Shown one piece after another: positions 1-26,376 of a DNA stretch of 26,376 nucleotides. Below the pieces are notes generated by a model, which made no database searches, had not been told where the DNA came from, and was given only the letters and a program-made list of their open reading frames with translations. Both the position numbers and the translations under genes were made by a program. This DNA is from a virus: the IMG/VR virus record IMGVR_UViG_3300009159_000269, positions 1 through 26,376 of that record; one strand, given 5' to 3'. Each line of letters opens with the position of its first letter. The stretch's first letter is position 1.

Positions 1-125
1 CTAAGTTTTTCAGCAATTTCATCTTCATCCAAGTCAGGATAAATCTCACTAAGGGTATCGGCATCAATTTCAATGCCATATCGTTTTTCAACTTGATGCC
101 ACTCACTTTTTACTACCGTCACCAT
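1..125 (-). CDS. Small protein, 3' end cut by window edge
   Basis: The 41 visible codons read open from an ATG at 125 to the window edge, so the C-terminus is missing. The visible part is hydrophilic and acidic towards its end (YPDLDEDEIAEKL). A good Shine-Dalgarno (GAAGGA) lies just before the ATG, inside the end of the preceding gene, and the two genes overlap by 23 nt. I do not recognise the protein. Overlap and ribosome-binding site are the main support. Confidence 0.55.
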   Translation of the reverse strand, partial: MVTVVKSEWHQVEKRYGIEIDADTLSEIYPDLDEDEIAEKL

Positions 126-300
126 TTTTCATTCCTTCTTTAATGATTTGTTCCATATAATATATGTACTGTGGATATTGTTTTGCCAATTGAGAAATCA
201 TAGTGTGCATATCACGTTTTATAATTTCTATATCATCTGTTCTGCCGACGAATTCATCTAATTTTTTATTAAGTAAAATTTTAAAATTAGACTTATTCAT
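103..300 (-). CDS. Hypothetical protein, 65 aa
   Basis: This is a small charged, mostly helical protein with no membrane segment or known motif. Its ATG overlaps the TGA of the preceding gene as ATGA, which is typical of translational coupling in phage operons. Its 3' end overlaps the next gene by 23 nt. The length and Lys/Glu-rich composition are typical of small phage accessory proteins. No function is proposed. The coupled start and intact frame make it likely to be real. Confidence 0.65.
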   Translation of the reverse strand: MNKSNFKILLNKKLDEFVGRTDDIEIIKRDMHTMISQLAKQYPQYIYYMEQIIKEGMKNGDGSKK

Positions 301-545
301 TTTATTTCTTTAAGCGGCTTAACATCGTTGTGTTTTACAATTATAAAGTGTTTATACTCTTTGTCAATCTTAATTGGTAAATCTAAGTGTATGGTAATTT
401 CCGGACCAGTGATTTCACTAATCATTCTATCATTACCCACTGTACCCATGAAAGGTATTTTGTTAAACTTACCAAATACTCTATCACCGATAAAGTATTT
501 AGGTTGATATGCTTTTTTTGCAAAGTAATCAGTTAAGCTAGCCAT
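297..545 (-). CDS. Hypothetical protein, 82 aa, beta-rich
   Basis: The predicted protein alternates short hydrophobic strands with glycine and charged turns, for example GDRVFGKFNKIPFMGTVGND near residues 20-40. It ends in a strand-turn-strand stretch with VKHNDVKP. This pattern resembles a small SH3/KOW-like barrel, but that is a composition-based inference. The ATG shares one nucleotide with the stop of the upstream mini-gene (TAATG), and the stop forms ATGA with the next start. It is the middle member of a tightly coupled run of small genes. No specific function is assigned. Confidence 0.7.
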   Translation of the reverse strand: MASLTDYFAKKAYQPKYFIGDRVFGKFNKIPFMGTVGNDRMISEITGPEITIHLDLPIKIDKEYKHFIIVKHNDVKPLKEIK

Positions 546-706
546 TATTGTTGTTGCACACAGAATAAGTGAGCATTCAGTCCACGGTCTTTTAGAATTT
601 TAGAAAGGTCTCTGCATTCTTGATATGTTTTGACCTCAGCCAATTGAGTAAACTTTATCTCAAAAGGTGCTACATCCATTGTAAGTGCAATAATCAACGC
701 CCACAT
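545..706 (-). CDS. Small exported/membrane-anchored protein, likely frameshifted at its 5' end
   Basis: The 53-aa frame begins with a hydrophobic run (MWALIIALTMD) followed by a soluble part with two cysteines, ending CVQQQ. It shares one nucleotide with the next start (TAATG). The proposed ATG at 706 has no ribosome-binding site. A better start at 734 (ATGA overlap with the preceding stop) gives MIKILLAF and then a stop. Removing one T from the five-T run at 710-714 (minus sense) joins the two parts into one protein with a classical hydrophobic N-terminus. I therefore suspect a one-base insertion in the genome or the assembly. Confidence 0.55.
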   Translation of the reverse strand: MWALIIALTMDVAPFEIKFTQLAEVKTYQECRDLSKILKDRGLNAHLFCVQQQ

Positions 707-730
707 ATTAAAAAGCCAATAAGATTTTAA

Positions 731-970
731 TCATTCTTCAACTCCAAAATGTTGTAATAGACCATTCGCACAATCACCAACAGCATCATTATAAGTCAGT
801 TCATTTGTATCGGCAACCTCTTTGTCAAGAATCTGCCCTTTACAATGTTCATAACATTCCCACACAATCAATTCGGCAAACTTTTCCATTTCTTCATTAA
901 TGCCCATCGACTCAATAACGAAATCGTATAGCCCAGCCTGCTCCATAAGTTCTTTAATTTGTTCGTTCAT
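731..970 (-). CDS. HFGVE-tail family small protein, 79 aa
   Basis: This is one of several paralogues in the window. The shared pattern is an N-terminus MNEQIKELMEQ, a central FAELIVWEC helix and a C-terminal QHFGVEE. It is soluble, acidic and helical, with four cysteines. Its ATG overlaps the stop of the upstream paralogue (ATGA), so the two are tandem copies. The stop overlaps the suspected true start of the next gene. I recognise no biochemical function. The strict conservation of the C-terminal five residues suggests a binding tail rather than an enzyme. Confidence 0.75.
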   Translation of the reverse strand: MNEQIKELMEQAGLYDFVIESMGINEEMEKFAELIVWECYEHCKGQILDKEVADTNELTYNDAVGDCANGLLQHFGVEE

Positions 971-1251
971 TCTTCAACTCCGAAATGTTTTTTTATCTTA
1001 TATCCGAATTCTTCAAACTGCCAGGCTAGAGATTGTATCTGTGCCTGGTCACCACGGTCATCTGTTTCCATTGATTGGATACGTTCAGACTTAGATTTAG
1101 CAAGAGCGGCACATTCTTGTACAATCAACTCGGCGAACTTTAAATCCCGTGCTTTAAGCAACTCAGGAGTAAGTTCTCCTTGATTCAATTCAAGGCCTTC
1201 TGCATATTCAGATGCTTGGTTTGCAAATGTGCGGATGATATCCTCGTTCAT
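967..1251 (-). CDS. HFGVE-tail family small protein, 94 aa
   Basis: This paralogue starts MNEDIIRTFANQASEYAEG, carries the core FAELIVQECAALAKSKSER and ends IKKHFGVEE. It has a longer middle section (ETDDRGDQAQIQSLAWQFEE) than its neighbours, predicted helical. It overlaps the next paralogue by 4 nt and its ATG overlaps the stop of the preceding short paralogue (1250-1248). Tandem position and shared 3' ends point to local gene duplication. Function unknown. Confidence 0.75.
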   Translation of the reverse strand: MNEDIIRTFANQASEYAEGLELNQGELTPELLKARDLKFAELIVQECAALAKSKSERIQSMETDDRGDQAQIQSLAWQFEEFGYKIKKHFGVEE

Positions 1252-1358
1252 TCTTCAACTCCGAAATGTTCTTTTAAATCTTTAGCCAGGTGCTCGGCAA
1301 CTCGTTTAACTGTGTTTAGGCATACTGTATGATGCCCAAGCCGCTCATTACTTCCCAA
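1248..1358 (-). CDS. Short HFGVE-tail family member, non-ATG start or truncated
   Basis: The frame ends in VKRVAEHLAKDLKEHFGVEE and overlaps the next gene as ATGA, so the C-terminal part clearly belongs to the family. No ATG is available in frame. The only candidate is a TTG at 1358, giving 36 aa and overlapping the SPFH gene by 11 nt. In another frame an ATG at 1348 overlaps the SPFH stop (TAATG) but reaches a stop after ten codons. One missing base near the CC at 1320-1321 would join them. The FAELIV core is absent, so this copy is truncated, frameshifted or starts at TTG. Confidence 0.45.
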   Translation of the reverse strand: MGSNERLGHHTVCLNTVKRVAEHLAKDLKEHFGVEE

Positions 1359-2199
1359 TGTTCATCATTGTTTTAGTATCGCCACCTAACACTGTAGTTG
1401 GTAACTTACCATCCCACTTTTCAATCCATTGCAGTTGTACATAATTTGCACCACCGTTTGACTGAATAGCAGTTGCTTGAATACTAATTGCTTCGGCTTC
1501 ACCTTTAGCTTGTGCAACACGACTTGCGGCTTCAACTTTAATACGTTCCAAGTCTTGTTCAGCCTTGAGTTTGTTTTGTGTAGCAATAACTTTGCTCTCA
1601 ATAGCCTTTTGATAATCAGCACTGAATCCAAAGTTAACTAGACTTACACCACTTACATCAATATTGAACGGAGCCATTTTAGTACGCAAGTGTTCAGTGA
1701 TAGAGTTACTAACTTCATCACGTTTAGTAATCAATTCCTCACTAGTATAATGACCTGTAACTGATTTGAATGCCTCATTGATACCTGGTCCAAGAACTTT
1801 GTCATCTACATTAAGACCAAACTCTTTGTAAATGTGCGGAACCTTTGCGGCATTCAGACGATACTGCACAACAATGTCGGTGTGTACTTGTTGCAGGTCT
1901 TTTGTACCCGCACTTGCACCACTTAGTTGTGACTTCTGCAACCGTACATCTACGTCTTTAATACTGGACAAAGGATTAACAAAATGAACACCCTCACTTA
2001 GCGGAGTCATATTAACCTCACCGAATGTAACTTGTACACCAGTGTGACCTGCACTAATCACAGTGAATGCGGCCGCAACGATTGTGAACAAGAAAAATGC
2101 TACACCCGAAACAATACCTACAAACACTTTATCAAACAAAAATATAATACCACCTGCGATAACAATACCAAGAATCAAACCCATTAAAATTGTAAACAT
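1348..2199 (-). CDS. SPFH/band 7 (prohibitin-like) membrane protein
   Basis: This 283-aa protein has two hydrophobic segments at the N-terminus (about residues 1-24 and 28-50). A prohibitin-type SPFH domain follows, with GHTGVQVTFGEV, EGVHFVNPL and VDVRLQ near residues 50-90. The C-terminal half is a long charged coiled coil (KVIATQNKLKAEQDLERIKV and an Ala/Glu-rich continuation). SPFH proteins form ring-like scaffolds on membranes, and some large phages carry one with unknown role. A ribosome-binding site (AGGA) precedes the ATG and a TATAAT element lies 23-28 nt upstream of it. It likely localises to the host inner membrane during infection, perhaps restraining membrane proteases or stabilising membrane complexes, which is inference. 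Confidence 0.88.
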   Translation of the reverse strand: MFTILMGLILGIVIAGGIIFLFDKVFVGIVSGVAFFLFTIVAAAFTVISAGHTGVQVTFGEVNMTPLSEGVHFVNPLSSIKDVDVRLQKSQLSGASAGTKDLQQVHTDIVVQYRLNAAKVPHIYKEFGLNVDDKVLGPGINEAFKSVTGHYTSEELITKRDEVSNSITEHLRTKMAPFNIDVSGVSLVNFGFSADYQKAIESKVIATQNKLKAEQDLERIKVEAASRVAQAKGEAEAISIQATAIQSNGGANYVQLQWIEKWDGKLPTTVLGGDTKTMMNIGK

Positions 2200-2221
2200 A
2201 CTATTTCCTAGTTAAAGACAC

Positions 2222-2251
2222 ATTATACACGAAAAAATCATTTATCGTCAC
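2222..2251 (-). promoter_or_regulatory. Candidate sigma70 promoter before the SPFH gene
   Basis: On the minus strand GTGACG (2251-2246) is followed by 18 nt and a perfect TATAAT (2227-2222). The -10 box is consensus; the -35 keeps only the TGAC core and lies inside the end of the ligase gene. The SPFH start codon is 23 nt downstream of the -10. This is the only intergenic gap in that section, which favours a real promoter. Confidence 0.5.
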
Positions 2252-3575
2252 GAAAACGGACAAATCGGGGGAAACGCAAACTATAAGTACCATCACGATT
2301 TTGGGTAACTACATCGCACAAGATTTCGGCTGTACGCCCAATAATCAAATTGCTGTCTGCCCAATAACTGTCACGATCCTCGTCACTATATCCACTACCC
2401 ACATTCACTTGAATGAATTTACCATCATCTTCTCCCTCACAAACAAGAGCACCAAGACGACCAGCATTTCTACCTGTACCTTCTTCAAGACCAACAACAG
2501 TTAAATCTACTGTGATTGTGGGTTTCCATTTCATCCAGTCTGTACTACGTTTACAGACATATGGCGCATCAACATTCTTAATCATAATGCCTTCAAATCC
2601 AGCATTCACTTGATCCTTAGCATATCGTTCTAATTGATCCTTACCCGCCGCTGTATCCAAATCAACCATGATATGTGGTAACAACTCAACATTTGGCATG
2701 TCATCAATAATACTACGCATATCTTCTAAGATAGTAATGCGTTTGTGTAGTTGTGCATTCCAATGACCTTCACGGAAGGCTGCTACTGGTATAATGTCAA
2801 ATACATTGAACACACTATCCTCTGCTTGTACATCAGTCTTGCGGCGTGCTTGTCGCATAAGTTCTTGGAATGTGTTACCAATCACTTCACCGTCCATTAC
2901 AAAGCCCATGCTCAAGTTACTACTTGCGGCTTTATGTGTAAGTTTTATAAAGTTCTCACGCACTTGATTTTCAATATGACCAAAGTTGTCAAACTGTTTA
3001 CCATTGCGACTGAAACAAATAGTGACAATATTGCCATCTTCATCTGGGATAGCGGTCAACAATACACGGACACCGTCAAGTTTAGGCTCAAGACGTTTGA
3101 TACCTTGCATCTCTGGACGACCTTCACTATTGGTTGCTAATTGACAACCAAAGATTGGTACTTCATATTCAGTACCTTTACAAATCTTATTAATTGTCTT
3201 ATCACTGATACCCGCACGTAAGTCTCTACGCAATACAGGTGCTAGGAATGTGTTCCATTCAATAGTATCAAATCGTTCAGCCATGTTTTGTACAGCATCA
3301 CGTGCCGCATGACCTGTCAACTTACGTTGGCTAAGTTGATACATCAATGTATTGAATTCATCCCAGGGATTTTCTGCGTCAAAAATACCTACAGTATCGG
3401 GTACTTGACGAATACCAAATGTAACATAGGGATTATAACAGGCGTTAGTAAGGCCCAAAAAAATCTGACTAATACGATTGCCTAGGACACTTGCCTCAAG
3501 CGCCTGCAAAATTACATCTTCTTTATGAAGGCGGCTATCGCTCTCGTTTAATTTATTAATCCAACTTGCACTCAT
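2238..3575 (-). CDS. ATP-dependent DNA ligase
   Basis: This 445-aa protein has the nucleotidyltransferase motifs of ATP-dependent DNA ligases in order. Motif I is EPKLDGVR at about residues 163-170, with Lys165 the expected AMP-bound residue. Then come VMDGEVIG (motif III), GFEGIMIKN (motif IV) and WMKWKP (motif V), followed by an OB-fold domain with VVGLEEGTG. The N-terminal region is a helical DNA-binding domain. The enzyme seals nicks in double-stranded DNA during replication and repair. It is slightly shorter than T4 gp30. It overlaps the preceding small gene by 4 nt. All motif residues appear intact. Confidence 0.95.
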   Translation of the reverse strand: MSASWINKLNESDSRLHKEDVILQALEASVLGNRISQIFLGLTNACYNPYVTFGIRQVPDTVGIFDAENPWDEFNTLMYQLSQRKLTGHAARDAVQNMAERFDTIEWNTFLAPVLRRDLRAGISDKTINKICKGTEYEVPIFGCQLATNSEGRPEMQGIKRLEPKLDGVRVLLTAIPDEDGNIVTICFSRNGKQFDNFGHIENQVRENFIKLTHKAASSNLSMGFVMDGEVIGNTFQELMRQARRKTDVQAEDSVFNVFDIIPVAAFREGHWNAQLHKRITILEDMRSIIDDMPNVELLPHIMVDLDTAAGKDQLERYAKDQVNAGFEGIMIKNVDAPYVCKRSTDWMKWKPTITVDLTVVGLEEGTGRNAGRLGALVCEGEDDGKFIQVNVGSGYSDEDRDSYWADSNLIIGRTAEILCDVVTQNRDGTYSLRFPRFVRFRDDK

Positions 3576-3814
3576 TCAGTATCCCTTTTTCTTGTCTGTT
3601 TTGCAAATAATTCAAGTGCCTCAATTAAATTAAGAACACCCTCCTCGTTCATAGTAAGTGTAGTGTAACCTATTCTTAAAGTTATACGATTATCATCAGT
3701 TATACCAATGCTGTATTGCTCTTGTTCTTTTTTAGGAGGTTCAATATAAGGTACCTTCTCAGGGAACTTAACTACATTAGATTGGTCACGCTTTTTAAAA
3801 AAATCAAATATCAT
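3572..3814 (-). CDS. Hypothetical protein, 80 aa
   Basis: The protein starts with a basic, aromatic segment (MIFDFFKKRDQSN), has a proline-rich linker (VPYIEPPKKEQEQ) and then a compact beta-beta-helix region (ITLRIGYTTLTMNEEGVLNLIEALELF). The second half could bind DNA or a partner protein, but I cannot place it in a family. Its start overlaps the expected stop of the upstream HFGVE-family gene as TAATG and its stop overlaps the ligase start as ATGA. It is probably co-translated with the ligase. Confidence 0.7.
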   Translation of the reverse strand: MIFDFFKKRDQSNVVKFPEKVPYIEPPKKEQEQYSIGITDDNRITLRIGYTTLTMNEEGVLNLIEALELFAKQTRKRDTE

Positions 3815-3817
3815 TAT

Positions 3818-4024
3818 TCAACTCCGAAATGTTCCTTTGATTCCACTCCAACAGGCAAGCGCAGAGTTATCTTTTTGCATAACATCCTCACAGATTTTCA
3901 TACATTCCCATACAATCAAATCAGCAAACTTTTTTGTATCAAAGTGCAGATGACCGTCTACTAGTACACCGTCTACACGATGGCTCCAGCATTGTTGTTC
4001 TAGTTCTTTAATTCGTTGATTCAT
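3818..4024 (-). CDS. HFGVE-tail family protein with a shifted C-terminus
   Basis: From the ATG at 4024 the protein reads MNQRIKELEQQ, then the family core FADLIVWEC near the middle, and ends GIKGTFRS at 3818. In the neighbouring frame the same DNA reads IKEHFGVE and stops at 3814 in a TAATG overlap with the next gene, exactly as in the paralogues. One extra base in AAAGGAAC (about 3832-3838) explains the difference. A GTG at 4033 is in frame, but the ATG matches the paralogues. The family tail is therefore lost or needs recoding, unless the base is an assembly error. Confidence 0.65.
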   Translation of the reverse strand: MNQRIKELEQQCWSHRVDGVLVDGHLHFDTKKFADLIVWECMKICEDVMQKDNSALACWSGIKGTFRS

Positions 4025-4029
4025 ATAAT

Positions 4030-4119
4030 TCACTCAAACATAAGTATTAGGGCGGCCAATAAGAATGCAAAAAGAAATTGACCAAAGAACAATAACAGTA
4101 GAACGGCGATCCATGCCAT
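4030..4119 (-). CDS. 29-aa single-pass membrane peptide
   Basis: The whole peptide is one hydrophobic helix (MAWIAVLLLLFFGQ..., ending LILMFE) with almost no soluble part. The ATG lies two nucleotides after the stop of the upstream membrane gene (TGATAATG), and the stop is followed by the HFGVE-family gene. Tiny membrane peptides are common in phages as lysis modulators, superinfection-exclusion factors or parts of membrane complexes. None of these can be assigned here. The position in a coupled chain supports translation. Confidence 0.6.
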   Translation of the reverse strand: MAWIAVLLLLFFGQFLFAFLLAALILMFE

Positions 4120-4121
4120 TA

Positions 4122-4253
4122 TCAATCCTTAACTTGTTCTTGCACAATTGCTTTGGTTTTGTTAACGCTATTATCCAAAAGTTTAGCAATTCCGCTAAAG
4201 CCCACGGTAGCAACAACTATACCGAATACAGTTCCAACAAAAAAATTACGCAT
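4122..4253 (-). CDS. 43-aa membrane protein
   Basis: The protein has one N-terminal membrane segment (residues about 3-23, NFFVGTVFGIVVATVGF) and a short charged tail (NKTKAIVQEQVKD). A strong ribosome-binding site (CAGGAG) precedes the ATG and a sigma70 promoter lies just upstream. It is the first gene of the unit leading to the ligase and SPFH genes. Topology would probably place the charged tail outside the inner membrane or along its surface; that is inference. No family was recognised. Confidence 0.75.
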   Translation of the reverse strand: MRNFFVGTVFGIVVATVGFSGIAKLLDNSVNKTKAIVQEQVKD

Positions 4254-4282
4254 AAAAACTCCTGTGTGTGAAAGATGAATAT

Positions 4283-4311
4283 AGTATACTATATTGCGTA
4301 TTAAATGTCAA
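4283..4311 (-). promoter_or_regulatory. Sigma70 promoter for the 4253 membrane gene and ligase unit
   Basis: Minus strand: TTGACA at 4311-4306, a 17-nt spacer, and TATACT at 4288-4283. The -35 is perfect and the -10 differs at one position. It begins a few nucleotides after the stop of the OB-fold-like gene and precedes a CA-rich leader with CAGGAG. Confidence 0.85.
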
Positions 4312-4315
4312 TATA

Positions 4316-4975
4316 TTACGCAACAATTTTAACCCGATTCAATTGGGTACTGTTGTCACGGTGTGCTTTGACGGTGCCGAAAAAGTTATATGTTTTTCCA
4401 ACTTCAACATTGTTGATATGATTGTAAGCAAAAAATACTGCTTGGTCATCATCGGTAATACCGGTAACATAATTGGTATTCCATTTATGACTATAATTGG
4501 TCTTTACAATTTCAACTGTAAACTCAGCCTTATCTCCGATACGTCCAATATATCCGCCACTAGCAAATTTAACACGTTGTTCGGCATTCTCTCGTTTGGC
4601 TCCACGCTCATAACAACTGGGCAGACTAGCGATAACGGCAACATCATAATTATCATTAATGATATCACGATTGGCAATAAGCATTGCAGTGTTATCAAAC
4701 TCACTCAATTTAATTCCTTTGAGAATTTTAAAAGTAAATGCTTGATAGTACTTGCGAACCGTTTTAGCCTGCTCACGATCCTCGTCAGTAATTTGTGTAG
4801 TGTCTGCCAGCAATAACTCTACCAGTTGGCGATTAGATTTTTGATCCATACTAGGATCAGATTCGGACGATACACTCAGTTTAATATACGCACCATTGAC
4901 TCGTTGGGCCTGACAAGCCGCGGCCCAAACATCATCGGCATTAAAATTAAGAACAGGTTTCTGATATTTAGGCAT
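4316..4975 (-). CDS. OB-fold-like protein, possible ssDNA-binding or replication accessory
   Basis: The 219-aa protein has an N-terminal domain with helical segments (NADDVWAAACQAQRVNGAYI). Its C-terminal ~85 residues have OB-fold character: GGYIGRIGDKAEFTVEIVK, then WNTNYVTGITDDDQAVFFAY and GTVKAHRDNSTQLNRVKIV. I take the ATG at 4975, in a TAATG overlap and with GGAG in front, rather than the in-frame TTG at 4987. The C-terminal pattern suggests binding of single-stranded nucleic acid, supported only by pattern recognition. It follows a small gene under its own promoter. Confidence 0.7.
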   Translation of the reverse strand: MPKYQKPVLNFNADDVWAAACQAQRVNGAYIKLSVSSESDPSMDQKSNRQLVELLLADTTQITDEDREQAKTVRKYYQAFTFKILKGIKLSEFDNTAMLIANRDIINDNYDVAVIASLPSCYERGAKRENAEQRVKFASGGYIGRIGDKAEFTVEIVKTNYSHKWNTNYVTGITDDDQAVFFAYNHINNVEVGKTYNFFGTVKAHRDNSTQLNRVKIVA

Positions 4976-5247
4976 TACATGCTCCAAAAAGATTCGCTAG
5001 AGGGTGAACAGAAATACGGGGTATCGTAACGCTCTTGGTAAGTCTTACCAGTCATCATGTTACGTTTTGTGACAAAAGTCTCATGTGCCTCAACAATGAA
5101 ACCCAACTTAGTTTTTGACTCAATCACAGCCTTGATGTAGGCTCTAGTGACAGGGGCAAATTCTTGTTTAGTTACAAGACGCTTACCGCCCTTAACACGT
5201 TTGTCAGATTTGTACAGTTCCAATGTGTATTCAACTAGTGCAGACAT
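4975..5247 (-). CDS. Hypothetical protein, 90 aa
   Basis: The start is MSALVEYTLELYK at 5247, chosen because AAAGGAGCT lies at the right spacing. The frame is open further upstream but that part is promoter leader. The protein is basic (KSDKRVKGGKRLVTKQ) with a helix containing RAYIKAVIESKTK and an aromatic C-terminus. It shares one nucleotide with the OB-fold-like gene. The basic charge and partner gene make nucleic-acid binding possible, but no family was recognised. Confidence 0.75.
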   Translation of the reverse strand: MSALVEYTLELYKSDKRVKGGKRLVTKQEFAPVTRAYIKAVIESKTKLGFIVEAHETFVTKRNMMTGKTYQERYDTPYFCSPSSESFWSM

Positions 5248-5276
5248 TTCAGCTCCTTTAATCAATCAATACAAGT

Positions 5277-5305
5277 ATTATATACCCAAAACGATTTATT
5301 GTCAA
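5277..5305 (-). promoter_or_regulatory. Consensus sigma70 promoter
   Basis: Minus strand: TTGACA (5305-5300), 17 nt, TATAAT (5282-5277), both perfect. The leader from the -10 to AAAGGAGCT is identical to that of the promoter at 6169-6197, indicating a duplicated promoter cassette. It drives the 90-aa gene and the OB-fold-like gene. Confidence 0.92.
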
Positions 5306-5309
5306 CCTT

Positions 5310-5468
5310 TTATTGTTCATTACAATAAAGATATGATCCTACTTGCCGGCAAACTGGATTTCGCATAGACTTCATTATTTGTAATGCTTTTTCACTCATT
5401 GGATCAGTCTGTACTTGGGCACAACTTGCTAACATTACAACTAATACTAAAGTACTAACTTTTCTCAT
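5310..5468 (-). CDS. 52-aa lipoprotein
   Basis: The N-terminus MRKVSTLVLVVMLASCAQ is a lipoprotein signal peptide with lipobox LASC at residues 13-16, predicting lipidation of Cys16. The mature ~37 residues contain a cysteine pair (PVC and LYC, about residues 40 and 49) that could form a disulfide in the periplasm. It follows the 124-aa gene by one nucleotide and ends just before the next promoter. Small phage lipoproteins act as outer spanins or superinfection-exclusion proteins. No inner spanin partner is visible beside it, so exclusion is the weaker-supported but plausible guess. Confidence 0.75.
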   Translation of the reverse strand: MRKVSTLVLVVMLASCAQVQTDPMSEKALQIMKSMRNPVCRQVGSYLYCNEQ

Positions 5469-5469
5469 A

Positions 5470-5844
5470 TTAGGCTACTTTTCTGAAGTAGCTATAAGGC
5501 AAACCCTGAGTAAAACAAAAGTACTCAAAATCACCGTTAGCACCTTCTGCGTCCATCAACCAAGCAATGACTCGTTCACGATTGGTACCGGTGTGCATGA
5601 GGTTAGCGACAGTATCCTCAAACTTAGCAATAGCTTGTGCCTCAGCAGTTTTGCGCTGGACCTCAGCCTGCTCAATAGCAGTAGCCAATGAAGCAAACTC
5701 TGCTTCAAAGTGTTCTAAAGTCCAGCCTGAAGTGTCAACGCCACGTGGGCGAACGCCATAAGCATCCTTGTACATATCCCAATATGTACATTGAGCCTGC
5801 TCTAGTGCAGACATTTCTTCCCAAGATTTTAATTTGTTTGACAT
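5470..5844 (-). CDS. Conserved-looking phage protein, 124 aa
   Basis: The protein begins SWEEMSALEQAQCTYWDMYKD, continues with GVRPRGVDTSGWT and an acidic helix (EHFEAEFASLATAIEQAEVQ), and ends in an aromatic segment (DFEYFCFTQGLPYSYF). I have the impression of similar proteins in other tailed phages, without known function. The ATG has GGAAACGA upstream and its own promoter at 5877-5905. Predicted cytoplasmic. The RPRGVDT motif suggests a conserved functional surface. Confidence 0.8.
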   Translation of the reverse strand: MSNKLKSWEEMSALEQAQCTYWDMYKDAYGVRPRGVDTSGWTLEHFEAEFASLATAIEQAEVQRKTAEAQAIAKFEDTVANLMHTGTNRERVIAWLMDAEGANGDFEYFCFTQGLPYSYFRKVA

Positions 5845-5876
5845 TTCGTTTCCTTTTCTTTACTGTCTAAGAGTCT

Positions 5877-5905
5877 ATTATATACCCAAATCCATTTATT
5901 GTCAA
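5877..5905 (-). promoter_or_regulatory. Consensus sigma70 promoter
   Basis: Minus strand: TTGACA (5905-5900), 17 nt, TATAAT (5882-5877). The stop codon TGA of the upstream 78-aa gene is part of the -35 box. Its spacer ends TTTGGGTA as in the sister promoters, but its leader differs. AAATCC upstream and GGATTT in the spacer form an inverted repeat around the -35. Confidence 0.92.
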
Positions 5906-6138
5906 GTTTTGGATTTCTGAGCACCAACGATTTCCCAATGATTTCCGTCACATTTGACAAAAATCTTACGACCAAAAACTGTCACAAAACCATACTCACC
6001 GTCTTGATAGACGTTGACCGGATCAGGGATAATGGTTACTGTACGGGGTGTCTCACAGTAATCCCAACGCCTAGTAGGAAGTTTGTTTTTGAAATACATG
6101 TAATTCTGACTACCTGTAACAAAAAGTTTTACCTTCAT
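5902..6138 (-). CDS. Hypothetical protein, 78 aa
   Basis: This is a beta-rich basic protein: MKVKLFVTGSQNYMYFKNK, then VTIIPDPVNVYQDGEYGFVTVFGRKIFVKCDGNHWEIVG. The regular strand spacing suggests a small barrel. It has its own promoter and an AGGAGCTAGTTATG start region. Its stop overlaps the -35 box of the next promoter. No known family was recognised. Confidence 0.75.
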   Translation of the reverse strand: MKVKLFVTGSQNYMYFKNKLPTRRWDYCETPRTVTIIPDPVNVYQDGEYGFVTVFGRKIFVKCDGNHWEIVGAQKSKT

Positions 6139-6168
6139 AACTAGCTCCTTTAATCAATCAATACAAGT

Positions 6169-6197
6169 ATTATATACCCAAACCGATTTATTGTCAA
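6169..6197 (-). promoter_or_regulatory. Consensus sigma70 promoter with flanking inverted repeat
   Basis: Minus strand: TTGACA (6197-6192), 17 nt, TATAAT (6174-6169). A 9-nt inverted repeat (ATACCCAAA upstream, TTTGGGTAT overlapping the spacer and -10) brackets the -35, which could be an operator. The leader is the same as that of the promoter at 5277-5305. Confidence 0.92.
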
Positions 6198-6221
6198 GTT
6201 TTGGGTATGTAACATTAAGTA

Positions 6222-6494
6222 TTACCTTTTGTCACAGTATTCAAACAGAATCCACTTAGCACGATTCAGTGCTTGGCGAACATCTTCAATAACCATGAAA
6301 TCATACGATCCGCCATTGTCGTAAGCAATCATTTCCTGACAATCACTCATCAGGCTAGCTGCCATCATAGCAGGACCGCTATGACGAAAAGTAATACTTT
6401 GTTCTACAGCCTCACGCATCTCGGCTTCGGTCACGCCATACATGCGAATGTCACGTTTTTGTCTTTCGCTCAGTGCATCATAAACTTGGGTCAT
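6222..6494 (-). CDS. Hypothetical protein, 90 aa
   Basis: The protein is helical: ALSERQKRDIRMYGVTEAEM, a middle with AMMAASLMSDCQEMI, and an end with SYDFMVIEDVRQALNRAKWI. No membrane segment is convincing. It starts after AAAGGAGCTATCA under its own promoter. It belongs to the run of singly promoted small genes that probably act early in takeover of the host. Function not recognised. Confidence 0.75.
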   Translation of the reverse strand: MTQVYDALSERQKRDIRMYGVTEAEMREAVEQSITFRHSGPAMMAASLMSDCQEMIAYDNGGSYDFMVIEDVRQALNRAKWILFEYCDKR

Positions 6495-6524
6495 TGATAG
6501 CTCCTTTAATGAATCAATACACGT

Positions 6525-6553
6525 AGTATAGCAGAGTATCCATTTATTGTCAA
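6525..6553 (-). promoter_or_regulatory. Sigma70 promoter
   Basis: Minus strand: TTGACA (6553-6548), 17 nt, TATACT (6530-6525). It lies directly downstream of an intrinsic terminator, so it resets transcription. The leader (GTGTATTGATTCATTAAAGGAGCT) is a diverged copy of the cassette at 5277 and 6169. Confidence 0.88.
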
Positions 6554-6562
6554 GTTTTGGGC

Positions 6563-6593
6563 AAAAAAAAGCCCCGACTAGCGGAGCCTTTTT
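6563..6593 (-). terminator. Strong rho-independent terminator
   Basis: On the minus strand AAAAAGGCTCCG pairs with CGGGGCTTTTT across a 5-nt loop (CTAGT). This is a 12-bp stem with two G-U pairs that continues into an eight-T tract. It ends transcription of the 90-aa gene at 6608-6880 and insulates the promoter at 6525-6553. Confidence 0.92.
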
Positions 6594-6607
6594 GAGAACT
6601 AAAAGTA

Positions 6608-6880
6608 TTACTTTTTAGTAGTAGTACTTTGATTAACAAAACCGTACATTTTTTCTGCGGCGTCTAGGATTTGTTCTAGACCGGGAAAAACTGGCATTTC
6701 AACTTTGCTAACAAGTTCACCTGTAGCAGGATCCTTTGTTGTAGTTAATTCCCAACCAGCAAATTTCATGCTGTATTCTTTTTCTACAAAATCTTTAGCC
6801 ATTGCAAGAACATCGCTACGAATCTCGTATCCGTTTTTGCTGAATTTTACTTCAGGCATTTTTGGTGTGTAATCTGACAT
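6608..6880 (-). CDS. Conserved-looking phage protein, 90 aa
   Basis: The sequence reads YTPKMPEVKFSKNGYEIRSD, then a helix VLAMAKDFVEKEYSMKF, a beta segment AGWELTTTKDPATGELVSKV and a C-terminal helix ending in VNQSTTTKK. It reminds me of a small hypothetical protein of T4-like marine phages, but I cannot name it. It has a strong promoter, an AGGAG ribosome-binding site and a terminator immediately after, so it is a monocistronic, probably abundant early product. Confidence 0.82.
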   Translation of the reverse strand: MSDYTPKMPEVKFSKNGYEIRSDVLAMAKDFVEKEYSMKFAGWELTTTKDPATGELVSKVEMPVFPGLEQILDAAEKMYGFVNQSTTTKK

Positions 6881-6904
6881 ATTGTCTCCTGTGTTTGTGT
6901 GTAA

Positions 6905-6933
6905 ATTATATAACTGGTAAGATTGAAAGTCAA
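6905..6933 (-). promoter_or_regulatory. Sigma70 promoter
   Basis: Minus strand: TTGACT (6933-6928), 17 nt, TATAAT (6910-6905). It lies just after the stop of the 27-aa peptide gene and before a CA-rich leader with CAGGAG for the 90-aa protein gene. Confidence 0.88.
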
Positions 6934-6945
6934 TCTCGTTTGGGT

Positions 6946-7029
6946 TTATCTACCCTTTAAACTAGAATCGTTTCTATGTTTTTTAATAGCTTGGATGGCT
7001 TCTAAAATGCTTAGAATAAATTTTTTCAT
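6946..7029 (-). CDS. 27-aa basic peptide
   Basis: The peptide is an amphipathic basic helix (MKKFILSILEAIQAIKKHRN...). Its ATG overlaps the stop of the preceding gene as ATGA and is preceded by AGAGGTG. It could bind membrane or nucleic acid. The short length leaves identity open, and the coupling is the main evidence. Confidence 0.5.
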   Translation of the reverse strand: MKKFILSILEAIQAIKKHRNDSSLKGR

Positions 7030-7211
7030 AGTACACCTCTAGATATTTTCATGTTGTATTCAACAGTGAGTCGTTCTACGTCACCTGAATGTTGTGGATT
7101 ACGTTCAGTAATGTATTGTTCTAAACTAGAACCATACGTAGTATTTTTTGAGTTAACAGCAATTTTGTAACCGGCATATGCTAATGCTACAATAAGTAGA
7201 GTTGTTAACAT
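7026..7211 (-). CDS. 61-aa membrane-anchored protein
   Basis: An N-terminal hydrophobic helix (MLTTLLIVALAYAGYKIAV) is followed by a soluble tail with LEQYITERNPQHSGDVERL. The start at 7211, one nucleotide after the stop of the preceding gene, is preferred over an upstream in-frame ATG that lies inside that gene. The tail is probably cytoplasmic or periplasmic depending on orientation, which cannot be decided. No family was recognised. Confidence 0.65.
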   Translation of the reverse strand: MLTTLLIVALAYAGYKIAVNSKNTTYGSSLEQYITERNPQHSGDVERLTVEYNMKISRGVL

Positions 7212-7212
7212 C

Positions 7213-7509
7213 TTACTTAGCCTTTTTACTTGCAGACTTAACAGGTGTAATAGGCATAGTAGGTACAAATTTATTGAAGCCATACGCTGAAACAAGGTCC
7301 TTAACAAAGTCTTTCTTTGTAATAAGTGTACCGAAATTCAACATTGTGTCAATGTTTGTATCTAATACTGATTTGGTGTATTCTGTTTGGGCTTCAACAA
7401 ACTTGGTCATTGTTTCTGCTAGACCTTCGTGTTTAACGAAAGCTGAAACAAATTGTAGTTTACCCTTTTGTACCGCGTCAACGGCATCGTGTGTGAAAGA
7501 TTGAATCAT
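7213..7509 (-). CDS. Phasin-like amphipathic helical protein, 98 aa
   Basis: The protein is almost entirely amphipathic helix (AVQKGKLQFVSAFVKHEG, VEAQTEYTKSVLDTNIDTML) and ends in a Pro/Lys-rich tail (PITPVKSASKKAK). The hydrophobic-face pattern and ANxxxxxxFG-like arrangement (TNIDTMLNFG) resemble phasins, which coat polyhydroxyalkanoate granules. This is a weak similarity. It has a clear AGGAG site and a CA-rich leader. If phasin-like, it could interact with host storage granules or act as a membrane-surface chaperone. Confidence 0.6.
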   Translation of the reverse strand: MIQSFTHDAVDAVQKGKLQFVSAFVKHEGLAETMTKFVEAQTEYTKSVLDTNIDTMLNFGTLITKKDFVKDLVSAYGFNKFVPTMPITPVKSASKKAK

Positions 7510-7572
7510 AATTTTCTCCTATGTGTGTGTATGATTTGAGTTTTTATACAGAACTCATAACTGCTTTACTAT

Positions 7573-7755
7573 TTATGCCTGACTATGTGTTTCTCTAAAC
7601 TTTTTCATAGCCTTCATTCTAGCAATTAATAATCTGATTCGTACATATTCTGATAATTCGTTACTATCATCATCTTGTACTATTTTGGGGCGCCCGTAAG
7701 ATCGATGTGCATTTAGTTCATCAGGACCAGCTGGATCGTCTCCCTCATCATCAAT
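7573..7755 (-). CDS. 60-aa acidic/basic protein lacking a normal start codon
   Basis: The frame reads DDEGDDPAGPDELNAHRSYG at its start and a basic helix ELSEYVRIRLLIARMKAMKK at its end, with protein-like composition throughout. No ATG, GTG or TTG occurs before the late ATG in the RMK segment. The first codon after the upstream stop is ATT at 7755, one nucleotide after TAA. Either AUU is used, as in infC, an original ATG was mutated, or a base is missing so that the ATG at 7751 should be in frame. No ribosome-binding site is visible. Confidence 0.5.
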   Translation of the reverse strand: MDDEGDDPAGPDELNAHRSYGRPKIVQDDDSNELSEYVRIRLLIARMKAMKKFRETHSQA

Positions 7756-7756
7756 A

Positions 7757-7978
7757 TTATTTAGTTGCAGGTTTATCAGTTTTCTTTGCGTCCTTGGGAG
7801 AACTTTTGGTGGCGTCTTTCTTAGCCTTTGCTTCTGCGTCTTTGTCAGCTTTCTTCTTGGCTAGTTTCATTTCACTTTTTGGTGCTTCTTTAGCAGGTGC
7901 TGCCGGCGCTGTAGCAGTATCTGCGGCAAATGCTGTCAATGCAAATGTTGTTGCAATAATTGCGATAAGTTGTTTCAT
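7757..7978 (-). CDS. Secreted Ala/Lys-rich small protein
   Basis: The N-terminus MKQLIAIIATTFALTAFAAD is a classical Sec signal peptide with cleavage expected after AFA. The mature part is low-complexity, rich in Ala, Lys and Pro, and strongly basic. It would sit in the periplasm and could bind peptidoglycan, DNA or lipopolysaccharide. The start at 7978 has AAAGGAACT upstream. The frame is also open from an ATG at 8044, next to the previous stop, but that would bury the signal peptide. Confidence 0.75.
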   Translation of the reverse strand: MKQLIAIIATTFALTAFAADTATAPAAPAKEAPKSEMKLAKKKADKDAEAKAKKDATKSSPKDAKKTDKPATK

Positions 7979-8043
7979 TTTGAGTTCCTTTATAAAATAA
8001 TACTCACATATATATAACGCCTTAGCGTTAGTTTCCGTTGACA

Positions 8044-8220
8044 TCAACCGCCACGTCCGGTGCGTCTTACTACACTGCTTCCCCCAAAACCTTTTGTATT
8101 GGGTTTCGGACCTTGCTTCTTTGGTGCCTTACCCAAACCAGGGTGAAGTTCATTGTTATTCTTTTTGGCTTCATTAGCCATATTGATAAATGGGTTTTTG
8201 CTTTTCTTTTCTTCTGTCAT
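8044..8220 (-). CDS. 58-aa basic protein
   Basis: The protein starts MTEEKKSKNPFINMANEAKK and ends with a Gly/Arg/Lys-rich disordered tail (TKGFGGSSVVRRTGRGG). It is hydrophilic and strongly basic, suggesting nucleic-acid or virion-protein binding. Its ATG overlaps the stop of the 130-aa gene as ATGA. No family is assigned. Composition and coupling make it a credible gene. Confidence 0.65.
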   Translation of the reverse strand: MTEEKKSKNPFINMANEAKKNNNELHPGLGKAPKKQGPKPNTKGFGGSSVVRRTGRGG

Positions 8221-8609
8221 TGTCTTACCTTTATTGATTTTAAATAACTATTTAGGTCACCGTACAAACCAACCATCATAGCTATCTTGCTATCATAGAA
8301 TCGTATGAACGGTTGTTTATCTTCTTTAGTTTTATTTACCCCTATATAGTAGGGACATTTGATTTTTTTATTCAAATCTAAAATAAAATTATGCCATCCA
8401 CTATCTATTTTTATGTCAAAATCGTAATTGTAAAATTCTATCTGTGCATGGCGAAAAGCTAAATCTCCCATTTCAGTTAACCTCATCCCACTCTCATTAC
8501 GCATAGTCATCCACCATTTACTCATGGACTCATCAATAGTCCATGAATTATCGGATGACTGTTTTAGTACAGCCTCAGTTATCAAATACTTAATATTTGG
8601 CTTAGTCAT
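8217..8609 (-). CDS. Conserved-looking phage protein, 130 aa
   Basis: Key stretches are SMSKWWMTMRNESGMRLTEM, FRHAQIEFYNYDFDI and an end with YYIGVNKTKEDKQPFIRFYD followed by MMVGLYGDL. The WWMTMR..G.RLTE pattern looks like a family I have seen in T4-like phages without a function. It appears cytosolic with a mixed alpha/beta fold. It overlaps the gene before it by 8 nt and the gene after it by 4 nt. Confidence 0.75.
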   Translation of the reverse strand: MTKPNIKYLITEAVLKQSSDNSWTIDESMSKWWMTMRNESGMRLTEMGDLAFRHAQIEFYNYDFDIKIDSGWHNFILDLNKKIKCPYYIGVNKTKEDKQPFIRFYDSKIAMMVGLYGDLNSYLKSIKVRQ

Positions 8610-8895
8610 CGGGATAAACTTTGGTGCCGTTGTTCATAAACACAACACTAAATTTATCTGATTTAAATTGTGCGTTTAATTTACGACACAGGTTTCTTGC
8701 GTGACCGGGATTACTGAAACTGGTTTTCTTATATTTAGGTACACTTTCACTATCATAAGCATGTTGTGCTTTTAGGTTGATTGGTTGTCCGTCATAAAAC
8801 ACTGCCCATATACCAGCGGCTTCTACTATTTGGTCACACTTATATGTTGTCTTATCTACTATCTCTAGTACGACTTTGGGCTGGGTCCTGCTCAT
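8602..8895 (-). CDS. Hypothetical protein, 97 aa
   Basis: The sequence alternates strands and turns: PKVVLEIVDKTTYKCDQI, GIWAVFYDGQPINLKAQHAY, a basic segment (GHARNLCRKLNAQFKS) and KFSVVFMNNGTKVYPDD. It resembles a compact DNA- or protein-binding domain but no family can be named. No ribosome-binding site of note is seen; it starts four nucleotides after the previous stop. Confidence 0.7.
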   Translation of the reverse strand: MSRTQPKVVLEIVDKTTYKCDQIVEAAGIWAVFYDGQPINLKAQHAYDSESVPKYKKTSFSNPGHARNLCRKLNAQFKSDKFSVVFMNNGTKVYPDD

Positions 8896-8898
8896 AAT

Positions 8899-9090
8899 TT
8901 ACCATTTATTACCATTCATCACAACCTCTATAACTTCAGGCTGTGTATTTTTTTGCTCACGCTGATCCAGTAAAATTTTTAGAACCTCGTCACGCAAACC
9001 TTTTGCATCAGAAATGGGTAATATAACTTCTCTGGCCTGACGACCCTCCATTACACCAATCTTATCAACAAATTTTTTTATATAACTCAT
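8899..9090 (-). CDS. Hypothetical protein, 63 aa
   Basis: The protein is helical, with GVMEGRQAREVILPISDAKG and a C-terminal helix DEVLKILLDQREQKNT. The ATG overlaps the stop of the 153-aa gene (9090-9087). Composition is typical of a soluble small phage protein. No function can be stated. Confidence 0.65.
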   Translation of the reverse strand: MSYIKKFVDKIGVMEGRQAREVILPISDAKGLRDEVLKILLDQREQKNTQPEVIEVVMNGNKW

Positions 9091-9548
9091 ACACTATTTA
9101 TGCTACTATTTGCCTCAGATTCAGATTGAAACGGTCCAATGTACTCATATCGTTGAATAAAGATATATTTAGGACAAAAAATAGTAGTAAATTCAATGCC
9201 CTGTTTGATAGAAAACCACCCTGCAACAAAAAAACACTTGCTTTTAGGACTCGTAGTGTATAAGTGTAGTTTCCGCTTAACGTCTAGTACACTGTTATAT
9301 ATACGATTTTTATTAGTTGGGAAGATTGCAAAGGGCGGAGCAGTGTCCTTGGGTTTAGCCTTTGCAAAACTCTCAAACTCTATTTTTTTTGACTTTTCAA
9401 TTGCTTTGGTACTGGTATACTTTTCAATAGTGTTATTCAACTTTACTTTATATTCACTACCCTCTTGAACTACATTACCTACTTTTTTGTCACCGTCAGT
9501 GACTACCCAATATTCACCTTTAATAATAGGTTTAGCGACTAGATTCAT
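9087..9548 (-). CDS. Conserved-looking phage protein, 153 aa
   Basis: The N-terminal half has beta strands (EYWVVTDGDKKVGNVVQEG, YKVKLNNTIEKY). The C-terminal half has a distinctive pattern: YNSVLDVKRKLHLYTTSPKS, CFFVAGWFSIKQG and FCPKYIFIQRYEYIGPF. The AGWF/FCPKYIFIQRY pattern looks conserved among T4-like phages, judging by familiarity only. It overlaps the preceding gene by 17 nt. Function unknown; likely cytosolic. Confidence 0.75.
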   Translation of the reverse strand: MNLVAKPIIKGEYWVVTDGDKKVGNVVQEGSEYKVKLNNTIEKYTSTKAIEKSKKIEFESFAKAKPKDTAPPFAIFPTNKNRIYNSVLDVKRKLHLYTTSPKSKCFFVAGWFSIKQGIEFTTIFCPKYIFIQRYEYIGPFQSESEANSSINSV

Positions 9549-10014
9549 TTTTATGTTCCTTTGTTAATTCTGCTACAAACAAGAAGTGTTCGTAGGCTTT
9601 TCTAACTGCTGGTACAGTTAATAGTTTATCTGCTTCTATTTGCATTGCCTTAACTGCTTCCTCACACGCTTCTCTAGCACTAGGCCATTGTAGTGCATGT
9701 CTTTCGCTTCCGAAGGCTTTGTTCAATGCTTTCCAGCAACGCAATTGTTCTTCTGTTAATTTTGTTTCTTTATTAGTAGGACGCAAATCACTTGCTTTAC
9801 GCAAAGCCTCACTAATACTATCTTCTGCTACACGGCCGGCTGCAATCATCGGTGCATATGCAGGGTTAACATTAAAGCGGGTACTTTGTCCACCTGGATA
9901 GCATATAACAAGGTGAGCCCCTTTAGGAAACGCATCCATAAGTGTTTGGTCGTACTCGGCAACCGGTACATATCTACGACCTACTTTCTTATAAAAAATT
10001 GTATTTTCTTTCAT
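9532..10014 (-). CDS. Conserved-looking phage protein, 160 aa
   Basis: The N-terminal part contains RRYVPVAEYDQTLMDAFPKG followed by LVICYPGGQSTRFNVNP. The C-terminal 100 residues are helical (LTEEQLRCWKALNKAFGSER and a following EACEEAVKAM segment). I have seen this kind of protein in tailed phages as a hypothetical, with no known activity. Its ATG overlaps the stop of the upstream small gene (10014-10011). Confidence 0.78.
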   Translation of the reverse strand: MKENTIFYKKVGRRYVPVAEYDQTLMDAFPKGAHLVICYPGGQSTRFNVNPAYAPMIAAGRVAEDSISEALRKASDLRPTNKETKLTEEQLRCWKALNKAFGSERHALQWPSAREACEEAVKAMQIEADKLLTVPAVRKAYEHFLFVAELTKEHKNESSR

Positions 10015-10214
10015 TGTAATCTAAATTTCTTCAAGTAATCTTTTACAAAGTCTATATTCTCTGCATCATACACGGGTTTTTCTGGTTCGTCAAGTGAAAT
10101 ATCTATTCCATATTTTTCTTCATACATTTCTACTAAACTATCAATTAACATACCCAACATTTCTTCGTTGAGTCCCTCAATACCGGCTATATTTATTCTA
10201 ATTTTCTTATCCAT
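10011..10214 (-). CDS. Hypothetical acidic protein, 67 aa
   Basis: I take the start as MDKKIRINIAGIEG at 10214, preceded by AGGATT, because longer in-frame starts lie inside the nuclease gene. The protein has a strand (KKIRINIAGI), an acidic helix (LIDSLVEMYEEKYG) and a tail (FVKDYLKKFRLQ). It overlaps the end of the nuclease gene by 8 nt, so it is translationally coupled to it and may be an accessory factor; that is inference. Confidence 0.65.
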   Translation of the reverse strand: MDKKIRINIAGIEGLNEEMLGMLIDSLVEMYEEKYGIDISLDEPEKPVYDAENIDFVKDYLKKFRLQ

Positions 10215-11208
10215 TGAGTAATCCTGTATAGGGGTTGTTAAGCCATTTAGCATACGTATCAGATTGTTCACTAATCTTAGTGAGTTCATATCGGCCACAA
10301 AATTTCATAAAATGTATGCCCACTTGAGGTGTAGTACTAGTGCGAACACCTGTCCGAATTGATTCGTCAACTAATTGTTTAATCTCTTCGGGTTGTGCAG
10401 TCAAATCAATCAACATTTTATTACGTTGATAACAATCACGCACCACTTGTTCTTCTCCATTGTGGTCTACCCAACGTTGCAACATGAAGTTATTCCATTT
10501 AAAGCCTTGCTTATCACGATCCTCGTATGCCTCACGAATACCCACACGATTTGCAGAACCCTTTTCCGGAGCACGGGGATATGCAGTGAATACATTGTCG
10601 CCGGCGTCACCACGAATGATTTTCTTAAATAGTAAATATTGTGGATCCTCTAAGAGTTTTGGCTGTTTAGTTTTTTTATCTATTATTGGTTTGCCAGTGT
10701 CTTTGAGATATCCGTTGAGTGTGATGAGTTCATTTGAGACTCCATTGTACTGGAACACTTTATCAGTAATAAGCTGAACATAATCGGAATCAGTGCTAAT
10801 AATATAATGCGTATCATTTGGATGTAAGTGAATAAAACGGCCAATTAAATCATCAGCCTCTGCTTGCGGGTGTCTGAGTACACTAACGTTGGTCTTTTCT
10901 CTAATAAACGTAGTGAATTTTTCATACGTTTGCCAAAACATCTCTGACTCGGCTTTTTCTTCCTCAGTAACTGACATAGCATCAACGATGCGATTCTTTT
11001 TGTAAGGACCGTATACGTCCTTACGCCAGCTTCGCCCCTCCAAGCAAAATACAACATGGTCAATTCCATATCGTTTTACTGCTTGATTAACGCTAGCAAG
11101 TGTCAAGTGCAGTGCCATTCCAATTTTTTCTTCTAGCGTGGAACTACGACTAGCAACGTGCCTAGCACGGAAGAAGGTATTTGCAGTGTCTATGAGTGCG
11201 TATTTCAT
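10207..11208 (-). CDS. FEN-family 5' nuclease (T4 RNase H / 5'-3' exonuclease type)
   Basis: This 333-aa protein carries the acidic metal-binding residues of the FEN superfamily: ALIDTANTFFRARH (Asp7), CLEGRSWRKDVY near residue 55-66, QAEADDLIGR (residues 116-124), ISTDSDYVQL (Asp140, Asp142) and IIRGDAGDNV (Asp201, Asp204), which leads into the helix-hairpin-helix region. Such enzymes remove RNA primers and 5' flaps during lagging-strand synthesis and fit beside the ligase and helicase. The ATG lies only 6 nt after the -10 box of its promoter, and no Shine-Dalgarno is visible, so the transcript is probably leaderless. Confidence 0.92.
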   Translation of the reverse strand: MKYALIDTANTFFRARHVASRSSTLEEKIGMALHLTLASVNQAVKRYGIDHVVFCLEGRSWRKDVYGPYKKNRIVDAMSVTEEEKAESEMFWQTYEKFTTFIREKTNVSVLRHPQAEADDLIGRFIHLHPNDTHYIISTDSDYVQLITDKVFQYNGVSNELITLNGYLKDTGKPIIDKKTKQPKLLEDPQYLLFKKIIRGDAGDNVFTAYPRAPEKGSANRVGIREAYEDRDKQGFKWNNFMLQRWVDHNGEEQVVRDCYQRNKMLIDLTAQPEEIKQLVDESIRTGVRTSTTPQVGIHFMKFCGRYELTKISEQSDTYAKWLNNPYTGLLNG

Positions 11209-11214
11209 GTGTGT

Positions 11215-11243
11215 ATTATATACGTATATTTAGATTTTGTCAA
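11215..11243 (-). promoter_or_regulatory. Consensus sigma70 promoter giving a near-leaderless mRNA
   Basis: Minus strand: TTGACA (11243-11238), 17 nt, TATAAT (11220-11215). Only ACACAC separates the -10 from the ATG of the nuclease gene, so the expected start of transcription falls on or next to the A of ATG. The helicase stop codon TGA lies inside the -35 box. Confidence 0.88.
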
Positions 11244-13051
11244 GTCTTTGGTTTACCAAAAGTGTATGCATTCAGAAAATCTTTTTGTCGCTGTGTCTTT
11301 AGCATGTGTACGTTCGGGCAAACTGTAGCATGATTAGAAGGGTCATTGTTGTAACGATTACCGTCAATATGGTCAACTTGTAGTGTAGTCTTCCAATCTT
11401 CAATAAAATCACCTAGAGTAGCCGTGTCATCGCCGTATTGAGTAATGTAACCCTTAATTGCTTGTTCAAAGCAAATACCTTTACAGGCTTCACAATGGTC
11501 TTTTCGAAACAATGAGTTGAGTTGCCCATTGTCGAAAGCAAGGCGCAAGCCTGAAACTAACTTTTTCGGGTCTTTGGTTCCGAACACACCTTTAAGGATA
11601 TAATCAATACCATCAATCATATCAAATGTATCTTCTGTATAGAATTCTTCTACCAATTTCATTAATTCAGTATCTTGAGGAAGAATAGCAAATGAAGTGG
11701 ATAGCAAAGAGTAATACGAACATATAAGAGACTTGACCTCATCGGACACTTTCATCTTACGGATGAAGTCAATACCTAATTCATGGTCTCGGAAGAAAGG
11801 CAAACGACAAGTACGGGCAACAAACTGCGTGTAACTATTATGAATCTTTTTCTGTGCAGGTACTTTACAAACTACTGCTGTAATTAATCTAGGGATATTT
11901 ATACCCATTTTACCGGAATCAACTACAACCATTACTAGTGGTCGATTAACATACGCCGGGCTGTTTGCTAACTTAATGCCTTCACTCATGCGTTTGATTG
12001 ATTGACCATCAAAGTGTTTTTCTTTAGAAGTAGATACAAACAACACCGCATTTATTCGTTTGACAAACGCTTTAACATCTTTCATCACTGCATCAATAGG
12101 AATGCCGTTAACTGCATTGTTACGACCTAGACTGATAATTATACCGGGCATCATCTTAGGAATCTTGTCTGAAACAATATCCCATGTTGCTTCCGGAATC
12201 AAAAGTTGTTGGTTACGAATCTCGTTTACTTGCCAAGCAAATGTCTTGTAAGCGGCTTCCAATGTTTCATACAAATCTTCACGATTTCCGTGATATTCAA
12301 ATTTAGTGAATGCATTTGATTCTCTGAATTTTGGCATTGTATCCAATTTCATATATCTGTCTGCACCAACCAAAGTTTTCATTTGCTGAGATTGAGTAGG
12401 TGTTGCAGTCAAGTGAATGATTACAGTGCCACTATCCATCATAGCAGTTTGCATATCAAACCACCTAGCCTCAAAGTTTTTATTAAGAGTGCCTTGGTCT
12501 TCTTTAGTAGTAGAGGCATCAGGTACACCTAGACCTCGATGTGCCTCATCATTAAAGATTAGGTCCGGCAACGTCAATTCGAACTCATTAGGATTTGCGG
12601 GGTCAAAATTCTCATACAGACCATACATGTACTGAGTAGTCATAAAGAAATAGCGAATATCACCTGGTAAATCAATATCGTTTTCCAGTGAGTACTTCAA
12701 TTGTTTGCTATCGTATACTTTAATTAGTTTGTTACCAATGTAGGTACCATCAAACTTCATCATGCTTTCTAGTGGCTCATCAACACATTCCTGTGAAGGT
12801 GCCGCAAAGAAGATATTCTTAATCTTCTTAAAGTTTTGTGCAATAAAAATAGCAGTATAGTTTGTGATAGTAAAACTTTTACCACTACCTGTCGGGGCTT
12901 GAACTACAATGGCCTGTTTAGTAGTCGCCTTCATTACTTTAGCAATTGCATCAACAATATTATCTACTAGATATTCTTGTTGCAATGGCTCAATATCGGG
13001 AATTGAAATTTCGTCAATCGCTAACGCAACTTCTGTTTTTTGACGCTTCAT
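11240..13051 (-). CDS. SF2 helicase with C-terminal HNH nuclease domain
   Basis: The 603-aa protein has superfamily 2 motifs: Walker A QAPTGSGKS (51-59), motif II NDEAH (167-171), motif III HLTATPT (213-219), a motif V-like segment DSGKMGINIPRL, and motif VI-like QFVARTCRLP. After the helicase core, residues about 520-596 form a HNH-type domain: CEACKG (CxxC), LQVDHIDGNRYNNDPSNH and VCPNVHMLKTQRQ. Related helicase domains occur in type III restriction subunits and phage UvsW-like proteins. The fusion suggests a DNA-tracking nuclease for replication, recombination or attack on other DNA. The family role is not established. It has its own promoter upstream. Confidence 0.88.
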   Translation of the reverse strand: MKRQKTEVALAIDEISIPDIEPLQQEYLVDNIVDAIAKVMKATTKQAIVVQAPTGSGKSFTITNYTAIFIAQNFKKIKNIFFAAPSQECVDEPLESMMKFDGTYIGNKLIKVYDSKQLKYSLENDIDLPGDIRYFFMTTQYMYGLYENFDPANPNEFELTLPDLIFNDEAHRGLGVPDASTTKEDQGTLNKNFEARWFDMQTAMMDSGTVIIHLTATPTQSQQMKTLVGADRYMKLDTMPKFRESNAFTKFEYHGNREDLYETLEAAYKTFAWQVNEIRNQQLLIPEATWDIVSDKIPKMMPGIIISLGRNNAVNGIPIDAVMKDVKAFVKRINAVLFVSTSKEKHFDGQSIKRMSEGIKLANSPAYVNRPLVMVVVDSGKMGINIPRLITAVVCKVPAQKKIHNSYTQFVARTCRLPFFRDHELGIDFIRKMKVSDEVKSLICSYYSLLSTSFAILPQDTELMKLVEEFYTEDTFDMIDGIDYILKGVFGTKDPKKLVSGLRLAFDNGQLNSLFRKDHCEACKGICFEQAIKGYITQYGDDTATLGDFIEDWKTTLQVDHIDGNRYNNDPSNHATVCPNVHMLKTQRQKDFLNAYTFGKPKT

Positions 13052-13083
13052 TATTGTTCCAAAGAGTTGTTAAAGAAGTCTCT

Positions 13084-13112
13084 ATGATACACGACTATGT
13101 ATATATAGTCAA
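13084..13112 (-). promoter_or_regulatory. Sigma70 promoter before the helicase gene
   Basis: Minus strand: TTGACT (13112-13107), 17 nt, TATCAT (13089-13084). Both boxes have one mismatch. A 32-nt leader follows, with TTTGGAACA just before the ATG. The 107-nt gap 13052-13158 holds this promoter and the 3' end region of the next gene upstream. Confidence 0.82.
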
Positions 13113-13158
13113 CCGAAATATGTAATACTTTTGTTTATTTTTAACATTAATAAGTTAA

Positions 13159-13581
13159 TTAACTTACTTCTGTACGTCCATTACCCAAATCACGTGTTTT
13201 AACTTCTCTCAAGTCCCTGTTAGTAGGATCAGCTTGTTGTTGTTCATACATTTCCAAAACAACATTGCGACATACTTGGTGGAACCATCGGTCAACGATA
13301 TCACTATCTTTGTCATCCTTACTCATCATGTAACCAGACTTAACCAACCGTGCTACAAAAATTTCATTCCAGTCTAGTTCAAATGCACCACTAGTGATAT
13401 CATTAGGATCAATATCTAAACTTAAAATATTAACATACGGTTCACCTGCCTTTGTTGCTTTGTCTTTAGCATTTACATCTACCGTAGGTTTCTTTTCTTT
13501 AGGCTTGCGTGGTTTCTTTTCCTTAACAGGCTCTACGACTGTTTCTACCGGCTTCTTTTTAAATCTATCAAATAATCCCAT
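13159..13581 (-). CDS. Conserved-looking phage protein, 140 aa
   Basis: I start it at MGLFDRFKKKPVETVVEPVK (13581), after GAAAGAAA; the longer frame runs into uvdE. The N-terminal third is Lys/Pro-rich and probably disordered. The rest is folded: VNILSLDIDPNDITSGAFEL, DWNEIFVARLVKSGYMMSKD, RWFHQVCRNVVLEMYEQQ and TRDLGNGRTEVS. I have the impression it is widespread in T4-like phages, with unknown function. It overlaps the UvdE gene by 14 nt. Confidence 0.8.
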   Translation of the reverse strand: MGLFDRFKKKPVETVVEPVKEKKPRKPKEKKPTVDVNAKDKATKAGEPYVNILSLDIDPNDITSGAFELDWNEIFVARLVKSGYMMSKDDKDSDIVDRWFHQVCRNVVLEMYEQQQADPTNRDLREVKTRDLGNGRTEVS

Positions 13582-14587
13582 TTTCTTTCGCTCTTTCGTA
13601 TAGTTTGTGACTAGCAAGATTCTTAGCCTTGCTCTCACACATTATGTCAAAATTATCAAGGAATGTCAATGCCCAATCATTAACAGCATCATTCCAGTAA
13701 TAATCACTATGGGCACGTAATTTCTGTTTACTATGTCCAGATTCGATCAACGCACCATGATCGGGTGCGACAAGTCGGTCATGTGCTCCAAGTACATCTT
13801 CCCTACTGACGGAATAATGTAAAGTAGGACGGACACCCCGCCAACTATCAATAACGCTTTTAATCCTGTCCGAATCGGGGCTAATATATTCGCCCTCTCT
13901 AATCCAATTGTGATGAATGTCAAGCACAGTTGGGACAATATCAGATAGTGAAAGGCAGTCCATGAGTCCATGTGTATATTCCTCGTTTTCTAATGTAAGT
14001 GTGTTTCGTGCCTCAGGTGATAATCTACCGTAAACATCTCTGATACCCTGAGGACCTTTTCTACCAGAAATGTGTACATTACATTTGAAGTCTTGAAATT
14101 TCTTGCCATAACCCATCCAACGAATCATATCAGCATGATATTCAAATTCTGTAATACTATTATTTACCACCTCATCACGGTCACTTGCTAAAACTACAAA
14201 TTGGTCAGGATGAAAACTAAGACGAACATTATTAGCACGTGCAGTTTCGCCTAATGGAGCAAACCACTTAGCAAGTAAATCCTGTGTATTCTGTGATTTC
14301 CAAAAGTAGTGATAATCTTTGTGTGTGTAAAAACTTAACATGTCACTAGTTAACCGCAACATACGCAATGATTCAGGAAGATCAGATACTTTTTTGATTA
14401 GGTTATGAGTATTAGTAATATTTTGTTTGGCAACATTAATAATCTTTTCTTCTACAATAGTCTGACTATTGCGTTTAGCCCATGCCATAGTGGTACCGCC
14501 AGTATTGAGTCCCTCACTACTGACGATTTCACCTTTTTTGTTAATTTCTGCCCACTTGCAAGCAAAGCCAATTCGTTTAGTTGTCAT
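13568..14587 (-). CDS. uvdE: UV damage endonuclease (UvdE/UvsE)
   Basis: The 339-aa protein matches the UVDE TIM-barrel family: IGFACKWAEIN at the N-terminus, VRLSFHPDQFVVLAS (121-135), NVHISGRKG (170-178), TLENEE (198-203) and VLDIHHNW (221-228), with HYS at 257-259. These supply the metal-binding His, Glu and Asp residues. The enzyme nicks DNA 5' to pyrimidine dimers and other lesions. All expected motif residues are present. It overlaps the glycosyltransferase gene by 4 nt. A repair role during infection of sunlit waters is plausible but is inference. Confidence 0.93.
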   Translation of the reverse strand: MTTKRIGFACKWAEINKKGEIVSSEGLNTGGTTMAWAKRNSQTIVEEKIINVAKQNITNTHNLIKKVSDLPESLRMLRLTSDMLSFYTHKDYHYFWKSQNTQDLLAKWFAPLGETARANNVRLSFHPDQFVVLASDRDEVVNNSITEFEYHADMIRWMGYGKKFQDFKCNVHISGRKGPQGIRDVYGRLSPEARNTLTLENEEYTHGLMDCLSLSDIVPTVLDIHHNWIREGEYISPDSDRIKSVIDSWRGVRPTLHYSVSREDVLGAHDRLVAPDHGALIESGHSKQKLRAHSDYYWNDAVNDWALTFLDNFDIMCESKAKNLASHKLYERAKENGII

Positions 14588-15915
14588 TCGAATATAAAGA
14601 GTTCGTTATTAGTTTCCGAAGGTTCAAAGTTCGGGTCTTTAGATAGATAGGTATTTTCATCTGTGTATATAGTAACATACTTATGTTTATTTGTCAAGAC
14701 CGAACGGATATCGTCAATGCAGATAACACTACGGTTCAATTCTTTTATGTACTCTTTATATTCAATAGTTGTATTTTGTAATACTTTAGCTGTATTACTG
14801 TTGGATTGTTTTGGCTCAAAATCTCTAAAACATTCCATCCATTTATGAAGCACACCTGCTTCTGAGTTTTGTGTATCTTGTAATGCACCTTTGTCATACC
14901 AAGATTTGGCAGTTGGGTAAGCATGATATGCATCCTTAACATCTTCCGCCATTTCTTTTTTGTTAGTTACAAAGAAAAATCTATCTTGAAAGTTTTTAGT
15001 CCAGCGTTGTTTTTCTAAACAAAATGTGGGTAATTGGGTAATCTGTTCATAGAACGCCATACCATAACTCTCTACTAGACTAGGATTAAATGCAACTCTT
15101 GCACTTGTCATAAAGTCAACTTTTTCTTTACCAATGATACTCGCCCGAATTTCATAGGGTACACCAATCTTCTTTAATCGTTCTTCAAACTTCTTAGCAC
15201 CATTTGCACTAGTCATTATCTTAGCAGGTAGTTGTGTTTGTTCAATTAAGTCTAAGTATAGTTCTGGGTTCTTACCTTCTTCCCATCGACCAACAAACAA
15301 TATACCTTCACGTGGATTGTGATGTTCTTCTAGTAAACCTTTTTCTGTAATAGGAATAGGCAAGTGATAAGATGATTCATCTAGGCTAAGTTGATTATGT
15401 TTGCTTTGTGTGCCAACAAAGATATTGGGAGTACTAAGTTGTTGTCGCATCAACACATTGGTATTGTGTAAAAATGGATTCTTTGTATCCTTAAAGATTT
15501 GACTTTCTAAATGAGTGTATGCAATTATTTGAATAACATCTTCAAGTCCCATCGTGCTGGCAACTTGTACAGTTTCATATGTGTTACATATAAAAGTGTC
15601 GTATAAATTACTACTTAAAGCACGAATTATACTACTCCGAAAATTAGCCATACGTTCATAACAAAACGTATCTCCATACATAAAGATGTTGCTATGTGTA
15701 GTGTAGGATAATGAATCGGATGGATAGATTATATTAGCCTTTAGTGACTTAACAAATTCGTTGTCTTTGGGTTCTTTATCAGTAATGATATCGACTTTAA
15801 TATTATGACTATCCATCAACTCACAAAAACTTTTTGCAAATTGACCAATGCCACCATGAGGTATTAGAGTTTGATAACTGACTAAAAAGCCAATTCGTCT
15901 ATCATATGTTCTCAT
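14584..15915 (-). CDS. GT4-like glycosyltransferase (GT-B fold)
   Basis: The 443-aa protein has a GT-B pattern: an N-terminal acceptor-side domain with FLVSYQTLIPHGGIGQFAKS, a domain-joining segment ILFVGRWEEGKNPELYLDL near residue 210, and the donor-site signature NPSLVESYGMAFYEQITQLP (an EX7E-like region). It would transfer a sugar from a nucleotide donor to an unknown acceptor, perhaps modified DNA or a glycan. I choose the ATG at 15915 because the repeat at 16605-16632 preserves the same start in an ATGA overlap with the upstream gene; a TTG at 15930 is in frame too. Its start lies in a 28-bp repeat. Confidence 0.85.
   Translation of the reverse strand: MRTYDRRIGFLVSYQTLIPHGGIGQFAKSFCELMDSHNIKVDIITDKEPKDNEFVKSLKANIIYPSDSLSYTTHSNIFMYGDTFCYERMANFRSSIIRALSSNLYDTFICNTYETVQVASTMGLEDVIQIIAYTHLESQIFKDTKNPFLHNTNVLMRQQLSTPNIFVGTQSKHNQLSLDESSYHLPIPITEKGLLEEHHNPREGILFVGRWEEGKNPELYLDLIEQTQLPAKIMTSANGAKKFEERLKKIGVPYEIRASIIGKEKVDFMTSARVAFNPSLVESYGMAFYEQITQLPTFCLEKQRWTKNFQDRFFFVTNKKEMAEDVKDAYHAYPTAKSWYDKGALQDTQNSEAGVLHKWMECFRDFEPKQSNSNTAKVLQNTTIEYKEYIKELNRSVICIDDIRSVLTNKHKYVTIYTDENTYLSKDPNFEPSETNNELFIFE
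14669..14697 (-). promoter_or_regulatory. Possible sigma70 promoter inside the glycosyltransferase 3' end, before uvdE
   Basis: Minus strand: perfect TTGACA (14697-14692), 17 nt, then TACTAT (14674-14669), four of six to TATAAT. It is 82 nt upstream of uvdE. The weak -10 and its place inside coding sequence keep confidence low. Confidence 0.35.
15888..15915 (-). repeat. 28-bp direct repeat, copy at the glycosyltransferase start
   Basis: Minus-strand sequence begins ATGAGAACATATGATAG and ends CGAATTGGCT, identical to 16605-16632. In this copy it encodes MRTYDRRIG, the first nine codons of the glycosyltransferase, plus one base. Together the two copies bracket 689 bp containing the SDR gene. 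Confidence 0.95.
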
Positions 15916-15961
15916 TGTTTTAGTTTCCAAATAATATGTTCATGTTTATCATGTCATCACG

Positions 15962-16573
15962 TTAATATCCATTTAACACCGTAAAACTTGAAATGAAGTT
16001 TCGGCCGTTTATAGATTGTAAAACTAAATCAATAGTCTTAACTAAATCATTTACAGTTATAATACTGTTTGTTTTCATAATCATATTGTACTGTTCTTCT
16101 GCGTCATTATGTCCTGTAGCGTATCTATTATAAAAATTAGTAGCAACTAAACCCGGCATTAGTGCAATACTTTTACAATCGCTACCGCTGTGATTTATAT
16201 TCCAGCTAATTTTGTTTAAGGAGTACTTTTCTTCTCCGTATGGGGCTAACCACGGCATTGTGTTTGGTAGGTCAGCAAGCGGTTCTCCTGCTATTGAACT
16301 AATATTAATTATAAAATGATTAGAATACCAATGTCGGTGATGCCACAACTTTGCTATTTCAACTTGTTGATAGCCACAATGTGCGTTATTGATAAACAAA
16401 TCGCATTCGGCTGTTAGTTCAATTATTCTATCAATATTTTCTTTTTTTGCAATGTCAAACCCATTTGTTAAACTAAACCCTTTAACCCCGCATCCCTCAG
16501 ATGTAAAATAGTCGTACAGTCCTTTACCAATACCACTAGTATGTCCTGTTATTGCTATATTATTAAATTCCAC
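15962..16573 (-). CDS. Short-chain dehydrogenase/reductase (SDR), inserted gene
   Basis: This 203-aa protein has the SDR features: glycine-rich cofactor motif TGHTSGIG (9-16), NNAH (62-65), a Ser in INISSIAG near residue 92 and the catalytic pair Y117-SLN-K121. It is shorter than the usual ~250 aa. It would oxidise or reduce an alcohol/carbonyl with NAD(P); the substrate is unknown, a sugar nucleotide being plausible from the neighbours. The start is GTG with GGGGAC upstream. The gene sits between the two copies of a 28-bp direct repeat, indicating insertion into the start of the glycosyltransferase gene. Confidence 0.85.
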   Translation of the reverse strand: MEFNNIAITGHTSGIGKGLYDYFTSEGCGVKGFSLTNGFDIAKKENIDRIIELTAECDLFINNAHCGYQQVEIAKLWHHRHWYSNHFIINISSIAGEPLADLPNTMPWLAPYGEEKYSLNKISWNINHSGSDCKSIALMPGLVATNFYNRYATGHNDAEEQYNMIMKTNSIITVNDLVKTIDLVLQSINGRNFISSFTVLNGY

Positions 16574-16622
16574 TTAAGTCCCCATTCCTATCTTTTTCTA
16601 GTGCAGCCAATTCGTCTATCAT
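16563..16622 (-). CDS. Possible 19-aa mini-ORF in the repeat/SDR leader
   Basis: An ATG inside the 28-bp repeat opens a frame reading MIDELAALEKDRNGDLSGI that runs over the SDR start by 11 nt. It could be a leader that couples translation into the SDR gene, or a chance by-product of the insertion junction. Evidence is weak. Confidence 0.25.
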   Translation of the reverse strand: MIDELAALEKDRNGDLSGI

Positions 16623-16632
16623 ATGTTCTCAT
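16605..16632 (-). repeat. 28-bp direct repeat, copy following the 79-aa gene
   Basis: Identical to 15888-15915. Here the repeat's ATG overlaps the stop of the 79-aa gene as ATGA and opens MRTYDRRIG, but the frame ends after 14 codons. This is probably the ancestral start site of the glycosyltransferase, now separated from the body of the gene by the SDR insert. Confidence 0.95.
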
Positions 16633-16868
16633 ACTGTGCCTCTAATTTTGGCAATTAAAAATTCATTTTTATCGTAGTAACGATATTCAAATTCAGAATT
16701 ACCAGGACCAGTCCACATTGCAGTTTGTTTGTATGCATATTCTAACCAAAGTGTTTTACCAGTTATCGCACATCTTTTGGGCCAGATAATAAATTTTAAT
16801 TTTGTGCCTATGACATGGGATAAAAATCCATCAAGAAAGTATAGATTTTGTATATCTACCTGTTTCAT
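16629..16868 (-). CDS. Hypothetical protein, 79 aa
   Basis: The start at 16868 shares one nucleotide with the queE stop (TAATG) and has GGGGGAC in front. The middle reads FIIWPKRCAITGKTLWLEYA, then TGPGNSEFEYRYYDKNEFLI. The pattern resembles a small conserved phage family of unknown function. It is coupled to queE, so a link to deazaguanine metabolism is possible but unsupported. Confidence 0.72.
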   Translation of the reverse strand: MKQVDIQNLYFLDGFLSHVIGTKLKFIIWPKRCAITGKTLWLEYAYKQTAMWTGPGNSEFEYRYYDKNEFLIAKIRGTV

Positions 16869-17716
16869 TAAGTCCCCCATTCGTTTTTGAACAGTGGGAC
16901 TTGGAGTCTGTCACTATATCGCCATCCTTTTTGCATTGCGAGTTCCGCCACATTTCTATTATTAAGAGAGTACACCCGTTCAACACCCCCGCAAGGCATA
17001 AGATACACAGGACCTTTAAAACCCTTTTTACGATATTCATTTACTGCTTGCTCCGCTTCTTCTGCATCTTCTTTAGTTGCTACTACAAACTTCAAATAAG
17101 TAAATCCAGTATTATAATATTGCACAACAACATCAGGACAAATAGCATCTTCCCAATTTTCACCACTGATACTTAGTTTAGGACTTACACTGAAAGTCAG
17201 ACAATGTAAGAAACGATGTTTCTTCCATTCGTGCAGAAAGCTAACTAGTTCAGATTCTAATAACTGTGTACCATTAGTTTCAAATGTTATTTCTTGCAAT
17301 CCACGCATATTGTCATGTGACAACAAGTCTATGTAAGCACGTTGCCAGCCTAATAGCGGCTCACCGCCCGTAATAACCAAATGCTCATCTTTCCAACGAC
17401 CATGAGGAAGTAAATTGGTAATAGTATCAACAATAGTATTGGTGTCGAGAACAGGACTGAGATGTTTGAAGCGTGGATCCCAACTCGCATAGCTATCACA
17501 TCCAGTAGATACAAGTGGTAGTGATTTATAAGATTTAAAACTCTCTGCATTTTCTGCAATAATATTTCGTTCAACACTTTTTTCTCCTTTAGGCATTCCA
17601 AAGCCATCACATTTAAAGTTACAACCAAACGTGCGTAAGAACACGCTTGGCACACCCATGTAACGACCTTCACCTTGTATACTGTAGAACAGTTCTGATA
17701 TTTTAAGTTTGCTCAT
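16868..17716 (-). CDS. queE: QueE-like radical SAM enzyme (7-carboxy-7-deazaguanine synthase), divergent
   Basis: The 282-aa protein has SIQGEGRYMGVPSVFLRTFG at its start, ITGGEPLLGWQ (radical SAM GGEP motif), EITFETNGT, and an end with PVYLMPCGG, typical of QueE, which converts 6-carboxy-tetrahydropterin to CDG. The cluster motif is unusual. Cys32 and Cys36 fit CxxxC, but the usual third Cys two residues on is absent. The aligned CDSYASWDP block occurs with Cys73, giving CX3CX36C with a 34-residue insertion. It overlaps the 79-aa gene by one nucleotide. FolE and QueD lie upstream in the same transcription direction. Length is above typical bacterial QueE (about 210-250 aa). Confidence 0.88.
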   Translation of the reverse strand: MSKLKISELFYSIQGEGRYMGVPSVFLRTFGCNFKCDGFGMPKGEKSVERNIIAENAESFKSYKSLPLVSTGCDSYASWDPRFKHLSPVLDTNTIVDTITNLLPHGRWKDEHLVITGGEPLLGWQRAYIDLLSHDNMRGLQEITFETNGTQLLESELVSFLHEWKKHRFLHCLTFSVSPKLSISGENWEDAICPDVVVQYYNTGFTYLKFVVATKEDAEEAEQAVNEYRKKGFKGPVYLMPCGGVERVYSLNNRNVAELAMQKGWRYSDRLQVPLFKNEWGT

Positions 17717-17723
17717 TTTATAT

Positions 17724-17882
17724 TTACCAATGTCTTATCACACCTGCTATAATAAAGCAGTTAGTTATGATATATGTTAACACAATGCAGGTACGAATAC
17801 AAGCAATACGGTCAGCTTCACTATCCGTACTACCTGCTTTCTCTCCTAAACTCTTAGCCCAAAGTCTCCACATTCTTTTCAT
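17724..17882 (-). CDS. 52-aa membrane protein
   Basis: The N-terminus is basic and soluble (MKRMWRLWAKSLGEKAG, then EADRIACIR) and is followed by one membrane helix (IVLTYIITNCFIIAGVI) ending RHW. I have an impression of similar small proteins in T4-like phages. It overlaps the end of the preceding gene by 29 nt and ends 7 nt before the queE start. Likely inner-membrane with the basic end inside. Function unknown. Confidence 0.7.
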   Translation of the reverse strand: MKRMWRLWAKSLGEKAGSTDSEADRIACIRTCIVLTYIITNCFIIAGVIRHW

Positions 17883-18072
17883 TTTTTATCTGTGGATAAT
17901 AATATGTACAATCACTACGGCGTATGTCCCAACTGCTACCTAGACCGCCTAGATGTTGTAAGGTCCATCTAGCACGGTCATGCGCTTGTGGCACTGCCAT
18001 AGGCCAGGGAGTATTGTTGCGGCACTGAATGTACTGCTTGAGATAAACATAACTTTGTTCACGTGCCCACAT
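17854..18072 (-). CDS. Hypothetical protein, 72 aa
   Basis: The protein starts MWAREQSYVYLKQYIQCRNN and contains AHDRARWTLQHLGGLGSSWD. It is rich in Arg, Trp and Tyr and ends with KNEKNVETLG. AGGTG lies just before the ATG, which itself overlaps nothing but follows closely after the 32-aa gene. No family was recognised. Confidence 0.68.
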   Translation of the reverse strand: MWAREQSYVYLKQYIQCRNNTPWPMAVPQAHDRARWTLQHLGGLGSSWDIRRSDCTYYYPQIKNEKNVETLG

Positions 18073-18073
18073 A

Positions 18074-18172
18074 TCAACACCTATGTTTTGAATACCATAG
18101 GCCTAGTATTCGTATACGTGAAAAGCGACCAAAACAGTTTACGCAATAAAGTCTTGAAGTAGGCCATTTCAT
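18074..18172 (-). CDS. 32-aa Cys-containing basic peptide
   Basis: The peptide begins MKWPTSRLYCVNCFGRFS and ends KHRC. The CVNC pair and a terminal HRC (His and Cys) could bind one zinc ion. Its ATG overlaps the queD stop as ATGA, and it ends 2 nt before the next ATG. It is strongly basic. Too short for family assignment; coupling and motif support it. Confidence 0.6.
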   Translation of the reverse strand: MKWPTSRLYCVNCFGRFSRIRILGLWYSKHRC

Positions 18173-18711
18173 ACAAACAAGTCCTCATTCCATTCACGAT
18201 GACCTTCACGGAATGCCATGTTAGCTTGTGTTTCACGTACTTCAACACGATAGCACCATAGACGTTCTGCTTCACCGTTACCCCACATATCTGGAATATA
18301 CACTCCATTGACATATTTGTAAAGCATATCGGCTAAACTCTCACAACCGATTCTTGGTAAAATGGTTAGTTTAGCCAATTTCTTTTCTTGTAGCATTTTG
18401 AATGTTTCAAGTTCCGGGTCATCTTGTGCTACTAACAATGTGTGGTCAAATTGATCTTCTAATATCTTCTTCAGTTCTTTTAATCCACCATAGTCAGCCG
18501 CCCAGTTACGAACATCTAAATCATCTGTTCCGAAATAGAATCGCATACTGAAACTATATCCATGAATCATATTACAATGACTGTCTGCACGCCACTGACG
18601 ATATGCACATGGAAATGCATCGTGATATTCTTTGGTACTTGTGAATTTATATGAAATACTCGGTTGATTTTGCAACTTGTGTTTTCTTACTGTATCTTCT
18701 ATTAATGACAT
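18169..18711 (-). CDS. queD: QueD-like 6-carboxy-tetrahydropterin synthase, altered metal site
   Basis: The 180-aa protein has the T-fold pattern of PTPS/QueD: FPCAYRQWRADSHCNMIHGY (33-52), FDHTLLVAQDD (88-98, the Asp-His pair), GCESLADMLY (122-131, substrate-binding Glu124) and VEVRETQANMAF (Glu160). The expected first zinc His is Tyr37 and HGH is HGY (50-52), so only His50 of the usual three remains; Cys46 is kept. It would act after FolE to make the QueE substrate. Position between folE and queE supports the call. A hairpin covers its ribosome-binding site and it overlaps the 24-aa mini-ORF by one nucleotide. Confidence 0.85.
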   Translation of the reverse strand: MSLIEDTVRKHKLQNQPSISYKFTSTKEYHDAFPCAYRQWRADSHCNMIHGYSFSMRFYFGTDDLDVRNWAADYGGLKELKKILEDQFDHTLLVAQDDPELETFKMLQEKKLAKLTILPRIGCESLADMLYKYVNGVYIPDMWGNGEAERLWCYRVEVRETQANMAFREGHREWNEDLFV

Positions 18712-18785
18712 TATTTTTCTCCTATGTTAATTATATCATAGGACGCAGAATTTGTATACCGGGATGAGCCCATAAGGCCGGTCAT
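18711..18785 (-). CDS. 24-aa leader mini-ORF before queD
   Basis: The frame starts at an ATG three bases after the cytidylyltransferase stop codon and ends IINIGEK in a TAATG overlap with queD. Its 3' half includes the hairpin and the ribosome-binding site of queD. Translation through it would open the hairpin, so it may act as a coupling leader. It may also be a chance frame. Confidence 0.4.
   Translation of the reverse strand: MTGLMGSSRYTNSASYDIINIGEK
18720..18743 (-). promoter_or_regulatory. Hairpin sequestering the queD ribosome-binding site
   Basis: Minus strand: TCCTATG (18743-18737), a 10-nt loop, CATAGGA (18726-18720), a perfect 7-bp stem. The 3' arm contains most of the AGGAG site of queD, which starts 9 nt further. 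Messages read through from upstream would hide the site; messages started from the -10 in the loop would not form the stem. Confidence 0.7.
18730..18758 (-). promoter_or_regulatory. Candidate promoter inside the queD hairpin
   Basis: Minus strand: TATACA (18758-18753), 17 nt, perfect TATAAT (18735-18730) preceded by TGA (extended -10). A start about 7 nt downstream (18723) would begin the RNA at AGGAG, directly exposing the queD ribosome-binding site. Confidence 0.6.
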
Positions 18786-18787
18786 CT

Positions 18788-19252
18788 TTATTTACCTTTT
18801 TTTACTTCTGCTTCCAAAATTCTTTTTCGCAAACTACTGCTACTAAAACTATGGTCACGCCCGTTATAGATAATCTTAATATTTCTTCTTTCACAGATTT
18901 CTTTACCACTGAAATTTTTGTCTGCATATTCAACACCCAGAATACGCACATCAATGGGTAGTGTTAATAGAATGTCAGATAAATCCTTTTCTGTATTATA
19001 GATAACAATCTCGTCTACTGTGCGTACCGCACTTAAACTAATTTGTCTTTCTACAATACTTTGTATTGGTTCATTCTTTTCTGGTCTATCCCATTGTGCA
19101 TTGTTTTGTAATCCAGCAATCAAATAATCACAATGGTTCTTTGCTTCACTAAGCATTGCAATATGACCGGCATGTAGTAAGTCAAATTGACTAAAGGTTA
19201 TACCAATAATCAATCCACGTTCTTTTAGTTCTTTAATCTTATTGAAAATCAT
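18788..19252 (-). CDS. Cytidylyltransferase-like nucleotidyltransferase
   Basis: The 154-aa protein shows the HxGH-family pattern: IGITFSQFDLLHAGHIAML with HAGH at 27-30, CDYLIAGLQ, ILGVEYADKNFSG and a C-terminal SFSSSSLRKRI equivalent to the ISSTxxR motif. Such enzymes join CTP or ATP to a phosphorylated alcohol or sugar, as in glycerol-3-phosphate cytidylyltransferase or the RfaE C-domain. The substrate here is unknown. Its presence near GalE and glycosyltransferases suggests an activated sugar. It overlaps the 79-aa gene by 14 nt. Confidence 0.85.
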   Translation of the reverse strand: MIFNKIKELKERGLIIGITFSQFDLLHAGHIAMLSEAKNHCDYLIAGLQNNAQWDRPEKNEPIQSIVERQISLSAVRTVDEIVIYNTEKDLSDILLTLPIDVRILGVEYADKNFSGKEICERRNIKIIYNGRDHSFSSSSLRKRILEAEVKKGK

Positions 19253-19478
19253 CTGTTAGTATTTCTTCTAATTCATCTATGCTAGCACCAATGGTATGAT
19301 GATAAGTTTTTCCAGCATGTTCATAAACGTCAGTCCAAGTATGTTGGTTGTTAGTGCTAGAAATAGGACCTAATAAAGCAAACACAGTAAGCATATGCTC
19401 ACGCTCATTTCCTTCTAGTGTTCTTCTCGGCGGACCCATGACCCGGCGAATGAATTTTTTAGCCTCTAGTGCATTCAT
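19239..19478 (-). CDS. Hypothetical protein, 79 aa
   Basis: The protein begins MNALEAKKFIRRVMGPPRRT and contains a segment with TWTDVYEHAGKTYHHTIGAS followed by an acidic tail (IDELEEILTDDFQ). The HAGKTYHHT stretch is rich in His but matches no motif I know. It shares a nucleotide with the upstream HFGVE gene (TAATG) and overlaps the nucleotidyltransferase by 14 nt. Function not recognised. Confidence 0.7.
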   Translation of the reverse strand: MNALEAKKFIRRVMGPPRRTLEGNEREHMLTVFALLGPISSTNNQHTWTDVYEHAGKTYHHTIGASIDELEEILTDDFQ

Positions 19479-19684
19479 TATTCAACTCCAAAATGCACTT
19501 TAATCTTATCACTATATGAATCATGTGGGAAACTTGTTTCTTCACTTGCAAGTTTGGCACATTCTTTCACAATCAATTCCATTAATCGTTCAATGGCTTC
19601 CTGTTCATATGTACCCAACTCATCCCAACAACCATCTGCTATTAGCCCTGATTGATATATCAAGTCATCAAATTTTGGTGTCAT
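19478..19684 (-). CDS. HFGVE-tail family small protein, 68 aa
   Basis: It is the distant member of the family otherwise clustered at 731-1358 and 3818-4024. The core reads RLMELIVKECAKLASEE and the tail KIKVHFGVE, with the stop in a TAATG overlap. The N-terminus (MTPKFDDLIYQSGLIADGCW) differs from the others. Its separation by about 15 kb shows that the family has spread across the genome. No function known. Confidence 0.75.
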   Translation of the reverse strand: MTPKFDDLIYQSGLIADGCWDELGTYEQEAIERLMELIVKECAKLASEETSFPHDSYSDKIKVHFGVE

Positions 19685-19809
19685 TCTTTGCCCTTAATTC
19701 TACGCCATATAACATCAAATGTATTTGGATTCAACATAACTTCCCAACCTTTAGGAATTACTTCAGGAAAGAAATGCATCTTACCGTTGCTATGTTTATA
19801 CCATTTCAT
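19681..19809 (-). CDS. 42-aa small protein
   Basis: The ATG overlaps the folE stop as ATGA and the stop overlaps the next start the same way. The sequence has a basic start (MKWYKHSNGKMHFF) and a middle with PEVIPKGWEVMLNPNTFDVI. It is hydrophilic to aromatic. The double coupling is good evidence. No function assigned. Confidence 0.65.
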   Translation of the reverse strand: MKWYKHSNGKMHFFPEVIPKGWEVMLNPNTFDVIWRRIKGKE

Positions 19810-20480
19810 TTCTGTCTAGCGATTTGATAGAACTCTGCACGTGCCGCTGGATCAGACTTAAATCCACCGCCCAATCTACTTGTTACAGTAGAACTACCGG
19901 TATCTTCTACACCGCGGGACTTAACACAATAGTGTTGTGCGTCAATCATTACCGCAACATCTTCAGTCTCCAGTATAAATTGGAGAGTGTGGAAGATTTG
20001 TTCTGTAAGTCGCTCTTGGATTTGAGGGCGTTTGCTGAAATATTCAACAATACGATTAATTTTTGATAATCCGAGGACTCTTTGTTTCGGAACATAAGCC
20101 ACTGTAGCCAGCCCATCAATAACAACAAAGTGATGTTCGCAATTACTTTGGACGTTAACGTTGCGTTCAACGACCATTTCATTGTAATGCATCTTGTTAT
20201 CGACAGTCGTACACTTTGGAAATGCTTCATAATCTAAGCCCCAGAAAATTTCATTTACATACATTTTAGCAACACGTTTTGGTGTTTCTATTAAACTATC
20301 ATCAGCTAAGTCTAAACCTAGAACCTGCATAATATGGCTGAAACTCTTTTCAATCTCAGCAATTTTATCTTTGCGGTCTAATGCTGTTTGAAACGTTGGC
20401 GTTTCAACACCCATTTTAACTAAGTGTTCATGTACTTTTAATCCTAATTCAGGATCTGTTTTTGTCTTGTTGTAACTCAT
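19806..20480 (-). CDS. folE: GTP cyclohydrolase I (FolE)
   Basis: The 224-aa protein shows the complete FolE signature: SNCEHHFVVIDG (Cys114, His117), GLSKINRIVEYFSKRPQIQE (137-156), QHYCVKSRGV (His183, Cys185) and DTGSSTVTSRLGG. The Cys/His residues bind the catalytic zinc. It converts GTP to dihydroneopterin triphosphate, the first step of both folate and 7-deazaguanine synthesis. With queD and queE nearby, the deazaguanine role is favoured. A strong GGAGGG site precedes it, and a 24-aa mini-ORF ends over its start. Confidence 0.95.
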   Translation of the reverse strand: MSYNKTKTDPELGLKVHEHLVKMGVETPTFQTALDRKDKIAEIEKSFSHIMQVLGLDLADDSLIETPKRVAKMYVNEIFWGLDYEAFPKCTTVDNKMHYNEMVVERNVNVQSNCEHHFVVIDGLATVAYVPKQRVLGLSKINRIVEYFSKRPQIQERLTEQIFHTLQFILETEDVAVMIDAQHYCVKSRGVEDTGSSTVTSRLGGGFKSDPAARAEFYQIARQK

Positions 20481-20551
20481 TTGATAACCCTCCGTTGTGA
20501 GTGCTTTGTTTTGACATTTTGTAACCTTTGTGTTACATCTTTATTTATCAT
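20477..20551 (-). CDS. 24-aa mini-ORF between galE and folE
   Basis: Its ATG overlaps the epimerase stop (ATGA) and its stop overlaps the folE start (ATGA). The peptide is basic (MINKDVTQRLQNVKTKHSQR). Like the mini-ORF before queD it is 24 aa long and lies before a pterin enzyme. A 6-bp inverted repeat (TGTAAC/GTTACA, 20520-20537) lies within it. It may be a translational coupler rather than a functional peptide. Confidence 0.45.
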   Translation of the reverse strand: MINKDVTQRLQNVKTKHSQRRVIK

Positions 20552-21531
20552 TCGATAGTATAATCTATTTTTTTCATCCAGTCAATAGTAGTTTTAACTA
20601 TTGTAGTTAAATCACTGTATTGAGGTACCCAATCTGAATTTTTCATAAACTTATTTGGGTTAGCAATTAGCAAGGCCGGATCACCCTCTCGTCTAGGACC
20701 AAAATTGTAAGGTACCTTTACTCCAGATATTTTCTCAACTTCTTTAATAATTTCTAAATTACTGTATCCCTTACCAGTACCCAAATTGAAGGGCCTATAT
20801 GGCTTTTCTTGTGTAGATAACATTTCTACTGATTTAACATGTGCATTTGCAATATCGGTTACGTGCAAATAATCACGCACACATGTACCGTCCTCAGTTT
20901 CAAAATCATCACCGTTAATAACTAATCGTTGTTTGGTAATTAAACTAGATACTACTCTGGGTACTAGATGAGTATCGTCTTTGGTATTTCCTAATTCATT
21001 ATCAGGATCACAACCACATGCATTAAAGTATCTTAGCGCAATAGCTTTAAATCCATGTGCATCGCAATGATCCTTTATAATTTGTTCGCCCATTAATTTA
21101 CTACGACCGTAAGGGCTGATTGGCTCTTTTCTATCTTTTTCTTTCCAGGGTTTATTATATTCGTCACTGCCATAAATTGCCGCACTACTACTAAAAACAA
21201 TACCACCTTTCCACTTAGCGTCAGCTAATTGTTGTAGCATTGAATTAGTTTTTGCAACATTGTTATCATAGTATAATCCGGGATTACTCATACTAGGACC
21301 AACTAAACTTGTTGCACCTAAATGAATGATAGCTTCTGCTTGTTTGTTTGTAGCACAGAAACTTGCCATTACTTCAAAATCGTCTTTGATTAACTCATCA
21401 ATATATGTTGTTGCCCCGGGTACAAATACATTTCTATCTATACCTATGACATAATAGCCGGCCTTTTTAAAGGCTTTACAAGTATGACTACCTATAAAAC
21501 CCAATGCACCTGTAATAATAACTGTTTTCAT
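20548..21531 (-). CDS. galE: NAD-dependent sugar-nucleotide epimerase, GalE type
   Basis: This 327-aa extended SDR has TGALGFIGSH (Rossmann motif, 7-16), IIHLGATSLVGPS, VFSSSAAIYG (112-121), catalytic Y141-GRS-K145, and CVRDYLHVTDIANAH, all typical of UDP-glucose/galactose 4-epimerases. It would interconvert UDP-hexoses, giving donors for the glycosyltransferases in the window. Its length is normal. The start overlaps the oxygenase gene by 4 nt. Closely related 4-epimerases acting on N-acetyl sugars cannot be excluded. Confidence 0.92.
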   Translation of the reverse strand: MKTVIITGALGFIGSHTCKAFKKAGYYVIGIDRNVFVPGATTYIDELIKDDFEVMASFCATNKQAEAIIHLGATSLVGPSMSNPGLYYDNNVAKTNSMLQQLADAKWKGGIVFSSSAAIYGSDEYNKPWKEKDRKEPISPYGRSKLMGEQIIKDHCDAHGFKAIALRYFNACGCDPDNELGNTKDDTHLVPRVVSSLITKQRLVINGDDFETEDGTCVRDYLHVTDIANAHVKSVEMLSTQEKPYRPFNLGTGKGYSNLEIIKEVEKISGVKVPYNFGPRREGDPALLIANPNKFMKNSDWVPQYSDLTTIVKTTIDWMKKIDYTIE

Positions 21532-22082
21532 TCAAACCTCGTAGATATAGCAATAGATAATCTTAAGTCATTGCTTAAGTTGTGTTCAACCGAGTGTATC
21601 ACATATCCCGGAAATATTAGTAACATTCCGGGTACCGGAGTAATTTTATGATAAGGTAAGATAATAGAGTGTCTATGTGATTTCCATGTAACATCAGTTC
21701 TTGCTTGTGGGTCTTGCCATAAGATAGAACCTCTAGGATCATGTAATAATATATCTCCTGACTGAGCAGGAACCAGTATGTAATATACTAATGCAAGCAT
21801 ACAATCAAGGTGATGATGCGGACTATTATTATTTCCGGGCATCATGGGATTTTGTCTACCTGTTACAGTAAAACTTTCTGATAGACCACAGTCTTTAGCA
21901 ATATCACTAATTATAGGAAGTACTTGTTTTTTTAATGACTGTACTGCATCATTGTTAATGTCAAAATAATCCTGTCCCTGTTTATATTGCCGAGACGCTG
22001 ATAGAAGGTTATCATTTAAAATTTGATAATCGTCTAACATTGTACTCCACAGTGGGGTAGAGAAAAGATTTATTTTGTTCAT
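21528..22082 (-). CDS. 2OG-Fe(II) oxygenase-like protein
   Basis: The 184-aa protein has NLFSTPLWSTMLDD at its start and the iron-binding facial triad: HHHLD (His91, Asp93) and VIHSVEHN (His163), with RLSIAIS (Arg174) for 2-oxoglutarate. The fold is similar to phage 2OG oxygenases of the T4-like group. It hydroxylates an unknown substrate. Lying between a histone-like gene and galE in a region with DNA-modification genes, it might act on a base, sugar or protein; none is proven. It shares a base with the histone-like gene and 4 nt with galE. Confidence 0.82.
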   Translation of the reverse strand: MNKINLFSTPLWSTMLDDYQILNDNLLSASRQYKQGQDYFDINNDAVQSLKKQVLPIISDIAKDCGLSESFTVTGRQNPMMPGNNNSPHHHLDCMLALVYYILVPAQSGDILLHDPRGSILWQDPQARTDVTWKSHRHSIILPYHKITPVPGMLLIFPGYVIHSVEHNLSNDLRLSIAISTRFE

Positions 22083-22270
22083 TAACTCTTAGCTTCTTTA
22101 CGTGCAGCCTTCTCAGCAGTAATTTCATTACGGCGTGCTTTGATTTCTTTAGTCATTTCTGCTAGTGCTTTGCGGGCACGTGTACCTGCTGCCGCATTAC
22201 CGCTTTCAAATTTTTCATTCTCTTTTAGATAATCTTCAAATTTATCTCTAATGTTGTTATGTACTGTCAT
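22082..22270 (-). CDS. Histone H1/Hc1-like protein, 62 aa
   Basis: The sequence FESGNAAAGTRARKALAEMT and the following basic-acid helix (KEIKARRNEITAEKAARKEA) match the Hc1 histone-like family, in which a GNKAAGTRARK-type segment recurs. The predicted protein is highly charged and helical. It probably binds DNA and compacts or protects it. Its ATG overlaps the stop of the 59-aa gene (ATGA) and AAAGGAAAT lies upstream. It shares a nucleotide with the oxygenase start. Confidence 0.8.
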   Translation of the reverse strand: MTVHNNIRDKFEDYLKENEKFESGNAAAGTRARKALAEMTKEIKARRNEITAEKAARKEAKS

Positions 22271-22446
22271 TTTTTATTTCCTTTTTTGGGTTTACTTTCT
22301 ACTGAGGCTATTGCCTCTTGAACTTCCTTAAGTAAAGCACCATCATCCCATTCCAATGTTGTCTTACCGTCAGGGTAAGTTGTTACGGTTAGATGATTGC
22401 CTTTAACTACAGTAGGTTCTTCTACTTTCTTTTTGCGTGTTGCCAT
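22267..22446 (-). CDS. 59-aa basic/acidic protein
   Basis: The N-terminus is basic (MATRKKKVEEPTVVKGNHL), the middle a beta hairpin (TVTTYPDGKTTLEWDDGA) and the tail Lys-rich (SKPKKGNKK). It lies one nucleotide after the glycosyltransferase gene's stop and couples into the histone-like gene by ATGA. DNA-binding is likely from charge, but no family is assigned. Confidence 0.68.
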   Translation of the reverse strand: MATRKKKVEEPTVVKGNHLTVTTYPDGKTTLEWDDGALLKEVQEAIASVESKPKKGNKK

Positions 22447-22447
22447 G

Positions 22448-23638
22448 TTAGTATTTGCTTTCTCTAGTGTGTTTGCGATAATCTGTATCCATACGCAACC
22501 ATTTTAAACCCTTACCTAATGGCTCCTCAATGATATCACAAATTCTATCAACTGTTTTATCAGTCCAGTCACTAATATTTCCTTGTTTAGTGTGCGGTTG
22601 ATGTAACATATTGTATAATTTAATAGCCGCATCTTCAACACTCCAGGGTAAATACATTCTGCTTGCATCATTGCTTAGTGTTTCTGGGAAACTTCTATAA
22701 GCAGGATAGCAAACATTACATCCTAGTGCATCTGCTTCACTGATTGTATTTGATACCCAATCTTGTAATGCACAATTGAATAGAATACGACTATCATTTA
22801 GTATATTGTAGTAGGCGTTTTTATCTAGGTCTTCATAGATTTTAAGACTACCTTCACTACGCATCTTGCGTGTGCGTTCCATGTAACTACTATTGTTACT
22901 ACGTAGTGGTGCGCCACTTAATACTGCAAACTCTGCACTTCTATTACCGTATCTATTATTGAATTCTTCAATAACATCCATGAAGAAATCAGGTTGCTTT
23001 TCTTGATCCCAACGTGCGGTAAATACAATACGAGGTGTACGTTCATTAAATGGTTTAATTTCGGTAACACGTTCACGTACTTCATCTTTACCAAATGCAA
23101 GACCTGATATATTATAAATCGGGGCTTCCCAGCCTGCAATTTTCATATGCATTACCATTTCTTCGCTTGATGCAAGAACACCATCTACAAATGAGTCAAC
23201 CATTTTTTCATAGTGACCCATAAACTTAGACATGCCCCATACATGAACGAAATCATCAGGATCAATGGATTGAGCAAGACAGCGAACATAAATGCGAGGA
23301 CGATTAACACTGTCGATTTGATTAAGTATATAAGGAAGGCTCTCGATACCGGGTTGAAACATGTCCTCAAAGTAGATAACATCTTCATTGCTTAGTTCCC
23401 CTGCTTTCATCATCTTAATCAAATTCATTAGTTGTGACATACCAAAGTATGTACGACCATGTGCATCTAATACTTGACCAGTAACAATTGCTTGGTCATT
23501 ACTTAATGTTTCACCCGGTACAATAACATAATTAATATCACGGCGTTTAAATACACGCTCGTTCCACTCCGTTAATTGTAATGTATAACGTGCTTTATAT
23601 GGCTCAAGGCCCATGTAATAAAGTTTACGCATGGTCAT
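22448..23638 (-). CDS. Phage glycosyltransferase, GT-B type
   Basis: The 396-aa protein starts MTMRKLYYMGLEPYKARYTL and contains VIVPGETLSNDQAIVTGQVL, FEDMFQPGIESL, RIVFTARWDQEKQPDFFMDV and the donor-site region DWVSNTISEADALGCNVCYP. The last two fit the C-terminal half of a GT-B enzyme. It resembles glycosyltransferases of other large environmental phages by recollection. Its ATG overlaps the stop of the upstream gene (ATGA). Target could be DNA or a host or virion glycan; the sequence does not decide. Confidence 0.8.
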   Translation of the reverse strand: MTMRKLYYMGLEPYKARYTLQLTEWNERVFKRRDINYVIVPGETLSNDQAIVTGQVLDAHGRTYFGMSQLMNLIKMMKAGELSNEDVIYFEDMFQPGIESLPYILNQIDSVNRPRIYVRCLAQSIDPDDFVHVWGMSKFMGHYEKMVDSFVDGVLASSEEMVMHMKIAGWEAPIYNISGLAFGKDEVRERVTEIKPFNERTPRIVFTARWDQEKQPDFFMDVIEEFNNRYGNRSAEFAVLSGAPLRSNNSSYMERTRKMRSEGSLKIYEDLDKNAYYNILNDSRILFNCALQDWVSNTISEADALGCNVCYPAYRSFPETLSNDASRMYLPWSVEDAAIKLYNMLHQPHTKQGNISDWTDKTVDRICDIIEEPLGKGLKWLRMDTDYRKHTRESKY

Positions 23639-23844
23639 ATTCTACGTGCATCCTCAGCCCAACTGTCTTTAGGCCATTTACCTGAAAGTTGTTTTTGATG
23701 TTGACGATATACGTATGAACGCATGTCGTATAATGTTGTCTCATCATACTTATATCCAAAGTCTACACAAAACTCTTTGTATTTTTCTAGGTCTTCAAAG
23801 AGTTGATGAACTTTAGGATTAGGTTGATAATTATGTTTTGCCAT
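23635..23844 (-). CDS. Conserved-looking small phage protein, 69 aa
   Basis: The start at 23844 is set by AAAGGAAAT upstream. The body reads FEDLEKYKEFCVDFGYKYDE then LYDMRSYVYRQHQKQLSGK and ends DSWAEDARRI. The FCVDFGYKYDE / RSYVYRQ pattern looks familiar from T4-like phages, where it has no known function. Helical, cytosolic. It couples to the glycosyltransferase through ATGA. Confidence 0.75.
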   Translation of the reverse strand: MAKHNYQPNPKVHQLFEDLEKYKEFCVDFGYKYDETTLYDMRSYVYRQHQKQLSGKWPKDSWAEDARRI

Positions 23845-23854
23845 TATATTTCCT

Positions 23855-24382
23855 TTAAATAGCGATTGTAAGATGTGGTTTAGTTGTATTATAGTGAATT
23901 GAGCATCCGTTCTCTGCATCTTCTGATACATCAATACGAACCTCCCTGTCTGGATAACGTTCAGCAATAACTTCGTAAAGGTCATCACTAATCATTTCAC
24001 AGCTTTTATGATTCAATTCAAGTACGCCTTGATACAGTTTCTCAAGCCAACGCTTGAATTGAATAAATTCGATATCCCTGTCATTATGAAAGACTTGAAT
24101 GCCGATACAAAAGTGAAAAATATGACGATGCGGGCTTCCTAAGAAACTTACATCATATTCATCACCAGTTGCTAGTTTAGGGTCATGTCCGGCTTGAGGA
24201 TAGCAATGAATGCCCTCACGTTGAAACGTAACCCATATATATCGTTTTGCTTCTTGCTTGATGCGTTGACGTTTTTCAGCCAATGCCATTTGTCGTTGGT
24301 CATCCATTTGAGGTATATCTCCTGTTGTGTATTCTTCAATAGTGTCATTATTGATTGATGAAATCAAACCGTTTTTATTCAT
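23855..24382 (-). CDS. T-fold/QueD-like orphan next to dpdA
   Basis: I do not recognise a named family in this 175-aa protein, but its order of elements resembles a QueD/T-fold enzyme: SFLGSPHRHIFHFCIGIQVF (79-98, an HxHxxH cluster before a strand), DRDIEFIQFKRWLEKLYQG (101-119, like the DFxxLK helix), LNHKSCEMISDDLYEVIAER (123-142, like the LDH...ptaEnlA segment) and RIDVSEDAENG (149-159, like the vxExxxxGa strand). The N-terminal 45 residues are charged and helical. It lies just downstream of dpdA, so a role in base modification is suggested. Confidence 0.72.
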   Translation of the reverse strand: MNKNGLISSINNDTIEEYTTGDIPQMDDQRQMALAEKRQRIKQEAKRYIWVTFQREGIHCYPQAGHDPKLATGDEYDVSFLGSPHRHIFHFCIGIQVFHNDRDIEFIQFKRWLEKLYQGVLELNHKSCEMISDDLYEVIAERYPDREVRIDVSEDAENGCSIHYNTTKPHLTIAI

Positions 24383-24389
24383 AGTAATC

Positions 24390-25871
24390 TTATGCTAATG
24401 AAAATAGTTCGTTAAATTTAGTTAATGAATTTACTGTTTTTTTACCACTCATGCCCTGACTACCTGATTGCATTTGTTCCCATAGTTTACTATATTGGTC
24501 AATAACGTCGTGGCTAGCTTGTCTAGTTGTTTGCGAGAATACTTCATTAACAACTTTTTGAAATGTAATGCCTGTGTTCTTTTGAATAATCATACCAGGA
24601 ACTACACCAGTCTCATATCTACGATTAGCCTCTTGTACAGCATAGATATGCTGATAAACATTATGACTTTGTAACAATGTATAACTCAAAGTATCCCAAC
24701 TTGTTTTAGTTTCTTTGTTATGTTGACCAATGAAGCCATGTCCGCGATAGCACAAGTCCTTCAGTAGTAGTTTATCAGTTACTGGACTATCTGTAAAGAG
24801 TTTATGGATGCCGTCAGCCAATACAGCATCACTGAACTTGCGATTATCAGTGGCATAGTCTTTGTTCTCAGCAGTCTTTTCCATACTGTATGACCATTTT
24901 TTACCATGGTCAATGCTGTTATTAAAGTATGCTAGACCTTTCGCCGCACTGAAGAATGGGCTTGCACAGTCAAATGTAATTTGTAGTTTTGGATTGTGGT
25001 ACTTACGAATAGCTTTCTGAATATCAGTAAACAATACTGCATACTCAAGTATTGACACACCTAAACAGTGAATTAGGTCATGCTTACCTTCTACTAGTAA
25101 TCCATCATAAATGATATCAACCATTCTACGCAATGTTAGGTGAATATCAACTTTAGTTTGTCCACCGAATGCCCAACCATTGAAATGATTATCTGGGTAT
25201 ATGTTTGGATCGCAATACTTTTTCATTTCATCATACCATTTATCACTATCGGTATGAGTGCGACCTTGTAATACATTTAGAAACTTACATTCACCAGAAC
25301 GATTGTTAATAAAATATTCGTTATTGATATGAGTAGCAACAATGGCATCGTCAACATTTCTAATGCCATGTACACTATTACCGTTCTTATCTTTAAGATG
25401 GAAAGTAGTTTCAGATTGACTAGGAATATCTAAACACATACCATAATCCATATATGTGTCCATCCACTTCAATACTGCTTTACGTTTAATCATTGCTTTG
25501 GGGCAATTAGGATCTTTCCAATCAGCTGGCCATTGACCTTTTAAAATCTGAAATCCACCACTGTCACCTAACATGAATGTACCTTTTTCACGTTTGCGAA
25601 TGATACTTTCATTATGGTCATCTTTAGTTGTATCTAAGTTAGCATGACCGGCAGAGTATAGGCCCCACTTGTAATAGTAGAGACCTTCTTTACTGTTTAA
25701 GAAATTTAGTTTTTCAACATCACCGTTAAAGGCTGCAGGGATTCGTGCTAAATCAAAGTAAGGTTCACCCTCACGTTGTTTACCTAAGCCACTAATATAA
25801 AAACTACTGACGGCGGGTAAGAACAATGCCCATTCAGGGTTATGTTGATTAGATAAGTTCGCTTGTTCCAT
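24390..25871 (-). CDS. dpdA: DpdA-type TGT-fold enzyme (7-deazaguanine insertion into DNA)
   Basis: The 493-aa protein has the catalytic features of the tRNA-guanine transglycosylase superfamily in order: GDSGGFQ (102-108, Asp103), MCLDIPS (Asp148), NVLQGR (199-204), GWAFGGQTK (232-240), and TFDCASPFF (299-307, Asp301 nucleophile). The TGT zinc site near the C-terminus is not evident. Phage DpdA proteins with this layout exchange guanine in DNA for 7-deazaguanines such as preQ0. The folE, queD and queE genes in the same direction strongly support this. Its ATG overlaps the upstream stop as TAATG. Acting on tRNA remains the main alternative. Confidence 0.88.
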   Translation of the reverse strand: MEQANLSNQHNPEWALFLPAVSSFYISGLGKQREGEPYFDLARIPAAFNGDVEKLNFLNSKEGLYYYKWGLYSAGHANLDTTKDDHNESIIRKREKGTFMLGDSGGFQILKGQWPADWKDPNCPKAMIKRKAVLKWMDTYMDYGMCLDIPSQSETTFHLKDKNGNSVHGIRNVDDAIVATHINNEYFINNRSGECKFLNVLQGRTHTDSDKWYDEMKKYCDPNIYPDNHFNGWAFGGQTKVDIHLTLRRMVDIIYDGLLVEGKHDLIHCLGVSILEYAVLFTDIQKAIRKYHNPKLQITFDCASPFFSAAKGLAYFNNSIDHGKKWSYSMEKTAENKDYATDNRKFSDAVLADGIHKLFTDSPVTDKLLLKDLCYRGHGFIGQHNKETKTSWDTLSYTLLQSHNVYQHIYAVQEANRRYETGVVPGMIIQKNTGITFQKVVNEVFSQTTRQASHDVIDQYSKLWEQMQSGSQGMSGKKTVNSLTKFNELFSLA

Positions 25872-26254
25872 TAACTTCCCATCATTTCTACTGGCTCATT
25901 GCCGGGGCTTTTCAATAATGTCTGAACCATTTTGATTTGATCCTGTTTAATTTTAACTTGTTCAACTAGGTCTTTAATAGTAGGATTAGTTTGTGCAAGA
26001 TTTTCAAGTTCTAATTCTTCACTACGTTTAGTTTTTGCCCACTTTATTACCTCTATTATATCTTGATCCAAAGTCACTGTAGAGTAACTGCTGGGTAGCG
26101 ACTGCCAACCTGTGCCATTAAACACTTCTAAGTCTGTGTTGTGAACACGTATCATTCCCTGGATAGGGTTATTGGCATTGGGACTGATATAGGGTAGGGA
26201 TGTATTACCCCCACTTACTGTAACTCCGCATGTGCCTGTCAGTCCCTTAATCAT
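25871..26254 (-). CDS. Small virion-like protein, 127 aa
   Basis: The N-terminal 65 residues are Gly/Asn-rich beta (GTCGVTVSGGNTSLPYISPN, LEVFNGTGWQSLPSSYST), like segments of phage tail fibres or adhesins. The C-terminal half is a coiled-coil-like helix (ELENLAQTNPTIKDLVEQVK) ending EPVEMMGS. It is probably a structural or attachment-associated protein, by analogy only. Its start overlaps the preceding 40-aa gene (ATGA) and it shares one nucleotide with dpdA. Confidence 0.65.
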   Translation of the reverse strand: MIKGLTGTCGVTVSGGNTSLPYISPNANNPIQGMIRVHNTDLEVFNGTGWQSLPSSYSTVTLDQDIIEVIKWAKTKRSEELELENLAQTNPTIKDLVEQVKIKQDQIKMVQTLLKSPGNEPVEMMGS

Positions 26255-26373
26255 TTTGTCTTAGCTGGCAATAGATATTGATAAACTGCAAGACCACTAT
26301 CAACTGTAATCTCAGTAGCACCTTGGTCATTGATGCGATATTTCTTATCACCAGGTAAACTAAGAATACTCAT
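26251..26373 (-). CDS. Short protein at window edge, 40 aa, N-terminus uncertain
   Basis: The frame from an ATG at 26373 reads MSILSLPGDKKYRINDQGAT and ends VYQYLLPAKTK, followed by ATGA overlap with the virion-like gene. Only three bases of upstream sequence are visible, so it might be the end of a longer protein. The preceding TA suggests a TAATG overlap, favouring a complete small gene. Confidence 0.5.
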   Translation of the reverse strand: MSILSLPGDKKYRINDQGATEITVDSGLAVYQYLLPAKTK

Positions 26374-26376
26374 TAC

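Follow-up and report, generated by a model that had tools for sequence, protein, structure and literature searches.

Work by Cui et al. in 2023 is said to have found 7-deazaguanine in phage DNA and to have predicted DpdL, a decarboxylase of 7-carboxy-7-deazaguanine (CDG); the pathway of that prediction reportedly runs without QueC and ends at 7-deazaguanine together with DpdA. QueF and the QueF-like proteins are T-fold enzymes that work on 7-deazaguanines and are not zinc enzymes, and to our knowledge no T-fold decarboxylase has been described. QueC, which in other phages performs the step after CDG, is a PP-loop ATPase of a fold unrelated to the T-fold. In tubercidin synthesis the UbiD-family protein TubF is thought to decarboxylate a CDG derivative, acting on the ribotide (PMC6112128). 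TubF belongs to the prFMN type of that family and is likewise without relation to the T-fold.

In this work we analyzed a viral DNA fragment of 26,376 nt (the window), which encodes at 23855-24382 a predicted T-fold protein, named TF in the following. Its gene structure, predicted fold, distribution and genomic partners are compared below with the enzymes just mentioned.

Gene organization of the locus

The open reading frame of TF comprises 175 aa on the minus strand and contains all four motifs (HRHIFHF, DIEFIQFKRW, SCEMISDDL, and VSEDAENG) named in a preliminary description of the locus, and the plus strand of the same stretch is closed by many stops. It starts 7 nt past the DpdA ORF on the same strand (Table 1). 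An in-frame ATG at 24307 has an AGGAG (24323-24319) 11 nt ahead of it, and the majority of relatives begin at the equivalent position; the start is therefore probably at 24307 and the protein probably 150 aa long. Codon-position differences to the relative in locus L007 amount to 29/18/63 at the first, second and third position, which at the sequence level show selection acting on the protein. As the third position differs most and intact relatives are present in hundreds of contigs, the ORF is a genuine gene and not a chance reading frame.

Table 1. Features of the window around TF, with coordinates and the basis of each assignment.
Feature	Position	Strand	Basis
QueE, 7-carboxy-7-deazaguanine synthase	16868..17716	-	phrog_2076, E 3e-52
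QueD, 6-carboxytetrahydropterin synthase-like	18169..18711	-	PF01242, E 3e-16; phrog_2389, E 1e-37
FolE, GTP cyclohydrolase I	19806..20480	-	NF006824, E 3e-97
Glycosyltransferase (GT), GT4-like family	22448..23638	-	weak Pfam matches of relatives; invariant E12, R17-Y18-T19
Conserved small protein of 69 aa between TF and GT	23635..23844	-	adjoins TF in 42/42 full-flank IMG/VR loci
TF, predicted T-fold protein, probably 150 aa, ORF open to 24382	23855..24307	-	AlphaFold2 T-fold, QueD (4ntk) best; phrog_17812, E 1e-30; AGGAG before ATG
DpdA, TGT-like DNA-guanine transglycosylase, 493 aa	24390..25871	-	AlphaFold2 model against TGTs; invariant D103, D301

The 493-aa neighbor of TF has no Pfam match and none in the PDB by sequence search. 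Its AlphaFold2 model (pLDDT 89.5) matches tRNA-guanine transglycosylases (TGTs) at Z 18.6-19.9 and both TGT active-site Asp residues, D103 in GDSGGFQ and D301 in FDCASP, are invariant; going by the model and these residues, the name DpdA stands. No family match was obtained for the 69-aa protein. That the genome already has a QueD, as the preliminary description had it, is correct, and the window also encodes its own FolE and QueE. QueC was not seen within the 26-kb window, which is a fragment of the viral genome, and the relatives of the locus suggest that the phage lacks it. The window QueD carries Tyr at two of the zinc-His positions (AYRQW..SHC..HGY) and keeps the Cys and the Asp-His; because phage immuto has a similar type, this altered metal site marks, judging by sequence, a QueD subtype that is more widespread among phages. 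Also encoded in this gene run (13568-14587 and 21528-22082) are a UvdE-type UV endonuclease and a 2OG-Fe(II) oxygenase; no counterpart of the latter was found in related loci.

Predicted fold and active site of TF

At E ≤ 1 TF matched no Pfam or NCBIfam family, including those of QueD (PF01242 and TIGR03367), QueF and QueF-like proteins (PF14489), and FolE (PF01227). In PHROGs it falls into phrog_17812, which is annotated there as of unknown function, and a sequence search of the PDB returned chance matches only (bacterioferritin, E 0.2 and above). The AlphaFold2 model, built from 62 alignment rows (pLDDT 89.6), has the order strand-strand-helix-helix-strand-strand and was compared with known structures by Foldseek and VIA-align. 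Escherichia coli QueD (4ntk) came out on top (E 2e-4; Z 12.2, rmsd 2.2 over 109 residues, TF residues 44-165), followed by 6-PTPS (Z 11.2), QueF-like (9.2), and DHNA (about 9), with uricase (8.3), GTP cyclohydrolase (8.2), and QueF (7.7) lower down. The preliminary description had proposed a T-fold like that of QueD and PTPS and had asked for a structural comparison with QueD, QueF and FolE; the model bears the proposal out, and there is very high confidence in the prediction that TF is a T-fold of the PTPS/QueD type. QueF and QueF-like proteins resemble TF in being T-fold enzymes of the substrate class predicted for TF, and differ in their lower structural scores relative to QueD and in a Pfam family to which TF has no match.

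Comparison of the TF profile with phage and canonical QueD sets gave E-values of 1e-4 and 6e-5, each for a single comparison, and pairs H85, H87, E129, and E154 of TF with the HGH region of QueD and its two Glu residues. This match is modest (probability 53-66%) and leaves the first strand outside the alignment, so that the zinc-ligand role of H59 is deduced from the fold. Invariant in all 62 relatives are H59, H85, H87, H99, R102, E105, S127-C128-E129, E154, and D155. By model and alignment TF shares with QueD the topology, the three His residues at the zinc-ligand positions (H59/H85/H87, of which H85 and H87 are placed by profile alignment and H59 by fold order; 62/62), a Glu at the position of the pterin/purine anchor, and a second conserved Glu after the loop. 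Unlike QueD, in whose sets the catalytic Cys is invariant or near-invariant and the Asp-His (LDH) pair invariant, TF has Leu at the Cys position (residue 81, four residues before HGH) in 62/62 relatives and no DH, the loop being shortened; the E. coli QueD sequence in the alignment concerned (A6) is confirmed over its N-terminal part by the PDB alignment. The invariant H99, R102, E105, and C128 are TF's own. By alignment and model, TF is QueD-like in fold and predicted metal site, yet it is not a QueD.

Distribution of TF

A tblastn search found TF in 27 of 50,697 phage records, including Sinorhizobium phage Phosso, Rhizobium phage RHph_I1_18, eleven PA5oct-like Pseudomonas records, Acidovorax phage ACP17, Xanthomonas phage X1, Aeromonas phage Ahp1, Vibrio phages Bakedbeans and D479, Synechococcus phage BUCT-ZZ01, Cellulophaga phages phiST, phi19:2, and phi13:1, Chryseobacterium phage MA9V-3, and Faecalibacterium phage Roos. 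IMG/VR contributed at least about 600 matches, and genome contigs a further 15 loci, mostly metagenome-assembled. Among cultured P. aeruginosa phages TF is carried by PA5oct, Paride, MIJ3, and Callisto, and in the literature examined on them no report of DNA modification was found. The MA9V-3 protein has an N-terminal part that, by eye, resembles an HNH homing endonuclease, and the Bakedbeans protein one with a sub-threshold helix-turn-helix match only; neither fusion partner was informative on function. The Magnetospirillum loci look mobile, with an integrase and phage-like genes near TF. The element found there (L166-L170), whose integrase is 98% identical in several genomes and which is present in two copies in one of them, carries GT, TF, DpdA, and QueD, and in L167 and L168 a CoiA-nuclease-like gene lies just upstream.

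Linkage to DpdA and to the 7-deazaguanine pathway

Among the matches listed, 42 IMG/VR loci have at least 5 kb on each side of TF (full-flank loci); they are mutually related and do not represent 42 independent events. DpdA lies within 10 kb of TF in all 42 of them and within 3 kb in 41. TF is paired with several divergent DpdA types, namely that of the window, one related to nt-1 (ACP17, X1, and BUCT-ZZ01), that of phiST and MA9V-3, and a 9g-like one; in Phosso about 170 kb separate TF from dpdA. With DpdA near TF in every full-flank locus and other phage lineages carrying DpdA-like genes too, the co-occurrence that the preliminary description wished to see checked was found. Two Methanosarcinales/Methanoperedens clusters (L172, 2880-11686; L173, 3840-12585) contain TF with FolE, QueD, QueE, a methyltransferase, MacB/FtsX transporters, a terpene-cyclase-like protein of squalene-cyclase type, and an Ldi-like (linalool dehydratase-like) protein; the window type of DpdA is absent from the genome and no DpdA was seen nearby. 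These clusters are possibly a 7-deazapurine small-molecule pathway.

Eighteen TF-bearing records, comprising twelve phage records and six viral contigs, were screened over their full length for pathway genes. QueE was present in 17 of the 18 and a QueD match likewise in 17 (over the cut-off in 16). Full-length QueC was found in none (0/18), the only matches being short and weak PF06508 fragments, strongest in D479; partial matches of this kind in several viral contigs were rejected as QueC, being short and low-scoring. The identical search recovered full-length QueC in 9g, CAjan, and immuto, all three without TF, and in the phage records tested TF and QueC are mutually exclusive. QueC-type matches occur in 280 phage records, a part of which was checked for TF, and TF in only 27. 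The QueE proteins of immuto and phiST share 76% identity; immuto encodes QueC together with an annotated QueF and a formyltransferase but no TF, and phiST has TF without QueC. A genome content of FolE, QueD, QueE, and DpdA without QueC was thus found on the 18 records, with D479 and Roos as imperfect cases. D479 (L089/L093) encodes a 268-aa PP-loop protein with SGIDS and CGKCAKC motifs and a partial QueC match, which may be, from its sequence, a divergent QueC in a TF-bearing phage, and its QueD match is weak. Roos (L092, 9025-10893) carries TF, a DpdA-like protein, and a Vut_1 (YhhQ-type) transporter, a gene set that suggests the use of a salvaged precursor. As no QueD or QueE match was found in Roos, its TF has to rely on a substrate supplied by the host, which is perhaps not CDG. 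The host genomes of the archaeal and Magnetospirillum loci have a QueC of their own. Overall, the membership of TF in the 7-deazaguanine pathway is held with high confidence.

An associated glycosyltransferase

A new observation is the tight linkage of TF, in most lineages, to one glycosyltransferase family. GT lies within 3 kb of TF in 40 of the 42 full-flank loci, and the linkage recurs in Pseudomonas, Acidovorax, Xanthomonas, Synechococcus, and Sinorhizobium phages and in Magnetospirillum and Bacteroides loci, these five other phage lineages and two sets of loci being independent support for it. Relatives of the window GT match PF00534, PF13524, and PF13692 weakly, and the invariant residues, including the RYT motif, are taken from the family alignment (A5). 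With the Phosso GT as query the 50,697 phage records gave 20 matches, 16 of them TF-bearing and the other four partial and about 25% identical, so the family is nearly confined to TF-bearing phages. Epimerase and cytidylyltransferase genes are often found near TF and GT. Seven TF-bearing phages (phiST, RHph_I1_18, Bakedbeans, Ahp1, D479, MA9V-3, and Roos) have no member of this GT family, and GT would therefore be an add-on to the pathway.

Proposed function of TF

From the computed fold, the His triad and Glu, the lost QueD residues, the linkage to FolE, QueD, QueE, and DpdA, and the exclusion with QueC in the records searched, we infer zinc, substrate and reaction by way of alignment and context: TF is a likely, if far from certain, candidate for an enzyme that acts on free CDG, and its most probable reaction is decarboxylation to 7-deazaguanine. 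TF would take over CDG, the product of QueE, at the branch point where other phages use QueC. E154 would hold the guanine-like edge of CDG, the zinc bound by H59, H85, and H87 would polarize its 7-carboxylate, and H99, R102, E105, and C128 may help to protonate C7, with release of CO2 and formation of 7-deazaguanine, which DpdA would then exchange for guanine in phage DNA. A free base rather than DNA is the expected substrate because TF occurs with several DpdA types and in archaeal clusters without DpdA nearby, and decarboxylation would be the simplest sensible step without QueC because it yields 7-deazaguanine. The decarboxylation of a CDG derivative proposed for TubF would be a parallel. 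The function of TF would be that of the predicted DpdL; a linked GT is reportedly not part of the DpdL prediction. Several observations count against the proposal: the profile match to QueD is modest, and T-fold decarboxylases are not known; a conserved GT is not needed for plain 7-deazaguanine; Roos must draw its substrate from the host, and D479 a partial QueC-like protein and a weak QueD; and the archaeal and Magnetospirillum hosts own a QueC.

Other roles were weighed against the same data. The shared fold and zinc triad would also suit a second QueD, an isozyme, and this candidate was rejected as most improbable given the Leu at the catalytic Cys position in 62/62 relatives, the missing LDH loop, and the proper QueD match already present in 17 of the 18 records. 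That TF serves FolE, QueD, or QueE as a T-fold subunit, either non-catalytic or regulatory, is improbable too. Such a subunit could, for instance, complement the unusual phage QueD, and the idea draws on the contrast between a window QueD with Tyr at two zinc-His positions and a TF that keeps the triad, but immuto combines this QueD type with a lack of TF, the QueD that accompanies TF in the Magnetospirillum and archaeal loci is of the full-His type, and TF has invariant polar residues of its own, unlike a scaffold. A heteromeric active site shared by QueD and TF was dropped for the reason that immuto provides.

Of the alternatives offered in the preliminary description, a deazaguanine enzyme is the best supported, and base handling in partnership with DpdA is a less probable role since TF occurs with divergent DpdA types and in two archaeal FolE/QueD/QueE clusters without DpdA in reach. 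A base-handling or DNA-targeting protein bound to DpdA would explain why dpdA lies no more than 3 kb from TF in 41 of the 42 loci, yet the distance in Phosso speaks against it as well, and we regard this role as quite improbable. A tentative reading, unlikely but deserving more weight than these, is that TF and GT together make a glycosylated 7-deazaguanine, TF preparing CDG by decarboxylation or activation and GT attaching a sugar either to the base or to DNA that already carries the modification. The proximity of GT to TF in the 40 loci and in the further phage lineages, the 16 of 20 matches to the Phosso GT that lie in TF-bearing phages, and the frequent neighboring epimerase and cytidylyltransferase genes are in its favor, but the seven phages without GT indicate that TF itself does not need it, and GT could instead act on a glycan of the capsid or of the host surface. 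From the linkage of TF and GT it follows that part of the TF phages may carry glycosylated 7-deazaguanine; that DpdA, TF, and a dedicated GT form one cassette for a sugar-bearing 7-deazaguanine in phage DNA is conceivable, with the chances rather against it.

We know of no report of such a sugar-bearing class of hypermodified guanine, and if it exists many freshwater phages would harbor the cassette, as would cultured phages of Pseudomonas, Acidovorax, and Xanthomonas. Should TF be the proposed CDG decarboxylase, a family that Pfam and NCBIfam leave unannotated and that PHROGs lists as of unknown function would supply the enzyme for the missing step from QueE to 7-deazaguanine in phages without QueC, and decarboxylation would be added to the known capabilities of the T-fold.
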